Positions 1-64,000 of a stretch of 64,000 nucleotides of DNA are shown here, one piece after another; the first letter of the stretch is position 1; every line of letters begins with the position of its first letter. Source of the stretch: Flavobacteriaceae bacterium (GTDB taxonomy: Bacteria; Bacteroidota; Bacteroidia; Flavobacteriales; Flavobacteriaceae). Where the stretch lies: assembly GCA_003443635.1 (NCBI GenBank), contig CP031964.1, positions 1,768,321-1,832,320 of the forward strand, in the 5' to 3' direction. Below the pieces are notes generated by a model. It did no database searches. It saw only the letters and a list, made by a program, of their open reading frames with translations, and had not been told where the DNA came from. A program made the position numbers and the translations under genes.

Positions 1-7
1 GAAGAAT

Positions 8-42
8 AGACACAATTTGTGAGTGTCTTTAAATGTTCACAG
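8..42 (+). promoter_or_regulatory. Interlocked inverted-repeat element, copy 1, upstream of peptide gene 1
   Basis: Two inverted repeats interleave here. AGACAC (8-13) pairs with GTGTCT (23-28), and TGTGA (18-22) pairs with TCACA (37-41). The order arm1-arm2-arm1'-arm2' is that of an H-type pseudoknot, or of two mutually exclusive hairpins, or of two overlapping protein-binding dyads. A near-identical block lies at 3864-3898, at almost the same distance from the second peptide start (28 versus 29 bases from the last G of TCACAG to the ATG). The conservation of both dyads and spacing is seen directly; the regulatory role is inferred. Confidence 0.6.
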
Positions 43-69
43 CAAATATAATTTATTAATCATTTTATT

Positions 70-288
70 ATGAAAAATTTGAAAAAATTAGGTAAAACCC
101 TAAACAGACAAGAACAAAAAACTATTAATGGAGGAGAGCTTACTATTACACCAACTGGATGTGGTAATAGAACGTGCGGTGTAGGCTGTGCATCTAATCA
201 AGAATGTGTCGAAATTTTCTGTGGCCCTGGCCCCAATGATGTTATATCTTCTGAATTTCAATGCATCAGTATTGTAAATCATAAATAG
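70..288 (+). CDS. Double-glycine-leader secreted peptide precursor 1 (six-Cys core)
   Basis: This 72-residue precursor starts with a 22-residue leader rich in Lys, Leu, Asn and Gln that ends in Gly-Gly (residues 21-22), the cleavage signal of C39 bacteriocin-processing exporters. The 50-residue core has six cysteines spaced C-x4-C-x3-C-x5-C-x4-C-x13-C and no net hydrophobic stretch, so a compact disulfide-bonded secreted peptide is likely. The next gene is a matching exporter, and a homologous precursor lies at 3927. No Ser/Thr dehydratase, radical-SAM or other tailoring gene is nearby. It could be a bacteriocin, a signalling peptide or a toxin; the sequence does not decide. The start is firm because the leader is shared with the second peptide. 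Confidence 0.85.
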   Translation: MKNLKKLGKTLNRQEQKTINGGELTITPTGCGNRTCGVGCASNQECVEIFCGPGPNDVISSEFQCISIVNHK

Positions 289-298
289 TTAACGTTTT

Positions 299-332
299 AA
301 ACTAGTTCAATTTTTTTTGAACTAGTTTTTTA
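299..332 (+). terminator. Rho-independent terminator after peptide gene 1
   Basis: A perfect 12-base stem (AAACTAGTTCAA at 299-310 with TTGAACTAGTTT at 317-328) closes a six-T loop and runs into a T tract. It sits only about 12 bases before the TTG start of the exporter, so it would act as an attenuator that makes peptide transcript exceed exporter transcript. Confidence 0.8.
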
Positions 333-343
333 AATTATATTTT

Positions 344-2536
344 TTGAGATTAAAATTTCCATTTTACAAACAAGCCGAGGCTAAAGACTGTGGCCCTACC
401 TGTATTAAGATCATTGCCAAACATTATGGTAAGACCATTAGTGCACAACAATTACGTGAACTCTCCGAAACCACTCGTGAAGGAAGTAGTTTGCTTGGTC
501 TTAGTGATGCAGTAGAATCTCTTGGCTTTCGCTCTCTTGGAGTGAAACTCTCTTTTGAGAAGTTAAAACAAGCCTCCTTCCCCTGTATTGTACATTGGAA
601 CAAGAACCACTATATCGTGGTCTATAAAATAAAAAAAGATACTGTCTATGTCTCTGATCCTGCTCATGGGCTATTAACATACTCCAAAACTGAGTTTATC
701 AAGTTCTGGATCGGTAACAATGCCAATGACGCTACTGAAGAAGGCATTGCCTTACTCTTAGAACCCACACCCTTGTTCTACAACGAAGAGTTTGATGATG
801 ACAAACAATCCTTTGGCTTTGGATTTATCTTAAAGTATGTCTATAAATACAAACGGTTTGTCGTACAACTAGCCATTGGTCTGCTTGCTGGGAGTCTATT
901 ACAACTCATCTTCCCATTCTTAACTCAAAGTGTGGTCGATGTCGGTATTAAAAATCAAGATCTCAACTTTATCTATCTCGTACTTGCAGCTCAACTCTTC
1001 CTCTTTATTGGTAGAGCTTCCCTGGAAATTATTCGGTCTTGGATTCTTTTGCATCTCAGTACACGTATTAATATCTCTCTGATCTCTGATTTCTTTATAA
1101 AGCTCATGAAACTCCCCATCTCTTTCTTTGATGTACGAATGACAGGGGATCTATTACAACGCATTAACGATCATAAGCGTATTGAAAGGATTCTAACCAC
1201 CTCCTCACTTACCATGTTGTTCTCTTTCTTTAATCTGATCGTCTTTAGTTTTGTGCTGGGCTATTACAGCTTACAAATCTTTAGTGTCTTCTTCTTTGGG
1301 AGTTTACTATATGTTGGATGGGTACTCTTCTTCTTTAAACGTAGAAAAGAACTCGACTACAAACGGTTTCATGAAGTCAGTAACGAGCAGAGTAAGGTCA
1401 TTGAGCTTATCAATGGTATGCAAGAAATTAAACTCCACAATGCTGAAAAACGCATGCGATGGAACTGGGAGTTTGTACAGGCACGCCTCTTTAAGATCTC
1501 TACCAAGAATCTTGTCTTAGAACAAACACAATCCGTAGGATCTAATTTTATTAATGAGCTCAAGAACATGTTCATTACCATTCTCTCTGCTAAGTTAGTG
1601 GTTGATGGAGATATTACGCTGGGGGCCATGCTGGCCATTACCTCTATCGTAGGACAGCTCAATGCGCCTATCAGTCAGCTTATTAGTTTTATGAGAGATG
1701 TCCAAGATGCTAAAATCTCTTTAGATCGTTTAGGAGAAATTCACAATAAAGAGGATGAGGAATTAGCTACTGACGAAAAAGTGAAATCACTCCCTGAGAA
1801 TTCAGGCATTCAACTCAATAATATCTCTTTTAGATATATCGGAAGCTTAGAGCCTGTGATCAAAGGATTGTCCTTAACCATCCCTGCTAATAAAACAACT
1901 GCTATTGTAGGAGTGAGCGGTAGTGGGAAAACCACACTGATGAAACTCTTACTCAGATTCTATGAAGTCGAGAAAGGGGATATATCGATCAATAATTTTA
2001 ATCTCAATAATATCTCTCAAAAGGTATGGCGTGAGCACTGTGGGGTGGTCATGCAAGAGGGGTATATCTTTAATAATACTATTGCTCATAATATTGCAGT
2101 GGGACAGGATTATGTCGATAAAGATAAACTAGCGCATGCTATTGATGTGGCCAACATCTCTGATTATATTGATAATCTCCCCCTGGGGGTGAATACTAAA
2201 ATAGGAACTGAAGGAACAGGTCTTAGTACTGGACAAAAACAGCGTTTGCTTATTGCTAGAGCAGTCTATAAAAATCCGAGATTTCTATTCTTTGATGAAG
2301 CCACCTCGGCATTGGATGCGAATAATGAAACGGTGATCATGAAAAAACTAAATACTTTTTTTAAAGATAAAACGGCTGTAGTGATTGCACACCGATTAAG
2401 TACGGTAAAAAACGCACATCAGATCGTAGTGCTTGATGGAGGAAAGATCGTAGAAATTGGAAATCATCAACAGCTCATTAAACTAAAAGGAAACTATTAC
2501 AACCTAGTCAAAAATCAACTCGAATTGGGTGATTAA
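344..2536 (+). CDS. Peptidase-containing ABC exporter (C39 peptidase + TM + ATPase)
   Basis: This inner-membrane exporter is expected to clip double-Gly leaders in the cytoplasm and pump the core out. The N-terminal C39 domain has the oxyanion Gln10, catalytic Cys16 in DCGPTC, His89 and Asp105, so it should be active. A six-helix membrane domain follows (about 165-450). The ATPase shows Walker A GVSGSGKTT (about 523), signature LSTGQKQR (about 627), Walker B FLFFDEATSALD and the H-loop IAHRLST. The start is TTG at 344, chosen because family members begin with the same (M)xKFPFYKQ sequence just before the catalytic Cys and no ATG lies nearby. The HlyD partner begins 11 bases downstream. The coding sequence is visibly richer in C (ctc, atc, ccc codons) than genes to the right, which hints at transfer. 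Confidence 0.95.
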   Translation: MRLKFPFYKQAEAKDCGPTCIKIIAKHYGKTISAQQLRELSETTREGSSLLGLSDAVESLGFRSLGVKLSFEKLKQASFPCIVHWNKNHYIVVYKIKKDTVYVSDPAHGLLTYSKTEFIKFWIGNNANDATEEGIALLLEPTPLFYNEEFDDDKQSFGFGFILKYVYKYKRFVVQLAIGLLAGSLLQLIFPFLTQSVVDVGIKNQDLNFIYLVLAAQLFLFIGRASLEIIRSWILLHLSTRINISLISDFFIKLMKLPISFFDVRMTGDLLQRINDHKRIERILTTSSLTMLFSFFNLIVFSFVLGYYSLQIFSVFFFGSLLYVGWVLFFFKRRKELDYKRFHEVSNEQSKVIELINGMQEIKLHNAEKRMRWNWEFVQARLFKISTKNLVLEQTQSVGSNFINELKNMFITILSAKLVVDGDITLGAMLAITSIVGQLNAPISQLISFMRDVQDAKISLDRLGEIHNKEDEELATDEKVKSLPENSGIQLNNISFRYIGSLEPVIKGLSLTIPANKTTAIVGVSGSGKTTLMKLLLRFYEVEKGDISINNFNLNNISQKVWREHCGVVMQEGYIFNNTIAHNIAVGQDYVDKDKLAHAIDVANISDYIDNLPLGVNTKIGTEGTGLSTGQKQRLLIARAVYKNPRFLFFDEATSALDANNETVIMKKLNTFFKDKTAVVIAHRLSTVKNAHQIVVLDGGKIVEIGNHQQLIKLKGNYYNLVKNQLELGD

Positions 2537-2547
2537 AATAAAACTAT

Positions 2548-3840
2548 ATGCCAGAAAACAGTCAACACATAGAACTCCGCAGTGAAGAAGTCCAAGAGAT
2601 TCTTGAAGCCACTCCTTCTTGGATGATCCGTTGGGGGAACATCTTAGTATTATCTCTCATCCTGATGTTCCTCTTTATCTCCTGGTTTGTAAAATATCCA
2701 GATATCATTGCATCCCAAGCACTAATCACAACTATAATCCCTCCTCAAAAAGAATATGCCACAATAAACGGTAAAATAGCATCTATTCTGGTCTCTGATA
2801 ATGACACAGTAAGCTCTGGAACTCCTCTTGCCATTCTAGAGAACACAGCTAACTACAATGATGTCTTTCTTCTCAAGTCTATTATAGATACCATTACTGT
2901 TAATAATAAATCCTTTGAGTTCCCTATTGCTTCCATCCCTGTTTTAAACCTAGGAGATATTCAACAAAACTACGCTACCTTTGAACTTGATTTCTTAAGA
3001 TATATCAATAACAAAAAATATCAACCTTTCTCTAATGAAGAAAATGCAAATCTCATCTCTAAAAAAGAACTCACCTTTAGACTACAAGTACAAAAAGCAC
3101 AATACGAATCTGGAAAAGCTGAACTAGCTCTTCAAAAAAAAGATCTTGATCGTAATAAGGATATGTTTAATAAAGGTCTTATTGCTGCTCAAGCTTATGA
3201 GAGAGAAGAGGCTAATTATATTCGAGCTGAAAGTAATTTAACAAGTATTAGCAATTCTATCTCTCAAACCAGAGAGGCCATTAGTAATGCTAATAAAGCA
3301 TCTAAAACCACTACAATTAATAAATCTACAGAAGAGGTGCTGCTATTTAAAACGGCAGTTCAATCATTTAATCAATTAAAACGCGCTATTAAAGATTGGG
3401 AGCTGCGTTATGTCTTACAGTCTAATACTGATGGAAAGGTCTCTTTTTTAAATACATGGACGGTAAATCAAACTGTTAATCAAGGGGATCTGCTTTTTAC
3501 CATTATCCCTAAGGAGAACTCTGCCTATATCGCTAAATTAAAAACACCTGCTCAAAACTCTGGGAAATTAAAAGTGGGACAAAGGGTAAATATTAAATTG
3601 CAAAACTATCCTGATACTGAGTTTGGAACGCTACAAGGGCATATTGAAAGTATTGCTTTATTTCCTGATGAGGAAGGATTGTATCTGGTAAATACCTCTT
3701 TACCTAAAACACTGATCACTTCTTATAAAAAAAAAATCCCTTTTAAACATGAAATGAATGGGAGTGCCGAAATTATTACTGAAGACTTGCGCCTTATTCA
3801 GCGCTTCTTCTCCCAACTTAAAAATGTGTTTAACAACTAA
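2548..3840 (+). CDS. HlyD-family membrane fusion protein for the peptide exporter
   Basis: This periplasmic adaptor should link the ABC exporter at 344 to an outer-membrane channel. It has one N-terminal membrane helix (about residues 30-50), then a biotinyl-lipoyl-like beta domain split by a long alpha-helical hairpin (about 165-275) and a C-terminal beta-barrel region with the pattern LKVGQRVNIKLQNYP. Length (430 aa) is usual for the type-1 secretion adaptors paired with C39 exporters in Bacteroidota. It is in one operon with the exporter. No TolC-like gene lies in the window, so the outer-membrane partner must be encoded elsewhere. The first third of the gene shares the C-rich codon style of the exporter gene. 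Confidence 0.92.
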   Translation: MPENSQHIELRSEEVQEILEATPSWMIRWGNILVLSLILMFLFISWFVKYPDIIASQALITTIIPPQKEYATINGKIASILVSDNDTVSSGTPLAILENTANYNDVFLLKSIIDTITVNNKSFEFPIASIPVLNLGDIQQNYATFELDFLRYINNKKYQPFSNEENANLISKKELTFRLQVQKAQYESGKAELALQKKDLDRNKDMFNKGLIAAQAYEREEANYIRAESNLTSISNSISQTREAISNANKASKTTTINKSTEEVLLFKTAVQSFNQLKRAIKDWELRYVLQSNTDGKVSFLNTWTVNQTVNQGDLLFTIIPKENSAYIAKLKTPAQNSGKLKVGQRVNIKLQNYPDTEFGTLQGHIESIALFPDEEGLYLVNTSLPKTLITSYKKKIPFKHEMNGSAEIITEDLRLIQRFFSQLKNVFNN

Positions 3841-3863
3841 AAATATTCTCTCGCGAGGTAATT

Positions 3864-3898
3864 AGACACAAACTGTGAGTGTCTTTAAATGATCACAG
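3864..3898 (+). promoter_or_regulatory. Interlocked inverted-repeat element, copy 2, upstream of peptide gene 2
   Basis: AGACAC (3864-3869) pairs with GTGTCT (3879-3884), and CTGTGA (3873-3878) pairs with TCACAG (3893-3898). The block matches the one at 8-42 in sequence, arm order and distance to the ATG. Where the two copies differ, the second dyad here is longer by one pair (CTGTGA/TCACAG). I could not fit a convincing -33/-7 promoter to both copies. Confidence 0.6.
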
Positions 3899-3926
3899 AT
3901 TTAAATAATTATTAAATCTTATTATT

Positions 3927-4160
3927 ATGAAAAATTTAAAAAACCTAGGCAAAGCCCTAAACAAAAATGAACAAAAATTAATTAGTGGTGGTTTTGGAGG
4001 GGTACCTATTGCATCTACTTGTGATTACAATTCATTACAATCTTGTTTAAATGCTTGTACACGCCCAGGGACAGAATGTGCTCCTTGCGCTGATAATAAT
4101 CCTACTCCTGGCACTTATGAGTGTAGAGTTAGCGGTTTTATTATACCTTTTGGAAGATAA
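3927..4160 (+). CDS. Double-glycine-leader secreted peptide precursor 2 (six-Cys core)
   Basis: This 77-residue precursor has nearly the same 22-residue leader as the first peptide, ending in Gly-Gly at residues 21-22. Its 55-residue core differs in sequence but again holds six cysteines, C-x7-C-x3-C-x6-C-x2-C-x11-C, closely resembling the spacing in peptide 1. A shared disulfide scaffold with variable loops is therefore likely. The core begins with FGG and is rich in Pro, Thr, Asn and Ala. It follows the HlyD gene by 86 bases, with its own upstream element and its own terminator, so it is probably transcribed separately. Function is unknown; candidates are an antibacterial peptide or a cell-cell signal exported by the system at 344-3840. 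Confidence 0.85.
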   Translation: MKNLKNLGKALNKNEQKLISGGFGGVPIASTCDYNSLQSCLNACTRPGTECAPCADNNPTPGTYECRVSGFIIPFGR

Positions 4161-4179
4161 TAACTTTAAACTGTAATTT

Positions 4180-4210
4180 AAAAGAGAGCAGATATATCTG
4201 CTCTCTTTTT
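4180..4210 (+). terminator. Strong terminator closing the peptide-export island
   Basis: A perfect 30-base palindrome at 4180-4209 (arms AAAAGAGAGCAGATA and its complement) is followed by a T run. It ends the transcript of the second peptide and can also work for minus-strand transcripts. Confidence 0.85.
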
Positions 4211-4276
4211 AGCTTAAAGAATAATTAAAATTAATATTTATTATTATTTTTCCTACATTTAAGCAAACTAATTTTT

Positions 4277-5815
4277 ATGCTTAAAAAAGTTTTTGCTAGC
4301 GCGGTATTTGGAGTAGAAGCTTCAACAATTACAGTAGAAGTTAATGTAGATAAGGGAATTGGGTATCACTTAGTAGGCTTGCCTGATAATGCCATAAAAG
4401 AAAGTAATTATCGTATTGCAGCAGCTCTGCAAAATAATGGATATAAAATTCCTGGTAAAAAAATCACGATTAATATGGCACCAGCAGATTTAAGAAAAGA
4501 GGGAAGTGCTTACGATTTAACTTTAGCAATAGGAATTCTGGCTGCATCTAATCAAATTAATGCAGATAATCTTGAAAATTACCTTATTATGGGAGAATTA
4601 TCTTTAGACGGTAGTTTGAAACCTATTAGAGGAGCTCTTCCTATTGCGGTAAAAGCTAGAGAAGAAGGTTTTAAAGGCTTTATTTTACCAAATCAAAATG
4701 CTAAAGAAGCTGCAATTGTTAATGATTTAAATGTTTACGGTGTAGATACAATTGAACAAGTTATTGATTTTTTTGATAAAGGAAAGTTATTAGAACAAAC
4801 AATTATAGATACACGAGAAGAGTTTTATAAAAGCCTAAATTTCCCTGAATTTGATTTTAGTGATGTTAAAGGACAAGAAAGTATTAAACGTTGTATGGAA
4901 ATTGCTGCAGCTGGAGGACATAATATTATTTTAATAGGACCACCAGGTGCTGGAAAGACAATGCTGGTAAAACGGCTGCCAAGTATTTTACCACCAATGA
5001 CATTACACGAAGCATTAGAAACTACAAAAATTCATTCTGTAGTTGGACGTGTAAAAGAACATACAGGTTTAATGGCACAACGTCCATTTAGAAGCCCACA
5101 TCATACAATTTCTAATGTTGCACTTGTAGGAGGAGGAAGTTACCCGCAACCAGGAGAAATATCACTATCACACAATGGTGTTTTGTTTTTAGATGAATTG
5201 CCAGAATTTAAGCGTGAAGTATTAGAGGTTATGAGGCAACCTTTAGAAGATCGAGAAGTAACTATTTCTAGAGCAAAATTTACAGTAACATACCCATCGT
5301 CGTTCATGTTAGTTGCTAGTATGAATCCAAGTCCGAGTGGTTATTTTAATGACCCTAATGCGCCAGTAACCTCATCTCCAGCAGAAATGCAACGCTATTT
5401 AAGTAAAATTTCAGGCCCTTTATTAGATCGTATTGATATACATATAGAAGTAACACCTGTACCATTTGAAGAATTGTCAAATGAGCGAAAAGGAGAATCA
5501 TCTGTAGAAATTAGAAAACGAGTTACCGCTGCTAGAAAATTGCAAACAAATAGATTTAAAGATTCAGATAAAGTACACTATAACGCTCAAATGAATACAA
5601 AGCAAATTGCTAAGTATTGTGTATTAGATGGTGATTCAAAAGAATTACTTAAAACAGCTATGGAACGTTTAAACCTTTCGGCCAGAGCTTATGATCGTAT
5701 TTTAAAAGTATCTAGAACAATAGCTGATTTAGAAACTTCAGAACATATTTCAAAAGAACATATTTCTGAAGCAATTCAATATAGGAGTTTAGATAGGGAA
5801 GGATGGTTAGGGTAA
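4277..5815 (+). CDS. yifB: YifB/ComM-family Mg-chelatase-like AAA+ ATPase
   Basis: The protein has an N-terminal Lon-protease-like S5 fold domain (about 1-170), an AAA+ Mg-chelatase domain with Walker [11 protein letters not shown] (about 220) and Walker [11 protein letters not shown], and the C-terminal Mg-chelatase helical domain with the [16 protein letters not shown] segment. In Gram-negative bacteria the family member ComM is a hexameric helicase that promotes branch migration during natural transformation, so a role in DNA uptake and recombination is likely but not shown for this phylum. Length (512 aa) is normal. It stands alone between the peptide island and the M16 peptidase. Confidence 0.93.
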
Positions 5816-5929
5816 TTTTTTAAATAAAATAATTTATAACTACTACCATTCAACGATTTAACATTCTATAAACAACAAAAACAATCAATTATACTTACAT
5901 TTAAAGTCTAATCAGAAATCAAACATATT

Positions 5930-8794
5930 ATGAGTAACATTAAATTTAAATCAATAACACTGTTTAGTGCTATATTGCTTTTAGCCTTTACTGCTTGTCA
6001 AAAAGATAGTAGTAGTGCTTCAGCGAGTGATAAATTATCTATTGATTTTGAAAAGTACGAGTTAGACAATGGTCTACAGGTGATTTTACATCAGGATAAG
6101 TCAGATCCAATAGTATCCTTGGCTATTCAGTACGATGTGGGTTCTAATAGAGAGAAAACAGGACGTACAGGATTTGCACATTTATTTGAACATATGCTGT
6201 TTCAAAAATCAGAAAATGTAGGTGAAGATCAATTCTTTAAAAAAATTCAAGATGCAGGAGGAACTCTAAATGGAGGGACTAGTAAAAATGCCACAACATA
6301 TTATGAAGTGGTGCCTAAAAATGCATTAGAGAAGATATTATGGTTAGAGAGCGACCGCATGGGGTTCTTTATTAATACTGTGACTGAAGCTGCTTTTGTT
6401 AATCAGCAAGAAGTTGTGCAAAATGAAAAACGCCAGCGTGTAGATAATAACCCTTATGGGCATACTAATTGGGTGCTAGATAAAGCGATTTACCCGGAAG
6501 GGCATCCGTACAATTGGCAAGTTATTGGAGAGTTAATTGATTTACAAAGTGCAACTGTTGAAGATGTTATTGAATTTTATGATAATTTTTATGGACCTAA
6601 CAATGCAACTTTAGTATTGGCAGGTGATTTTGAGACTGATGATGCAAAGGCATTAATAGATAAATATTTTGGTGAAATTAAGCGTCGTAAAGAAGTAGCG
6701 AAATTAGAACCACAACGCGTAACGTTAAACGAAACAAAGCGTTTATATCACGAAGATAATTTTGCTAGAGCTGCACAATTAAATATGGTTTGGCCTACTG
6801 TGGAGCAATATACAGATGATGCTTATGCGCTTCGTTTTTTAGGGCAATTATTGTCTGATGGTAAAAAAGCACCAATGTATGAAGTATTGGTAAAAGAAAA
6901 AGAGCTAACAAGTAATGCTGTAGCTTTTAATGGATCACAAGTATTGGCGGGAGCTTTTAGAGTAATTATTACTGCTAATAATGGTAAAAATTTAACAGAT
7001 GTAGAAGCTGCAGTTTTAGAATCTTTCAAACGTTTTGAAGAAAAAGGCATTTCTGATCGCGACTTAGAGCGCCTAAAAGCTGGTTCTGAAACTAATTTCT
7101 ATAATGGTATTAGTAGTGTCTTAGGAAAAGCATTTCAATTGGCAGGATATAGTGTGGCAACTGGAGATCCTGGCTTCGTGACTCAAGATATCGAAAACAT
7201 CAAAGCGGTAACTAAAGAAGATATTATGCGCGTATATAACACGTATATAAAAGATAAGCCTTATGTGATTACTAGTTTTGTGCCTAAAGGACAAATGGAT
7301 CTAATTGCTAGTAATTCTGTAAAAGCTGAAGTTGTTGAAGAAGAGATTAAAGAAAATGTTGAAACTGTAGTTGCAGAAGCTGAAGAAGAAATTAAAAAAA
7401 CACCATCTAATTTTGATCGTTCTATAGAGCCAGCAGATGGAGAAACACCAAAATTAAATATACCTGAATCCTGGACAGCAGAATTGTCTAACGGAATGAA
7501 AGTGTATGGTATAGAACAAACCGAAATTCCTATTGTAAATTTTAATATCAGAATTGATGGTGGGCATTTACTGGATTCGTTTGATAAAATAGGTGTTGCA
7601 AACTTACTTTCTGATATTATGATGGAAGGAACTGCTAATAAAACGCCTGCAGAATTAGAAGAAGAAATAGATTTATTAGGGGCTTCTATTTTTATGTTTA
7701 CAGGAAGAGAATCTATAGGTATTCAAGGAAATACTTTAGCACGTAATTTAGATAAAACATTGGCTTTAGTAGAAGAAATTTTATTACAACCACGTTGGGA
7801 TGAAGAAGAGTTAAAACGTATTAAAACGAGTACTATTAACGGAATTAAACGCCGTGCTGCAAATCCTAATGCAGTCGCTAACATAGTAGCTAATAAGTTG
7901 CTTTATGGTGAAGATCATCCGTTTGCACACCCTACTAGTGGAACAGTAGAATCTGTAGAATCTATTACAATGGATGATTTAAAAGCATTTTATGAAAAAA
8001 ATATATCACCTTCTATTAGTAATATCCATATTGTAGGTAGTATTAATAAAGATCAAGCAGTAGCGGCTTTAAGTAATTTAGAATCCAATTGGCCTGCAAA
8101 AGAAGTGACAATTCCTACATACGAAATTAAAAATAACAGAGACAAGGCATCATTATATTTTGTAGATATACCTAATGCTAAACAATCGGTTATTAATATT
8201 GGTTACCTTGGAATGAAACGTACAGATCCTGACTATTATGCAGCAACAGTAATGAACTATAAGTTAGGAGGATCGTTCTCAGGAAATGTAAACCTAATAT
8301 TAAGAGAAGAAAAAGGATATACTTATGGAGCTCGTACTGGTTTTAGTGGAACCAATATCCCTGGAATATTTTCGGCATCATCTAGTGTACGTACCAATAC
8401 TACATTTGAATCTGTAATGATTTTTAAAGAAGAGATCGAAAAGTATAAAAACGGGATTTCTCAAGAAGATTTAGATTTTACTAAAAATGCATTAATAAAA
8501 TCGAATGCACGTCGCTTTGAAACACAAGGAGCTCTCTTAGGAATGTTGTCTACAATGAGTAATTATAACTTACCAGGCGATTATATTGCTAATGAAGAAC
8601 AAATTGTATCTTCCATGACTTTAGATAAACATAAAGCTTTAGCAAACAAACATTTGGATGCTTCTAAAATGGGATATTTGGTTGTGGGTGATGCTGCAAC
8701 ACAATTCGCTAAATTTAAAGATGCTGGTTTTGATGAAGTTATTCTTTTGGATAAGGATGCTAAAGAGGTAAAGCTATCAGAAATTAAGCAATAA
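5930..8794 (+). CDS. Fused two-unit M16 zinc peptidase, lipoprotein
   Basis: A lipoprotein signal ends at the cysteine in FTACQKD (about residue 23), so the protein should be lipid-anchored outside the inner membrane. The first M16 unit carries the inverted zinc motif HLFEH (residues 84-88) and a downstream Glu ligand in EVVQNEKRQ. The second unit (from about residue 505) aligns with the family but has no HxxEH, as in heterodimeric M16 enzymes fused into one chain. A Glu/Lys-rich linker of about 40 residues joins the units. The likely role is degradation of peptides in the periplasm or at the outer membrane. The gene ends in a clear terminator and seems to be transcribed alone. Confidence 0.93.
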   Translation: MSNIKFKSITLFSAILLLAFTACQKDSSSASASDKLSIDFEKYELDNGLQVILHQDKSDPIVSLAIQYDVGSNREKTGRTGFAHLFEHMLFQKSENVGEDQFFKKIQDAGGTLNGGTSKNATTYYEVVPKNALEKILWLESDRMGFFINTVTEAAFVNQQEVVQNEKRQRVDNNPYGHTNWVLDKAIYPEGHPYNWQVIGELIDLQSATVEDVIEFYDNFYGPNNATLVLAGDFETDDAKALIDKYFGEIKRRKEVAKLEPQRVTLNETKRLYHEDNFARAAQLNMVWPTVEQYTDDAYALRFLGQLLSDGKKAPMYEVLVKEKELTSNAVAFNGSQVLAGAFRVIITANNGKNLTDVEAAVLESFKRFEEKGISDRDLERLKAGSETNFYNGISSVLGKAFQLAGYSVATGDPGFVTQDIENIKAVTKEDIMRVYNTYIKDKPYVITSFVPKGQMDLIASNSVKAEVVEEEIKENVETVVAEAEEEIKKTPSNFDRSIEPADGETPKLNIPESWTAELSNGMKVYGIEQTEIPIVNFNIRIDGGHLLDSFDKIGVANLLSDIMMEGTANKTPAELEEEIDLLGASIFMFTGRESIGIQGNTLARNLDKTLALVEEILLQPRWDEEELKRIKTSTINGIKRRAANPNAVANIVANKLLYGEDHPFAHPTSGTVESVESITMDDLKAFYEKNISPSISNIHIVGSINKDQAVAALSNLESNWPAKEVTIPTYEIKNNRDKASLYFVDIPNAKQSVINIGYLGMKRTDPDYYAATVMNYKLGGSFSGNVNLILREEKGYTYGARTGFSGTNIPGIFSASSSVRTNTTFESVMIFKEEIEKYKNGISQEDLDFTKNALIKSNARRFETQGALLGMLSTMSNYNLPGDYIANEEQIVSSMTLDKHKALANKHLDASKMGYLVVGDAATQFAKFKDAGFDEVILLDKDAKEVKLSEIKQ

Positions 8795-8814
8795 GAACTT
8801 TTATTTTTAAACAT

Positions 8815-8849
8815 AAAAAGCTTCTACTTTTATTGTAGAGGCTTTTTTT
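8815..8849 (+). terminator. Terminator after the M16 peptidase gene
   Basis: A stem formed by AAAAGCTTCTAC and GTAGAGGCTTTT with a short A+T loop runs into seven Ts. Confidence 0.8.
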
Positions 8850-8942
8850 GCGCTTAAGAGGTGTTAAAGAAATAATAAAAAATAATTCTATTGCAGATTT
8901 TAATTAATTTTAGAATCTTTTAATTACCAAAAACCAACCAAA

Positions 8943-11900
8943 ATGAAAACTTTAATAAAAGTAGTATTTACTTGTGTCCTAGCTTTTAATATGGCTTATG
9001 CACAAACCCCATTAGTAAATGAACCTGCATTAAGTCCAGATGGAAGATCTATAGCTTTCAATTTTCAAGGAGATATATGGACCTCAGACGTAAATGGACA
9101 AAATGCAAAACGAATCACAGTTCATGAAGCTTACGATACAAAACCAATTTGGAGTCATGATGGAAAGACTATAGCTTTTCAAAGTAATAGGTATGGCAAT
9201 AATGATATATATGTAGTACCATTTAATGGCGGCTTGCCTAAACGATTAACATATCGTTCTGCTGGAGATAATATAACAGATTATACCAAAAATGGAGATA
9301 TACTTTTTTCTACTAGAAGAGATTTTGCGCAAGTAGAACGTGAAGGCGAAACTCATATTGTAAATAATTCTGGCGGAACTCCATACAGATATATGAGTGC
9401 CCTAGGATTTGATGCAACAATATCTCCTAATGGTGATTTTATTGCTTTTGTAAAAGGGAATTGTAGAATTCAAAGAGAAGCATATCGAGGACCTGCAAAT
9501 AGAAATATCTGGTTGTATGATATAAAAAATGATAAATATACCCAGTTAACGACATTTAATGGAAATGATTTTTATCCACAGTGGGCTAATAATTCAACCA
9601 TTTATTTTCAATCATCTAGGAGTGGAAGGTATAATATTCATAAGTTAACAATTGATGCATCTGGTAAAAAAACAGGAAATATAGATGCGGTGACTTCTTT
9701 TAAAGATTTTGGAATATTCTCTTTTAAAATGAGTGCTAATGGTAATGATTTAATTGCAACTAAAGCAGATAAATTGTATACGATTAATGCATCAACAAAA
9801 GCATTAAAAGAAGTGACTATTAATATTGCTTCAGATTATAGGTTTGACCCTATAGTGCATCAGCGTTATACAAATAGAATTAATGGTGGAGCAATATCAC
9901 CTGATGGGAAATATAGTGTATTAGTTATACGAGGAGAATTATTTATTACAGAAAATAATAAAGAAAAAAATAGAGCAGTTAATGTATCTAATTCGCCTTA
10001 TAGAGATCGAACGCCAGTTTGGATAGATGATAATTCAATTCTTTTTGTATCTGATAGAGATGGGCAAAATGATTTTTATATGCTTAAATCTGGAGACCCT
10101 AATGAGGCAAATCTTTTTAAAAGTTTAAAACATAAAATAACAAGAATAACAAAAACAAAAGGAGAAGAAAGCTTACCTGTGATTTCTCCAGATGGTAAAT
10201 CGATTGCATTTCTTAGGGGAAGAGGAAAACTTGTTGTTGCTTCAATAAATGATGGTAAACTCTCTAATGAAAAAGTACTTTTAGATGGATGGAGTACTCC
10301 TACAGGATATACATGGTCTCCAGACTCTAAGTGGTTGGCTTATAATTTGAGAAACTTAGATTTTAATGGAGAAATATATATTCATAAGGCAGATAATTCA
10401 CAAAAGCCAGTAAATATATCATTGCATCCAAAACAAGATAATGCTCCGATTTGGAGTCCAGATGGAAAAAAACTGGTGTTTTCTTCTAATAGAAATAATA
10501 GTGATTACGACGTATGGTTTGTTTGGTTAAATAAAAAGGATTGGCAAAAAACGACTCAAGATTGGGAAGAAGAAGCAAATACACCAACTAAAAAAGATAA
10601 AAAAGAGAATGGTGAAAAAGAAGTAGCTTCAATGGTTATTGATTTTCAAGATATTCATGAGCGACAAGTACAGGTGACGTCTTATACTGGAGGAGAATTT
10701 GCACAAGCGGTTTCTAAAGACGGACAAACTATATATTATTCAACTGGTAATGGAACTAGGGAAAACCCTAATGTACAATCAGATTTGTTTAAAATTAAAT
10801 GGAATGGTAGAGATCGTAAACAGATTACCAAAAATAACACTAGACCAAGAGGGGTTATTGTAAACAAAAAGAAAACCCATTTGTATTTAGTTAGAGGTGC
10901 AGGAACCTTATCGAGAATTAATTTGGCAAATGATAAAATGGAAAGCTTGCCTATTTTAGCTAGAATGGATGTTAATTATATTGAAGAATCCAATCAAATA
11001 TTTGATGAAGCATGGAAAGCTATTAATGATGGTTTTTACGACCCAAATTTCCATGGTCAAAATTGGAATGAATTAAAGAAAAAGTACAAACCATTAGCTT
11101 TAAAAGCATCTACTCGAATCGATTTTCAAGCAATTTTTAATTGGATGTTGGGGCAAATTAATGCAAGTCATATGGGGTTACGAGGAGGTGCTCCAAGAGA
11201 AAATTTACAACGAGAAGTAACAGGTTTGCTTGGGTTAGAAATGAAACCACAAGCTAATGGAGGTCTTTTGGTAGAAGGAGTAATAGCAAATATGCCTGGA
11301 GATAGAGAAGTTAGTAAAATAAATCCAGGAGATGTGATTACTTCTATTAATGGGACTAAGCTAACAAAAGCTACAAATGCTTACAGTTTGTTTACTGGAA
11401 CTGCTAATGAGAAAATTTATCTTGAAGTAGTTAATGGAACTGCTAAAAGGGAAGTTGTTATTCGCCCCAAAAGTAGCAATAGAATAGAAAGTTATAATGC
11501 TTGGGTTAAAGAACGTAAGCGATTAACAGAGCAGTATTCTGGTGGAAGATTAGGGTATTTACATATACAGGGAATGAACTGGATAAGCTTCGAGCGTTTT
11601 GAAAGAGAACTAACAGCGTCTGGATTAGGGAAAGAAGGTATTGTAATAGATGTAAGGTATAATGGAGGCGGTTGGACCACAGATTATTTAATGGCGGTCT
11701 TAAATGTAAAGCAATACGCTTATACAGTGCCTAGAGGTGCTGCTAAAAACTTAGAAAGAGAGCATAAAAACTTTGTGAATCATTATCCATTTAGTGAGCG
11801 TTTACCATTAGCATCATGGGTAAAACCATCAATTGCTTTAATGAACCATACGAGTTACTCCAATGCAGAAATTTTTTCTCATGCTTATAAAGCATTAGGA

Positions 11901-12149
11901 ATTGGTAAGTTGGTAGGAGAGCCTACATTTGGTGCGGTAATTTCAACTGGAGCTACAGGTTTAATAGATGGATCTTCTGTGAGAATGCCTTTTAGAGGAT
12001 GGTATGTGAAAGCTTCAGAATCTAATATGGAATTAGGACCTGCTATTCCAGATGTTGAAGTTTACAATAACCCAGACGATAAATCAAAAAATAAAGATTC
12101 TCAATTAGAAAAAGCTGTACAAGAACTTTTAAGTCAAATAGATAATTAA
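8943..12149 (+). CDS. Tricorn-like S41 peptidase with beta-propeller repeats
   Basis: A Sec signal peptide (cleavage after MAYA, about residue 20) precedes PD40/TolB-type propeller repeats, seen as recurring SPDGKxIAF motifs over about residues 25-580. A core helical domain, a PDZ domain (about 770-860) and an S41 catalytic domain follow. The Ser-His pair in NASHMG (about 741-745), the nucleophile Ser973 in NHTSYSNAE and the Glu in MELGP match the positions of the tricorn protease tetrad. Tricorn-type enzymes degrade peptides of intermediate length. The 1068-residue length is usual. The stop codon directly abuts the start of the Nramp-fold transporter, so it probably leads the operon that ends with pxpABC. 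Confidence 0.93.
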   Translation: MKTLIKVVFTCVLAFNMAYAQTPLVNEPALSPDGRSIAFNFQGDIWTSDVNGQNAKRITVHEAYDTKPIWSHDGKTIAFQSNRYGNNDIYVVPFNGGLPKRLTYRSAGDNITDYTKNGDILFSTRRDFAQVEREGETHIVNNSGGTPYRYMSALGFDATISPNGDFIAFVKGNCRIQREAYRGPANRNIWLYDIKNDKYTQLTTFNGNDFYPQWANNSTIYFQSSRSGRYNIHKLTIDASGKKTGNIDAVTSFKDFGIFSFKMSANGNDLIATKADKLYTINASTKALKEVTINIASDYRFDPIVHQRYTNRINGGAISPDGKYSVLVIRGELFITENNKEKNRAVNVSNSPYRDRTPVWIDDNSILFVSDRDGQNDFYMLKSGDPNEANLFKSLKHKITRITKTKGEESLPVISPDGKSIAFLRGRGKLVVASINDGKLSNEKVLLDGWSTPTGYTWSPDSKWLAYNLRNLDFNGEIYIHKADNSQKPVNISLHPKQDNAPIWSPDGKKLVFSSNRNNSDYDVWFVWLNKKDWQKTTQDWEEEANTPTKKDKKENGEKEVASMVIDFQDIHERQVQVTSYTGGEFAQAVSKDGQTIYYSTGNGTRENPNVQSDLFKIKWNGRDRKQITKNNTRPRGVIVNKKKTHLYLVRGAGTLSRINLANDKMESLPILARMDVNYIEESNQIFDEAWKAINDGFYDPNFHGQNWNELKKKYKPLALKASTRIDFQAIFNWMLGQINASHMGLRGGAPRENLQREVTGLLGLEMKPQANGGLLVEGVIANMPGDREVSKINPGDVITSINGTKLTKATNAYSLFTGTANEKIYLEVVNGTAKREVVIRPKSSNRIESYNAWVKERKRLTEQYSGGRLGYLHIQGMNWISFERFERELTASGLGKEGIVIDVRYNGGGWTTDYLMAVLNVKQYAYTVPRGAAKNLEREHKNFVNHYPFSERLPLASWVKPSIALMNHTSYSNAEIFSHAYKALGIGKLVGEPTFGAVISTGATGLIDGSSVRMPFRGWYVKASESNMELGPAIPDVEVYNNPDDKSKNKDSQLEKAVQELLSQIDN

Positions 12150-13379
12150 TTGAAGAATATTTTTAAGAACATAGGCCCAGGCCCCTTAGTAGCAGCAGCA
12201 TTTATAGGTCCAGGTACGGTAACGGTATGTACCATTGCAGGAGTGAATTTTGGCTATAGTTTGCTATGGGCGATGACCTTGGCAATAATTACAACAATTG
12301 TATTTCAAGGAATGTCTGCAAGATTAGGATTAATTTCTCAAAAAGGATTATCAGAAACCATTAGAGAGGAAATTAAAAATCCTGTATTTAAGGTATTTTC
12401 ACTTATTCTTATTTTATCTGCAATTGTAATAGGAAATGCAGCTTATGAAGCTGGTAATATTAGTGGAGGTGTTCTAGGACTAGAAACCATTATAGGCAAT
12501 CCTAGTGTAACTATAGGTAATGTATCTATTAATGCATTAAGTCTTGTTATTGGGACAATTGCTTTTATATTATTATACATTGGTAATTATAAAGTGTTAG
12601 AACGTGTTTTGGTAGGCATGGTAATACTGATGAGCTTAGCCTTTATAATTACTGCTATTTTAACTAAACCTGATCTGATAGAAGTCTTTAAAGGGGCTTT
12701 TATACCAAAATTCCCCAAAGAAAGTATATTGACCATAATAGGATTGGTAGGTACTACTGTACCACCTTATAATTTGTTTTTACACGCATCACTAGTAAAA
12801 GAAAAATGGCATTCTGAAAGTGATTTAAAATATGTTAGAAAAGACACGATTATCGCAGTAGTATTTGGAGGTATTGTCTCGATGTGTATTATAATGGCGG
12901 GAGTATCAATTCAATCTGCCGATGTATCTAATGCATCAGATTTAGCAAAAGGATTAGAGCCTCTGTTTGGAAGTTATGCGAAATACTTTTTGAGTATAGG
13001 ATTGTTTTCTGCAGGAATAACTAGTGCGATTACTGCACCTCTAGCTGCTGCATTTGTTGCAAATGGCTGCTTGGGTTGGAAAGCTCATATGAAGTCCAGG
13101 AAATTTAGAGCAGTTTGGATGGTTATTTTACTTTTAGGGGTTTTGTTTTCTTCTTTAGGCATTAAACCTATCGAGATTATAAAGTTTGCTCAAGTAGCTA
13201 ATGGAATTCTGTTACCTGTTATTGCTGGGTTTTTAATTTGGATAATGAATAAATCTTCTATTTTAGGGAAATATCGTAATAACTTAATTCAAAATATATT
13301 TGGTTTTGTGATTTTAGCGATCAGTATCCTTTTATCTGTAGCAACACTTAATAAAGTTTTTAATTTAAATATTTTTTAA
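12150..13379 (+). CDS. Nramp-fold membrane transporter with altered metal site
   Basis: This 409-residue protein has about eleven hydrophobic helices and clear Nramp family sequence (GPG near the N terminus, VPPYNLFLHASLV in helix 6). The canonical metal ligands are not there: the helix-1 DPGN motif reads GPGT (residues 20-23), and the helix-6 MPHN motif reads PPYN (205-208). It therefore may not carry transition metals. It is transcribed between the tricorn-like gene (stop TAA touching start TTG at 12150) and pxpA (overlap of one base), so a link to peptide or 5-oxoproline uptake is a reasonable inference. The TTG start is chosen because the family begins with KNIGPGPL and no ATG is close. 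Confidence 0.88.
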   Translation: MKNIFKNIGPGPLVAAAFIGPGTVTVCTIAGVNFGYSLLWAMTLAIITTIVFQGMSARLGLISQKGLSETIREEIKNPVFKVFSLILILSAIVIGNAAYEAGNISGGVLGLETIIGNPSVTIGNVSINALSLVIGTIAFILLYIGNYKVLERVLVGMVILMSLAFIITAILTKPDLIEVFKGAFIPKFPKESILTIIGLVGTTVPPYNLFLHASLVKEKWHSESDLKYVRKDTIIAVVFGGIVSMCIIMAGVSIQSADVSNASDLAKGLEPLFGSYAKYFLSIGLFSAGITSAITAPLAAAFVANGCLGWKAHMKSRKFRAVWMVILLLGVLFSSLGIKPIEIIKFAQVANGILLPVIAGFLIWIMNKSSILGKYRNNLIQNIFGFVILAISILLSVATLNKVFNLNIF

Positions 13380-14116
13380 TGTCAAAATTTAAAGTAGACC
13401 TTAATTGTGATGTAGGCGAAGGAGTTGATAACGAAGCGTTTTTGATTCCAAATATATCATCTTGTAATATCGCTTGTGGAGGTCATGCAGGAGATACAGA
13501 GACTATGCAGACTGTTGTTAAGTTATGTAAAGAATACAATGTAAAAGCTGGCGCGCATCCTTCATTTCCAGATAGAGAAAACTTTGGAAGGAAAGATATG
13601 TCAATGCCTCACGATGATTTAGTAAAATCTGTAAAATCACAAATAGAAGATTTAATTGTTGTTTTAAATGAAAATAAAGTACCACTTTATCATATCAAAC
13701 CTCATGGGGCTTTGTATGATATGGCTGCTAAAAATGAAACTATAGCTAAGGCAATTATTGAGGTTATGCAAGATTATAAAGAAATTCACTTGTATGTACC
13801 TTATAATTCAGTAATGGAACGATTAGCTATTACTGCTGGTCTTTCTATTATCTACGAAGGCTTTGCAGATCGAAATTATAATGAAGATTTAAGATTGGTA
13901 TCACGAGCATTGCCAAATGCATTAATTATAGATGAAGAAGAAATGTTTGAACACGTCTATAGAATGGTAACTCAAGAAAAAGTAAAAACGGCAAGTGGAG
14001 TAGAAGTGAAGATAAAAGCACAAACATTTTGTGTACATGGAGATAACCCTAAAGCGATAGAATTGATTGCTGCATTAAAAACAAATTTGACAAAATCAGG
14101 AATTGAAATAACATAG
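13379..14116 (+). CDS. pxpA: 5-oxoprolinase subunit A (LamB/YcsF family)
   Basis: The protein shows the LamB/YcsF signature from its N terminus (VDLNCDVGEG, SCNIACGGHAGD, KAGAHPSFPDR, HIKPHGALYD), and its 245 residues are the usual length. With PxpB and PxpC it forms the prokaryotic ATP-dependent 5-oxoprolinase, which opens 5-oxoproline (pyroglutamate) to glutamate in the cytoplasm. The ATG overlaps the transporter stop in TAATG. The order pxpA-pxpB-pxpC is complete here. The pathway assignment rests on the established family function. Confidence 0.94.
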   Translation: MSKFKVDLNCDVGEGVDNEAFLIPNISSCNIACGGHAGDTETMQTVVKLCKEYNVKAGAHPSFPDRENFGRKDMSMPHDDLVKSVKSQIEDLIVVLNENKVPLYHIKPHGALYDMAAKNETIAKAIIEVMQDYKEIHLYVPYNSVMERLAITAGLSIIYEGFADRNYNEDLRLVSRALPNALIIDEEEMFEHVYRMVTQEKVKTASGVEVKIKAQTFCVHGDNPKAIELIAALKTNLTKSGIEIT

Positions 14117-14121
14117 AGTTT

Positions 14122-14856
14122 TTGAACGGTTTCGAATTAACATATAAACGCTTTGGAGCTCGTTCTATTTTAATAGAATGGCCTTCTGTAATTAGTGAAA
14201 AAGTGCTTTATGATGTGATTTCTTTTAGAGATAGTTTAATTAATTCTAATATTAAATGTATAGTTGAAGTAAAATCTGCATATAATTCAATATTAGTATC
14301 TTGCGATACAACTATAGATAATGTCTATGATAAGATATTGGAACTTAAGTCGCAATATAACCCTTCAAAATCCAAAAAAAATATATCCACAACTCTATGG
14401 ACAATTCCGGTATGTTATGAAGATGAATTTGCTTTGGATTTAGAAGAATTAGCTATTGCAAAATCCTGTACTAAAGAAGATATCGTTAAGCTGCATTCTA
14501 ATGATGTATATACCATTTACTTTATCGGATTTTTACCTGGATTTTTCTATTTAGGAGGCTTAGATAAAAAACTACATTTTCCCAGGAGAAAATCTCCAAG
14601 GTTACAAATTAAAAAAGGAGCAGTTGGGATAGGAGGGAACCAAACGGGAGTATACCCAAATGTAAGCCCTGGTGGCTGGAATATTATAGGTAATTCGCCC
14701 GTTAATTTTTTTGATGTATCTCTACAAGAGCCTTGCTTTGGAAAGCAAGGTGATAAAATTAAATTTGAACCTGTATCATTAAAAATGTATCATGATATTA
14801 AAATATTGGTTGATGAAGGGGTATATCATATAAAAAATGAAGTAATTAATGATTGA
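14122..14856 (+). CDS. pxpB: 5-oxoprolinase subunit B (carboxyltransferase domain 1 family)
   Basis: The 244-residue protein belongs to the KipI/allophanate hydrolase subunit 1 family, with the typical FLPGFFYLGGLD, PRRKSPR and the cyclophilin-like GGWNIIGNSPV segment near the end. It is the partner of PxpC in the 5-oxoprolinase complex. Translation most likely starts at TTG (14122), five bases after the pxpA stop; there is no ATG before the conserved ERFGARSI-like N terminus. It overlaps pxpC by eight bases, which suggests coupled translation. Confidence 0.93.
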   Translation: MNGFELTYKRFGARSILIEWPSVISEKVLYDVISFRDSLINSNIKCIVEVKSAYNSILVSCDTTIDNVYDKILELKSQYNPSKSKKNISTTLWTIPVCYEDEFALDLEELAIAKSCTKEDIVKLHSNDVYTIYFIGFLPGFFYLGGLDKKLHFPRRKSPRLQIKKGAVGIGGNQTGVYPNVSPGGWNIIGNSPVNFFDVSLQEPCFGKQGDKIKFEPVSLKMYHDIKILVDEGVYHIKNEVIND

Positions 14857-15700
14857 AGTTATTAAACCAGGGTTTTATACTACAATTCAAGATTTAGGTA
14901 GGATGAATTATCATCAATATGGTGTACCTTATTCTGGGGTAATGGATAAGAAGTCATCCAAAATTGCTAATGCTTTGCTTGGAAACCGAGAAAATGATGC
15001 AGTTTTAGAAATTACTATGACTGGGCCTACATTAAAATTTAATACAACTACTATAATTAGTATTACTGGAGCAGATTTAACACCGAGAATTAATGGAGAT
15101 AGAGTATCGCTTAATAGAAGTATTTCTGTAAATAAAGAAGACGTATTGTCTTTTGATAAGCTTAAATACGGATATAGATGTTACTTGGCTGTGTATGGTG
15201 GTTTTCAAACGGAAACCGTGATGAAAAGTAGAAGTATGTATAAAAATGTCACTTCTCAATTTACGATACAAAAAGAAGATCGTTTGCCTGTTTTAAGTCT
15301 AAGCAAAACTATTTTTAAAGCAAATGCTTCTATAAAAATTGATAAAAGTCATTTTAGTGACCCAATGCTATTGACTTATAAAGGGCCTGAATTTGAACAC
15401 TTACCTCAATCTGCACAAAAACAATTATTTTCTCAAAACTTCAATATTTCTAAAGATAATAACAGGATGGCATATCAATTGGAAGATATTGTTGAAAATA
15501 AATTACAACCAATTATAACGTCATTAGTTCAACCAGGAACTGTACAGTTAACACCATCTGGAAAACTAATTGTTTTAATGGCAGATGGGCAAACTGCTGG
15601 CGGATACCCCAGAATATTACAACTTACTGATATAGCAGTAAGTAAGCTTTCTCAGAAATTTACAAGTAAGAAAGTTCGTTTTGTATTAAAAGAAAATTAG
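14849..15700 (+). CDS. pxpC: 5-oxoprolinase subunit C (carboxyltransferase domain 2 family)
   Basis: The 283-residue protein is of the KipA/allophanate hydrolase subunit 2 family. The N terminus carries IKPGFYTTIQDLGR and YGVPYSGVMDK, and the C-terminal half has the QLTPSGKLIVLMADGQTAGGYPRI signature typical of the family. It completes the PxpABC complex and closes the operon; no clear terminator follows. A single subunit of this family can be part of other carboxylases, but the adjacency of all three pxp genes makes the assignment firm. Confidence 0.93.
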   Translation: MIEVIKPGFYTTIQDLGRMNYHQYGVPYSGVMDKKSSKIANALLGNRENDAVLEITMTGPTLKFNTTTIISITGADLTPRINGDRVSLNRSISVNKEDVLSFDKLKYGYRCYLAVYGGFQTETVMKSRSMYKNVTSQFTIQKEDRLPVLSLSKTIFKANASIKIDKSHFSDPMLLTYKGPEFEHLPQSAQKQLFSQNFNISKDNNRMAYQLEDIVENKLQPIITSLVQPGTVQLTPSGKLIVLMADGQTAGGYPRILQLTDIAVSKLSQKFTSKKVRFVLKEN

Positions 15701-15769
15701 TATAAAAATACTTTTTGTTTTAAGAGTTTTCGCTATTTTGGTCTGATTAACAATTAATACAAAAAAATT

Positions 15770-16192
15770 ATGGAAAACAACAACAATGATCCCTCAATCC
15801 CTTCTGGAGTTATCTCAAGAGAAAAAGCAATTGAATTAAACAACGAATGGACCAAAACACGAGCTGAAGCTATGAATCAATGTATTAGCGATGTCACTGG
15901 TGGTAAGGTCACAAAAGACAGCCGTTCGTCATGGTGGTCTATAGAAGATTTAGAAGCATATATTAAATATGCCAAAAAACAAGATAAGGATGTTAGTGGC
16001 TTACGCATATATTGTGGCGCATATAGTGATGACAATTGTTACTCAACATCTTTTATCGTACCTACAGCAACTGTAAAAGGTTCTTTAGGAAAAGATGTTG
16101 GAGATGATGAAGAGGAAGAAATGGATTTACCAATACCGCCATTAAATAGAGGAACAACTAAGATTCCACCTGAAGATGGATATGAAGGATAA
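15770..16192 (+). CDS. Uncharacterised small acidic protein (first gene of 7TM/kinase module)
   Basis: I do not recognise a characterised family. The 140-residue protein has no signal peptide or membrane helix. It has an N-terminal Asn-rich start, a helical segment with KAIELNNEWTKTR, then WWSIEDLEAYIKYAKKQ, a beta-like centre GLRIYCGAY with a following TSFIVPTAT, an acidic stretch DDEEEEMD and a C-terminal tail with PPLNRGTTKIPPEDGY. From general familiarity with flavobacterial genomes, proteins with this WWS-DLE/YxGAY/C-terminal proline pattern recur next to a small membrane protein and a histidine kinase, as here. It ends 14 bases before the membrane protein gene. A sensory or substrate role in the module is inference. 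Confidence 0.75.
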   Translation: MENNNNDPSIPSGVISREKAIELNNEWTKTRAEAMNQCISDVTGGKVTKDSRSSWWSIEDLEAYIKYAKKQDKDVSGLRIYCGAYSDDNCYSTSFIVPTATVKGSLGKDVGDDEEEEMDLPIPPLNRGTTKIPPEDGYEG

Positions 16193-16206
16193 CTAAATTC
16201 AACTTT

Positions 16207-16929
16207 TTGGACTCACTTTACATATATAACTATATAATTACATATAGCGTAGAATTTATTGCTGCAATGGCGGGTTCAATTTACCTTAAAAAAAGCCGAG
16301 ACCAGAGTGTTCGGCTTTTTGTGAAATATTTATGGTTTACTTTTATTGTTGAAGTTATTGCATTGTATGCTTTGTTTGTTTATTATTATAATTTTGATTA
16401 TGAATGGTTTCAATGGATAAAGAATAGTTCTTTTGCTAGTAATGCATGGTTATTTAATATAAAATCCTATATAGATGTTATTGTTTTAGGGTGGTATTTT
16501 ATAAGTTTAATAAGAACAGTTAACTATCGTAAATTCATAAAAAGCCTAATTGTATTTTATTGTATTTTTGCTACTTTTTATACTTTTTATGTAGAAAATA
16601 CAAGTGTGTTAGAAACGATTAACTATCTTGTAGAAGAGATAGTTATACTTGCATGTACTGTTTTATATATGTTTGAATTATTTAAAAGTGAAAAAGTTTT
16701 AAAATTTTATAATTCCATTCACTTTTATACTGCATTAGGGTGGTTTGTCTGGTATTTATGTGTAATGCCTATTTTTATATTTGGAGAATTTTTTACACAA
16801 GTAAATAGATTATATCACGATTTTAGAATATTAACAATACTATCATTTAACGTATTATTATATTTATGGTTCACTTATGGATTTTATTATGTATTACGCA
16901 AACAGAAGCAGTTAGCAAAGAACAAGTAG
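16207..16929 (+). CDS. Seven-helix membrane protein of unknown function
   Basis: The 240-residue protein has about seven hydrophobic helices (roughly 8-26, 40-60, 88-105, 112-128, 138-155, 170-188, 205-228) separated by short loops rich in Tyr, Phe and Lys. No catalytic motif or named domain is apparent. The start is TTG at 16207, the first start codon after the preceding stop. Its last 64 bases overlap the histidine kinase gene in another frame, which indicates translational coupling. The arrangement suggests a membrane receptor or input protein for the kinase, by analogy with 7TM sensory modules; this is not demonstrated by the sequence. Confidence 0.78.
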   Translation: MDSLYIYNYIITYSVEFIAAMAGSIYLKKSRDQSVRLFVKYLWFTFIVEVIALYALFVYYYNFDYEWFQWIKNSSFASNAWLFNIKSYIDVIVLGWYFISLIRTVNYRKFIKSLIVFYCIFATFYTFYVENTSVLETINYLVEEIVILACTVLYMFELFKSEKVLKFYNSIHFYTALGWFVWYLCVMPIFIFGEFFTQVNRLYHDFRILTILSFNVLLYLWFTYGFYYVLRKQKQLAKNK

Positions 16930-17684
16930 TTTTAATAGCTTACTTTATTATTGCAATTTTACTATTTACTGTACTCTTTATTGTATTTTTTATTACGTTT
17001 CAAAAACGAAAGAATAAATTATTATTAGATAAAATAAAACAACAACAAATTTTTGAAGAAGAGATTTCTAAAACACAATTAGAAGTACAGGAACAAACGC
17101 TTAAAAATATAGGTTGGGAATTACATGATAATGTGGGACAACTTTTGTCATTTACTGGCATGCAAATGAATTTATTAGCGTCACAAGTTAAAGATGAACT
17201 TAAAGATAAAGTAGATAACGCAAATAATTTACTTAAAGAAAGTATACAAGAAGTAAGAGCACTCTCGAAAACTTTAAATAGCGATGCACTTTTAAACCAA
17301 GGCTTGCATCAGTCTATACAAAATGAAATAGACCGCTTGAACAAGTTAAAATCAATTGCTGCATCATTTATTGTTGAAGGTGGAGAAAAACCTTTTAGCA
17401 ATCCAAAAGATGAGATTGTTATTTTTAGGATACTACAAGAATTTTTATCTAATTCTGTAAAATATTCTGAAGCTCAAAATTTAACGATCACCTTAAATTA
17501 TACACAAGAAACACTTTTAATTACAGCCAAAGATGACGGGAAAGGTTTTGATATGAATACAGTAAAGAAAAACTCAGGACTTATTAATATGAATAATCGT
17601 GCAGCTTTAATTAATGCCACTTGTGATATTGTATCGCAACCTGATAATGGAGTTTTATTAGAACTTAACTATCCACTTAGTTAG
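16866..17684 (+). CDS. Orphan sensor histidine kinase (HisKA_3/NarX-type)
   Basis: One membrane helix (about residues 21-45) is followed by a coiled region and the HisKA_3 phospho-acceptor box WELHDNVGQ with His87, then an HATPase_c domain with N box EFLSNSVKYSE, G1 box DDGKGFD and the GLINMNNRA segment. There is almost no extracytoplasmic part, so a signal probably comes from a partner such as the membrane protein encoded just upstream. The ATG at 16866 is the only standard start before the H box and gives a 64-base overlap with that gene. No response regulator gene is adjacent; HisKA_3 kinases usually signal to LuxR/NarL-type regulators. Confidence 0.9.
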   Translation: MVHLWILLCITQTEAVSKEQVVLIAYFIIAILLFTVLFIVFFITFQKRKNKLLLDKIKQQQIFEEEISKTQLEVQEQTLKNIGWELHDNVGQLLSFTGMQMNLLASQVKDELKDKVDNANNLLKESIQEVRALSKTLNSDALLNQGLHQSIQNEIDRLNKLKSIAASFIVEGGEKPFSNPKDEIVIFRILQEFLSNSVKYSEAQNLTITLNYTQETLLITAKDDGKGFDMNTVKKNSGLINMNNRAALINATCDIVSQPDNGVLLELNYPLS

Positions 17685-17688
17685 ACTG

Positions 17689-19065
17689 TTAAGACAAATA
17701 TTTAAAGAGTCGCTTTAATAATTTCAATTTCCCTTTATAAGGAGCATACCTAAGAGAAATATCTAACCAAGTTCCTTTTTTTACTATTGCTTTTTGATGC
17801 GAAAAAGTAGTGAACCCAGTTTTACCATGATAAGCTCCATAACCACTGTGACCTACACCACCAAAAGGAAGCTTATGATTTGCAAAGTGAACTAATGTAT
17901 CGTTTATTACACCTCCACCAAAGCTATATCGAGAAAGAATAGTGTTTATAAATATTTTGTCTTTAGAAAATACATAAAAAGATAATGGTTTTTCAAAATG
18001 ACTAATAACATTATCAATATCTGTTTCGGTATCAAATGTTATTATTGGAAGTATTGGCCCAAAGATTTCCTCCTTCATAATAGCACTTTCCAAACTAGGA
18101 TTATCTACAAGCGTAGGAGCCAAGTAATTAGTTTCTATATTTGTTTCTCCTCCATACAATAGTGTTTCGTCTTCTAATAAGTTTTTTAAACGTTGTAAGT
18201 GATTATGATTAACAATCCTTGAATAATCTTTAGATTGCTCTATATCTAAGCTGTAAGCTGCTTTAATTTCGTTAATAATGGCAATAGTTAACTGCTCTTT
18301 AATATTTGATTTTACAAGTAAATAATCAGGAGCAATACAAGTTTGACCAGCGTTTAATAATTTCCCCCAAACAATTCGGCGTGCTGTAAGCTTTAAGTTT
18401 ATAGTATCATCAACTATACAAGGTGATTTTCCACCTAATTCTAAAGTAACGGGTGTTAAATGCTCAGCAGCAGCTTTAGCAATAAACTTCCCAACAGAAA
18501 CACTACCTGTAAAGAAGATATAATCCCATCTATGTACTAATAGTTTTTCTGCAACTGAAGCATCACCTAAAATAACACTAACATACTTAGATTCAAAAAC
18601 TGTGGTTATTATCTTAAAAATTAACCGAGAGGTATTTGGAGTGTGTTCGCTAGGTTTTAAAACGACAGTATTACCTGCAGCAATAGCCACAATTAAAGGC
18701 GCAATAGCCAATTGAAATGGATAATTCCAAGGAGATATAATTAGTACCGTTCCATAAGGGTCATTATAAATATAATCGTGAGAAGGAAAATTGAGTAATG
18801 AAGCTCTAACACGTTTAGGTTTGGCCCAACGATTAATGTTTTTAATTGCTAAATCTATTTCAGACAATACAACTCCAATTTCACTTATATAGGTTTCAAA
18901 TTCAGGCTTATTAAAATCATCCTGTATTGCATTATAAATATCCTGCTCTCGTAAGAGAATTTCAGCTTTCAACTTTTTAAGAGCTGTTTTTCTGTAATCT
19001 ACATTTTTAGTTTGATGTGATTTAAAAAAAACTTGCTGAGAAGCGATTAAATTTGAAGCATCCAT
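17689..19065 (-). CDS. NAD(P)-dependent aldehyde dehydrogenase, class 3-like
   Basis: The enzyme oxidises an aldehyde to the acid. The oxyanion Asn114 (SPWNYP), general base Glu209 (LELGGKSP) and nucleophile Cys243 (NAGQTC) are all present. The 458-residue length, lack of an N-terminal extension and a C-terminal hydrophobic/basic tail after SGYGAYHGKTGFTTFSH match class 3 (fatty or aromatic aldehyde) enzymes. The substrate cannot be read from the sequence. It converges on the histidine kinase gene with only four bases between stops. A TATATTTA element lies four bases before the ATG on the minus strand, so the message may be nearly leaderless. Confidence 0.92.
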   Translation of the reverse strand: MDASNLIASQQVFFKSHQTKNVDYRKTALKKLKAEILLREQDIYNAIQDDFNKPEFETYISEIGVVLSEIDLAIKNINRWAKPKRVRASLLNFPSHDYIYNDPYGTVLIISPWNYPFQLAIAPLIVAIAAGNTVVLKPSEHTPNTSRLIFKIITTVFESKYVSVILGDASVAEKLLVHRWDYIFFTGSVSVGKFIAKAAAEHLTPVTLELGGKSPCIVDDTINLKLTARRIVWGKLLNAGQTCIAPDYLLVKSNIKEQLTIAIINEIKAAYSLDIEQSKDYSRIVNHNHLQRLKNLLEDETLLYGGETNIETNYLAPTLVDNPSLESAIMKEEIFGPILPIITFDTETDIDNVISHFEKPLSFYVFSKDKIFINTILSRYSFGGGVINDTLVHFANHKLPFGGVGHSGYGAYHGKTGFTTFSHQKAIVKKGTWLDISLRYAPYKGKLKLLKRLFKYLS

Positions 19066-19083
19066 ACCGTAAATATAAAAACT

Positions 19084-19782
19084 TTAAAGATGACAAGCTT
19101 CCCAAATAATATCTTTAGGAGTAGGAGCTATAATAATTGTATTTTCTTTTGTTACAGGGTGGATAAATTCTAATTTTCGAGAATGTAAATGAATACTTGC
19201 ATCTTTATTACTTCTATCAAAACCGTATTTTAAATCTCCTTTTATAGGACAACCAATACTCGATAACTGAGAACGTATTTGATGATGTCTACCAGTATGT
19301 AAATTAACTTCTAGCAAATAATAACGATCTAATGATTTAATGATTTTATAATCTAAAATAGCTTTTTTACTACTGGCAATTTCTTTAATATAAGCTGTTG
19401 ATTTGTTGTTTTTAGGATTTTTCTTTAACCAATGTGTTAAAGTGGCGTATTCTACTTTAGGCTTTTCTTTAACAATAGCCCAATATGTTTTATTAATTGT
19501 TTTCTCAGCAAATAATTTATTTAATCGCGTTAGTGCTTTTGATGTTTTTGCAAACACAACAATACCTGTGGTTGGTCGATCTAAGCGATGTACAACACCT
19601 AAGTAAGCATTCCCTGATTTGTTATATTTGTTTTTGATGTAAGCTTTAACAACATCGCTTAAAGGAGTGTCTCCAGTTTTATCGCCTTGTACAATATCTC
19701 CAGCACGTTTATTAATTATGATAATATGATTATCCTCGAAAAGAATTTGAAGATTAGATGCATTAGAGAGTGTTTTACTCAA
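19084..19782 (-). CDS. RluA-family RNA pseudouridine synthase
   Basis: The catalytic motif HRLDRPTTG with Asp68 and the later GRHHQIRSQL segment identify the RluA family, which isomerises uridine in rRNA or tRNA. The protein has 232 residues and lacks the N-terminal S4 RNA-binding domain found in RluC and RluD, so it is a minimal form common in Flavobacteriia; the target nucleotide cannot be predicted. It lies between panB and the aldehyde dehydrogenase on the same strand, 20 bases after panB, and is probably co-transcribed with panB. Confidence 0.92.
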   Translation of the reverse strand: MSKTLSNASNLQILFEDNHIIIINKRAGDIVQGDKTGDTPLSDVVKAYIKNKYNKSGNAYLGVVHRLDRPTTGIVVFAKTSKALTRLNKLFAEKTINKTYWAIVKEKPKVEYATLTHWLKKNPKNNKSTAYIKEIASSKKAILDYKIIKSLDRYYLLEVNLHTGRHHQIRSQLSSIGCPIKGDLKYGFDRSNKDASIHLHSRKLEFIHPVTKENTIIIAPTPKDIIWEACHL

Positions 19783-19802
19783 AACTGAAGGAGTTAGATA
19801 GC

Positions 19803-20621
19803 TTAATACTGTTCATCGTCACTAGGAAAACTACCATTTTTTACATCACTACCATATTGTGTAAATGCATTAGTCATTTCTTCATAAAGATTCATATAAC
19901 GACGTAAAAATCGTGGATTAAATTCGTGAGTCATTCCTATCATATCATGAGTTACAAGTACTTGACCATCAACACCATTTCCTGCTCCAATTCCTATAAT
20001 TGGAATACTTACACTTTTAGCTACTTGTTTAGCAAGTTTTGCAGGTATTTTTTCTAATACAATAGCAAAACAACCTGCTTTTTCAAGCATTTTAGCATCT
20101 TCTAATAAACGTTTAGCTTCCTCTTCTTCTTTAGCCCTAACAGTATAGGTTCCAAATTTATATATAGATTGTGGCGTTAAACCTAAATGCCCCATAACTG
20201 GAACACCAGCATTTAAAATACGCTTTATAGATTCTTTTACTTCTTTACCACCTTCTACTTTTACGGCATGTCCACCACTTTCTTTCATAATACGAATTGC
20301 AGAACGTAATGCTTCTTTAGGATCACTTTGGTAAGTACCAAATGGAAGATCTACAACAACCAATGCACGATCTATTGCACGGATTACAGAAGAGGCATGG
20401 TATATCATTTGATCTAAAGTAATTGGTAAGGTAGTTTCATGGCCAGCCATAACATTACTTGCAGAATCTCCAACTAAAATCACGTCAATACCAGCTCCGT
20501 CAACAATTTTTGCCATTGTATAATCATAAGCTGTAAGCATGGAAATTTTTTCGCCATTAGCTTTCATCTGCGTTAAAGAATTTGTAGTAACTCTTTTATA
20601 TTCTTTTTTTGCTGTAGACAT
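19803..20621 (-). CDS. panB: 3-methyl-2-oxobutanoate hydroxymethyltransferase
   Basis: This enzyme makes ketopantoate from 2-oxoisovalerate and methylene-tetrahydrofolate, the first step toward pantothenate and CoA. Family features are [15 protein letters not shown], the metal-binding [12 protein letters not shown] segment, [16 protein letters not shown] and [15 protein letters not shown]. The 272-residue length is normal. The N terminus has a short extension (about ten residues) before the core. A minus-strand TACTTTTG element (20642-20649) fits a flavobacterial -7 box about 20 bases ahead of the ATG. No panC or panD is adjacent. Confidence 0.96.
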
Positions 20622-20641
20622 AATGTGTTTTAATTACGAAA

Positions 20642-20649
20642 CAAAAGTA
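20642..20649 (-). promoter_or_regulatory. Candidate -7 box for panB
   Basis: Read on the minus strand the sequence is TACTTTTG, matching the Bacteroidota -7 consensus TAnnTTTG. I do not see a good -33 TTTG at the expected distance, so this is a partial promoter call. Confidence 0.45.
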
Positions 20650-20743
20650 GTAAATAAACAGAGATAAAAATAGTGTTAAACTTTTCTATAAGATTTTAAT
20701 TGAAATTGAATAATAACCTATATTTAATGAAAAATAACTGACG

Positions 20744-21202
20744 ATGACACGATTATTATTAATTGTAACGTTTTGTTTTGTTACAACGCTCCAAGCACAA
20801 AATACAAAGGAAGAAAAAGAAGTTAAAGCTGCTATCGATACCTTTTTTGAGGGTTTTCATAAAGGAGACACACTTTTAATGAAATCTGTAATGAAAGGGG
20901 ATTTTACTACACAAACGGCATTTAAAAACCAAAAAGGGGAGAATATATTACAAACAGGAGATTCTTCTCAGTTAGTAAATGCAATTGCAAACAGACCAGC
21001 AGATCAAAAATGGGACGAACGTTTGTTAAGTTACAGTATTCAAGTAGATGGGAATATGGCTAATGCATGGACACCCTATGAATTTTGGTTTAATGGAGAG
21101 TTTAGACATTGTGGCGTAAATTCGTTTCAGTTATTTAATGACAATGGACAGTGGAAAATTATTTACTTAATTGATACACGCCGAAGAGAAGGATGTAAAT
21201 AA
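20744..21202 (+). CDS. Secreted NTF2-like (SnoaL/DUF4440-type) protein
   Basis: A cleavable signal peptide (LLLIVTFCFVTTLQAQ, residues 4-19) precedes a single NTF2-like cone domain, recognisable from the EVKAAIDTFFEGFHKGD start, the central WDERLLSYSIQVDGNMANAWTPYEF strand region and the final FQLFNDNGQWKIIYLIDTRR. Members of this fold bind small ligands or catalyse varied reactions, and no catalytic residues can be named here. The 152-residue length is typical. It faces the serine dehydratase gene and appears to be transcribed alone; TATATTTA about 20 bases upstream is a candidate -7 box. Confidence 0.85.
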   Translation: MTRLLLIVTFCFVTTLQAQNTKEEKEVKAAIDTFFEGFHKGDTLLMKSVMKGDFTTQTAFKNQKGENILQTGDSSQLVNAIANRPADQKWDERLLSYSIQVDGNMANAWTPYEFWFNGEFRHCGVNSFQLFNDNGQWKIIYLIDTRRREGCK

Positions 21203-21210
21203 TAGAAACT

Positions 21211-22632
21211 TTAACAATCCACCATATTTACTCGTACTGCAAGACCACCTTCTGAAGTTTCTTTGTATTTTAGATTCATATCTTTAGCGGTTTCCCACAT
21301 GGTATCTACTACTTTATCTAATGGAACTTTTACATTTTCTGGATCAGTTTCTAAAGCGAGTTCTGCAGCATTAATTGCTTTTATAGCACCCATAGAATTA
21401 CGCTCTATACATGGTATTTGAACCAAACCACCAATAGGATCACAAGTGAGCCCTAAATGATGTTCCATTGCTATTTCTGCAGCAATCATTACTTGTTCAG
21501 AAGTACCTCCTAATAACTCACATAATGCTCCAGCTGCCATTGCAGCAGAAACTCCTATTTCTGCCTGACATCCACCCATAGCAGCAGATATAGTTGCTCC
21601 TTTTTTAAATATACTTCCAATCTCTCCAGCTACTAATAAAAATTGTTTGATGTGTTTAAAATCTGCTTCGTGATTTTCGATCACCATATAATACATCAAT
21701 ACAGACGGGATTACTCCAGCACTCCCATTAGTAGGGGCAGTTACTACACGCCCTAGAGAAGCATTAACTTCGTTAACGCTTAATGCAAAACAGCTTACCC
21801 ATTTTAATATTTGCCTGAATTTTACAGTTGTTTTCCTTATGGATTGTAACCACTCTTCAGGAGTTTCATAAGGGATTTCTCCAATTAAATTTTGATGCAT
21901 ATCGTAAGCACGCCTACGAACATTTAATCCTCCAGGGAGTTTACCTTCTGTATGGCATCCAATATACATACATTCAAGCATTGTTTTCCAAATACGATTA
22001 AGCTCAAAATCAATAGTTTCTGAAGACCTCAGTGATTTTTCATTTTCTAAAACAATTTCTGAAATCGATTTTTTTTCAACTTTACAATATTCTGATAGAT
22101 CTGTAGCTTTTTCAATTGGAAATGGAAATTTATGAAGAAGCTCTTTGTTCTTCTTAGCGTTTTTACGCTCTTCTTTTACTACAAAACCTCCTCCAATAGA
22201 ATAGAATGTAGATTCGTGTGTTTCATTTTTTGTATATGCAGTGAAAGTTATTCCATTAGAGTGAAACGGAAGAAAAGTTTTATTAAAAATAATATGTTCT
22301 GTTTTAATAAAAGGAACATTTATTTCACTGTTTAATTTTAAGATTTTAGTAGAATTTATTAAACTAATGATCTCATCTATAGTATTTACAGGGATAGTTT
22401 CAGGATCTGCACCTGTTAATCCCAGCATAACAGCCAAATCAGTTGCATGACCTTTTCCTGTTAATGACAGAGATCCATAAAGATCTACTTTAATAGAAGA
22501 TATCGTATCAAATAGATTTTGTGTCTTTAACTCTGTAATCCATTGCTCTGCAGCACGCCAAGGTCCTAGTGTATGCGAGCTAGATGGCCCGATACCAATC
22601 TTTAACATATCAAAAACAGAAATACATTCCAT
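21211..22632 (-). CDS. sdaA: L-serine ammonia-lyase, single-chain iron-sulfur type
   Basis: The enzyme deaminates L-serine to pyruvate and ammonia. It is the one-polypeptide form with the beta domain first ([15 protein letters not shown]) and the alpha domain after it. The cysteines expected to hold the 4Fe-4S cluster lie in [18 protein letters not shown] and [13 protein letters not shown] start it at the ATG at 22632 (473 residues); an in-frame TTG at 22647 would add five residues (NCFF-type) not seen in the family, whose N terminus is [13 protein letters not shown]. It converges on the NTF2-like gene with eight bases between stops. Confidence 0.95.
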
Positions 22633-22724
22633 AAAAAAACAATTCAATTTAATCGAGACAAATATATAAGTTTAGAGTATAACTTCAGACGCAATTAAAA
22701 TTATCTATATATAAAATAATTTTC

Positions 22725-22771
22725 TGACATCCTGTCATAATTAAAACTAGATGACACCCTTATTTATGTCA
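22725..22771. promoter_or_regulatory. Cluster of TGACA/TGTCA half-sites upstream of dnaK
   Basis: Four alternating half-sites lie here: TGACA (22725), TGTCA (22733), TGACA (22752) and TGTCA (22767). The first two form a tight dyad with a three-base spacer. They sit 20-70 bases ahead of a sigma-54-like element, a place where an activator or heat-shock regulator could bind. The repeats are seen; the binding protein is unknown. Confidence 0.5.
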
Positions 22772-22791
22772 AATATGATAATTTATATGCA

Positions 22792-22806
22792 TGGCACAAA
22801 GATTGA
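22792..22806 (+). promoter_or_regulatory. Sigma-54-like -24/-12 element for dnaK
   Basis: TGGCAC followed after five bases by TTGA matches the RpoN consensus (TGGCAC-N5-TTGC) with correct spacing except for the last C of the -12 element. A start of transcription near 22817 would leave a leader of about 45 bases before the dnaK ATG. Bacteroidota do encode RpoN. No primary sigma-factor -33/-7 pair is obvious in the same region. Confidence 0.45.
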
Positions 22807-22861
22807 CTATATGTCTTTGTAAAAAATAAAATTCAATACAATAAACGTATAAATAAAAGTT

Positions 22862-24769
22862 ATGAGTAAAATTATTGGAATCGATTTAGGAACAACAAAC
22901 TCTTGCGTATCTGTAATGGAAGGTAATGAGCCAGTTGTAATCCCAAATGCAGAAGGTAAACGTACAACGCCATCTGTAATTGCTTTTGTAGAAGGAGGAG
23001 AGATTAAAGTAGGAGATCCTGCAAAACGTCAAGCAGTAACTAACCCTACAAAAACAGTTTATTCTATTAAACGTTTTATGGGGAATAAATATTCTGAATC
23101 TAAAAATGAAGCAGAACGAGTACCATATAAAGTAGTAAAAGGTGATAATGACACGCCTAGAGTAGATATTGATGGTCGTTTATATACACCTCAAGAATTA
23201 TCAGCGATGATACTTCAAAAAATGAAAAAAACTGCTGAAGATTATTTAGGTCAAGATGTATCAGAAGCTGTAATTACAGTACCAGCATACTTTAATGATG
23301 CACAACGCCAAGCTACAAAAGAAGCAGGTGAGATTGCAGGTTTAAAAGTACGCCGTATTATTAATGAGCCTACAGCCGCAGCTTTAGCTTATGGAATGGA
23401 CAAAAAAGGAACAGATCAAAAAATAGTAGTTTTTGACTTTGGTGGAGGAACACATGACGTATCTATTCTTGAATTAGGAGATGGTGTATTTGAAGTATTA
23501 TCTACTGATGGAGATACACACTTAGGTGGAGATGATGTAGATGAAAAAATTATTAATTGGTTAGCAGACGAATTTAAAGCAGAAGAGTCAATGGATTTAC
23601 GTGAAGATCCAATGTCTTTACAACGTTTAAAAGAAGCTGCAGAAAAAGCAAAAATAGAATTGTCATCATCTGCGCAAACAGAAATTAATTTACCATATAT
23701 TACGGCAACAGCTAGTGGACCAAAACACTTAGTACGTACATTAACTAAAGCTAAATTTGAACAATTAATTGATGATTTAGTAAAACGCACAATAGAACCT
23801 TGTCAATCTGCTTTAAAAGCAGCTGGATTATCAAAAAGTGATATTGATGAAGTAATCTTAGTTGGTGGTTCAACACGTATACCTGCTGTACAAGAAGCAG
23901 TAGAGAAATTCTTTGGAAAAGCACCAAGTAAAGGTGTGAACCCTGATGAGGTGGTGTCTTTAGGAGCAGGTATTCAAGGTGGTGTTTTAACAGGTGATGT
24001 TAAAGATGTATTATTATTAGATGTTACACCATTATCTCTTGGTATTGAAACTATGGGTAATGTAATGACAAAATTAATTGAAGCTAATACTACGATTCCT
24101 ACTAAAAAATCTCAAGTGTTTTCAACAGCAGCAGATAATCAACCATCTGTAGAGATTCACGTATTACAAGGTGAACGTCCAATGGCACCAGATAATAAAA
24201 CGATTGGTCGCTTCCATTTAGATGGTATTCCACCAGCACAAAGAGGAACACCACAAATTGAAGTAACATTTGATATTGATGCTAACGGAATTATTAAAGT
24301 ATCTGCTACAGATAAAGCAACAAATAAAACACAAGATATTCGTATTGAAGCATCTTCAGGATTAACCGATGAGGAAATTCAAAAAATGAAACAAGAAGCT
24401 GAAGCTAATGCTGAAGCTGATGCTAAAGCAAAAGAAGTTGCTGAAAAATTAAACGCAGCTGATGCAATGATTTTTCAAACAGAAAGTCAACTTAAAGAAT
24501 TTGGTGATAAATTATCTGATGATAAGAAACAACCAATTGAAGCTGCTTTAGAAGAATTGAAAAAAGCATACGAAACGAAAGATGTTGCAATTATAGATCC
24601 AGCTTTAGAAAAGATTAATGAAGCTTGGAAAGTGGCTAGTGAAGAAATGTATAAAGCACAAGCTGAAGCGCAACAAGGTGGAGCAGCTGGGCCTGATGCA
24701 AGTCAAGGACAGCAATCTGCTGATGAGAGTAGTGATGTAGAAGATGTTGATTTTGAAGAAGTAAAATAA
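22862..24769 (+). CDS. dnaK: Chaperone protein DnaK (Hsp70)
   Basis: The 635-residue protein begins with the Hsp70 phosphate-binding motif [12 protein letters not shown], has [14 protein letters not shown] (the Bacteroidota variant, most others read GTFDVS), the LGGDDVD loop, the [15 protein letters not shown] linker and substrate-binding domain, and a helical lid ending in an acidic [11 protein letters not shown] tail. It refolds and protects cytosolic proteins with DnaJ and GrpE, whose genes are not in the window. It is monocistronic, with a strong terminator after it and a suggestive stress-type promoter region before it. Confidence 0.98.
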
Positions 24770-24806
24770 TTATTATTCTGAATTTTTTCAGAACCTTAAT
24801 AAATTT

Positions 24807-24840
24807 AAAAACGCAATCATTAATTTGGTTGCGTTTTTTT
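24807..24840 (+). terminator. dnaK terminator
   Basis: A twelve-pair stem (arms 24807-24818 and 24827-24838, core AACGCAA/TTGCGTT) with an A+T loop is followed by a run of Ts. Confidence 0.85.
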
Positions 24841-24868
24841 ATTGTCATTACGAGCGTAGTGAGGCAAT
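24841..24868. repeat. REP-like GTCATTACGAGCG... element
   Basis: Directly after the terminator lies ATTG-TCATTAC-gagc-GTAGTGA-GGCAAT, a short imperfect hairpin with complementary ends. It resembles the widely dispersed flavobacterial/bacteroidetes extragenic element that reads GTCATTGCGAGCGnAGCGAAGCAAT, here slightly degenerate. Only one copy is in the window, so its repeated nature in this genome is inferred from familiarity with related genomes. Confidence 0.5.
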
Positions 24869-24980
24869 ATAAAACAAGCAACATTGTAAATCTTCTATTG
24901 ATTAAAACTAATCTAATATATAAATAGTATTGTAACCTTTTTTGTAATTCATGTATCTTACTAGAAACAAATTATAAAAT

Positions 24981-25337
24981 ATGGAATCATTTATCGGTTT
25001 TGGGGAGATATTAGCCCTTTTGATTATTGCCTCAGCATTTACAGTTTACTTTTTCCACAGAGCCAATCATTTAGAACGCATGGCTCAAATTGAACGAAAT
25101 CAACTGAGTGAGAATCAGAATAAAAATAAAAAGAGTTCTTATTTAGAAATAAAGTTCGGAATGCTTATGATAGGTTTAGGATTGGGTATGTTTGCGGCTT
25201 GGATTTGGGAACGAGGAAATCAAGATATAAATACTGAATATGCTACGTACCCAGCATTTATGTTATTCTTTGGAGGCATTAGTTTATTACTATCCTATTT
25301 AGTTACAAAAAGATTAGATAGACGCTCTAAAAATTAA
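24981..25337 (+). CDS. Small two-helix membrane protein (DUF6249-like)
   Basis: The 118-residue protein has an N-terminal membrane helix (about 8-26), a charged stretch rich in Asn, Gln and Lys, a second helix with GMLMIGLGLGMFAAWIW, and a third hydrophobic segment AFMLFFGGISLLLSYLV near the end. This topology with the charged linker matches DUF6249 proteins, which are often encoded with ECF sigma factors. The sigma-factor gene starts 11 bases after its stop, so the three genes 24981-26258 form one operon. Function is unknown; a membrane-bound partner or regulator of the sigma factor is possible. Confidence 0.8.
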   Translation: MESFIGFGEILALLIIASAFTVYFFHRANHLERMAQIERNQLSENQNKNKKSSYLEIKFGMLMIGLGLGMFAAWIWERGNQDINTEYATYPAFMLFFGGISLLLSYLVTKRLDRRSKN

Positions 25338-25348
25338 ACAATAGTTTA

Positions 25349-25915
25349 ATGGATAATAAATACTTACAAAAAGTATTAAGTGGAGATGTGCAATCTTTTT
25401 CCTATTTCATTAAAGCATATCAGAATGGAGCTTATGCAGTAGCAATATCTATTGTGAAATCTGAAGATAAGGCTAAAGATGTAACTCAAGAAAGTTTTAT
25501 CCAAGCCTATAATTCATTATCATCGTTTAAGAAGGAATCTAAATTTTCAACTTGGTTGTATCGTATTGTAGTAAATAAGAGTTTGAGGCATTTAGAAAGA
25601 GAAAAAAGATATATTAAAGAAAACAGCCAATCAACTATAACGATTGATGACAATTCAAATTACAATGATGCTTTAATGCGTTTACATCATGATGAATTAA
25701 AACAATTAATAAAACGTGTTTTAAACAAAATGAAGCCTAAAGAAGCATTAATGTTACAATTGTTTTATTTAGATGAATTAAAAATGGATGAGATTGTAAA
25801 TATTACAGAATTTTCTAAAGCAAATGTAAAAGTCTTATTATACAGAGCTAGAACACATTTTTATGATGTCATAAAGAACGAACATCATATCGCAAATTTA
25901 AACGAACTATTATAA
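25349..25915 (+). CDS. ECF-type RNA polymerase sigma factor
   Basis: The 188-residue protein has sigma region 2 (YAVAISIVKSEDKAKDVTQESFIQAYNSLSSFK with KFSTWLYRIVVNKS) and region 4 (LNKMKPKEALMLQLFYLDELKMDEIVNITEFSKANVKVLLYRAR), which together identify an extracytoplasmic-function sigma-70 protein. It should direct polymerase to a small regulon of unknown identity. It is flanked within one operon by two small membrane proteins; the downstream one (25923) is placed where anti-sigma factors usually are. The spacing to both neighbours is 7-11 bases. Confidence 0.93.
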   Translation: MDNKYLQKVLSGDVQSFSYFIKAYQNGAYAVAISIVKSEDKAKDVTQESFIQAYNSLSSFKKESKFSTWLYRIVVNKSLRHLEREKRYIKENSQSTITIDDNSNYNDALMRLHHDELKQLIKRVLNKMKPKEALMLQLFYLDELKMDEIVNITEFSKANVKVLLYRARTHFYDVIKNEHHIANLNELL

Positions 25916-25922
25916 GAACCCT

Positions 25923-26258
25923 ATGGAAGAAGACAATATAAAAACTATTTTTAAAAGTATAGATTCAATTCATAATGAGGTAGACTTTGAAGATGTTATT
26001 TTACATAAAATAGAGTCACAGATACAAGTAAAAAAACAAATAGTCAGAAATAGAAAATATGGTCTACTGGGAATTTTAATTACTCTAATATTGGTAATTC
26101 TATTTGTTTGGTTTTACTACAAAGACCTTACTCTTAGTATCGACTTTAGAAACCCTTTAATGCAAGTTGGATTGTGTGCTTTTGTACTCATACTTTTATT
26201 CCTGCAACTAGAAACTGCTTCAAGTTACTCGAGATCACTTAAAATGGACGATTCTTAA
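25923..26258 (+). CDS. Small single-pass membrane protein, possible anti-sigma factor
   Basis: The 111-residue protein begins with a soluble acidic and amphipathic segment (about 1-45) followed by two hydrophobic helices (about 47-65 and 78-96) and a short Ser-rich tail. There is no zinc-binding anti-sigma HxxxCxxC motif. Its position directly after an ECF sigma gene and its cytoplasmic N-terminal segment make a role in holding the sigma factor at the membrane plausible, but no family is recognised. The intergenic stretch after it (26259-26385) shows no clear terminator. Confidence 0.75.
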   Translation: MEEDNIKTIFKSIDSIHNEVDFEDVILHKIESQIQVKKQIVRNRKYGLLGILITLILVILFVWFYYKDLTLSIDFRNPLMQVGLCAFVLILLFLQLETASSYSRSLKMDDS

Positions 26259-26385
26259 ATCTATCTTGATATATAAACCCTAACATTAAATAACAAATTT
26301 TAATTGTAACCACCAGTTACTTAACTCTGATTTGCAAGTATAAAATCTTCGCGAACAGATAATATATTCTCTAAAAACAAAAACA

Positions 26386-28020
26386 ATGAAAACAATTATT
26401 ATTATTATAAAATATTTATTATTTATCATATTATTTCTACTTTTTAACGCCTGTATGAATGGTCAAAACACTATAGATCATATTATGGAAGATTATGCAG
26501 AAAATGGGAGGAAAGAACTTGGAAGCCCGTTTACAGGAACCGTATTAGTAGCCAAAAATGGCGAAATTCTATTTACAGGAGCATATGGATTAAGAGATAG
26601 AGCTAAAAATATTCCTAATAAAATAGATACTAAATTTTCGATAGGGTCTTTAACAAAACAATTCACAGCAATGTTAGTAATGCAAATGGTTGAAGAGGGG
26701 ATTTTAAAATTAGATGATTCTGTGTCTACACACCTAGATTATCTACCTAAAACATTTGCTGAGAACATAACAATTCATCAATTGTTATCACATACGTCAG
26801 GATTACCGCATTATGGAGGTTTAGCTGCTATTGGTGTAAACTCAAGAACGTTTACCTCTACATTTTATACTCCAAAGGAGTTAGCGATATTTATTAGTAA
26901 GATAAAATTAATTGATGCACCAGGAAAATCAGCACATTACAGTAGTTTCGGTTATATGTTATTAGGTACTATTTTAGAAGAAGTATCTGGAAAATCTTTT
27001 TCAGAATTATTAGAAGAAAAAATAACAAAACCACTTGGGCTTATAAATACAGGGTTTGCATCTAATGAATTTATAAAAAACGAAACAGCAAAAGGTTATA
27101 TTTTTAATGAAGATAAAACCTATAAGATGCCATTCATTAAATATGGAGGTCATTTTGAAGAAGCACCAGATAGAGATCAATCCAATATTTATGCAGCAGG
27201 AGGAATGCATTCAACCGTAAATGATTTATTTATTTGGAGTAAAGCCATTAAAAACAATACATTACTATCAGAGAATGCTACGAAAATAATGTTGCACCCA
27301 ATTCAACAAGGCTTTGCTTATGGTTGGGTTAGGAATTGGGAAGATATTATTGAAAGAAATACACGTGCGAGGTTATATTCACATACAGGATCAACTTTTG
27401 GGCATGCTTCTGTGGTTAGCTTGTTTGATGATGGTACAACTATAATATTTACAAGTAATGTGAATAGAATAAAAGCTCAAAAAATAATCCATAAATTATA
27501 CCTAACAGCAAATCAACTTGAGGATAAATACCGCCTAGAGGGGTATCCTGATAGAGGGTCTTTATTAGAATTCGAAAGAGAAGGAGGTATTAAAGCCTTA
27601 AATGCATATTTTAATAAATTATCTGATTTATGTGGTTATGAGATTAAACCTTCAGATGGATCATTACAGCAAATTATGACGTTGTATTATAAAAATGGAA
27701 ATAATATAAAAGGTGATAGCATCCGAAAAATTTATATGGAATCATATAACCCATCAAGAAACGATATGAATCAATTAGGATATAGAGTATTAAAATTTAA
27801 TTGTCAAAAAGCCGCAGAAATTTTTAAAGAAGCAACAGGGAAGTTTCCTAATTCACCGAATTTATGGGATAGCTTAGGAGAAAGTTATTTAGAATGCAAA
27901 GCATATAAAAAAGCTATAGAAAGTTTTATTAAGGCTGTTAAATTGGCGAAAAGTACTAAAAACTCTAGGTTAAAATCTTTTGAAGAACACCTTGAAAAGG
28001 CACAACTTTTAACAAATTAA
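26386..28020 (+). CDS. Serine hydrolase, beta-lactamase (class C) fold with TPR tail
   Basis: A signal sequence (hydrophobic IIIIKYLLFIILFLLFNAC, probably lipoprotein cleavage at the Cys) leads to a class C beta-lactamase/D-peptidase fold. The SxxK motif is SLTK in FSIGSLTKQF (about residues 87-90), the Tyr motif is YSS in HYSSFGYMLLG rather than the usual YSN, and HTGSTFG supplies the third motif. After about residue 370 a helical part with TPR-like repeats (NLWDSLGESYLECKAYKKAIESF) follows. Such proteins act on D-amino-acid peptides, esters or beta-lactams outside the membrane; the natural substrate is unknown. It seems to be transcribed alone. Confidence 0.9.
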   Translation: MKTIIIIIKYLLFIILFLLFNACMNGQNTIDHIMEDYAENGRKELGSPFTGTVLVAKNGEILFTGAYGLRDRAKNIPNKIDTKFSIGSLTKQFTAMLVMQMVEEGILKLDDSVSTHLDYLPKTFAENITIHQLLSHTSGLPHYGGLAAIGVNSRTFTSTFYTPKELAIFISKIKLIDAPGKSAHYSSFGYMLLGTILEEVSGKSFSELLEEKITKPLGLINTGFASNEFIKNETAKGYIFNEDKTYKMPFIKYGGHFEEAPDRDQSNIYAAGGMHSTVNDLFIWSKAIKNNTLLSENATKIMLHPIQQGFAYGWVRNWEDIIERNTRARLYSHTGSTFGHASVVSLFDDGTTIIFTSNVNRIKAQKIIHKLYLTANQLEDKYRLEGYPDRGSLLEFEREGGIKALNAYFNKLSDLCGYEIKPSDGSLQQIMTLYYKNGNNIKGDSIRKIYMESYNPSRNDMNQLGYRVLKFNCQKAAEIFKEATGKFPNSPNLWDSLGESYLECKAYKKAIESFIKAVKLAKSTKNSRLKSFEEHLEKAQLLTN

Positions 28021-28070
28021 ATTCTAATTAGAAATCATCTCAATATTTAAAATATAACTATCATCGTTTT

Positions 28071-28099
28071 AAAGATTAATCTTTTGCTATGCATGCATA
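28071..28099. promoter_or_regulatory. Paired palindromes upstream of the nitronate monooxygenase-like gene
   Basis: AAAGATTAATCTTT (28071-28084) and TATGCATGCATA (28088-28099) are both perfect palindromes. They lie just upstream of a candidate -7 box at 28113, where an activator or repressor might bind. Short A+T-rich palindromes also arise by chance. Confidence 0.35.
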
Positions 28100-28112
28100 A
28101 TAGTTTTTCTGT

Positions 28113-28120
28113 TATATTTG
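28113..28120 (+). promoter_or_regulatory. Candidate -7 box for the nitronate monooxygenase-like gene
   Basis: TATATTTG matches TAnnTTTG and is followed by TAT, as in the minus-strand copy at 29982-29989. A TTTG at 28083 is 26 bases upstream, somewhat far for a -33 element. Confidence 0.45.
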
Positions 28121-28136
28121 TATCAGATTTCATTCT

Positions 28137-29084
28137 ATGCAAACACAACTCACAAAACTCCTTAAGGTTAAACACCCTATTATTCAAGCACCAATGTTTT
28201 TAGTATCTAATACTATAATGGTTATTGAAGCTATGAAATGTGGTATTGCTGGATGCATCCCAGCTTTAAATTATAGAACTTTAGATGAATTACGAGAAGC
28301 CATTCGAGAATTAAAAAATGCAAAAATAGAAGAAGGAGCATTTGGGTTTAACTTAATAGTGAACAAATCAAACTTAAAGTATAAAGGGCAATTAAAAGTT
28401 CTTTGTGATGAAGGAGTGGATTTTATCATCACCTCTTTAGGGAGTCCTGAAGAAACTATTAATCAAGCGCATAAAACAGGTATAAAAGTATTTTGTGACG
28501 TTGTAGATTTACGATTTGCTAAAAAGGTAGAAGAGTTAGGAGCTGATGCTGTTATTGCTGTGAATAACGAAGCAGGAGGGCATCGAGGCGATTTAACTCC
28601 AGAGGTGTTAATAAAAGAACTTGTTGCTAATTGTAATATTCCTGTAATTTCTGCTGGCGGTGTAGGTTGTAAAACAGATATTGATAATATGCTTAGTTAT
28701 GGGGCAGCAGGAGTATCTGTAGGAAGTCCGTTTATTGCTTCGATTGAGGCAACTGTAACACAAGAATATAAGCAAGCTTGTGTAGATTATGGCGCTAAAG
28801 ATATTGTAATGACAGAACGTATCTCAGGAACCCCTTGCACTGTGATTAATACGCCTTATGTACAGAAAATTGGCACTAAACAAACATGGCTCGAATCTAT
28901 TTTAAATAAAAATAGGAAACTCAAAAAATGGGTGAAAATGATTCGATTCTCTATAGGAATGAAGGCTACAGAAAAAGCTGCAAAAAAAGCAACTTATAAA
29001 ACAGTATGGGTAGCTGGGCCAAGTATAGAACATACCAAAGCCATTTTACCTGTAAAGCATATAATTGCTAAATTAATATCTTAA
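28137..29084 (+). CDS. FMN-dependent nitronate monooxygenase-like oxidoreductase
   Basis: The 315-residue protein has a TIM-barrel FMN-binding fold of the 2-nitropropane dioxygenase family: HPIIQAPMFLVSN at the start, EAGGHRG in the middle (with the His used in catalysis by nitronate monooxygenases), PVISAGGVG and the phosphate-binding GAAGVSVGSPF. Family members oxidise alkyl nitronates or reduce quinones with NAD(P)H; which reaction applies cannot be told. It converges on the AraC-type regulator gene. A -7 box and two palindromes lie upstream. Confidence 0.9.
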   Translation: MQTQLTKLLKVKHPIIQAPMFLVSNTIMVIEAMKCGIAGCIPALNYRTLDELREAIRELKNAKIEEGAFGFNLIVNKSNLKYKGQLKVLCDEGVDFIITSLGSPEETINQAHKTGIKVFCDVVDLRFAKKVEELGADAVIAVNNEAGGHRGDLTPEVLIKELVANCNIPVISAGGVGCKTDIDNMLSYGAAGVSVGSPFIASIEATVTQEYKQACVDYGAKDIVMTERISGTPCTVINTPYVQKIGTKQTWLESILNKNRKLKKWVKMIRFSIGMKATEKAAKKATYKTVWVAGPSIEHTKAILPVKHIIAKLIS

Positions 29085-29101
29085 AATTATAAAATAGTAA
29101 A

Positions 29102-29962
29102 TTAAATAATTGGTATATAAATTTCAGTTTTTAGTTTGCTTTCTTCAGTTTTGTTTGGGTTGTTCAAGTATTTCTCTCTTACAGGTTCATCTCTAAGTTG
29201 ATAATTATTTTCCATTAACCAGGTATTAAAAATAAAATTATAGACCTGAGGAAAATTAGCATATGATCCCTGATAGTGAAACACAGCGAAAGCTCCTCCT
29301 GTAAGTGTTTTTACTCCAGTTTCTCCAGATGGTTTTGCAGTTTTATGTATAATTAAACAAGCTTCGTAGCGTATTTTTTCATCATCTGTAACATTTGGGT
29401 CGTCAAAAGGTAATCCGATATGCTCTATTCCAGCAGTAAATAATTTTTGTGTTTTAACTTCATTCCAAAGTTTAGCCCATGCATTTGCATAATCTAAAGT
29501 TTGATATGCTCCTTGCATACTATAAAATAAACAATACTTATTATCTATAGTTAAGATTTTTGGTTTTTTGATATTTAATGAAACTTCCATAATGTTTGTT
29601 GTTTTGATTGTATGATGTCTATGTTTTCTATAATATATTGGTGGTATATTAAAATGATTTTTAAATGCTTTAGATAAAGAAGAAGGAGCATCATAACCTA
29701 CACTATATGCAATATCCTCAATAGGTAATTTTGAATACCTAATCATTTTGGCAGCTGTTTCTATTCGTATTCTTGAAATATATACTCCAATTGGTTCTCC
29801 TAGAAGGGCTCTGCTAATTCTATGAAAATGATAAGGCGAAAAATGAGAGATCTCGGCTAAAGTTGAAATACTAATTTTTTTATCCAGATTATTGTGAATA
29901 TATTCTGTAATGCGATTTAATTTTTGCTTATAAAATACTTTATTATTTTCTCTTTGTAACAT
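29102..29962 (-). CDS. AraC-family regulator with GyrI-like effector domain
   Basis: The N-terminal AraC DNA-binding domain has two helix-turn-helix segments (KISISTLAEISHFSPYHFHRISRALLGEPIGVYI and PIEDIAYSVGYDAPSSLSKAFKNHFNIPPIYYRK, about residues 28-110). The C-terminal half (about 125-286) is a GyrI/SOUL-like small-molecule-binding domain with GIPFDDP-type and CLIIHKTAKPSGE segments. This is the SbmC/Rob arrangement. Rob-type regulators respond to amphipathic compounds; the inducer and targets here are unknown. It is divergent from the PPOX flavoprotein gene at 30133, a plausible target. Confidence 0.9.
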   Translation of the reverse strand: MLQRENNKVFYKQKLNRITEYIHNNLDKKISISTLAEISHFSPYHFHRISRALLGEPIGVYISRIRIETAAKMIRYSKLPIEDIAYSVGYDAPSSLSKAFKNHFNIPPIYYRKHRHHTIKTTNIMEVSLNIKKPKILTIDNKYCLFYSMQGAYQTLDYANAWAKLWNEVKTQKLFTAGIEHIGLPFDDPNVTDDEKIRYEACLIIHKTAKPSGETGVKTLTGGAFAVFHYQGSYANFPQVYNFIFNTWLMENNYQLRDEPVREKYLNNPNKTEESKLKTEIYIPII

Positions 29963-29981
29963 GCTTTTAGCTTGATAAATA

Positions 29982-29989
29982 CAAATATA
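29982..29989 (-). promoter_or_regulatory. Candidate -7 box for the AraC-type regulator gene
   Basis: Read on the minus strand the sequence is TATATTTG followed by TAT, identical over eleven bases to the element at 28113. It lies about 20 bases before the ATG. No good -33 element is visible. Confidence 0.45.
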
Positions 29990-30132
29990 AAATGAAATAA
30001 AAAGATTAACTTTTCCAATCTTGCGAAATGAAATGATATTATTTTATAATTAATAAGCAATTTCTAAAAATTAAAATCTAATTTCGTAAATCAATGCTAG
30101 TATTTATATAAAACTCCTTAGTTCTTATTAAA

Positions 30133-30738
30133 ATGATAATAAAGCATATTTCACAATTAGACTCTTTATACGATTCTCCTAGTTTTAGAGCAAAAAACAA
30201 GCTTCAATCTAAATTAGATAAACATAGTATTCATTTTATAAAATCATCTCCTTTTATAATAATATCTACTGCAAGTAAAGATTATAAAATGGATGCATCT
30301 CCAAGAGGAGGAAAATCTGGTTTTGTAAAAATCATCGATTCTGAAACACTTGTTATTCCTGATGCAAAAGGAAATAACAGAATAGATAGTTTAAAGAACA
30401 TTCTTGAAACAAATGTCATTGGAACTATATTTTTGATTCCAGGAGTTGATGAAACTTTAAGAATTAACGGAGAAGCACAAATTACTACAAATTCAGAATA
30501 TCTGAACTTATTTAAAGAAGAACAGCATATTCCTAAAATATGTATCGTAATAAAAGTTAAAGAAGTGTTTTTACATTGTGCAAAAGCATTGATGCGATCG
30601 AAGTTATGGGATGAAGACTCTAAAATTGAAAGGACAAAGTTTCCAACAATGGGAGAAATGTTAAAAGATCAATTAGGGATTTCTGAACCAGCAGAAACTC
30701 ATGATGCTATGGTAAAGCGATACGAGAAAGATTTATAG
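30133..30738 (+). CDS. PPOX-type FMN flavoprotein (MSMEG_1061-like)
   Basis: The 201-residue protein has the pyridoxamine-phosphate-oxidase split-barrel sequence of the MSMEG_1061 group: FIIISTASKDYKMDASPRGG, TLVIPDAKGNNRIDSLKN and FLIPGVDETLRINGEA, followed by a CIVIKVKEVFLHCAKALMRSKLW segment. It should bind FMN and reduce a small molecule or F420/flavin-linked substrate; the true reaction is not known. It lies 12 bases ahead of modA on the same strand and may be the first gene of that operon, and it is divergent from the AraC-type regulator. Confidence 0.88.
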   Translation: MIIKHISQLDSLYDSPSFRAKNKLQSKLDKHSIHFIKSSPFIIISTASKDYKMDASPRGGKSGFVKIIDSETLVIPDAKGNNRIDSLKNILETNVIGTIFLIPGVDETLRINGEAQITTNSEYLNLFKEEQHIPKICIVIKVKEVFLHCAKALMRSKLWDEDSKIERTKFPTMGEMLKDQLGISEPAETHDAMVKRYEKDL

Positions 30739-30750
30739 TTTTTTAAGATA

Positions 30751-31515
30751 ATGAAATATATTAAAAGTTACTTTTTGCTTTTTTTGCTTGTATTATTTTC
30801 TGTTGCGTGTAATGATCAAAATAATCAGAAAATTACAATTGCTACATCTGCAAATATGCAGTTTGCAATGAAAGCATTAACAACTGATTTTACTACTAAA
30901 AGCGGAATAGAATGCGAATTAGTAATTAGCTCTTCGGGAAAGTTGACAGCTCAAATAAAAGAAGGAGCTCCTTATGATATTTTTGTAGCAGCAGATATGA
31001 AATATCCTAATGAAATTTTTAATAGCGGATTATCAACATTTCCACCAAAAATATACGCTCACGGAAAGTTAGTGTTATGGTCTGTAGTTGAAAACATAAC
31101 TCCATCATTAAAAGCATTACAAGAAACATCTATTAAGCATATTGCTTTAGCAAACCCTAAAACTGCACCTTACGGAATAGCTGCAGTTGAGGTTCTGGAA
31201 AAATATCACCTGTTAGATTCTTTAAAAGAGAAATTAGTTTATGGAGAAAGTATTTCACAAACTAATCAATTTATTATTTCTAAATCAGCTGAAGCTGGTT
31301 TTACCGCTATGTCGGTAGTATTATCAGATGGATTAAAAAATAAAGGAAATTGGGTAGCTTTAGATGGAGATTTATATACGCCATTATCCCAAGGTGTTGT
31401 ATTAATTAAGAATAAGATTGAGAATAATGTATATGCACAGCAGTTTTATGATTTTTTATTTTCTGATGAAGCAAAAGAAATCCTAAAAAAATTCGGATAT
31501 TCGGTAGATAAATAA
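30751..31515 (+). CDS. modA: Molybdate ABC transporter, substrate-binding lipoprotein
   Basis: A lipoprotein signal ends at Cys in FSVACNDQ (about residue 20). The mature part is a type-II periplasmic-binding fold with ModA motifs: ATSANMQFAMKAL near the N terminus, SSSGKLTAQIKEGAPYDIFVAAD and NPKTAPYGIAAVEVL. It captures molybdate or tungstate for ModBC; the sequence does not distinguish the two anions. The 254-residue length is standard. It is followed 13 bases later by modB. Confidence 0.93.
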   Translation: MKYIKSYFLLFLLVLFSVACNDQNNQKITIATSANMQFAMKALTTDFTTKSGIECELVISSSGKLTAQIKEGAPYDIFVAADMKYPNEIFNSGLSTFPPKIYAHGKLVLWSVVENITPSLKALQETSIKHIALANPKTAPYGIAAVEVLEKYHLLDSLKEKLVYGESISQTNQFIISKSAEAGFTAMSVVLSDGLKNKGNWVALDGDLYTPLSQGVVLIKNKIENNVYAQQFYDFLFSDEAKEILKKFGYSVDK

Positions 31516-31528
31516 TTTAGTTAATATA

Positions 31529-32200
31529 ATGGATTGGGGGCCACTCATACTTACTTTTAAATTGGCAGCAGTTACAACAGTAATTTTACTGTTAATATCT
31601 ATTCCGTTAGCGTATTGGCTGTCTAATTCAAAATCAAAGTTTAAACCTGTTATTGAAACTTTGGTAAGTATGCCTTTGGTACTACCACCAACAGTATTAG
31701 GCTTTTATTTTTTAATTGCATTTAGCCCTAGAAATGCTTTTGGTAGCTGGTTAAACGATTGGTTAGGAATTAAATTAGTCTTCTCATTTGGAGGGCTAGT
31801 TATTGCATCAATACTTTATAGTTTACCTTTTATGGTTCATCCTATACAATCTGGGTTTTCCAGCTTACCAAAATCTTTAAAAGAGGCAGCTTATGTATTA
31901 GGGAAATCAAAGTTAGCAACTTTAAAAAAAATACTGTTACCAAATATAAAACCATCAATTCTCACAGGGATTGTATTAGCATTTGCACATACGGTTGGAG
32001 AGTTTGGTGTGGTATTAATGATTGGAGGAAACATTCCGGGGAAAACAAAAGTAGCTTCTATAGCAATTTATGACGAGGTTGAAGCTCTAAATTATACAGC
32101 AGCTAATAATTACTCATTAATATTATTTAGTATTACGTTTATAATTTTATTACTCGTGTATTTAATAAACGGAGGATATTTAAAACGTTTTTGGAAATGA
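31529..32200 (+). CDS. modB: Molybdate ABC transporter, permease
   Basis: The 223-residue protein has about five membrane helices and the binding-protein-dependent transport signature EAAYVLGKSKLATLKKILLPNIKPSILTG with the EAA loop, as well as the ModB-typical MPLVLPPTVLGFYFL. It forms the inner-membrane channel for molybdate between ModA and ModC. The last ten bases overlap modC, which indicates translational coupling. Confidence 0.95.
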   Translation: MDWGPLILTFKLAAVTTVILLLISIPLAYWLSNSKSKFKPVIETLVSMPLVLPPTVLGFYFLIAFSPRNAFGSWLNDWLGIKLVFSFGGLVIASILYSLPFMVHPIQSGFSSLPKSLKEAAYVLGKSKLATLKKILLPNIKPSILTGIVLAFAHTVGEFGVVLMIGGNIPGKTKVASIAIYDEVEALNYTAANNYSLILFSITFIILLLVYLINGGYLKRFWK

Positions 32201-33075
32201 TTTGCTTTAATCTACACAAAACACTTAAAGGAATTTCTGGAGATATGAATCTTGAGTTAGAACTGGACATTCCTAAAGGTGATTTAGTTACTCTATACGG
32301 AGACTCTGGAGCAGGAAAGACATCAACATTGCGAATGCTTTCAGGACTATTAAGGCCAGATTTTGGAAAGATATCTGTGAATGATGATGTATGGTTTGAT
32401 ATTAATCAGAACATTAATTTGAGTCCTCAACAACGAAATATAGGATATGTATTTCAAGATTATGCATTATTCCCTAATATGACCATCCGTGAAAACTTAG
32501 AATTTGCTCTAACAAAAAATCAAAATAATGGTATCGTTTCAGGCTTAATAGATATTGTAGAGCTTGGAGAGTTACAACATCGAAAACCAAATACGTTGTC
32601 AGGAGGTCAACAACAACGTGTTGCATTAGCAAGAGCTTTAGTGCAACAACCTCAATTATTATTACTGGACGAACCGTTGGCAGCTCTAGATAATACGATT
32701 CGATTAAAACTTCAAGATTATATTTTAAAGGTACATCGAGAATATAAATTAACTACAATCTTAATTAGCCATGATATAGGGGAGATTATAAAACTATCTG
32801 ATAAAGTATATGTTTTAAAAGAAGGGCAGATTATTAAGCAAGGTACACCTACTGAGGTTTTTATTAATAAAAAAATCAATGATGATTTAAAAGTTACAGG
32901 AATTGTACTTGCAATAGAGAAGCAAAATGAGAATTACGAAATTACCCTATCTGTACATTCGCAAATAATAAAAATAAAAACTACGACTTCAGAAATAAAA
33001 GATATTAAAATAGGTGATTTTATGGTTATGACTTCTGAAATATTAAACCCTAAATTGTATAAAATAAATTCATGA
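32191..33075 (+). CDS. modC: Molybdate ABC transporter, ATPase
   Basis: Walker A GDSGAGKTS, Q-loop VFQDYALFP, signature LSGGQQQRVALARAL, Walker B LLLLDEPLAALD and switch His in LISHDIG are all present, so the ATPase should be active. After about residue 225 a single short TOBE-like oxyanion-sensing region follows (VTGIVLAIEKQNENYEITL), making the chain 294 residues, shorter than enzymes with a full regulatory domain. It overlaps modB by ten bases and the next gene by four. Confidence 0.94.
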   Translation: MEMICFNLHKTLKGISGDMNLELELDIPKGDLVTLYGDSGAGKTSTLRMLSGLLRPDFGKISVNDDVWFDINQNINLSPQQRNIGYVFQDYALFPNMTIRENLEFALTKNQNNGIVSGLIDIVELGELQHRKPNTLSGGQQQRVALARALVQQPQLLLLDEPLAALDNTIRLKLQDYILKVHREYKLTTILISHDIGEIIKLSDKVYVLKEGQIIKQGTPTEVFINKKINDDLKVTGIVLAIEKQNENYEITLSVHSQIIKIKTTTSEIKDIKIGDFMVMTSEILNPKLYKINS

Positions 33076-33899
33076 AAAAAACAATTTTATTATTTTTAAT
33101 GAATAGCTGTTTTTTGTTTTTGACAAGTCAAAATAGGAATGAATCAAGGTTAGAAAACCCACCAGGAACAATATATTTGAATGATAGTTTATATATTGAT
33201 AATACTCCTGTTACTAACTTAATGTATTTAGAATTTTTAAATAATATAAAATCATTTTGGTTACCTGAAAAAAGTGACTCAATAAGAAGATCTAAACATA
33301 GAGATATAGATAAGAAACCAATATTGAGATTGACCAATTCTATAGGTTCTTCACGAAGAGAAAACTTAACTGATATGAATTTTAATGAACTATTTTTAGG
33401 AGTAAGAAATAGTCATGTAGATTTTTTCTTGAAAATGCTTATTAACTCTAACTCTATTATAGAAAAAAATGTTACTAGTAAAGATTATTTAGTACACCCT
33501 AAGTATCGTAAATTTCCAGTTTTAAGATTAAATAAACTTCAAGCTGAAATGTATTGTAAATGGCGAACAGATTTAGTTATGCTGCTTTACTCAACTAAAC
33601 ATAAAACAAAAGAGGAAAGAAATAAGTATTATAGTAAAGTAAACTATAGATTAGCAAGTTATGCTGAGTTTAAATATGCTGAGTCTATTTTTAACGGCAA
33701 AAAAGCATCAATAAAAACAAAAGAAAAATCACCTTTAAAATTAACTCCTAGAAACAGTTCTAAAAAACTCATTTTTAATCACATATCAGAAATGACATTA
33801 GATGATCAGTTATATGGCAATAATTGGAGTGGAATTTATGATCATACGCCCCCAAATAATTATACTGGTTTTAGATGTATATGTGAAGTTGAAAAATAA
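33072..33899 (+). CDS. Secreted sulfatase-modifying-factor-like (SUMF1/FGE fold) protein
   Basis: A signal peptide (residues 1-20) precedes a formylglycine-generating-enzyme-like fold, seen in PPGTIYLNDSLYIDNTPVTNLMYLEFLN at the start, FPVLRLNKLQAEMYCKWRTDL and YRLASYAEFKYAES in the middle and NYTGFRCICE at the end. The family includes true sulfatase activators and many non-catalytic relatives such as the gliding proteins GldJ and GldK. I do not see the paired active-site cysteines of aerobic FGE, so a structural or binding role is more likely. It overlaps modC by ATGA and ends directly at the rlmF start; a link to molybdate transport is not obvious. Confidence 0.75.
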   Translation: MKKTILLFLMNSCFLFLTSQNRNESRLENPPGTIYLNDSLYIDNTPVTNLMYLEFLNNIKSFWLPEKSDSIRRSKHRDIDKKPILRLTNSIGSSRRENLTDMNFNELFLGVRNSHVDFFLKMLINSNSIIEKNVTSKDYLVHPKYRKFPVLRLNKLQAEMYCKWRTDLVMLLYSTKHKTKEERNKYYSKVNYRLASYAEFKYAESIFNGKKASIKTKEKSPLKLTPRNSSKKLIFNHISEMTLDDQLYGNNWSGIYDHTPPNNYTGFRCICEVEK

Positions 33900-34808
33900 A
33901 TGATGAATCCTCAAAAGAAGTCACACTCAAAAGAAAAAACAGAATTACATCAGCGTAATAAACATCGTAAACGCTATAATTTTAAAAAATTAATTGAGAG
34001 TTGCTCAGAACTAAAATCGTTTGTGAAGATTAATAATTATGGAGATGAATCAATAGATTTTTTCAATCCTGAAGCTGTAAAAATGTTAAATGAAGCTTTA
34101 TTAAAACATTATTACAATATTCGCTATTGGGATATCCCTAAAAACTACTTATGCCCACCGATTCCTAGTAGAGCAGATTATATACATTATATAGCAGACG
34201 TATTTCAGCAAAAAAATAATGTAAGAGTTTTAGATATAGGAGTTGGGGCAAATTGTATTTACCCAATTATTGGAGTAAATGAATACGGATGGAGTTTTAT
34301 AGGTTCAGATATAGATGTAATGGCTATTTCATCTGCACAAGATATTATTGATAAAAACGAATCTTTAAAGCATAAAGTTGAATTACGAGTGCAGAAAAAC
34401 CCACAAGATATTTTTAAAGGGATTATAAAAGAGAATGAAATATTTGATATAACAATTTGCAACCCTCCCTTTCATTCGTCTTTACAAGAAGCACAATCAG
34501 GTACACTACGAAAACTTAAGAATCTTAAAAATAAAAGTAAAGTAAAACCTATTTTAAATTTTGGAGGACAAAGTAATGAGCTTTGGTGTGATGGAGGGGA
34601 AGCAAAGTTTGTGAAAAATATGATATATGATAGTCGACGTTTTTCTAGATCGAGTAAATGGTTTTCGACTTTAATATCTAAAGAATCAAATTTAAAACTC
34701 ATACATAAGCTATTAAAAAAAGTTGAGGTTAAAGAGATGAAAACTATCCCAATGTGTCAAGGAAATAAAACAAGCCGTATTGTTATTTGGACATTTATGA
34801 GTTTATAA
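33900..34808 (+). CDS. rlmF: 23S rRNA adenine-1618 N6-methyltransferase
   Basis: The 302-residue protein carries the SAM-binding motif LDIGVGANCIYPIIG (111-125) and the N6-adenine methylase motif NPPFH (188-192), with the RlmF-typical WDIPKNYLCPPIPSRADYIHYIAD and FGGQSNELWCDGGE segments. It methylates one adenine in 23S rRNA. Translation starts at ATG directly after the preceding stop; a second in-frame ATG follows immediately. Its place at the end of the mod operon seems incidental. Confidence 0.95.
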   Translation: MMNPQKKSHSKEKTELHQRNKHRKRYNFKKLIESCSELKSFVKINNYGDESIDFFNPEAVKMLNEALLKHYYNIRYWDIPKNYLCPPIPSRADYIHYIADVFQQKNNVRVLDIGVGANCIYPIIGVNEYGWSFIGSDIDVMAISSAQDIIDKNESLKHKVELRVQKNPQDIFKGIIKENEIFDITICNPPFHSSLQEAQSGTLRKLKNLKNKSKVKPILNFGGQSNELWCDGGEAKFVKNMIYDSRRFSRSSKWFSTLISKESNLKLIHKLLKKVEVKEMKTIPMCQGNKTSRIVIWTFMSL

Positions 34809-34887
34809 CCAAGCTATAATCTATATAAAATCATATATTAGCAAGGCTAGCTTTAATAGTTGCAATAACCAGCAAAATCATTATAAG

Positions 34888-35511
34888 ATGAAAAAAACAC
34901 TATTAAGCCCCTTAACATTAAAATCCGGATTAACCTTATTAGTATTAGCATTTATTTTCATGTTTTCATTAACCTATATTATTGAAGATTTACGATTTTA
35001 TACTTTAAAGGAAAATGTTTTAGGACGTTTTTTTGCCATTAAATGGTGGCTTATAGGCCATCTTTCAGGAGGAATACTAGCTTTACTTATTGGTCCATTT
35101 CAATTCTGGGCGAACTTTAGAAATAAATATTTAAAACTCCATCGAAACCTAGGTAAAGTATATTTAATTTCAATTTTAATTGCTTCATTATGCTCTACCT
35201 ATATGGCTTGGAATACAGCTATAATGGTACATTGGACATGGGCATTTAGCTTACAAGGCTTAGCTTTTGTTTGGTTAATAAGCTCATTTATGGCATATAG
35301 GTCTATACGCCGTAAACAAATTGAAAACCATAAAGAATGGATGATTAGAAGCTATGTTGTTACTACAGGATTTGTATCTTTTAGATGGATTATGGCACTT
35401 CCGTTTATACAAAATTTAGGAAGTTTTCCTGAAGTAGCACCAACAGTTGTTTGGTCAATTTTAGCATTATCATTATTCATTACTGAGGTTATTTTAAGAT
35501 GGAATAAATAA
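34888..35511 (+). CDS. DUF2306 multi-pass membrane protein
   Basis: The 207-residue protein has about five membrane helices. The order HLSGGILALLIGPFQFW, KLHRNLGKVYLISI, WTWAFSLQGLAFVWL, ENHKEWMIRSYVVT and FRWIMALPF matches DUF2306 proteins, whose conserved His residues (GHLSGG, LHRNLGK, NHKEWMIR) resemble haem or metal ligands in some integral membrane proteins. No biochemical function is established. It is flanked by convergent genes and appears to be transcribed alone. Confidence 0.88.
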   Translation: MKKTLLSPLTLKSGLTLLVLAFIFMFSLTYIIEDLRFYTLKENVLGRFFAIKWWLIGHLSGGILALLIGPFQFWANFRNKYLKLHRNLGKVYLISILIASLCSTYMAWNTAIMVHWTWAFSLQGLAFVWLISSFMAYRSIRRKQIENHKEWMIRSYVVTTGFVSFRWIMALPFIQNLGSFPEVAPTVVWSILALSLFITEVILRWNK

Positions 35512-35532
35512 TAATCTTATGTTATTCTTTTA

Positions 35533-35559
35533 AAAGTTTAAATATTAACGATAAACTTT
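35533..35559. terminator. Possible bidirectional terminator
   Basis: AAAGTTTA (35533-35540) and TAAACTTT (35552-35559) form an eight-pair A+T stem between convergent genes. T runs after the stem are weak, so this is tentative. Confidence 0.3.
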
Positions 35560-35566
35560 AAGGAGA

Positions 35567-36121
35567 TTACTTCCATTTAATCCCGCAACCCATACTAGGT
35601 TTTTGAACTGATAAAGGAAGCTCATTGTTAAGTAAATTATTTAATGCTTGACGAATATCTGTTCCTGTAACTGGAACTCCATTATTTGGCCGAGAATCAT
35701 CTAATTGCCCATGATAAACTGTTTTTAGGTTATTGTCAAAAACATAAAAATCTGGAGTGCATGCAGCATCATATGCTTTAGCAATAGTTTGATCTTTATC
35801 ATACAAATACGGAAAAGGGTATTGTAGTTTTATAGCCATTTCTTTCATTAGCTTAGGTCTATCTTGTGGGTAATTTTCAATATCATTACTACTAATAGCG
35901 ATAAAAGCAATACCTTTATTAATATAATCGTTTGCAAGTTTTACTAACTCGTCATTAACATGTAAGACAAAAGGGCAATGATTGCATATAAACATTACTA
36001 CAGTACCATTTTTCCCTTTAATAGTATTTAATTCTACTTGTTTATCATTTACAGTGTTGGTTAAACTAAAATTTGGAGCTTTAGTCCCAATTTCAAACGG
36101 ATTTGATGCTGTTAATGCCAT
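35567..36121 (-). CDS. Thioredoxin-fold protein, AhpC/TSA-like with CxxC
   Basis: The 184-residue cytosolic protein has a peroxiredoxin-like/thioredoxin fold with the redox pair Cys46-x-x-Cys49 in FICNHCPFV, an FAISSND segment and TPDFYVFDNNLKTVYHGQLDDSR with the cis-Pro. This pattern is of the small family often annotated as thioredoxin-family or redoxin-domain protein; a role in thiol-disulfide exchange or peroxide reduction is expected. A further conserved Cys lies near the C terminus (MGCGIKWK). It is the last gene of a three-gene minus-strand operon. Confidence 0.9.
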   Translation of the reverse strand: MALTASNPFEIGTKAPNFSLTNTVNDKQVELNTIKGKNGTVVMFICNHCPFVLHVNDELVKLANDYINKGIAFIAISSNDIENYPQDRPKLMKEMAIKLQYPFPYLYDKDQTIAKAYDAACTPDFYVFDNNLKTVYHGQLDDSRPNNGVPVTGTDIRQALNNLLNNELPLSVQKPSMGCGIKWK

Positions 36122-36177
36122 GATTTGATTTTATATAATTATAAAAACAAATATAGTTGATAGATAATATTTTTAAT

Positions 36178-36759
36178 CTAATGATCTTCAATTTTTTTGA
36201 GAAGCATATTTTTAATCTCTGCCCACTCTTCTTTTAAAATACCATAACAACAAGTGCTACGTTTAAACCCGTCTGGCATTAATGTATCTTTTCGTAAAAT
36301 ACCTTCAAGTGTAGCTCCAATTTTCTCAGCTGCTTTACGTGACTTCATATTACGTTCATCTATCCTAAATTCTACTTTATCAAATTCTAAACCCTCGAAA
36401 GCATATTGTAACATTAAAAATTTCATATTGATATTTAAACCAGAGCCTTGAAAATTATGTCCAATCCAAGTCCAGCCAATATGTAAAACTTTATTTTTCC
36501 AGTTTATGAGCCCAAATCGTGTTGAGCCTGCATAAGCTTTCTGTTGTTTATCATAAATAATAAAGGGTAATGTAGTTTTATGATAATAACCATCTACAGC
36601 AACTCTTACATAATCCTTTAAATCTTCTGGAGTTGTTATTGTAGAAGGAGAATAATAAATAAGGTTCTTTTCTTGAGAAACGCCTAATAAGTATTCATAA
36701 TTACTTAAATCTAAAAGAGATAATTTAACACGGTTATTTTCTAAGATTGGAGCTTTCAT
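36178..36759 (-). CDS. GNAT-family N-acetyltransferase (RimJ/RimL-like)
   Basis: The 193-residue protein has the acetyl-CoA-binding pattern of RimJ/RimL-type GNAT enzymes: LGWTWIGHNFQGSGLNINMKFLML for the motif A region and VEFRIDERNMKSRKAAEKIGATLEGILRKD after it. It should transfer acetyl from acetyl-CoA to the amino group of a protein N terminus or small molecule; the acceptor is unknown. It is transcribed with the alpha/beta hydrolase gene (four bases between them) and followed by the thioredoxin-fold gene. Confidence 0.9.
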   Translation of the reverse strand: MKAPILENNRVKLSLLDLSNYEYLLGVSQEKNLIYYSPSTITTPEDLKDYVRVAVDGYYHKTTLPFIIYDKQQKAYAGSTRFGLINWKNKVLHIGWTWIGHNFQGSGLNINMKFLMLQYAFEGLEFDKVEFRIDERNMKSRKAAEKIGATLEGILRKDTLMPDGFKRSTCCYGILKEEWAEIKNMLLKKIEDH

Positions 36760-36763
36760 AAAT

Positions 36764-37411
36764 TTATACCAAACTGTTAATAATCTCTGTTTTTACTTCA
36801 TGAACACCTTCAAAAGGTATAATATTTAGATTATCTCCAAATAATTCTTTTGCACGAGCAGTTTCATCGATAATACGATCTTTGGTTAAATACTCATCTT
36901 TATCGCCATATACTAAAGATATTTTGGTATTAGTGGTATTTAAAAATTTAAAATCTGAAGCATTTAATTCTTTAGGGATACCACCTGAGCACATTACTAA
37001 TTGTGAGCATTGTAATTTTCGTTTTGCTACATAACGCATTGAAACCGAAACACCTTGAGAATATCCCAGAACAATAATATTTTTGGTGTCAGTATTTAAT
37101 TCTTCAGATTCAAAAATTGCATCATAATATTGCATTATATTTTCAGTTTCAACAAGTGTATTTTCTTTAGTTAACCAGCTTGCTCCTATATGTTTAAATT
37201 TAGAAGTTATATAATATTTACTTGCAGCTTGCGGTGCTACGATATAGTTCTCTTCAGGATTTAATTCTTTAAAATACTTTAAAAAATAACGACTTAAATA
37301 CCCCATTCCGTGGCAAACAAACCAAATATTTTTTGTCTCATTAGTAAGCGTATTTAATGTAGAATATGTATTTGTAGTTTGATATGAGATTTCTTTTTCT
37401 ATAGAATTCAT
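36764..37411 (-). CDS. Alpha/beta-hydrolase (phospholipase/carboxylesterase-like)
   Basis: The 215-residue protein has the nucleophile elbow GYSQG with Ser118, an acid in VYGDKDEYLT (about 172) and a His in FEGVHEV (about 204), so a full catalytic triad is likely. The HGMGYLS segment near residue 34 supplies the oxyanion region. It resembles small cytosolic esterases. It is divergent from the menaquinone gene cluster that starts at 37503, and because no clear MenH is present in that cluster, a MenH-like role has been considered in the findings; the sequence by itself supports only a general hydrolase. Confidence 0.85.
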   Translation of the reverse strand: MNSIEKEISYQTTNTYSTLNTLTNETKNIWFVCHGMGYLSRYFLKYFKELNPEENYIVAPQAASKYYITSKFKHIGASWLTKENTLVETENIMQYYDAIFESEELNTDTKNIIVLGYSQGVSVSMRYVAKRKLQCSQLVMCSGGIPKELNASDFKFLNTTNTKISLVYGDKDEYLTKDRIIDETARAKELFGDNLNIIPFEGVHEVKTEIINSLV

Positions 37412-37502
37412 TTTAACTCTTGTTTTGTACTTTTACGGTTCTAAAAAACACAAAAATACGTATCGTAATTGGTAAGTATTAAATATAAAATAAGTTATTT
37501 TA

Positions 37503-37928
37503 ATGAAATTATCTAAAGAGCAAACACTTATCCAAGCAAACGCAGTTTGTGAAAACACATTAATGGAAACTCTAAATATTGAATTTGTTGACTTTGGAGA
37601 CGATTTTGTTGTAGCAAGAATGCCAGTAAATTCTAGAGTACATCAACCAGATGGTGTTTTACATGGCGGGGCTACTGTTGCATTGGCAGAAACTACAGGG
37701 AGTTTTGCAGCGCATATGTTTTTGAATCAAGAAAAAACATTTGTTCGAGGTATAGAAATTTCTGCAAACCATATTAAGAGCGTAAAAAGTGGTTTTGTAT
37801 ATGCTAAAGCTACCTTTATACATAAAGGACGAACTACACAATTGTTTGACATTAGAATTACGGATGATAACAATCGCTTAGTATCACTGTGCAAATTAAC
37901 AACAGTCTCGCTTCCTAATAAAAAATAA
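37503..37928 (+). CDS. menI: Hotdog-fold thioesterase, probable DHNA-CoA thioesterase
   Basis: The 141-residue protein is a PaaI/YdiI-type hotdog thioesterase with HQPDGVLHGGATVALAETTGS, where His54-Gly-Gly and Glu63 are the catalytic elements, and an IEISANHIKSVKSGFVYAKA strand region. In menaquinone synthesis the YdiI-type enzyme removes CoA from 1,4-dihydroxy-2-naphthoyl-CoA before prenylation. It is the first gene of a men operon and its stop abuts the menF start, which supports that role over general acyl-CoA hydrolysis. Confidence 0.85.
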   Translation: MKLSKEQTLIQANAVCENTLMETLNIEFVDFGDDFVVARMPVNSRVHQPDGVLHGGATVALAETTGSFAAHMFLNQEKTFVRGIEISANHIKSVKSGFVYAKATFIHKGRTTQLFDIRITDDNNRLVSLCKLTTVSLPNKK

Positions 37929-39044
37929 ATGCATTTGAGTAACTTTTTTGAGGAAATATCTAATCAGCTTAATACTGGATTACCTTTTGTTGCTTATAGA
38001 AAACCTAAAACGTTATCTATAAAGGCAGTTCTTCAAGAAAATGATAATATATTTTATGTAGAAGATTATACAGAAAAAGGTTTTGTATTTGCTCCTTTTG
38101 ATAATAAAGAAGATTCGATTTTAATTCCATTAAATCATTCAAAAATTATAAAAACAGAGCATATTTTTTCAAACGCAATTGAGAAGGTTCAAGATGAATA
38201 TTTGGATGATGAGTTAGCAAAAAAACAGCATATCAATATTATTAAAAAAGCAATGTGTGAGATTGAAACAAATTTGCTTTTAAAAGTTGTTATTTCTAGA
38301 AAAGAAAAAATTGCAATAAAGAACTCTAATCCTATTGAGATATTTAAACGATTGCTTAATAAATATAAAGATGCTCTTGTTTATTGTTGGTATCATCCTA
38401 AAGTTGGATTATGGTTAGGAGCTACCCCTGAGACATTATTAAAATTAGAAGGAAATCGTTTTTCTACAATGGCATTAGCAGGCACTCAAATTTTTAAAGA
38501 TGATTCTGAGGTGAAATGGGGTGATAAAGAAATTGAAGAACAACAATTTGTAACTGATTTTATTACAAGAAGGTTAAACTCTTTAACGAATACATTAACG
38601 ATGTCCAGAGTCAAAACTGTAAAAGCAGGTAGTTTATTACATTTAAGAACTGATATATCTGGATTGTTCAAAAAAGAATCAGGGTTAGAACATTTGATAT
38701 CTGTATTACATCCAACTCCAGCGGTATGTGGATTGCCAATGAAAATAGCAAAAAGCTTTGTGCTTCAAAATGAAAACTATAAACGCGAATTTTATACAGG
38801 ATTTTTAGGAGAACTTAATTTAGAAACTGAATTAACTTCACGCTCAAGTAAGCGTAATATCGAAAATCGTGCTTATACTATTAAAAAAAATCAAACAGAA
38901 CTATTTGTGAATTTACGCTGTATGCAACTTCAAGATAAAAATGCAATTCTTTATATCGGCGGAGGGATTACAAAAGCTTCAATTCCAGAAAAAGAGTGGG
39001 AAGAAACTGTTTCAAAATCTTTAATAATGAAAACTGTTTTATAA
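37929..39044 (+). CDS. menF: Isochorismate synthase
   Basis: The 371-residue protein is of the chorismate-utilising family with WLGATPETLLKLEGNRFSTMALAGTQ, HPTPAVCGLPMKIAKSF and YTGFLGE and a C-terminal LFVNLRCMQL..YIGGGITKASIPEKEWEE segment. It converts chorismate to isochorismate, the entry to menaquinone. It is short at the N terminus compared with enterobacterial MenF, as in other Bacteroidota. The gene follows menI with no gap and precedes menD by 49 bases. An anthranilate or salicylate synthase is unlikely in this context. Confidence 0.93.
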   Translation: MHLSNFFEEISNQLNTGLPFVAYRKPKTLSIKAVLQENDNIFYVEDYTEKGFVFAPFDNKEDSILIPLNHSKIIKTEHIFSNAIEKVQDEYLDDELAKKQHINIIKKAMCEIETNLLLKVVISRKEKIAIKNSNPIEIFKRLLNKYKDALVYCWYHPKVGLWLGATPETLLKLEGNRFSTMALAGTQIFKDDSEVKWGDKEIEEQQFVTDFITRRLNSLTNTLTMSRVKTVKAGSLLHLRTDISGLFKKESGLEHLISVLHPTPAVCGLPMKIAKSFVLQNENYKREFYTGFLGELNLETELTSRSSKRNIENRAYTIKKNQTELFVNLRCMQLQDKNAILYIGGGITKASIPEKEWEETVSKSLIMKTVL

Positions 39045-39093
39045 TTCTATATATTATAGCGATTCCTTACTTTTACGCTTAGATTACAAATTA

Positions 39094-40761
39094 ATGAAAC
39101 TACCAAAAATCCCGCTTGCGCAGATGGTGATTCAACTTTGCGAAAGTAAAGATGTTCAACATATTGTAATATCTCCAGGGAGTCGAAATGCTCCTTTAAC
39201 TATTGGATTTACAAACCACCCTTATTTTAAGAGCTATAGTATAGTAGATGAGCGTTGTGCAGCATTTTTTGCTTTAGGAATTGCACAGCAAACAAAAAAA
39301 CCAGTAGCATTAGTATGTACATCTGGTAGTGCATTACTTAATTATTACCCGGCAATAACAGAAGCGTATTATAGTGATATCCCTTTAGTAGTGATTTCTG
39401 CAGATCGCCCACAACATTTAATTGGAATTGGAGATGGACAAACTATAAATCAAGAAAATGTTTTTAAAAATCATATTTTATATATGGCGAATTTAAAATA
39501 CAATGAAGATGATTTTTTAGTTAAAAACAATAATGAAATTGAAATTAATTCAGCTTTAAACTTTGCAATTATAAATAATGGTCCAGTACATATTAATGTA
39601 CCCCTTAACGAGCCTTTATATGATATGATTAATGAGTTTTCAACAGAAACAAAATCAATTCCCATTCCTGAAAAAATAAATGAAAAAGAAGACTTGTCCG
39701 AGTATCGTAATATTTGGAATTCTTCAGATCGAAAATTGATTTTAGTAGGTGTTAATACTCCAAATATATTAGCTCAAGAATATATAGAAAAACTTGCAAA
39801 CGATGATAGTATTTTAGTATTTACAGAAACAACATCTAATCTACATCACAATTCGTTTTTCTCAAGTATAGATAAAATAATTGCACCGTTATCAGAAGAA
39901 GAATTTTTGAAACTTCAGCCAGATATTCTTCTAACTTTTGGAGGGTTAATAGTTTCTAAAAAAATCAAGGCATTTTTAAGAACGTATCAACCTAAACACC
40001 ATTGGCATATAGATGAAAAAAGAGCAAACAATACGTTTTTTTGTTTAGAGAAACATTTTAAAATGACTGTAAACACTTTTTTTAAAGAGTTACAGATTAA
40101 AAATGAAATGATAAGTGATTACAAACCTTTTTGGAATAAAATAAAAACAATTAGAAACGAAAAACATAAAACTTACTTAAATGAAATCCCATTTTGTGAC
40201 CTTAAAGCCTTTGACTTACTTTTAGATAGCTTACCAAGTTATAGTAATTTACAATTAAGTAACAGTTCCACAATTAGGTATATGCAATTATTTGACGTAA
40301 ATAAAACGTTAAGTGTATATTGTAATAGAGGAACAAGTGGTATAGATGGTAGTACATCGACTGCAATTGGAGCAGCTATAATGTCTAAAAATCAAACAAT
40401 ATTAATAACAGGAGATTTGAGTTTTTTTTATGATAGTAATGCACTTTGGAATAATCATATTCCAAAAAATTTCAGAATCATTTTAATGAATAATAGTGGA
40501 GGAGGTATTTTTAGAATTTTACCTGGACATAAAAACACAGAAAATTTTGACACCTATTTTGAAACAACACATAAATTAACTGCAAAGCAGCTATGTGAAA
40601 TGTATAATTTTGGATATAAAACAGCATTTAATGAAAAAGATTTAAAAAATGTATTAGTTGACTTTTATTCTGAGAGCGATCAGCCCAAGTTATTAGAGGT
40701 TTTCACGCCAAGAACTATAAACGATGATATATTATTAAAATATTTCTCAATTTTAAAATGA
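39094..40761 (+). CDS. menD: SEPHCHC synthase MenD
   Basis: The 555-residue protein is a thiamine-diphosphate enzyme with the PYR-domain start HIVISPGSRNAPLTIGF, VCTSGSALLNYYPAITEAYYSDIPLVVISADRP, NRGTSGIDGSTSTAIGAA and the ThDP-binding ITGDLSFFYDSNALWNNHIPKNFRIILMNNSGGGIF region. It joins isochorismate and 2-oxoglutarate to give SEPHCHC in menaquinone synthesis. Length is normal. TACTTTTA about 25 bases before the ATG may be a weak internal promoter. Confidence 0.96.
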   Translation: MKLPKIPLAQMVIQLCESKDVQHIVISPGSRNAPLTIGFTNHPYFKSYSIVDERCAAFFALGIAQQTKKPVALVCTSGSALLNYYPAITEAYYSDIPLVVISADRPQHLIGIGDGQTINQENVFKNHILYMANLKYNEDDFLVKNNNEIEINSALNFAIINNGPVHINVPLNEPLYDMINEFSTETKSIPIPEKINEKEDLSEYRNIWNSSDRKLILVGVNTPNILAQEYIEKLANDDSILVFTETTSNLHHNSFFSSIDKIIAPLSEEEFLKLQPDILLTFGGLIVSKKIKAFLRTYQPKHHWHIDEKRANNTFFCLEKHFKMTVNTFFKELQIKNEMISDYKPFWNKIKTIRNEKHKTYLNEIPFCDLKAFDLLLDSLPSYSNLQLSNSSTIRYMQLFDVNKTLSVYCNRGTSGIDGSTSTAIGAAIMSKNQTILITGDLSFFYDSNALWNNHIPKNFRIILMNNSGGGIFRILPGHKNTENFDTYFETTHKLTAKQLCEMYNFGYKTAFNEKDLKNVLVDFYSESDQPKLLEVFTPRTINDDILLKYFSILK

Positions 40762-40848
40762 TTAAATTTTTTAAAAAAGACAGGTCAGAAAAATGACTCA
40801 AAAAAAACGTATATTTAAGCATTAGAAATTCTTTAAAACATTAGTATT

Positions 40849-41190
40849 ATGAGTAAACGTGACGACCTTATTGTTAAATACGCGTCAGATTTAAAAGATA
40901 AATTTGGTATAGATCCAGATATGGACTTATTAACTAAAGTAACTATTGGTTGTGGTCCATCTATTTATAATAGAGATTCGGCTTCTGTTTCAAGTTCTGA
41001 TGAGAAAGAACTTGCTACAGTAAAAAACAATTTCTTAATTAAAAAATTAGGTTTAGAAGATAGTGCTGATTTAGATAAAGGAATTGACTCTATAATGAAT
41101 ACTTATGGACGCTCTAATCGTAATAAATATAGAGTAGTAGTATATTATTTATTAACAAAGCATTTTAAAAAAGAATCTGTTTATAAGTAA
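40849..41190 (+). CDS. DUF2853 family protein
   Basis: The 113-residue cytosolic protein fits DUF2853 (start KYASDLKDKFGIDPDMDLLTKVTIGCGPSIYN, end YRVVVYYLLTKHFKKESVY). It has no membrane helix or signal peptide and consists largely of helices. Function is unknown. It interrupts the men gene run after menD, and a terminator follows it, so it may be independent of menaquinone synthesis. Confidence 0.88.
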   Translation: MSKRDDLIVKYASDLKDKFGIDPDMDLLTKVTIGCGPSIYNRDSASVSSSDEKELATVKNNFLIKKLGLEDSADLDKGIDSIMNTYGRSNRNKYRVVVYYLLTKHFKKESVYK

Positions 41191-41216
41191 CAGTTTTACA
41201 TTAACAATTATATTTT

Positions 41217-41248
41217 AAAGCGTTATACAAATTGTGTAATGCTTTTTT
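41217..41248 (+). terminator. Terminator after the DUF2853 gene
   Basis: AAAGCGTTATAC (41217-41228) pairs with GTGTAATGCTTT (41234-41245) with two G-U pairs and a five-base loop, and runs into Ts. The T run overlaps the putative -33 element of the next promoter. Confidence 0.75.
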
Positions 41249-41280
41249 GCTTTTATACGCTAATAATATAATTACATTTG
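41246..41280 (+). promoter_or_regulatory. Flavobacterial -33/-7 promoter for cvfB
   Basis: TTTG (41246-41249) and TACATTTG (41273-41280) match the Bacteroidota consensus TTTG / TAnnTTTG with 23 bases between. The -7 box ends only four bases before the ATG at 41285, so transcription should begin at or just after the start codon region and the message may be leaderless. Confidence 0.55.
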
Positions 41281-41284
41281 CAGA

Positions 41285-42124
41285 ATGATATATATAGGTG
41301 AATATAATACTCTAGAAATCTTAAGAGATACAGAACCAGGTTTATTTCTTGGAGATAATGATAATAATGAAGTACTTTTACCAAATAGATACGTGCCAAA
41401 AGAATTTGAAATTGGTGACTCCATTGAAGTCTTTGTATATTTAGATAATGAGGAGCGACTAGTAGCAGTTACAGATAAACCTTATATTAAAAATGGAGAT
41501 TTTGCATTATTGCGCTGCAATCAAGTATCCAGTATTGGCGCTTTTTTAGATTGGGGCTTAGTAAAAGAATTGTTTTGCCCATTTAAAGAACAAGCTTTTA
41601 AAATGAAAGCTGGAGGTTGGTATTTAGTACATTGTTATTTAGATGAAGAGAGTAATAGACTAGTAGCGTCAAGTAAAACCAATCATTTTTTAAGCAATAA
41701 AGAATTAACTGTAAACCAATTTGATGAAGTTGATTTAATCGTTTCTCATCCTTCAGATATTGGTATGAATGTGATTGTTAATAAACAGCATTTAGGTCTT
41801 ATTTTTAATGAAGATATATTTAAAGATATTAGTGTTGGAGATAAATTAAAAGGGATTATAAAAAAAATTAGACCAGACAATAAATTAGATATCTCTTTAG
41901 GGCAAATTGGTTATAGAAATATAGAACCTAATGCAGGATTTATTATGAATGAATTAGAGGATAATAGTGGGTTTTTAAAATTAACAGATAAATCATCACC
42001 CGAAGAGATAAAAGAAGTATTACAAATGAGTAAAAAGAGTTTTAAAAAAGCTCTAGGATCACTCTATAAGCAGAGACTTGTTGTTATTAAAGAGGACGGT
42101 ATTTATCTCTCAACTAAAATGTAA
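41285..42124 (+). CDS. cvfB: CvfB-like S1-domain RNA-binding protein
   Basis: The 279-residue protein has tandem S1-like beta-barrel domains (DSIEVFVYLDNEERLVAVTDKPYI, then ALLRCNQVSSIGAFLDWGLVKELFCPF, then GLIFNEDIFKDISVGDKLKGIIKKIRPDNKLDISL) and a C-terminal winged-helix segment (DKSSPEEIKEVLQMSKKSFKKALGSLYKQ). This is the CvfB/YitL arrangement, a regulator that binds RNA in firmicutes; its role here is not known. Its end overlaps the minus-strand gene at 42110 by 15 bases. Confidence 0.9.
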   Translation: MIYIGEYNTLEILRDTEPGLFLGDNDNNEVLLPNRYVPKEFEIGDSIEVFVYLDNEERLVAVTDKPYIKNGDFALLRCNQVSSIGAFLDWGLVKELFCPFKEQAFKMKAGGWYLVHCYLDEESNRLVASSKTNHFLSNKELTVNQFDEVDLIVSHPSDIGMNVIVNKQHLGLIFNEDIFKDISVGDKLKGIIKKIRPDNKLDISLGQIGYRNIEPNAGFIMNELEDNSGFLKLTDKSSPEEIKEVLQMSKKSFKKALGSLYKQRLVVIKEDGIYLSTKM

Positions 42125-42529
42125 TGATGGAGAAACCCAACGTATAGCTTCAGATAAATCAGTAAAACAACTACTGTTTTTAGATCCCCATAAATAAGTT
42201 TCTAGAGTAGCATTAATATATGATCTATTATTATAAGTTACTATAGCGTATGCGTTCATATTCAGGTTAGACTTAAAAAATTTCAGCCAATCGGCCGGCT
42301 TTACTGCATAAGAATTTATTCTATTTGAAATATAGCTTATTGAAGATAAACTATCCTTACCATAAAATTCAATAGCAGATTTAATCATATTTTGTGCTGT
42401 TTCCCAATTATAAATAATATCTTGATTAATTTCACTCACTATAAAAGTGTCAAAAAAATAGTAAGTGCCTTCATCAAATATATATACATCTTTTATTAAA
42501 TGATGTATATCACTATCTTCAATACGCAT
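42110..42529 (-). CDS. Uncharacterised protein, possibly STAS/SpoIIAA-like
   Basis: The 139-residue protein has no signal peptide or membrane helix. It has alternating strands and helices (YYFFDTFIVSEINQDIIYNW, KDSLSSISYISNRINSYAVKPADWLKFF, NAYAIVTYNN, CFTDLSEAIRWV) that resemble the SpoIIAA/STAS-like fold of small flavobacterial proteins, but I could not confirm a family. It overlaps the end of cvfB on the other strand, which is common for tail-to-tail genes. It is likely real since its composition and codon pattern match neighbours. Confidence 0.7.
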   Translation of the reverse strand: MRIEDSDIHHLIKDVYIFDEGTYYFFDTFIVSEINQDIIYNWETAQNMIKSAIEFYGKDSLSSISYISNRINSYAVKPADWLKFFKSNLNMNAYAIVTYNNRSYINATLETYLWGSKNSSCFTDLSEAIRWVSPSLHFS

Positions 42530-42626
42530 ATGAGTTTTGGTCTTTAAGCAAAACTAATTTTTTAAAGGAAAAATCTAAATAATTAAACCTAAAAGTGCGA
42601 GACTTTTCGATTAGTAGTGAACTTTT

Positions 42627-42686
42627 AACGCTAAATTGTATGTGTTATTCATCTTGCTATAGCAAGATAAAAAGAAATTTAGCGTT
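42627..42686. repeat. 60-base nested inverted repeat upstream of menB
   Basis: Outer arms AACGCTAAATT (42627-42637) and AATTTAGCGTT (42676-42686) are perfectly complementary over 11 bases and enclose the perfect 18-base palindrome ATCTTGCTATAGCAAGAT (42651-42668). There is no T run, so it is not a standard terminator. It lies between the divergent genes at 42529 and 42737. It could be an operator, an RNA structure in the menB leader or a small mobile repeat. Confidence 0.65.
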
Positions 42687-42736
42687 CCATGTTTTCATTT
42701 AAATACCTATTTTTACCGATGTAAACAATGAGTTAA

Positions 42737-43576
42737 ATGGAGAAAATTGATTGGATTAAAACCAAAGAATACGAAGACATTACTTATAAAAAATATAATG
42801 GTGTTGCTAGGATAGCATTTAATAGACCTGATGTACGTAACGCATTTCGCCCAAAAACAACAAGCGAATTATACGACGCATTTTATGACGCTAATGAAGA
42901 TGTAAACATTGGTGTTGTATTGTTAAGCGCAGAAGGGCCATCGACTAAAGATGGTGTATACTCATTTTGTAGTGGAGGTGACCAAAAAGCTCGAGGCCAT
43001 CAAGGTTATGTAGGAGAGGATGGTTATCATCGTTTAAATATTTTGGAAGTACAACGATTAATTCGTTTTATGCCTAAAGCAGTAATTGCTGTTGTACCAG
43101 GTTGGGCAGTAGGAGGTGGACATAGCTTGCATGTGGTTTGTGATTTAACTTTAGCAAGTAAAGAGCATGCTATCTTTAAACAGACAGACGCAGATGTAAC
43201 CAGCTTTGATGGAGGGTATGGATCTGCTTATCTTGCAAAAATGGTTGGTCAAAAAAAGGCACGTGAAATATTCTTTTTAGGGAGAAACTATAATGCTCAA
43301 GAAGCCTATGAAATGGGAATGGTAAATGCAGTAATCCCTCATGACGAATTAGAAACTACTGCTTACGAATGGGCTCAAGAAATTTTAGAGAAATCTCCAA
43401 CTTCAATTAAAATGCTAAAATTTGCAATGAATTTAACGGATGATGGAATGGTAGGGCAACAAGTGTTTGCTGGAGAAGCAACGCGTTTAGCTTACATGAC
43501 AGATGAAGCTATAGAAGGTAGAAATGCATTTTTAGAAAAACGTAAGCCTAATTTTGATAAAAAATGGATTCCTTGA
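42737..43576 (+). CDS. menB: 1,4-dihydroxy-2-naphthoyl-CoA synthase
   Basis: The 279-residue crotonase-fold enzyme carries RIAFNRPDVRNAFRPKT, FCSGGDQKARG with the oxyanion region, AVVPGWAVGGGHSLHVVCDLTLAS and TDADVTSFDGGYGSAYLAKMVGQKKAREIFFLGR, all typical of MenB. It closes the naphthoate ring from o-succinylbenzoyl-CoA. The sequence just ahead holds a 60-base nested inverted repeat and a TATTTTTA element near 42709. menA, menC and menE follow on the same strand. Confidence 0.97.
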   Translation: MEKIDWIKTKEYEDITYKKYNGVARIAFNRPDVRNAFRPKTTSELYDAFYDANEDVNIGVVLLSAEGPSTKDGVYSFCSGGDQKARGHQGYVGEDGYHRLNILEVQRLIRFMPKAVIAVVPGWAVGGGHSLHVVCDLTLASKEHAIFKQTDADVTSFDGGYGSAYLAKMVGQKKAREIFFLGRNYNAQEAYEMGMVNAVIPHDELETTAYEWAQEILEKSPTSIKMLKFAMNLTDDGMVGQQVFAGEATRLAYMTDEAIEGRNAFLEKRKPNFDKKWIP

Positions 43577-43633
43577 TTCATAATATCATTTTGTTTTTAA
43601 AAATTAATTTAACTAACAACTACTAAATTTTAA

Positions 43634-44548
43634 TTGATGGATAAAATAAAGTTATGGATCTCGGCATTTCGTTTAAGAACATTGCCACTATCGATATCAG
43701 GAATTATCGTTGGTGCATCTATGGCATATTATAATGGTTATTTTAAAATTTCAATTTTTATCCTTGCAATTTTAGTAACCTTGAGCTTGCAAATCCTATC
43801 AAATTTAGCAAATGATTATGGTGACGGTGTAAAAGGAACAGATAATAACAACAGGATAGGCCCAGAGCGAGCAATACAAAGTGGTAAAATTACACCAGAC
43901 GAAATGTTTTCTGCAATTAGAGCTAATATATTAATTGTAATAATGCTTATATTTTTATTAATACTAGCCTCTTTCGGAACAAAGCATTTTTTATATGCTA
44001 TTACCTTTTTTATATTAGGGATACTTTGCGTTTATGCAGCCATTAAATATACAATAGGAGCTTCTGCTTATGGTTATCGATCATTAGGAGATATTATGGT
44101 TTTTATTTTCTTTGGATTACTAAGTGTTATGGGAAGTTATTTTTTATTTGCTAGGCAATTAGATCATATATTAATTTTACCGGCGTGTGCTATAGGGTTG
44201 TTAAGTGCAGGAGTACTTAATCTCAATAATATGAGAGATATTAAATCTGATTTATCTTCTAATAAAATTACTGTAGCTGTAAAATTAGGCCTGAAAAAAG
44301 CTAAGCGATATCATTATACACTCATAATAAGTGCAATGATTTTATCTGCTATTTTTGGGTTATTATATTATACTGCTCCTCTAAACCTTATTTTTGTTCT
44401 TGCTTATATTCCTTTAGTAAAACATTTGCGATTTGTTCAAAAAACAGAAAATCCCAAACTGCTAGATTCCCAACTAAAAACTTTGGCGTTAACTACATTT
44501 ATATTTTCAATTTTGTTAGGAGTAGGGTATTTGCAAAATGCATTTTAA
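43634..44548 (+). CDS. menA: 1,4-dihydroxy-2-naphthoate polyprenyltransferase
   Basis: The 304-residue membrane protein has about eight or nine helices and the two UbiA-type aspartate motifs: NDYGDGVKGTDN near residue 60 and NMRDIKSD near residue 200. It attaches the isoprenoid chain to 1,4-dihydroxy-2-naphthoate in the inner membrane, giving demethylmenaquinone. The gene is 57 bases after menB. A second ATG follows the first by one codon (MMDK), so the start may be off by one residue. Confidence 0.95.
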   Translation: MMDKIKLWISAFRLRTLPLSISGIIVGASMAYYNGYFKISIFILAILVTLSLQILSNLANDYGDGVKGTDNNNRIGPERAIQSGKITPDEMFSAIRANILIVIMLIFLLILASFGTKHFLYAITFFILGILCVYAAIKYTIGASAYGYRSLGDIMVFIFFGLLSVMGSYFLFARQLDHILILPACAIGLLSAGVLNLNNMRDIKSDLSSNKITVAVKLGLKKAKRYHYTLIISAMILSAIFGLLYYTAPLNLIFVLAYIPLVKHLRFVQKTENPKLLDSQLKTLALTTFIFSILLGVGYLQNAF

Positions 44549-44587
44549 ATACATATTCTATATATAACTTATACTCTAAACTTTTCA

Positions 44588-45628
44588 ATGAAAGCTTCTT
44601 ATTATAAATACATACTTGATTTTAAGCAGGCTAGTGGTACTTCTAGAGGAGTAATGACGCATAAAGAAACTTGGTTTATTATCTTAAAGACAGATACAAA
44701 ACAAGGTGTTGGAGAATGTAGCATTTTAAGAGGATTGAGTATAGATGATTGCCCAAGTTTTGAAACTAAATTAAAATGGACTTGCGATAATATTCATTTA
44801 GGTTTAGAAACCTTGCTACAAGAGTTAATTGAATTCCCTGCGATACAATTTGGTTTAGAAATGGCATTTTTGTCGCTTCAAAGTATAAATAAATTTGAGT
44901 TATTTCCTTCAAAATTTACTAAAGAGAAGGCATCTATCCCTATTAATGGATTAATTTGGATGGGGGGCAAACACTTTATGAAGCAACAAATTAAAGATAA
45001 ATTAAATCAAGGATTTAGTTGTATTAAAATGAAAATTGGAGCTATAGATTTTAAAACAGAATTAGAATTATTAAAATCAATTAGAGACGAATTCTCTGTT
45101 AGTGATATTGAATTAAGAGTTGATGCTAATGGTGCTTTTTCTGCTGAAAATGCTTTAGAAAAATTAAAAATACTGTCTCAATTTGATTTACACTCAATTG
45201 AACAACCTATAAAGCCGAAGCAGTATGAAAGCATGGCTCAACTGTGTGAACAATCTCCGCTACCTATTGCTTTAGATGAAGAATTGATTGGTGTACTCTC
45301 TTTAAAAAATAAAGAAGAGTTATTGAAAACTATTAATCCGCAATATATTATTTTAAAACCAAGTTTAGTAGGTGGTTATAAAGGTAGTAATGAATGGATT
45401 AAGCTTTCGGAAAATCAAAATATTGGTTGGTGGGTTACTAGTGCTTTAGAAAGCAATATAGGTCTTAATGCTATTGCACAATGGACGTATACTCTAAATA
45501 GTAATTTGCCGCAGGGGTTAGGAACTGGGAGTTTGTTTATTAATAATTTTGAATCTCCATTAGAAGTAAGGAGAGGAAAATTATATTATAATAATATTAT
45601 AAATTGGAATTTTAAATTAAAAGAATGA
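44588..45628 (+). CDS. menC: o-succinylbenzoate synthase
   Basis: The 346-residue enolase-superfamily protein has the Lys pair in CIKMKIG, metal ligands in LRVDANGAF, SIEQPIK and ALDEEL, and Lys in ILKPSLVGG. It dehydrates SHCHC to o-succinylbenzoate. In this superfamily the same scaffold can be a dipeptide epimerase, but its place between menA and menE supports MenC. The end overlaps the CPBP protease start by ATGA. Confidence 0.94.
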   Translation: MKASYYKYILDFKQASGTSRGVMTHKETWFIILKTDTKQGVGECSILRGLSIDDCPSFETKLKWTCDNIHLGLETLLQELIEFPAIQFGLEMAFLSLQSINKFELFPSKFTKEKASIPINGLIWMGGKHFMKQQIKDKLNQGFSCIKMKIGAIDFKTELELLKSIRDEFSVSDIELRVDANGAFSAENALEKLKILSQFDLHSIEQPIKPKQYESMAQLCEQSPLPIALDEELIGVLSLKNKEELLKTINPQYIILKPSLVGGYKGSNEWIKLSENQNIGWWVTSALESNIGLNAIAQWTYTLNSNLPQGLGTGSLFINNFESPLEVRRGKLYYNNIINWNFKLKE

Positions 45629-46593
45629 GTTACATACAACAAGCTTATAAAGGATTATATGATTATTGGAGATATTTAATAGGAATAGCTATTATTGTAG
45701 CTGGAATTACAATATTTTCGATACCTCATGCTATTGCTATTGCATTTAAAACATTTGAAGGAGAAATAGATCAATCTAGAATAGATGATATAAGCTATTT
45801 AATGAGCTTATTTGACTCAAACCTGAATTTAATTTTTGTGCTACTACCCTTTGCAGGAGGTCTACTAACATTAATTTTAGTGACAAGATATCTTCATAAA
45901 CAATCGTTTGTCAAACTCACTACAACTCGTAAAAAAATAGATTGGAAACGTATTTTATTTGCATTTTTCTTTTGGGGTATTATATCATCAACTTTTGTGT
46001 TAATTGATTATTATTCTAATCCAGAATCGTATCAATTCAACTTTAAACTAATGCCATTTGTCATATTAGCTCTTATTTCTATTGCTTTGGTCCCGTTACA
46101 AACGAGCTGTGAAGAATATTTGTTTAGAGGTTATTTAATGCAAGGAATAGGAGTGATAGTGAAAAACAAATGGATTCCTTTAATCATCACTTCAGCTATT
46201 TTTGGATTATTACACATTTCTAACCCAGAAATTGATCAGTTAGGTCATATCCTTTTAGTGTATTACATTGGTACTGGTTTATTTTTAGGAATTACTGTTT
46301 TAATGGATGAAGGACTAGAACTCGCGTTAGGGTTCCATGCTGCAAACAATTTGTTTACAGCATTATTAGTAACAGCAGATTGGACAGCGTTTCAAACGCA
46401 TTCTATATTAAAAGATGTTTCAGAACCGGAAGCAGCTGGAATAATGGATACCTTTTTTCCTGTGTTTGTTATATTCCCTATAGTACTATTTATTTTTGCT
46501 AAAAAATATAAATGGAATAATTGGAAAGGAAAATTATTTGGTAAAGTAAAGCAACCTTTAAAAGAAAACTATAAGATTATAGGAGAATCTTAA
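45625..46593 (+). CDS. CPBP-family intramembrane metalloprotease
   Basis: The 322-residue protein has about eight membrane helices and the CPBP/Abi (CAAX protease-like) motifs: EEYLFR with Glu163, Glu164 and Arg168, LLHISNP with a His near 196 and GFHAANN with His and Asn near 239. These match the glutamate-based intramembrane protease family. In other bacteria family members mature peptides or act as immunity proteins, but the substrate here is unknown. It is coupled to menC (4-base overlap) and menE (one base between), so it moves with the men operon. Confidence 0.92.
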   Translation: MSYIQQAYKGLYDYWRYLIGIAIIVAGITIFSIPHAIAIAFKTFEGEIDQSRIDDISYLMSLFDSNLNLIFVLLPFAGGLLTLILVTRYLHKQSFVKLTTTRKKIDWKRILFAFFFWGIISSTFVLIDYYSNPESYQFNFKLMPFVILALISIALVPLQTSCEEYLFRGYLMQGIGVIVKNKWIPLIITSAIFGLLHISNPEIDQLGHILLVYYIGTGLFLGITVLMDEGLELALGFHAANNLFTALLVTADWTAFQTHSILKDVSEPEAAGIMDTFFPVFVIFPIVLFIFAKKYKWNNWKGKLFGKVKQPLKENYKIIGES

Positions 46594-46594
46594 A

Positions 46595-47647
46595 ATGATA
46601 ACAAACTTCACTAAAATACACAATGCGTTTAAGTTAAATGGTAAACATTATACGTTAACTGCATTAAAAGAAGTTGCATTAGATTTTGCTAAACAAGAAA
46701 GTTATAAAGTTCACATTGGTAATTTTTTATTAGATTGGTTAAATAATGAAGACTATGTTGTAGTAAATACTTCAGGTTCTACAGGAATACCCAAAGCTAT
46801 TAAACTTCAAAAGCAAGCAATGATTTATTCTGCTAAGGCTACAGGAGATTTTTTTAAGTTAGAACCAAACCACAAAATATTACATTGTTTACCTAGTAAT
46901 TTTATTGCAGGTAAAATGATGTTAGTTAGAGCATTAGTTTTAGGCTTGGATGTACATATCGTAACTCCAGCGTCAAACCCTTTAGAAGGAATAAATAAAG
47001 AGTATGAGTTTTGTGCTATGGTACCATTACAACTAGAAAACTCTCTAAAAAAATTATATAAAATTAAAACCCTCATTGTTGGAGGAGCAGCTGTATCAAA
47101 TACCCTTAAAAATGAATTAGAAAACCTTTCAACTCGTATATATGCTACTTACGGGATGACAGAAACCATTACTCATATTGCAGTAAAGGCATTAAATTAT
47201 TCTAATAATAGTCTCTACTATAGTGTTCTTCCAAATATTATAGTTAAAACAGATGAAAGAGGATGTTTAGTTATAAATGCCCCTCAATTAAACCCAAAAG
47301 CAATTGTTACTAATGATCTTGTGACACTGAAATCAGAAACATCTTTTAAACTCTTAGGGCGCTATGATAATATAATTAATTCTGGAGGGATTAAATTTAT
47401 TCCAGAACAAATTGAACAAAAGCTCCAACACTTAATTAATTCGCGATTTTTTATTGCTTCAGAAAATGATAAACAGTTGGGAGAGCGTTTAATTATTATT
47501 ATTGAAGCTGAAGAAAATAGTATTGACTCTTCAGTTTTTAGTGTTTTAGAGAAATATGAAACACCTAAAAAGATTTATTATTTAAATCGATTTATAGAAA
47601 CTGCTACTTCTAAAATAAATCGTATTGAAACCCTTAAATTAATTTAA
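46595..47647 (+). CDS. menE: o-succinylbenzoate-CoA ligase (short form)
   Basis: The 350-residue AMP-forming acyl-CoA ligase has the ATP motif SGSTGIPKAIKL, a TYGMTE core motif and GRYDNIINSGGIKFIPEQIEQ. It activates o-succinylbenzoate to its CoA ester ahead of MenB. It is much shorter than typical 450-500-residue MenE, as in other Bacteroidota. The C-terminal subdomain ends with TATSKINRIETLKLI, where the Lys in SKINR corresponds to the catalytic Lys of the family. It ends the men run. Confidence 0.93.
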   Translation: MITNFTKIHNAFKLNGKHYTLTALKEVALDFAKQESYKVHIGNFLLDWLNNEDYVVVNTSGSTGIPKAIKLQKQAMIYSAKATGDFFKLEPNHKILHCLPSNFIAGKMMLVRALVLGLDVHIVTPASNPLEGINKEYEFCAMVPLQLENSLKKLYKIKTLIVGGAAVSNTLKNELENLSTRIYATYGMTETITHIAVKALNYSNNSLYYSVLPNIIVKTDERGCLVINAPQLNPKAIVTNDLVTLKSETSFKLLGRYDNIINSGGIKFIPEQIEQKLQHLINSRFFIASENDKQLGERLIIIIEAEENSIDSSVFSVLEKYETPKKIYYLNRFIETATSKINRIETLKLI

Positions 47648-47744
47648 GAGTAGTTCACTCACCCAAAAGAAGACTTTACTCATTACTGGTTTTATAAATT
47701 ATGGTTTATATATAGTTTTATATCAAACTTTAAAACAGATCATA

Positions 47745-49853
47745 ATGAGAAAACTAATTTTAATCGTATGCGCATTAACGATATCTTTACAGATACAAGC
47801 GCAGGAAAAAGTAATTAGAGGAACAGTAACGTTTTCTGAAGATGGTTTACCATTGCCAGGAACTAGTGTTCTTGTTAAAAAAACAAAGAGAGGAGTTCAA
47901 ACTGATTTTGATGGGAACTACGAACTTAAAGCTAGTATTGGGGAAATATTGGTGTTTTCATTAATAGGTTATAAAAATGAAGAAGTAGTTGTCGGAAGTT
48001 CAAACCGTATTGATGTTTCATTAGATTTAGATATTAAAGCATTGGAAGAAGTTGTTGTTACTGGATATGCTACAACAAGTAAAATACAGCTCACTGGTGC
48101 TGTATCATCAATGAGTGGTAAAAAAAAAGTAAAACCATCATTAGGTCAAGTGCTTCAGGGGCAAACATCAGGAATACAAGTTACTTCTGCAAATGGAACT
48201 GCAGGTGCTTTAACCTCAATAACTATTAGAGGTGTTAACTCTATAAATTCAAACAAACCTTTATATATTGTAGATGGTATACCAGTTAATGAAACGGATT
48301 TTAATTCTCTAACTCCAAAAAAAATCAAAGACATTAAAGTATTTAAAAATGATAAAGCATCTGCTTTATATGGAAGTAAAGGTGCAAATGGAGTTATTGT
48401 AATTAGTACAAAAGGAAAAAAACAGCAAACGGATTTATCAATTATTGAAGATTTCTATAATGAATCTTACGCTCAAATCAACGAAAACAGTTTTGAAAGA
48501 ACCAATTTATCTCCATTATCAACGTTTTCTATAGATGTTGATAAAGCGTCATATAGTAATATTAGACGAATGATTAATAAAGGGCAAAAAATCCCTTATG
48601 ATGCAGTGAAAATTGAAGAAATGATTAATTATTTTGATTATAATTATCCACAACCATCAGATAACCACCCATTTTCAATTAATACAGAAGTTGCTCAAAC
48701 CCCTTGGAATATAGATACCAAAATTGTCAAAATTGGACTCCAAGGAAAAACTTATGAAAACGACGCATTACCAGCATCTAATCTTACATTCTTAATTGAT
48801 GTGTCTGGGTCTATGGGAGCACATAATAAATTACAATTATTAAAACCAGCGTTCAAATTGTTAGTTAATCAGCTGAGAAAAAAAGATAAAGTATCTATCG
48901 TTGTATATGCTGGTGCTGCAGGTGTTGTTTTAGAACCAACATCGGGTGATAAAAAAGAAAAAATAATGGAAGCTTTAGACAATTTACAATCAGGAGGGTC
49001 TACAGCTGGGGGAGCTGGCATTAAACTGGCTTATAAGTTAGCTCAAGAACACTTTATAAAAAATGGAAATAATCGAGTTATTTTAGCAACAGACGGAGAT
49101 TTTAATGTAGGAGCTTCTAGCGACAAAGCTATGGAGAAATTAATTGAAGAAAAACGCAAATCGGGAGTGTTCTTATCAGTATTAGGTTTTGGATACGGAA
49201 ATTATAAGGATTCAAAATTAGAAACCTTAGCAGATAAAGGAAATGGCAATCACGCATACATCGATAATCTTCAAGAAGCTCAAAAAGTATTCGGTAAAGA
49301 GTTTGGAGGAACATTATACACTATTGCTAAAGATGTGAAAATTCAAGTAGAATTTAACCCTAAAAAAGTGCAAGCATATCGATTAATAGGCTATGAAAAT
49401 AGATTGTTAGCTGATGAAGATTTTATTGACGATACTAAAGATGCAGGAGAACTAGGAAGTGGTCATACCGTAACAGCTCTTTATGAAATAATTCCAGTAG
49501 GTATAAAAAGTGATTATTTAAAGGAAGTGGATGATTTAAAATACACAGAAACAACTCCAACTAATAAATACTCTGATGAATTATTAACAGTAAAGTTTCG
49601 TTATAAAAAACCTTCTGAAGATGAAAGTATAGAAATGATTCACACACTTAAAGACGAGCTAAAAGAAGCTTCTAGCGATTTAAAATTTGCTTCAGCTGTT
49701 GCTTTATTCGGAATGCAACTAAGACATTCAAAATATTATAATAATTCCAAAATTGAAGACATAATTACTTTAGCTAATGCAGCAAGAGACAATGATAAAG
49801 AAGGTTATAAAGCTGAATTTATAAGATTAGTATCTTTATACGAAAATTTATAA
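47745..49853 (+). CDS. Von Willebrand (YfbK-like) protein with carboxypeptidase-regulatory and TonB-plug domains
   Basis: After a signal peptide (residues 1-19) comes a CarboxypepD_reg beta domain (about 22-100), then a SusC-type TonB plug with ITIRGVNSINSNKPLYIVDGIP and SALYGSKGANGVIVIS (about 125-228), then a YfbK-like N-terminal domain and a VWA domain with an intact MIDAS, DVSGS at about 352-356 and TDGDFN near 450, and a DUF3520-type C terminus. No beta-barrel is present, so this is not a transporter: the plug is joined to an adhesion/protein-binding module. The chain is otherwise continuous, with no sign of frameshift. It likely works in the periplasm or cell envelope; a terminator follows. 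Confidence 0.93.
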   Translation: MRKLILIVCALTISLQIQAQEKVIRGTVTFSEDGLPLPGTSVLVKKTKRGVQTDFDGNYELKASIGEILVFSLIGYKNEEVVVGSSNRIDVSLDLDIKALEEVVVTGYATTSKIQLTGAVSSMSGKKKVKPSLGQVLQGQTSGIQVTSANGTAGALTSITIRGVNSINSNKPLYIVDGIPVNETDFNSLTPKKIKDIKVFKNDKASALYGSKGANGVIVISTKGKKQQTDLSIIEDFYNESYAQINENSFERTNLSPLSTFSIDVDKASYSNIRRMINKGQKIPYDAVKIEEMINYFDYNYPQPSDNHPFSINTEVAQTPWNIDTKIVKIGLQGKTYENDALPASNLTFLIDVSGSMGAHNKLQLLKPAFKLLVNQLRKKDKVSIVVYAGAAGVVLEPTSGDKKEKIMEALDNLQSGGSTAGGAGIKLAYKLAQEHFIKNGNNRVILATDGDFNVGASSDKAMEKLIEEKRKSGVFLSVLGFGYGNYKDSKLETLADKGNGNHAYIDNLQEAQKVFGKEFGGTLYTIAKDVKIQVEFNPKKVQAYRLIGYENRLLADEDFIDDTKDAGELGSGHTVTALYEIIPVGIKSDYLKEVDDLKYTETTPTNKYSDELLTVKFRYKKPSEDESIEMIHTLKDELKEASSDLKFASAVALFGMQLRHSKYYNNSKIEDIITLANAARDNDKEGYKAEFIRLVSLYENL

Positions 49854-49861
49854 AAAAACAA

Positions 49862-49897
49862 ATAAGAAAGAGCAATTTCAGTATTGTTCTTTCTTAT
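49862..49897. terminator. Bidirectional terminator between vWA and doxX genes
   Basis: ATAAGAAAGAGCAAT (49862-49876) pairs with ATTGTTCTTTCTTAT (49883-49897) with one G-U pair and a six-base loop. It sits exactly between the convergent stops at 49853 and 49899. Confidence 0.75.
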
Positions 49898-49898
49898 C

Positions 49899-50348
49899 TT
49901 ATTGTTGCATTTTTAAATAATAATCAGCAGAACGCTTTCCAGAACCATAAAACATAAAAAATACTGAAACCAAAAATGTAATACTGGCAAGCAATAAATT
50001 TAAAGTGTTCATCTCTCCAACAAAATTTATAAGTATGGCACCAATTAAAATTGGTAATTGAGCAATTATTGCCCAACGTGTTAACAAACCACACATTATT
50101 AAAATACCTCCAATAAAATGAGCGGGAACTACATAATGAACAGTAATCATTCCTCCAGCAAGATTCTGGATAGGTTTAAACAAATCCATTAAAAGTTGAG
50201 TGTTACCCATAAAATTAATGCCTTTAATAAGTAAAAATACACCTAAAGTAATTCGTAGTATATCTAATGGTAAATAGGTATGCTTGTTTGCCCATTTATT
50301 AAGTGTTTTAATTCTTCCCATAACTATACAATTTAGATTTTCAATCAT
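49899..50348 (-). CDS. DoxX-family membrane protein
   Basis: The 149-residue protein has four membrane helices with DoxX features: LDILRITLGVFLLIKGINFMG near the N terminus, HFIGGILIMCGLLTRWAIIAQLPILIGAILINF and a C-terminal hydrophobic segment. DoxX proteins are small integral membrane proteins linked to quinone-dependent oxidation in some organisms; here the function is unknown. The start could also be the internal ATG nine codons downstream (MGRIKTL). It is divergent from the M24 peptidase, with overlapping dyads between them. Confidence 0.88.
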   Translation of the reverse strand: MIENLNCIVMGRIKTLNKWANKHTYLPLDILRITLGVFLLIKGINFMGNTQLLMDLFKPIQNLAGGMITVHYVVPAHFIGGILIMCGLLTRWAIIAQLPILIGAILINFVGEMNTLNLLLASITFLVSVFFMFYGSGKRSADYYLKMQQ

Positions 50349-50362
50349 AAGATACGGAAATT

Positions 50363-50394
50363 ATCAGATTAATTAAAATCTGATTTTAATTAAT
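50363..50394. promoter_or_regulatory. Two overlapping perfect dyads between doxX and the M24 peptidase gene
   Basis: ATCAGATT (50363-50370) and AATCTGAT (50377-50384) form one dyad. ATTAATTAAAAT (50368-50379) and ATTTTAATTAAT (50383-50394) form a second with 12-base perfect arms and a CTG centre. Both fall 15-46 bases upstream of the doxX ATG, as expected of an operator for doxX or for both divergent genes. The A+T richness makes chance symmetry less improbable, but two overlapping perfect dyads are notable. Confidence 0.5.
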
Positions 50395-50477
50395 AACTTA
50401 AATAAATACTTAATAAATAGATGCTTAATCTTATTTAATTGATTATTTTTCGAGTAATAAATTGAAAAATATAGGGT

Positions 50478-51815
50478 ATGAAAAAGATTATTCTTTTATT
50501 ATTAATATGTGGATTCCAAGCAAACAGTCAACAAATATTATCTGAAAAAGACCAAGCTAAAATTGTAGATGAATTATTGGCAGAACGGTTTAATAATTTG
50601 CTTCCACAATTAATGGATCGTACAGGGATAGATATGTGGGTATTAATTTCTCGAGAATATAATGAAGACCCAGTTTTACGAACAATGCTACCAGCAACTT
50701 GGTTAAACGCAAGACGAAGAACAATTATTCTCTTCTATAGAAATAAGGAGAAAAATACACTAGATAAGCTAGCAGTCGCACGATATAATTTTGGAGATAA
50801 TATTATTTCTGCATGGGATAAAGAAAAGGAACCTAATCAATGGAAACGCCTTGTAGAATTAATAGAAGAACGAAACCCTAAATCTATTGGATTAAACTTT
50901 TCTAAGTATTTTAATATTGCTGATGGTTTAGATAAAACAGATTATGATGAGTTTATGGAGTTTCTTCCTAAAAAAAATCAAAATAAAATTGTTTCAGCTC
51001 AAAAACTAGCTACAGCTTGGATAGAAACCAGAACTCCTCGAGAAATGGTGATTTATAATCAATTGGTTGATATTACTCATGATATTATTGCTGAGGCATT
51101 CTCAGAAAAAGTTATCACACCTGGAATTACAACTACCACGGATATAGAATGGTGGTTTAGACAAAAAGTAACAGAGTTAGGCTTAAAAACATGGTTTCAC
51201 CCTAGTGTAGATGTGCAACGCAGCGATGATGGATTAGGTAATCATTTGCGTTCGTTCTCTAACCGTCCAGATGAAATGATTATTCTTCCTGGAGATCTAT
51301 TACATTGTGATTTCGGGATTACGTATTTACGTTTAAATACAGATTGTCAGGAACACGCTTATGTATTAAAGCCTAATGAAAAAAAACCTCCGCAATTTTT
51401 AGTGAATGCTTTAAAAAATGGAAATAGAGTACAGGATATTTTTACTTCAAATTTTGAAACTGGAAAAACGGGAAATCAAGTACTACTAAAATCATTAAGT
51501 GAAGCTAAAGCAGAAGGATTAAGACCTGCAATTTATACACATCCATTAGGAAGTTATGGACATTCATCTGGAACCACTTTAGGAATGTGGGATTCACAAA
51601 ATGGAGTAGTGGGTACAGGCGATTATCCATTATTCCCAAATACTGTTTATGCTATTGAGTTAAATACAACAGTAAAAATCCCAGAATGGAAACGTGATAT
51701 TCGTATAATGCTTGAAGAAGCAGGTTTTTATGGAGAAAGAGGGTTTAGATATGTTAATGGACGACAAACTAAACTGTTTACAATCCCAAGAGTTAAAAAA
51801 CACCAAGGGAATTGA
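50478..51815 (+). CDS. Secreted M24 metallopeptidase (Xaa-Pro aminopeptidase-like)
   Basis: A signal peptide (residues 1-17, ending ANSQ) precedes a creatinase-like N-terminal domain and a pita-bread M24 domain. Metal ligands are visible in LLHCDFGITYLRLNTDCQEHAY, THPLGSYGHSSGTTLG, YAIELNT and IMLEEAGFY. Family enzymes remove an N-terminal residue ahead of proline or act on related peptides; here it should work in the periplasm. The 445-residue length is normal. It converges on the MFS transporter gene with two bases between the stops. Confidence 0.92.
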   Translation: MKKIILLLLICGFQANSQQILSEKDQAKIVDELLAERFNNLLPQLMDRTGIDMWVLISREYNEDPVLRTMLPATWLNARRRTIILFYRNKEKNTLDKLAVARYNFGDNIISAWDKEKEPNQWKRLVELIEERNPKSIGLNFSKYFNIADGLDKTDYDEFMEFLPKKNQNKIVSAQKLATAWIETRTPREMVIYNQLVDITHDIIAEAFSEKVITPGITTTTDIEWWFRQKVTELGLKTWFHPSVDVQRSDDGLGNHLRSFSNRPDEMIILPGDLLHCDFGITYLRLNTDCQEHAYVLKPNEKKPPQFLVNALKNGNRVQDIFTSNFETGKTGNQVLLKSLSEAKAEGLRPAIYTHPLGSYGHSSGTTLGMWDSQNGVVGTGDYPLFPNTVYAIELNTTVKIPEWKRDIRIMLEEAGFYGERGFRYVNGRQTKLFTIPRVKKHQGN

Positions 51816-51817
51816 AA

Positions 51818-53077
51818 TTACTTTTTAGTAAGCCTATAAAACAATATTGAAGCAATTAATCCAAAAAAGGCAAAGCCAGTTAATCCACTAAAAACATATT
51901 GATGCCCTAATTTTCCTGGATTATTATCTAATAATACTCCAATTAAAGGTCCTGAAAAAATATCAGGTGTAAATCCTATTACCGAAATTAAGCCTACAAC
52001 AGTTCCCGTAAGTACTAACGGAATCTTACCTTCTTCTAATACTGCAAAATAGAGTACTCTTACTGTATAAACGCCTATGGCAGTTAGTCCAATAGATAAT
52101 ATAAAAAGAAATGTACTTTGTATATCAATAATTCCCAAAGCAATTATTGTACTTGCGATTATTGTAAATAAAAAACCGATGCTCAACCATAAAGAAGCTC
52201 GTGTTCTATCGGCTAGAACTCCAATCAAAACTCCAACGATAGGCCTTATATATAATAATGAAGCACCTATTTTGGCTGAAGTTATAGCATCATAATGCAT
52301 TACATCATTCGCATATAAAGGAAATATATCAGTAACCTTATAACCTAAGTATGCACAAAGAACAATGATCATAAGTAACCATACCGATGGAATTCTTAAA
52401 ACTTGTTTAATACTTTTTAAATGTAGTTTCTGACTATTTTCGAAACCATCAACTGTTTTTAATGATCTGAATAAATAAAAAATTAATAACCCTATGAGAG
52501 CAATAATAGCAGAAGAAATTAAAATAACATTTCGAAATGCGTGTTGACGTTCTTCAAAAGAAGCATTAACAATATCTGCATCGATAAAAAAAGAAAAAAT
52601 AAACACTCCTAAAGAGCCTACTCCAGCAGCTACTAAACCTCTACCGCCATCTAAAAAGCCAAAGGCACGACCTTGTTGTTTTGTTCCTCCCCAAATACGT
52701 GTTGCTTTTATTAGAGACGACCAGAATAAGAAAATAGTCGTAAATCCCCAATACCCAAACAATAATTTTAATTGAGTGTAATCAGGGAAAGTGGATAGAT
52801 ATATTCCTCCAAGTGCTGTTAGTATTAATGCTGTAGACATTAAATAACGTGGATGAAACTTATCTGCTAATGGACCACCAAATAAATAAGAAAATAAAGC
52901 AACAATACCATAAATAGAAAAGCAGTAACCAATTTCAGTATTATTAATATTAAAAACTTCCAGAAATGTAGGCCGAAAAACACGTTGCAATACAAAAGGT
53001 AAAATAAAAACAGCCTCTCCAGATAAAATTAAAAGAATAAGAATATAGAAAGGCTGTTTTGTTTTAATTACTCTCAT
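51818..53077 (-). CDS. Major facilitator superfamily transporter
   Basis: The 419-residue protein has twelve predicted membrane helices with an FGGPLADKFHPRY motif in the first intracellular loop and a GVLADRTRASL counterpart in the second half. The family moves small solutes across the inner membrane; the substrate cannot be read from the sequence, though the overall pattern is like sugar-phosphate or organic-anion antiporters. It is probably transcribed after the lipoprotein gene upstream on the same strand (six bases between). Confidence 0.9.
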   Translation of the reverse strand: MRVIKTKQPFYILILLILSGEAVFILPFVLQRVFRPTFLEVFNINNTEIGYCFSIYGIVALFSYLFGGPLADKFHPRYLMSTALILTALGGIYLSTFPDYTQLKLLFGYWGFTTIFLFWSSLIKATRIWGGTKQQGRAFGFLDGGRGLVAAGVGSLGVFIFSFFIDADIVNASFEERQHAFRNVILISSAIIALIGLLIFYLFRSLKTVDGFENSQKLHLKSIKQVLRIPSVWLLMIIVLCAYLGYKVTDIFPLYANDVMHYDAITSAKIGASLLYIRPIVGVLIGVLADRTRASLWLSIGFLFTIIASTIIALGIIDIQSTFLFILSIGLTAIGVYTVRVLYFAVLEEGKIPLVLTGTVVGLISVIGFTPDIFSGPLIGVLLDNNPGKLGHQYVFSGLTGFAFFGLIASILFYRLTKK

Positions 53078-53083
53078 TATTAA

Positions 53084-53650
53084 TTATTGAGAATTATGAT
53101 AATTGTCATCATATCTTTTTAATTCATTCCTAAATGCGTTTGAAGCTTTAACACTAAAATGACTAGCTTTAAAAATATAATTACCATAATTATTTATAGT
53201 TACTGTAAAATCACAAGCTTGAATACCCCTAGAGAATAGTTTATAAATTAGCCCTTTATGATCTATCATACTATTAGGCGAAGTGTATTTAGATTCATAA
53301 TGAGCTATTAAAAGATCAGAATTTAATTTCTTTTTGAGATTATCTAATATAGATGAAGTTTTTTCTCTTTTGATCCAAGAATAAGAATCATACCAACAAT
53401 CACTTATAGGTTTGTAATATGAAATTGTTAGATATTTTATAGAATCTAAATCTTTCTCAAAATTTGATTTAAGATAATTTTTAAACTGTATTAGATCACT
53501 TTCTTTTAGTTTACCATGATCAATGTTAGTTTTTTCAAAAGTAAGATCTTTTAAAAAGAAGTTCTTAGAATCTATTTCAACTTCTTTAGTTGATTTACAA
53601 GAATAATAAATAGAAAAAAGAATTATAATGGTAATAATATTTTTTTTCAT
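53084..53650 (-). CDS. Uncharacterised lipoprotein
   Basis: No family is recognised. The 188-residue protein begins with a hydrophobic signal and a lipobox-like cysteine (IYYSCKSTKEVE, about residue 18), so it should be lipid-anchored. The mature part is rich in Lys, Asp, Ser and Tyr, with LTFEKTNIDHGKLKESDLIQFKNYLKSNFEKD and an ACDFTVTINNYGNYIFKASHFS stretch, which suggests an alternating alpha/beta fold. It lies between the carboxylase and the MFS gene, all on the minus strand. Confidence 0.8.
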   Translation of the reverse strand: MKKNIITIIILFSIYYSCKSTKEVEIDSKNFFLKDLTFEKTNIDHGKLKESDLIQFKNYLKSNFEKDLDSIKYLTISYYKPISDCWYDSYSWIKREKTSSILDNLKKKLNSDLLIAHYESKYTSPNSMIDHKGLIYKLFSRGIQACDFTVTINNYGNYIFKASHFSVKASNAFRNELKRYDDNYHNSQ

Positions 53651-53678
53651 AAAGAAATATAAATTTTGTTATGATAAA

Positions 53679-55307
53679 TTATACCTGCAACACACCCAAA
53701 TTAAAAGGTTTTTCAATAGGAGCATGGTTTGCGGCTTCAATACCCATACTCACCCAAGTACGAGTATCTAAAGGATCAATAACAGCATCTGTCCAAATAC
53801 GTGAAGCTGCATAATATGGAGAAACTTGATTGTCATAACGTGATTTAATACGATTAAACAATTCTTCTTCTTTTTCTTTAGTAAAAACTTCTCCCTGTTT
53901 TTCAAGAGATACTTTCTCTATTTGCAATAGTACTTTAGCAGCGGAGTTTCCACTCATTACTGCTAATTCAGCGCTAGGCCAAGCAGCAATTAATCTTGGA
54001 TCATAGGCTTTACCGCACATAGCATAATTCCCAGCCCCATAGCTATTTCCTATTACAATCGTAAACTTTGGCACCACAGAGTTACTTACAGCATTTACCA
54101 TTTTAGCGCCATCTTTTATAATGCCACCATGTTCACTTTTACTACCTACCATAAACCCAGTGACATCTTGTAAAAAAACCAACGGAATTTTCTTTTGATT
54201 ACAGTTGGCTATAAACCGTGTAGCTTTATCGGCAGAGTCGTTATAAATAACACCACCAAACTGCATTTCGCCTTTTTTTGTTTTTACTAGTTTTCGCTGA
54301 TTAGCGACAATACCAACTGCCCAGCCATCTATACGAGCATAAGCTGTAATAATGGTTTGCCCGTAACCCTCTTTATACTCATCAAACTCAGAATTATCTA
54401 CTAATCGTTTAATGATTTCTTTCATATCATATTGGTCTGCTCGCGATTTAGGTAAAAGACCATAAATATCTTGTGGATTTTCTTTTGGTTTTTCAGCTTT
54501 CACTTTATTAAAACCAGCTTTATCATAATCTCCAATTTTATCTATAAGTCGTTTTATAGTGTCTAATGCATCTTTATCATCTTTTGCTTTATAATCGGTA
54601 ACACCACTAATTTCACAATGTGTCGTTGCTCCACCTAAAGTTTCGTTATCAATACTTTCGCCAATAGCAGCTTTTACTAAATAACTTCCCGCTAAAAAAA
54701 TACTTCCTGTTTTATCAACAATTAAAGCTTCATCACTCATAATTGGTAAATAAGCACCACCAGCAACACAGCTACCCATAACGGCAGCAATTTGAGTAAT
54801 TCCCACACTACTCATTACTGCATTATTTCTAAAAATTCGCCCAAAATGTTCTTTATCTGGAAATATTTCATCTTGCATAGGTAAATACACACCAGCACTA
54901 TCTACCAAATATATAATAGGCAATTTATTTTCTATGGCTATTTCCTGAGCACGTAAATTCTTTTTTCCGGTAATAGGAAACCAAGCGCCAGCTTTTACAG
55001 TAGCATCATTGGCGACAACAATACACTGTTTGCCCTTTATATAACCAATTTTAATAACAACTCCACCTGAAGGACAACCTCCATGCTCTTCGTACATCCC
55101 TTCACCTGCAAAAGCGGCAATTTCAATAGATTTAGATTTAGGATCTAATAAATAATCTATACGCTCTCTAGCAGTTAGTTTTCCTTTAGCATGGTGTTTT
55201 TCTATACGTTTTTTTCCTCCACCCAGTTTAACTTGAGCAAAGCGTGATTTTAATTCTGAAAGTAAAAGTTTATTGTAATCTTCGTTTTTATTGAAGTCGA
55301 TATCCAT
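53679..55307 (-). CDS. Acyl-CoA carboxylase, carboxyltransferase (beta) subunit
   Basis: The 542-residue protein has the two crotonase-like carboxyltransferase lobes. The N lobe has HAKGKLTARERIDYLLD, HGGCPSGGVVIKIG and YLVDSAGVYLPMQ; the C lobe has PLVFLQDVTGFMVG and FTIVIGNSYGAGNYAMCGKAYDPR. The length and the EHGGIIKDGAKMV pattern fit methylcrotonyl-CoA or propionyl-CoA carboxylase beta subunits. It transfers carboxyl from biotin to the acyl-CoA. No biotin carboxylase or biotin-carrier gene is adjacent, so the alpha subunit is encoded elsewhere. The acyl specificity is unresolved. Confidence 0.92.
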   Translation of the reverse strand: MDIDFNKNEDYNKLLLSELKSRFAQVKLGGGKKRIEKHHAKGKLTARERIDYLLDPKSKSIEIAAFAGEGMYEEHGGCPSGGVVIKIGYIKGKQCIVVANDATVKAGAWFPITGKKNLRAQEIAIENKLPIIYLVDSAGVYLPMQDEIFPDKEHFGRIFRNNAVMSSVGITQIAAVMGSCVAGGAYLPIMSDEALIVDKTGSIFLAGSYLVKAAIGESIDNETLGGATTHCEISGVTDYKAKDDKDALDTIKRLIDKIGDYDKAGFNKVKAEKPKENPQDIYGLLPKSRADQYDMKEIIKRLVDNSEFDEYKEGYGQTIITAYARIDGWAVGIVANQRKLVKTKKGEMQFGGVIYNDSADKATRFIANCNQKKIPLVFLQDVTGFMVGSKSEHGGIIKDGAKMVNAVSNSVVPKFTIVIGNSYGAGNYAMCGKAYDPRLIAAWPSAELAVMSGNSAAKVLLQIEKVSLEKQGEVFTKEKEEELFNRIKSRYDNQVSPYYAASRIWTDAVIDPLDTRTWVSMGIEAANHAPIEKPFNLGVLQV

Positions 55308-55462
55308 TAATAAAAAATTTTGAGGTAAAAATACAAAAGTTTTAGTCCCTTAAAAAAGTGCTTCCTTAATAAAATTAACATTCAATTCACAATCTAAAAT
55401 ATAACCTCCTAAGCAAATTGATTAATTTTACATCTCTAAAAAATTTCTCAAATAAAAAACGA

Positions 55463-55993
55463 ATGAAACATATTATAGCTTTTGCTGGTAGCAATAGTAA
55501 AGCTTCAATAAATAGACAATTAGCACTTTATACTGCAAGTCAATTACATAATACAAATGTTATTGCTTTAGATCTTAATGATTTTGAATTACCAATGTAT
55601 GGAATGGATTATGAATTAGCTCATGGTGTTCCTAAAAATGCACAAATTTTTTTAGACCATATTAAAGCATCTGATGGAATTGTATTATCACTTGCAGAAC
55701 ATAACGGATCGTATGCTACTGTTTTTAAAAATCTCTTTGATTGGATGTCTAGAATTGACAAAAAACTATGGAGTAATAAACCAATGTTACTGATGGCCAC
55801 TTCTCCTGGCGGTAGAGGAGGCACTACAGTATTAGAAGTAGCTAAAAGTAGTTTCTCTCATATGGGTGGAAATATAGTTTCAGAGTTTTCACTACCATCA
55901 TTTGGAGAAAATTTTTCTGAAGAAGGAATTGTAGATTCAGATTTAAATGCGACTTTTATACGTGCAGTTTCTAATTTTGAAAATGCCCTATAA
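55463..55993 (+). CDS. NAD(P)H-dependent FMN reductase
   Basis: The 176-residue flavodoxin-fold protein starts with IIAFAGSNSKASINRQLALY (phosphate-binding loop for FMN) and has SLAEHNGSYATVFKNLFDW and LMATSPGGRGG. It reduces flavin or small quinone/azo/chromate compounds with NAD(P)H. I start it at the ATG at 55463 because an upstream TTG at 55418 would add fifteen residues not seen in the family. It is divergent from the carboxylase gene and 18 bases ahead of the pirin gene. Confidence 0.9.
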   Translation: MKHIIAFAGSNSKASINRQLALYTASQLHNTNVIALDLNDFELPMYGMDYELAHGVPKNAQIFLDHIKASDGIVLSLAEHNGSYATVFKNLFDWMSRIDKKLWSNKPMLLMATSPGGRGGTTVLEVAKSSFSHMGGNIVSEFSLPSFGENFSEEGIVDSDLNATFIRAVSNFENAL

Positions 55994-56011
55994 ACAAGAA
56001 AATTAAAATAT

Positions 56012-56881
56012 ATGAAATTAAGTAGTATAAAAACAATAGGTAGAAGTGATTTTGTAAATATGGGGCCTATCGAGTTACGTCAACCCATACCAACTCGAGA
56101 AATTCAAATGATTGATCCGTTTATACTACTACACCATTACGGACCTTATAAAATAGATTTTGAAAATAATCCTTTTGATTTAGGGCCACATCCTCATAGA
56201 GGTTTTGAACCTATTACGTTTTTAATTCAAGGGGAGCAATTGCATCGAGATTCTTTAGGAAATGAAAGCGTTGTAAAAGCTGGAGATGTACAATGGACTA
56301 CGGCAGGTAGAGGAATCATTCATGCAGAAGGACCAACAAAAGAATTTGTTGAAAAAGGAGGCGTACTTGAAGGAATTCAATTATGGTTGAATTTACCTTC
56401 TGAAAAGAAAATGATGCAACCTAATTATCAGCATATCAAAGAAGAAGAGTTTCCTGTAATCACTTCTGAAGATGGGAAGATAAAGCTTCAAATTATAGCG
56501 GGTCAGTTTGAGGGTAAAAATGGTAAAATACTAACTCAAACACCCGTCAATGCATTTATGATAGATGTTGAAGAAGAAGGGAAACATTTTATAGAATTAA
56601 ATAATACACATCATAATATGCTTTACCTTTTAAATGGTAGCGTAATAATAAATGACAGTGTGATTTTAGAAAAAGATTCAAAACAACTTATAGAGTTTAG
56701 TCAGGATGGTGAAGGATTTTCTATAAAAGGGAATTCAAAAAGTAAATTACTTTTTTTATCAGGAATACCTTTAAATGAGAAAGTTACTAGTTATGGTCCT
56801 TATGTTATGAATACACAAACAGAGATCATGGAGGCGCTGCGTGATTTTCAACAAGGTAAAATGGGTTTTCTTCCTAGATGA
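56012..56881 (+). CDS. Pirin-family protein
   Basis: The 289-residue bicupin has the pirin pattern FILLHHYGP, PHPHRGFEPITFLIQG, HRDSLGNESVVKAGDVQWTTAGRGIIHAE and EGIQLWLNLPSEKKM; the two His residues in PHPHRG, the later His and the Glu in HAE are the usual metal ligands. Bacterial pirins have quercetinase or protein-binding roles, or interact with metabolic enzymes; which one applies is not known. It follows the FMN reductase gene by 18 bases and is likely co-transcribed. Confidence 0.93.
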   Translation: MKLSSIKTIGRSDFVNMGPIELRQPIPTREIQMIDPFILLHHYGPYKIDFENNPFDLGPHPHRGFEPITFLIQGEQLHRDSLGNESVVKAGDVQWTTAGRGIIHAEGPTKEFVEKGGVLEGIQLWLNLPSEKKMMQPNYQHIKEEEFPVITSEDGKIKLQIIAGQFEGKNGKILTQTPVNAFMIDVEEEGKHFIELNNTHHNMLYLLNGSVIINDSVILEKDSKQLIEFSQDGEGFSIKGNSKSKLLFLSGIPLNEKVTSYGPYVMNTQTEIMEALRDFQQGKMGFLPR

Positions 56882-56956
56882 TAATTAACGATTCAAAAAG
56901 ATGATTATTTGCTTAAAAATACGATATTTGCTTTCTAACTTTTGTAATAGAGAATT

Positions 56957-57139
56957 ATGGCGATGAATAAAAATACAGTATTAGCTTGGGCTACTACAAT
57001 TATGATAATTGTAGGATTGAGTTTAATAGCGTTAGGAGCATTCAGATATGATGAAATTGCTGGATGGGGTTTTGCTGCTGTTGGATTTGGTTTTTTTGCT
57101 ATAGCTTGGGTATTTAATGCTTTAAAAGGCCGTGTTTAA
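56957..57139 (+). CDS. Small two-helix membrane protein (CAL67264 family)
   Basis: The 60-residue protein has two membrane helices (about 8-27 and 36-54) linked by FRYDEIAGWG. Its size and sequence (NTVLAWATTIMIIVG, GFAAVGFGFFAIAWVFNALKG) match the small flavobacterial membrane protein family CAL67264, which has no assigned function. It lies 84 bases ahead of ettA on the same strand; both ends are independent of pirin. Confidence 0.85.
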   Translation: MAMNKNTVLAWATTIMIIVGLSLIALGAFRYDEIAGWGFAAVGFGFFAIAWVFNALKGRV

Positions 57140-57223
57140 TTAATATTGCCTTTTATTTTTCTTCAAAAATATAATCTCTTAAATGAGTTTAATTTTAATC
57201 TTTTCAATTTTTAATAATAAATT

Positions 57224-58915
57224 ATGAGCGATGATAAGAAAGTAATCTTTTCAATGTCTGGACTTACAAAGACATTTCAAGGTGCTAATACTCCTGTTTT
57301 AAAAAATATATATTTAAGTTTTTTTTATGGTGCCAAAATTGGAATTTTAGGACTTAATGGTTCTGGTAAATCTACCTTATTAAAAATCATTGCTGGAGTT
57401 GATAAAAACTATCAAGGAGACATCACTTTTTTACAAGATTACTCCGTAGGGTTTTTAGAACAAGAGCCTCAGTTAGATAATGATAAAACTGTTATGGAAG
57501 TTGTTCGAGAAGGTGCTGCAGAGACTGTAGCTATACTTGACGAATACAACAAGATTAATGATATGTTTGGCTTAGAAGAAGTTTATTCAGATGCAGATAA
57601 AATGCAAAAATTAATGGATAGACAAGCTGTACTTCAAGATGAAATTGATGCTGCTAATGCTTGGGAATTAGATACCAAATTAGAGATTGCTATGGATGCT
57701 TTACGTACTCCTGACAGTGATAAAAAAATAGGTGTTTTATCAGGAGGAGAACGTCGTCGTGTAGCTTTATGTAGATTATTATTACAAGAACCAGATGTAT
57801 TACTATTGGATGAGCCTACCAATCATTTAGATGCTGAATCTGTACATTGGTTAGAACACCATTTAGCACAATATAAAGGTACTGTAATTGCTGTTACACA
57901 CGATAGATACTTTTTAGACAATGTTGCAGGTTGGATTCTTGAACTTGATAGAGGAGAAGGTATTCCTTGGAAAGGGAATTATTCTTCTTGGTTAGATCAA
58001 AAATCTAAACGACTTGCACAAGAAAGTAAAACGGCATCAAAACGCCAAAAAACTTTAGAAAGAGAATTAGAGTGGGTACGTCAGGGTACAAAAGGACGTC
58101 AAACGAAACAGAAAGCTCGTTTAAAAAATTATGATAAACTGATGAGTCAAGATCAAAAACAACTTGACGAAAAATTAGAAATATATATTCCTAATGGACC
58201 TCGTTTAGGTGTTAATGTAATTGAAGCCATTGATGTAAGTAAAGGTTATGACGATAAATTATTATATGAATCCCTTAACTTTAACCTTCCTCAAGCAGGA
58301 ATAGTAGGTGTTATTGGCCCTAATGGAGCTGGTAAAACAACTATTTTTAGAATGATAATGGGAGAAGAAATTGCTGATAAGGGTGAATTTAAAGTTGGAG
58401 AAACTGCACAAATTGCATATGTAGATCAATCTCATTCTAATATTGATCCTGAAAAATCAATTTGGCAAAATTTTAGCGATGAGCAAGAATTGATTATGAT
58501 GGGTGGTAAACAAGTAAACTCTAGAGCATACTTAAGTCGATTTAACTTCAGTGGCAGTGAACAAAATAAGAAAGTAAAATTACTTTCGGGAGGAGAACGA
58601 AATCGATTACACCTTGCAATGACGCTTAAAGAAGAAGGTAATGTATTACTTTTAGATGAACCTACTAACGATCTTGATGTTAATACGTTAAGAGCTTTGG
58701 AAGAAGGTTTGGAAAACTTTGCTGGTTGTGCAGTAGTGATAAGCCATGATAGATGGTTTTTAGATCGTATATGTACACATATTTTAGCCTTTGAAGGTGA
58801 TTCTCAAGTTTATTTCTTTGAAGGTAGTTTTAGTGATTATGAGGAAAATAAAAAGAAACGTCTTGGTGGTGATTTAACACCTAAACGTATTAAATATAAA
58901 AAACTTGTAAGATAA
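57224..58915 (+). CDS. ettA: Energy-dependent translational throttle protein EttA
   Basis: The 563-residue ABC-F protein has two ATPase domains, Walker [10 protein letters not shown] and GPNGAGKTT, signatures LSGGERRRV and LSGGERNRL, and Walker [14 protein letters not shown] and [13 protein letters not shown], joined by the PtIM linker with [25 protein letters not shown]. EttA binds the ribosomal E site and gates entry into elongation according to energy state. Length and the [20 protein letters not shown] terminus are typical. It ends in a strong terminator. Confidence 0.96.
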
Positions 58916-58938
58916 TTATTAGTTTTAATGAGTAACTA

Positions 58939-58968
58939 AAAAAACCAGCTAAATTTAGCTGGTTTTTT
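58939..58968 (+). terminator. ettA terminator
   Basis: A perfect 30-base palindrome (AAAAAACCAGCTAAA and its complement) ends in a six-T run and is functional in both directions. Confidence 0.88.
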
Positions 58969-59001
58969 AATTTAATTTTGAAATAATATTTTTTTTAAAC
59001 T

Positions 59002-59244
59002 CTATTTATTATCATATAGATGACCTTCAGTAAAGTCCTTATAAATTTTATTATCTTCTTCAGAATTTAATGTAGTCTTACGGCTTAAACGTTCATTTTC
59101 AGATTTTAACTTGTAAGATTTTCTTATACCAGCAATTAAAAGAATTAAAAAAAAAGAGACAGTTATAATCAATACTGTAACTATATTACTTTGCGCAGTT
59201 AAGGATAAGTAGGGATACCCTGTTAGTAAATTATTTAATAACAT
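59002..59244 (-). CDS. Small single-helix membrane protein, unknown
   Basis: The 80-residue protein has one membrane helix (about 20-43, IVTVLIITVSFFLILLIAGI) followed by a charged tail rich in Lys, Glu and Ser. No family is recognised. It is read on the minus strand, opposite to ettA, with the ettA terminator between them, and lies 82 bases from the end of the metallo-beta-lactamase-fold gene upstream on the same strand. Reality as a gene is moderately supported by codon style. Confidence 0.55.
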   Translation of the reverse strand: MLLNNLLTGYPYLSLTAQSNIVTVLIITVSFFLILLIAGIRKSYKLKSENERLSRKTTLNSEEDNKIYKDFTEGHLYDNK

Positions 59245-59326
59245 TGGGGGTGGTGATTTGGGTTAATAATAAGCCAAATATATAACTTAATTTTATAATA
59301 ATCAGTTGTTTATATGTTTTTTTAAT

Positions 59327-60055
59327 TTAATACCAATTTGCTAATACTACTTTTATGTCAGAATTACCTTTATTTACAAGGGTTTTAAACATTTCAACAT
59401 CACTTAAACCATTAGTGCCACGATAATGATAAGGATATACTTTTTTAGGTTTGAATTCTAAAACTGCATTAGCAGCACTTTTTTCAGTCATGGTATAAGG
59501 TAAATTCATACAAATAAAAGCTATATCTATGTTTTTAAGAGTTCTCATTTCAGGAATATCTTCAGTGTCCCCAGAAATGTAAATACGATCGCTTCCCAAA
59601 GTTATCACATAGCCATTACCACGCCCTTTAGTATGAAATTTTAAAGCTTCTTCACGTAAATTATACATTGGTATGGCTTCTACAGACAATTCTTTTGGGT
59701 TATAAGTATTACCATTATTAATTGTAACAATTGTTTTAGCTATAGATTTTGGAAGCCTTTCTGTGACTGCTTTAGGTGCAATTAATGTGGTATTATTTAA
59801 ATTTAAATCCTCAAGAGTTTTTATATTTAAATGATCACCATGTATATCTGTAATCAATACAAAATCAGCAGCTTTATATTTGCTAAAGACATCTTTCCCA
59901 CCAACAGGATCTATATAAATAACAGTATTATCATATTCTAAAACTAAAGTTCCGTGAGATATAGGATTAATAATAACTTCCTGAGCACTTAATTGGAAGT
60001 TATACACAGAAAGTGCTATAATTATTAAGATTATGGTAAGTTTTGTTGCTTTCAT
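59327..60055 (-). CDS. Secreted metallo-beta-lactamase-fold hydrolase (UlaG-like)
   Basis: A signal peptide (residues 1-24, ending LSAQ) precedes an MBL-fold domain with TDIHGDHLN (the HxHxDH variant reading IHGDH), ISGDTEDIPEM supplying an Asp ligand and YPYHYRG a His ligand. This resembles UlaG-type MBL proteins that hydrolyse lactone or phosphodiester-like substrates; here it should act in the periplasm. The substrate is unknown. A minus-strand TAATTTTG (60100-60107) is a candidate -7 box about 45 bases ahead of the ATG. Confidence 0.9.
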   Translation of the reverse strand: MKATKLTIILIIIALSVYNFQLSAQEVIINPISHGTLVLEYDNTVIYIDPVGGKDVFSKYKAADFVLITDIHGDHLNIKTLEDLNLNNTTLIAPKAVTERLPKSIAKTIVTINNGNTYNPKELSVEAIPMYNLREEALKFHTKGRGNGYVITLGSDRIYISGDTEDIPEMRTLKNIDIAFICMNLPYTMTEKSAANAVLEFKPKKVYPYHYRGTNGLSDVEMFKTLVNKGNSDIKVVLANWY

Positions 60056-60099
60056 AGTAATTTTTGAGTTTAGTTTTTTTATGAATCAAAATCGTGTAA

Positions 60100-60107
60100 C
60101 AAAATTA
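60100..60107 (-). promoter_or_regulatory. Candidate -7 box for the MBL-fold gene
   Basis: Minus-strand TAATTTTG matches TAnnTTTG; no matching -33 element is clear. It lies in the 160-base space between the divergent genes at 60055 and 60216. Confidence 0.4.
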
Positions 60108-60215
60108 AGTAATTTGATACAGATAATTTAAAGCAATATAAATTTTAAAAACCATATTTTTTAACGAAATTGCTTAACTAAAAACTATTCTTTAACATAA
60201 AAATATAACATACCT

Positions 60216-61568
60216 ATGTCTGACGATTTCGATTTATTAGAAACCAATTCCAATGAGAAGCAAGAAAAAGTAGATGTTAACTGGGGAAAAGCTATTGACC
60301 AGATGAAATCTAAATTATCTCAAGAAGATGACCCACAAGTGCGTCAAAAGATTTTGAATGCTACGTTAGATGATGTGGTGCATATGGCAGAGAAAGATCG
60401 AACAACTCTTTTAGATGCTATTAAGGATTTGACAGACTATCAAGACGAGGTAGGAATTATTTTTGAACGTTTTTCTGCACTTAATGCAAATGAACAAAAA
60501 GTTATAGATGATGCCCAAAAAGCTTTAGAACGAGCGAGAATAGAATTAGAAGATGCAGAAAGTAAAGCTGATAATTGGTGGAATAATTTATGGGGTAGGA
60601 AAAGTAAAATTAAAAGAGAACAAGCTGAATTAAAAGAAGCTGAAAAAGTTCGTGCAGCTGCTGATAATAAAGCAAAAGCTTTATTTCAACAACGTATTGA
60701 AAGTGCTGATGTTGAAACATTATTAAGCGAGTTATCTTATAAAAGTCAAGCAGCGGTAAAACGTTTGAGAGACCGCGAGATCGAAATAAAAGAAGTAGAA
60801 GATAAATTACAAGTTGCTATTGTTGAAGCTACCAAAAATCATACTAAAGCTTTAGAAAAGAAAAAAGAAGTAGAAGATAAATTGGAAGAGCGTTATGCAC
60901 TTTTAAAACAAGCGAGACAAGAATTGGAAGATATCGCAGATAAACAATCAACAGAATATGCAGAAGCTGTTGGTAAAGTAACAACATTAGAGCAAAAAGT
61001 TGAAGAATTAGAAGGCCTCAAAAACGCTTATACTACATTAGCTGCAAGTAAGGATAGTTTTGTACATAAGCACAATTTAACTATTAAAGTATTAACATCT
61101 TTACGTAGTAATTTGCAAACACATCGTGCAAAATTAAAATCAGATACAGAAGAGCGTCTTAAATATTACGATGGATATATCGTAGCTTTAAAAGCACGTA
61201 CAGATCAGGAGTTTGCAGCTATTTTAGAACATTTAGGAGTAAAAACCGATGAACACATCGGGGAAACTTTAGCAGCGATGCATACTGCTAGTGCTAAAGC
61301 TCGCCAAGATATGATGGATAATATTCCTGTTCACGAAAAGGTAATGCAAGGTGTCTATAGCAGTTATGCTGAAGCTTTACAAGAAATTAGAGCTAAAGAT
61401 GTAGACATTCAAAAGAATTTTGCTGAGCGTTATGGTATAGATATGAAAGAGATTTTTGAAGATTATTATGCTGTAGATGCAAACCAACCTTCTAGAGATG
61501 ATGATTCTGCAAATGAAAGTAACGGAGATAACAGTCCAGAACCAGATGGAGATGATTTATTAGGTTAG
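60216..61568 (+). CDS. Long coiled-coil cytosolic protein, unknown
   Basis: The 450-residue protein has no signal peptide or membrane helix. It opens with an acidic tail (SDDFDLLETN), has an amphipathic helical domain (about 25-95), then a long heptad-rich region rich in Ala, Glu, Lys and Leu (about 95-300) interrupted by WWNNLWGRKSKIKREQ, a second helical domain (about 300-425) and a low-complexity acidic Asp/Asn/Glu C terminus. No family is recognised; databases often give such proteins a loose 'microtubule-binding' label on coiled-coil similarity only. It is followed on the same strand by an unknown protein and an AAA+ ATPase, suggesting a structural partner for that ATPase. Confidence 0.8.
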   Translation: MSDDFDLLETNSNEKQEKVDVNWGKAIDQMKSKLSQEDDPQVRQKILNATLDDVVHMAEKDRTTLLDAIKDLTDYQDEVGIIFERFSALNANEQKVIDDAQKALERARIELEDAESKADNWWNNLWGRKSKIKREQAELKEAEKVRAAADNKAKALFQQRIESADVETLLSELSYKSQAAVKRLRDREIEIKEVEDKLQVAIVEATKNHTKALEKKKEVEDKLEERYALLKQARQELEDIADKQSTEYAEAVGKVTTLEQKVEELEGLKNAYTTLAASKDSFVHKHNLTIKVLTSLRSNLQTHRAKLKSDTEERLKYYDGYIVALKARTDQEFAAILEHLGVKTDEHIGETLAAMHTASAKARQDMMDNIPVHEKVMQGVYSSYAEALQEIRAKDVDIQKNFAERYGIDMKEIFEDYYAVDANQPSRDDDSANESNGDNSPEPDGDDLLG

Positions 61569-61743
61569 AGAAAATATTAAGTTATCTAACTGAATAGTAT
61601 AATCAAACTTTTTGACGACTTCTTTCTTTGCTACATTTCGCAATTAAAACAGAATGATAAAAAAAGAGTTTTAAGTAAACCTCAATGTTTAATAAAAAAT
61701 ATACTTTAAGTTTAAGTATTTACTTTTTAATTAATTCAATAGA

Positions 61744-62805
61744 ATGTCCATAAACCATATTGTAACACCATTAGATTCGGCGGTTCTAGACTCCAAAGAA
61801 CAGTATGTGTTTTATCACAAAATGGTAGATTTTGCACTAAAAGAACTCATTGTTAGTGTACAACAAAATGCGCTTTGTAATTCTAAAGAAATAGTACTAT
61901 TCAAACAGTATTGTGACTTATTATTATATTCTGTAGAAGCAATGCGTATTAAGTATATGTACGATGAAGAAGATAATATGAAAGTTGATTTAACAGATTC
62001 TGGATTCCCTAATTATTTAGAATTTCGTTATTTGTTTAATGATTTATCTCTTCGAGATAATTATCTAAAAAAACTCACAGATGTCTCTGTATTAAAAGAA
62101 GAATTTTTAGATCAATTAATGCGTAAAAAAAAACCAATTACACAGCATAAATTATTTCAAGCTGCATCTATCGTTTATTATACATCAGTAGAGCAGAAAT
62201 ATATTTTTAACAGGTTTGTACAAGGCAAAATTATCGAAGCTCCAGAAACAATTAAAGCAGAATATATGACGAGTTGGAGTTTTTATGATGTGTCTTATAA
62301 TCGACCTTTTATTTGTTTTATGTATTTTGATTATGATGGTAGAAATATTGAAAAGTATAAAAATGAAATTTATGAGATTTTAAAGAATTCTGCTGATCGT
62401 AAAATGACATTGGATACAATGGCTTATGGTATTGATCGAAAACTGAAGGATGTTTTTCCTAAACATATTAAGCGTATTGATTTGGGGCCATTACACAATG
62501 TATTTGCTAAAGATGAAAACGAGATTACTCATGCGGTTTTAGAAAGTATTGCAAAAAAAGAAGTAAAACTAGAATCATATGCTTTATCACTTAAAATAGA
62601 TGAAGTAAAATCAAATAATACATTTAAAGAAGGAGGTTTTTTCTCTGGACAAATATTACAAAAATGGAGTGATGTTGAGCATCAAGAATATGTGTTTGCA
62701 CCACATCGTATTATACAAATGCTTTATAATAAAGTACCAGATATAATGAATCAATTAGCGAAACCTCCAATTGAGATCGCAGAATTAAAAATAGATAAAG
62801 TTTAA
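61744..62805 (+). CDS. Uncharacterised soluble protein between coiled-coil and AAA+ genes
   Basis: I do not recognise a family. The 353-residue protein has no signal peptide or membrane helix and appears mostly alpha-helical in its N-terminal half (FYHKMVDFALKELIVSVQQNALCN, FKQYCDLLLYSVEAMRIKYMYDEED), with a stretch of alternating strand-like and helical segments around FICFMYFDYDGRNIEKYKNEIYEILKNSA, and a C-terminal part with APHRIIQMLYNKVPDIMNQLAKPP. It is 62 bases ahead of the AAA+ gene. The 175-base gap before it (61569-61743) has no clear terminator, so the three genes may be one transcript. A substrate adaptor or structural subunit for the ATPase is an inference from position. Confidence 0.82.
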   Translation: MSINHIVTPLDSAVLDSKEQYVFYHKMVDFALKELIVSVQQNALCNSKEIVLFKQYCDLLLYSVEAMRIKYMYDEEDNMKVDLTDSGFPNYLEFRYLFNDLSLRDNYLKKLTDVSVLKEEFLDQLMRKKKPITQHKLFQAASIVYYTSVEQKYIFNRFVQGKIIEAPETIKAEYMTSWSFYDVSYNRPFICFMYFDYDGRNIEKYKNEIYEILKNSADRKMTLDTMAYGIDRKLKDVFPKHIKRIDLGPLHNVFAKDENEITHAVLESIAKKEVKLESYALSLKIDEVKSNNTFKEGGFFSGQILQKWSDVEHQEYVFAPHRIIQMLYNKVPDIMNQLAKPPIEIAELKIDKV

Positions 62806-62867
62806 AATCAAAGTAAATTAAAGGAATAAACTAATTCATTTTACTTATAACGATGAAATAATAAAAC

Positions 62868-64000
62868 ATGGAACACAACTCAACTTTTCCCATAAAGCAA
62901 ACAGAATTAGATACACTTAGAGATGAAGCTTCATCATATTTAAAAAGTGTACAATGGGAACAAGGACAGCGTGCTAAAAATAAAGAAAAAGATAACAAAG
63001 ATGAATCAATACTTTTATATTTATCAAGAGCTAATAATGGTAGTAATGTAGAAATTACATCTGTTTCAAAAACTATTTTAGCTTTAAAAAAACGATTATT
63101 ACCCGACTCGATAGCAATTCCTATTTATTTAAATCAAACACTTTATGCTGTACAAGAAGGTTTAACTTTGGGTGTTTGGATTAAAGATAGTTATTACGAT
63201 GCATCTGGATTGTCGAGTTTAAACGAACGAAAATCAACTTTAGATAACGCTGGAAAGAGAGAATTTGAAAGTAAAATGCATACGGCTACGGCGTTTATGC
63301 TATTCTCATCTGCATATTTCATTCTTAATTATTTAAAACCATATGCTTCGGATGACTTAAGTGTTATGAAAAACAAGTTTGCTGGAATCCCTGAAATATC
63401 TTTAATGTCGCCATTAAAAGGAATTTCTTGCAACCTATTTTATTATGATAAATACTTAGATCATCCAGAAATTATTAAAACAGATAAAGATGTTATAGAT
63501 TTTACAGTTGTTTATTTTGAAGGATTAATAGATGAAATTCAACTTCGTAAAAGTAGCTTAGAGTATACAGAAACAATTACAGATAGAACTTATAAATTAG
63601 AAAATTCAGAATTTGCTATCTCTGGATGGGAAAATGTTTTTGCTGGAACTGCAAAAAGTGTTGAATTTAATAAAATTCAATTTGAACAAATCGTTGGTAA
63701 TAAAGATGCGAAACACTTTGCTCGTCGATTAACAGAACGTTTATTGAGCTATGATTTTGAAACGAAGCAGAATCCATTTCAAGAATTAGGAGGTTTTATG
63801 CCTGTATTTATGGGGTACGGAATTCCTGGTACAGGAAAGAGTATGTTAATTGCTGCGATTGCAACACGATTAAAAGAACATTGCGATAACTTGAATATTC
63901 CATTCTTATTCCACCCAATGCCAGATACTTTAATTAGTACATTTCAAGGAGGTTCAGCCGAAAAAATGGTAGAATGGATGAAACCAATGCAAGATCCTTC
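62868..64000 (+). CDS. AAA+ ATPase, 3' end outside the window
   Basis: An open frame runs from the ATG at 62868 to the window end without a stop (377 complete codons), so the gene is truncated only by the window. The first 300 residues are an unrecognised helical domain. The AAA+ core begins near residue 318 with Walker A GYGIPGTGKSM, followed by a pore-loop-like STFQGGSAEKM in the place of the classic substrate-gripping loop. Walker B, sensor and arginine-finger parts lie beyond 64000. The pattern suggests a classical AAA unfoldase or remodeller with a large N-terminal domain. It is the third gene of the co-directional set starting at 60216. Confidence 0.88.
   Translation, partial: MEHNSTFPIKQTELDTLRDEASSYLKSVQWEQGQRAKNKEKDNKDESILLYLSRANNGSNVEITSVSKTILALKKRLLPDSIAIPIYLNQTLYAVQEGLTLGVWIKDSYYDASGLSSLNERKSTLDNAGKREFESKMHTATAFMLFSSAYFILNYLKPYASDDLSVMKNKFAGIPEISLMSPLKGISCNLFYYDKYLDHPEIIKTDKDVIDFTVVYFEGLIDEIQLRKSSLEYTETITDRTYKLENSEFAISGWENVFAGTAKSVEFNKIQFEQIVGNKDAKHFARRLTERLLSYDFETKQNPFQELGGFMPVFMGYGIPGTGKSMLIAAIATRLKEHCDNLNIPFLFHPMPDTLISTFQGGSAEKMVEWMKPMQDP

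Follow-up and report, generated by a model that had tools for sequence, protein, structure and literature searches.

The best reading of a three-copy gene cassette in a Flavobacteriaceae genome (contig CP031964.1) is a "one machine, many cores" system for the secretion of disulfide-rich peptides, with a logic akin to that of the bacteroidetocins. One oxidase and one exporter likely serve many cores, because three near-identical cassettes were found together with a common leader and a predicted RNA pseudoknot. Features in and next to cassette copy A are listed below; unless marked as genome positions, coordinates are those of the window, the 64,000-nucleotide stretch of DNA analyzed.

Genome 1765911-1767527: oxidase gene (C39-like-VKOR-DsbA fusion, 538 aa), GTG start, with its end 793 nt upstream of the first window base
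Genome 1767645-1767866, upstream of the window: further precursor, A0, near copy A
Genome 1768311-1768363 (from 10 nt upstream of the window through base 43), + strand: 5′ element of precursor 1; R1 match, 3.1e-11
8-13 with 23-28 (P1) and 17-22 with 37-42 (P2), + strand: helices of this element, with covariation
70-288, + strand: precursor 1 (A1), 72 aa, 22-aa Gly-Gly leader and six-Cys core
299-328, + strand: weak terminator-like hairpin between precursor 1 and the exporter gene
344-2536, + strand: C39 peptidase/ABC exporter (PCAT type), copy A of three, TTG start
2548-3840, + strand: HlyD-type periplasmic adaptor
3845-3899, + strand: 5′ element of precursor 2, hairpin and pseudoknot; R1 match, 3.8e-10
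3864-3869 with 3879-3884 (P1) and 3873-3878 with 3893-3898 (P2), + strand: helices of this element
3927-4160, + strand: precursor 2 (A2), 77 aa, 22-aa Gly-Gly leader and six-Cys core
4183-4210, + strand: terminator-like hairpin followed by a T run, 3′ of precursor 2; seen by eye and absent from the terminator scan output

Precursors and their leader

Both open reading frames described in the original prediction were found, each encoding a 22-residue leader that ends in Gly-Gly and a core with six cysteines, spaced 4, 3, 5, 4, 13 and 7, 3, 6, 2, 11 as previously given. Precursor 1 matched the NCBIfam model leader_Chryseo (NF047798) at 24.8 bits, above the curated cut-off of 23.5, and precursor 2 gave no match to this model. 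At an E value of 0.1, NF047798 recovered 7 of 17 precursors from the same genome, with the curated cut-off shown as passed for precursor 1 alone. NCBIfam names the leader of precursor 1 "bacteriocin-like." The leader profile matched precursor 2 with an E value of 7.7e-17, precursor 2 being itself one of the 17 rows of that profile. When 5.8 billion proteins were searched by a word-based method, which considers candidates with common 5-residue words, precursor 1 gave 2 candidates and only itself as a match.

Twenty precursors were identified in the genome, with one leader and cores unlike each other, and 10 of these cores are encoded outside any cassette. Some loci carry ∼20 precursors.

Exporter, adaptor, and cassette copies

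The exporter carries Peptidase_C39, ABC_membrane, and ABC_tran domains in one chain (125.5, 113.7, and 99.9 bits, respectively, in Pfam), as in PCAT-type transporters. Cys16, His89, and Asp105, which we take from C39 motifs to be the catalytic residues, were conserved in all 55 aligned sequences, including its own, consistent with the intact active site originally proposed. The HlyD adaptor was likewise found. However, the exporter is not private to the two peptides, as had been suggested: among 38 whole-genome exporter matches, a C39 domain was present in 3, and these are the exporters of the three cassette copies, 99 to 100% identical in protein sequence. Between copies A and B, the synonymous distance was 0.003 for the oxidase and 0.008 for the exporter but 0.138 for HlyD (the exporter of copy C was left out of this comparison). 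These values are not sufficiently explained by a clean cassette triplication in the recent past; as the HlyD distance lies far above the other two, the sequences suggest a later exchange between copies. The hairpin at 299-328 is considered weak because the terminator scan returned 3 sites when 2.5 were expected from shuffles.

Among families of open reading frames of at least 90 residues that recur in at least 4 of 78 loci, no evident immunity gene was noticed by eye, in line with the original observation. No lanthipeptide dehydratase or cyclase was identified among the genes scanned here, and none was noticed by eye in the recurrent families of the 78 loci.

A VKOR-DsbA oxidase adjoining every exporter copy

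The claim that no tailoring enzyme is present did not hold, since a VKOR/DsbA-type oxidase gene lies just upstream of the window and adjoins every exporter copy. The encoded protein consists of a C39-like domain without a conserved cysteine, a VKOR domain (PF07884; 46 bits against a cut-off of 27.5), and a DsbA-like domain. The four VKOR cysteines (C195, C205, C275, and C278) were present in 74 of 74 aligned sequences. Active sites of known VKOR enzymes face the periplasm or lumen. Here, an extra helix precedes the VKOR domain, and a folded domain of 125 residues stands ahead of the first helix, leaving no space for a signal peptide. Six helices were predicted, with a K/R bias on the catalytic side in all 74 sequences, and from these two features the oxidase active sites are predicted to face the cytoplasm. 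A 2013 study by Hatahet and Ruddock, cited in PMC4727284, reportedly dealt with an inverted VKOR. Of 395 genomes sampled across the phylum, 40 matched the oxidase profile, with the C39-like part outside the match in two of these.

Cysteine content and spacing of the cores

Cysteine makes up 12.5% of core residues. Its share is 0.04% in leaders and 0.8% in the remaining proteins encoded at the 78 loci, so that the enrichment in cores is beyond chance. An even number of cysteines was found in 362 of 390 unique Cys-bearing cores of relatives (a single core with zero cysteines was excluded from the even counts), as complete disulfide pairing would require. An odd count was found in 8 of the 20 precursors of the genome itself, which counts against a disulfide platform. 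Core charge averages −1.5, and the cores are mostly anionic.

No common cysteine frame was identified. The frame originally proposed fits 2 of 189 unique six-Cys cores, exactly the two from which it was drawn, and is ruled out; the 189 cores, counted after removal of a duplicate locus (G001 L137, 2 rows), have 125 spacings, and 56 cluster representatives have 56 distinct spacings. A knottin-like family with a conserved frame is thus not borne out. Many knottins have adjacent third and fourth cysteines (C-C-CC-C-C). This arrangement was seen in 44 of the 189 cores and in neither window peptide, whose spacing is therefore not of the knottin type. When one CC-type family found in relatives was modeled for a knottin fold, the pLDDT of 61.8 was too low to interpret, and the model was set aside.

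The hypervariable loops that had been proposed were also not supported. Between two close species carrying 19 and 20 precursors, 13 reciprocal pairs were identified, the remaining precursors having no counterpart; pooled core dN/dS was 0.06, and 72 of 72 cysteines were retained. In the seven species pairs for which core dN/dS was obtained, it ranged from 0.06 to 0.26, leaving hypervariability by point mutation unsupported; one further species pair had no amino acid change in the cores, and one had no reciprocal pair. Pairing required at least 50% core identity, which favors low dN/dS, and fast-changing cores may have been missed for this reason. Overall, the peptides, leader, and exporter of the original observation stand, and its interpretation survives in part: Cys parity in relatives and the oxidase support disulfide-stabilized, exported peptides as the probable products.

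A predicted RNA pseudoknot upstream of precursor genes

A 53-nt element, predicted to form a hairpin and a covarying H-type pseudoknot, was located upstream of 19 of the 20 precursors in the genome and 195 of 404 in relatives. The two interleaved helices covary (0.289 versus 0.187; 0 of 500 shuffles), with slid versions at no more than 0.091. Over P1 and P2 in 124 profile-aligned rows, G-U outnumbered A-C 54 to 9. Alignment A6 combines 9 of the 20 elements of the genome with a 50-row set from which near-duplicates, minus-strand matches, and nhmmer matches short of the 3′ part of the model had been removed; for P2 it gave 24 G-U and 17 A-C, with about a dozen rows, one column out of register, retained. 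The hairpin is the weakest part of the element, its outer two pairs forming in 67% of cells. Using Rfam 15, no match was found at the elements in window positions 1 to 4400 up to an E value of 5, and none reached the gathering score in three loci of the genome or five loci of relatives.

Comparison with known systems

In prochlorosins, one enzyme set acts through a conserved leader on many unrelated cores, with some precursors encoded at a distance from the enzyme, and lanthionine rings are formed. The present system resembles these in having one machinery and a common leader for many unrelated cores, some encoded elsewhere, and differs in that disulfides are predicted in place of lanthionine rings. 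Synechococcus VKOR (PDB 3kp9 and 4nv2) and similar VKOR-thioredoxin fusions likewise carry four VKOR cysteines and a thioredoxin-fold CxxC in one chain, and the folds matched; unlike these, the oxidase has a C39-like N-terminal domain and one additional membrane helix, and its predicted orientation is opposite. Like PCAT1/LahT-type C39 peptidase transporters (6v9z and 6mpz), the exporter has a C39 domain with active-site residues. The N-terminal domain of the oxidase shares this fold but has no conserved cysteine and is joined to VKOR.

Bacteroidetocins (class IIf) were compared for leader length, cysteines, charge, and gene content using passages of PMC6671954. Shared features are occurrence in Bacteroidetes, a Gly-Gly leader, a small Cys-bearing core, a PCAT exporter, a thiol oxidoreductase in the region (its deletion attenuates toxin activity), and the absence of an identified immunity protein, judged here on open reading frames of at least 90 residues. 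Their leaders of 15 to 16 residues ending in Gly-Gly differ from the 22 residues of both window precursors. According to the same passages, bacteroidetocins have cores that resemble one another (four cysteines each in A and B, which have charges of +2 and +6, respectively) and a separate 5-TM protein, and HlyD goes unmentioned there, whereas here there are many unlike, mostly anionic cores, a C39-like-VKOR-DsbA fusion, HlyD, and an RNA element. Neither the fusion nor the element appeared in the titles and abstracts searched, which cover few subscription papers; beyond these, the literature comprised passages of PMC6671954, PMC10352776, PMC5524665, PMC2864571, PMC9723704, PMC4555120, and PMC4727284.

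Proposed mechanism and alternatives

On balance, we favor a model in which the leader docks precursors on the VKOR-DsbA oxidase, disulfides are closed, likely in the cytoplasm, and export through the C39 transporter follows. The C39-like domain of the oxidase, having no conserved cysteine, would grip the leader uncut, while the DsbA-like domain would oxidize core cysteines and the VKOR part would hand electrons to quinone. With six membrane helices, the C39-like domain, the DsbA-like domain, and the VKOR cysteines would all face the cytoplasm, and folding would therefore precede export. The C39 domain of the exporter would then cut after Gly-Gly, with export involving HlyD and an unlinked outer-membrane channel. 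The 5′ pseudoknot could co-set precursor expression through mRNA stability or translation, and a single machine would handle about 20 cores, of which 10 are encoded away from cassettes. A more specific proposal is put forward tentatively: a leader-guided cytoplasmic disulfide synthase. In this enzyme, a C39-like domain that lost its protease site would have become the docking point for the leader, joined to a VKOR-DsbA pair in inverted orientation. The synthase would fold a large set of unrelated, interchangeable cores ahead of export, and an unnamed RNA pseudoknot class would be the common tag of precursor genes.

It is rather unlikely that the oxidase has a conventional topology, with precursors cut and exported reduced and then oxidized by the VKOR-DsbA domains in the periplasm. 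Known VKOR-thioredoxin and DsbA enzymes act outside the cytoplasm, their folds were matched here, and deletion of the bacteroidetocin oxidoreductase weakens toxin activity, but the extra helix, the folded domain without room for a signal peptide, and the invariant K/R bias all oppose this arrangement. There is close to an even chance that the peptides are ordinary bacteroidetocin-like class II bacteriocins in multiplied form, each core killing related bacteria and the producer having no immunity gene. The features shared with bacteroidetocins in the passages covered and the NCBIfam label of leader 1 fit this explanation, while the longer leader, the lack of common core sequence or spacing, and the negative mean charge do not.

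The 5′ element could instead be a double-stranded DNA operator or an alternative-sigma promoter through which one regulator switches all precursors transcriptionally. Its TCGCGA core is palindromic, proteins of 188 and 266 residues near cassette C resemble sigma and anti-sigma factors by eye, families of this type were seen repeatedly, at 22 of the 78 loci, and the partly misregistered A6 gives no large G-U majority in P2. We regard this as unlikely given the covariation of the interleaved helices and the G-U excess in the larger alignment, which a double-stranded site would not favor; furthermore, the element of precursor 2 lies inside the cassette, 4 nt past the HlyD stop codon. A role in metal binding or in the structure of the cell surface, instead of one as weapon or signal, would agree with the high cysteine content, the anionic cores, and the lack of a noticed immunity-like family (open reading frames of at least 90 residues), but even cysteine counts and varied spacings are more readily explained by disulfides than by a fixed metal site, making such a role very improbable. 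Most likely, the predicted mature peptides of the disulfide platform target other cells, in the first place competing bacteria.

Implications

These results tie together four separately annotated things: unnamed small open reading frames, a gene labeled "vitamin K epoxide reductase," a C39 exporter, and an RNA element 5′ of precursors. Judging from the reach of the oxidase profile across the phylum and from loci with ∼20 precursors, this set is a wide one. If the model is true, an inverted VKOR-DsbA would operate inside the reducing cytoplasm, and a cytoplasmic disulfide synthase would do for disulfides what the prochlorosin principle does for lanthionine rings. The RNA element would locate precursors carrying new leaders, and the leader together with the oxidase would provide a general tag for the production of disulfide-rich peptides in bacteria.

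Three copies of the cassette

Re-analysis of the window bore out the original prediction for the ORFs, the leaders, the six cysteines per core (the precursor part after the 22-residue Gly-Gly leader), the C39 exporter and the HlyD adaptor gene. The exporter had also been taken as private to the two precursors, yet the genome, a single contig of 3.35 Mb in which the window covers positions 1768321 to 1832320, carries three copies with protein identities of 100, 100, and 99%. No C39 exporter beyond these three was found in the genome; the other 35 of 38 exporter matches start after the C39 domain. Each copy lies in a cassette with an HlyD gene and an oxidase gene, the latter encoding a fusion of C39-like, VKOR and DsbA-like domains.

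Cassette A (window): 1.77 Mb
Cassette B: 0.75 Mb
Cassette C: 3.14 Mb

Genes and precursor slots are arranged as oxidase, slot 1, exporter, slot 2, HlyD, slot 3, with precursors in slots 1 and 3 of cassette A, in all three slots of B and in slot 2 only of C. Homology between the copies ends near gene ends, except that it continues through the 5′ element (a putative RNA preceding precursors) and leader of some precursors. Synonymous distances between A and B were 0.003 for the oxidase, 0.008 for the exporter and 0.138 for HlyD, and this inequality suggests that the copies probably underwent partial exchange after duplication. DNA just before the 5′ element of precursor 1 resembles the 3′ end of an exporter gene (genome positions 1767867 to 1768310, between the upstream precursor A0 and precursor 1), a trace likely left by the copying of a slot-2 precursor into slot 1. 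A decayed precursor-like reading frame also lies within this gap. The upstream neighbors of cassette C match those of the closest cassette copy in a sister genome of the same genus (G001); for the flanks of cassettes A and B, the compared stretches of G001 yielded no match.

Precursors and oxidase loci in relatives

A profile built from 17 precursors identified 20 in the genome; cassettes account for 10, and the other 10 are orphans encoded elsewhere. Their cores have little in common except cysteines. When 5.8 billion proteins were searched by shared words, precursor 1 retrieved itself alone. Scanning named genomes with the oxidase (best 80 of 81 matches) yielded 78 loci, mostly from Tenacibaculum, Aquimarina, Winogradskyella and other Flavobacteriaceae, with some from Roseivirga and Bacteroidales. 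An exporter was present in 54 and HlyD in 53 of these, several of the remaining loci being cut by contig ends. At least one precursor occurred in 72 of the 78 loci, to a maximum of 21 per locus, and the leader profile recovered 418 precursors across these loci, G001 and the three loci of the source genome. No immunity-like family was recognized by eye among ORFs of at least 90 residues in families recurring in at least four of the 78 loci.

Cysteine parity and evolution of the cores

Even cysteine counts were found in 371 of 403 unique cores (31 odd, 1 with none), and the excess was also seen with one core per cluster (116 even versus 9 odd; n = 126) and in relatives alone (362 versus 28; n = 391). 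Seven other residues had no even-count bias in the cores, and full pairing of cysteines within each peptide explains the excess best. Parity in the source genome (12 even, 8 odd) differs from that of the relatives (P = 1e−4), whose cores were all taken from within ∼10 kb of an oxidase; counts were even in 8 of 10 cassette cores and 4 of 10 orphans. The orphans of the source genome may be decaying or paired between chains, or the disulfide reading may fail for them. A five-cysteine core family (CAEVCPTAT...KCGPPHCPGVCDGRGG), possibly a dimer, keeps its odd count in five loci (L082, L083, L088, L095 and L102).

Comparing T. discolor with T. larymnensis gave 13 reciprocal pairs (from 19 and 20 precursors), whose pooled core dN/dS was 0.06, with 72 of 72 cysteines kept, although the 50% core identity required of pairs biases toward low values. 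Six more species pairs gave 0.13 to 0.26; of the remaining two, one had no amino acid change in the core and one had no reciprocal pair. Within the limit of pairs sharing 50% of the core, cores are under purifying selection, and repertoires turn over through the gain and loss of genes.

A putative structured RNA before the precursors

A shared block ending ∼20 to 30 nt before the ATG precedes 19 of the 20 precursors in the source genome, the twentieth having a diverged form. In its predicted fold, a hairpin comes first and two helices, P1 (AGACAC/GTGTCT) and P2 (e.g., CTGTGA/TCACAG), interleave after it in the shape of an H-type pseudoknot; the block has no Rfam match. A geometric scan gave knot scores of at least 15 to 9 of 10 cassette precursors of the source genome and to 157 of 406 others; among the shuffled controls, 6 of 416 scored as high. 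The covariation score over 59 rows was 0.289 versus 0.187 for shuffled rows (reached in 0 of 500 shuffles) and at most 0.091 with the helices slid, although related rows can beat shuffles without any structure. Across 124 distinct profile-aligned rows, the share of paired cells was 98.3% for P1 and 98.9% for P2, P2 was perfect in 103 (shuffled mean, 68.6; maximum, 82), and G-U outnumbered A-C 54 to 9. On the 59 rows, some of them out of register, the P2 ratio was only 24 to 17, and the outer hairpin pairs formed in only 67% of cells.

A sequence-only profile identified 221 copies across the 78 loci. For 195 of these, a called precursor begins 10 to 49 nt downstream, and 195 of 404 precursors carry the element. 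By eye, many of the other 26 matches precede frames resembling missed or broken precursors, and a few precede unrelated proteins (145 and 200 residues). No element occurred where the preceding gene was <30 nt away (0 of 121); with gaps of 60 to 150 nt, 149 of 190 had one. A model including P1 matched 21 sites in the source genome: 19 precursors (one at an E value of 0.28), one divergent precursor and one non-precursor gene.

Genome 3270453 to 3270505 (L187): element before a gene whose 382-residue membrane product resembles the M56/BlaR1 kind by eye

Of 14 matches inspected in a first set (three from the source genome), 11 preceded precursors and 3 did not; in a second set all 14 did, some with new leader types, although genomes G205 and G423 of this set have peptides in common with loci that went into the element model. 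Among 395 genomes of the phylum, under strict filters, the element was found in six, all with the oxidase (P = 7.5e−6 without the source genome); among close relatives with the element, the source genome excluded, the oxidase was present in only two of six (P = 0.08).

Predicted topology of the oxidase

VKOR-thioredoxin fusions have five helices. The structure model of the source oxidase has six, and averaged hydrophobicity gave six peaks, one broken up. The six-helix model places all catalytic loops and the C39-like and DsbA domains on one side. Lys plus Arg averaged 16.0 per protein over ∼93 residues on this side versus 1.0 over ∼32 opposite, in regions chosen on the model; density was higher on the catalytic side in 74 of 74 sequences, and in 11 of 11 more divergent rows this side had more Lys plus Arg. 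Under the positive-inside rule, this excess predicts that the active sites face the cytoplasm. In one weak alignment, Synechococcus VKOR has KRWRW between its second and third helices, whereas the same place in the oxidase family averages 0.18 Lys plus Arg.

Neighboring genes

Upstream of cassette C (L013, genome 3132000 to 3151000) lies a caspase-like protease, a TPR-CHAT protein (CHAT, 181.5 bits), accompanied by a sigma-factor-like and anti-sigma-like pair, named by eye. Families like these recur in 22 to 23 of the 78 loci. Cassette A is preceded by genes for a TPR histidine kinase and a LytTR response regulator (L011, genome 1762226 to 1764836); a response-regulator family judged similar by eye is found repeatedly, in 10 of the 78 loci. 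In G001, two further exporters adjoin proteins with redoxin/thioredoxin domains (L138 and L139), the L138 exporter with a VKOR fusion also alongside. The gene noted below follows cassette A.

Window 4277 to 5815: ComM-like Mg chelatase gene (by eye)

A ComM-like gene lies near the oxidase, on the opposite strand, in 4 of the 78 loci of relatives.

Comparison with known systems

The closest of the systems compared are the bacteroidetocins, which combine a Gly-Gly leader, cysteines and a PCAT exporter with a thiol oxidoreductase, the loss of which by deletion lowers activity, and inhibit their own producer without immunity (PMC6671954). Leader length, core relatedness (theirs are related), charge and gene content all differ, and the system in the window was therefore not filed as a bacteroidetocin.

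By analogy, its logic may be likened to a disulfide version of the prochlorosins. A fuller version, joining a cytoplasmic, leader-docked oxidase to a new RNA class, is tentative and somewhat doubtful as a whole. The general mechanism, in which a shared leader allows one oxidase and exporter to serve many cores, is the reading that we moderately favor.
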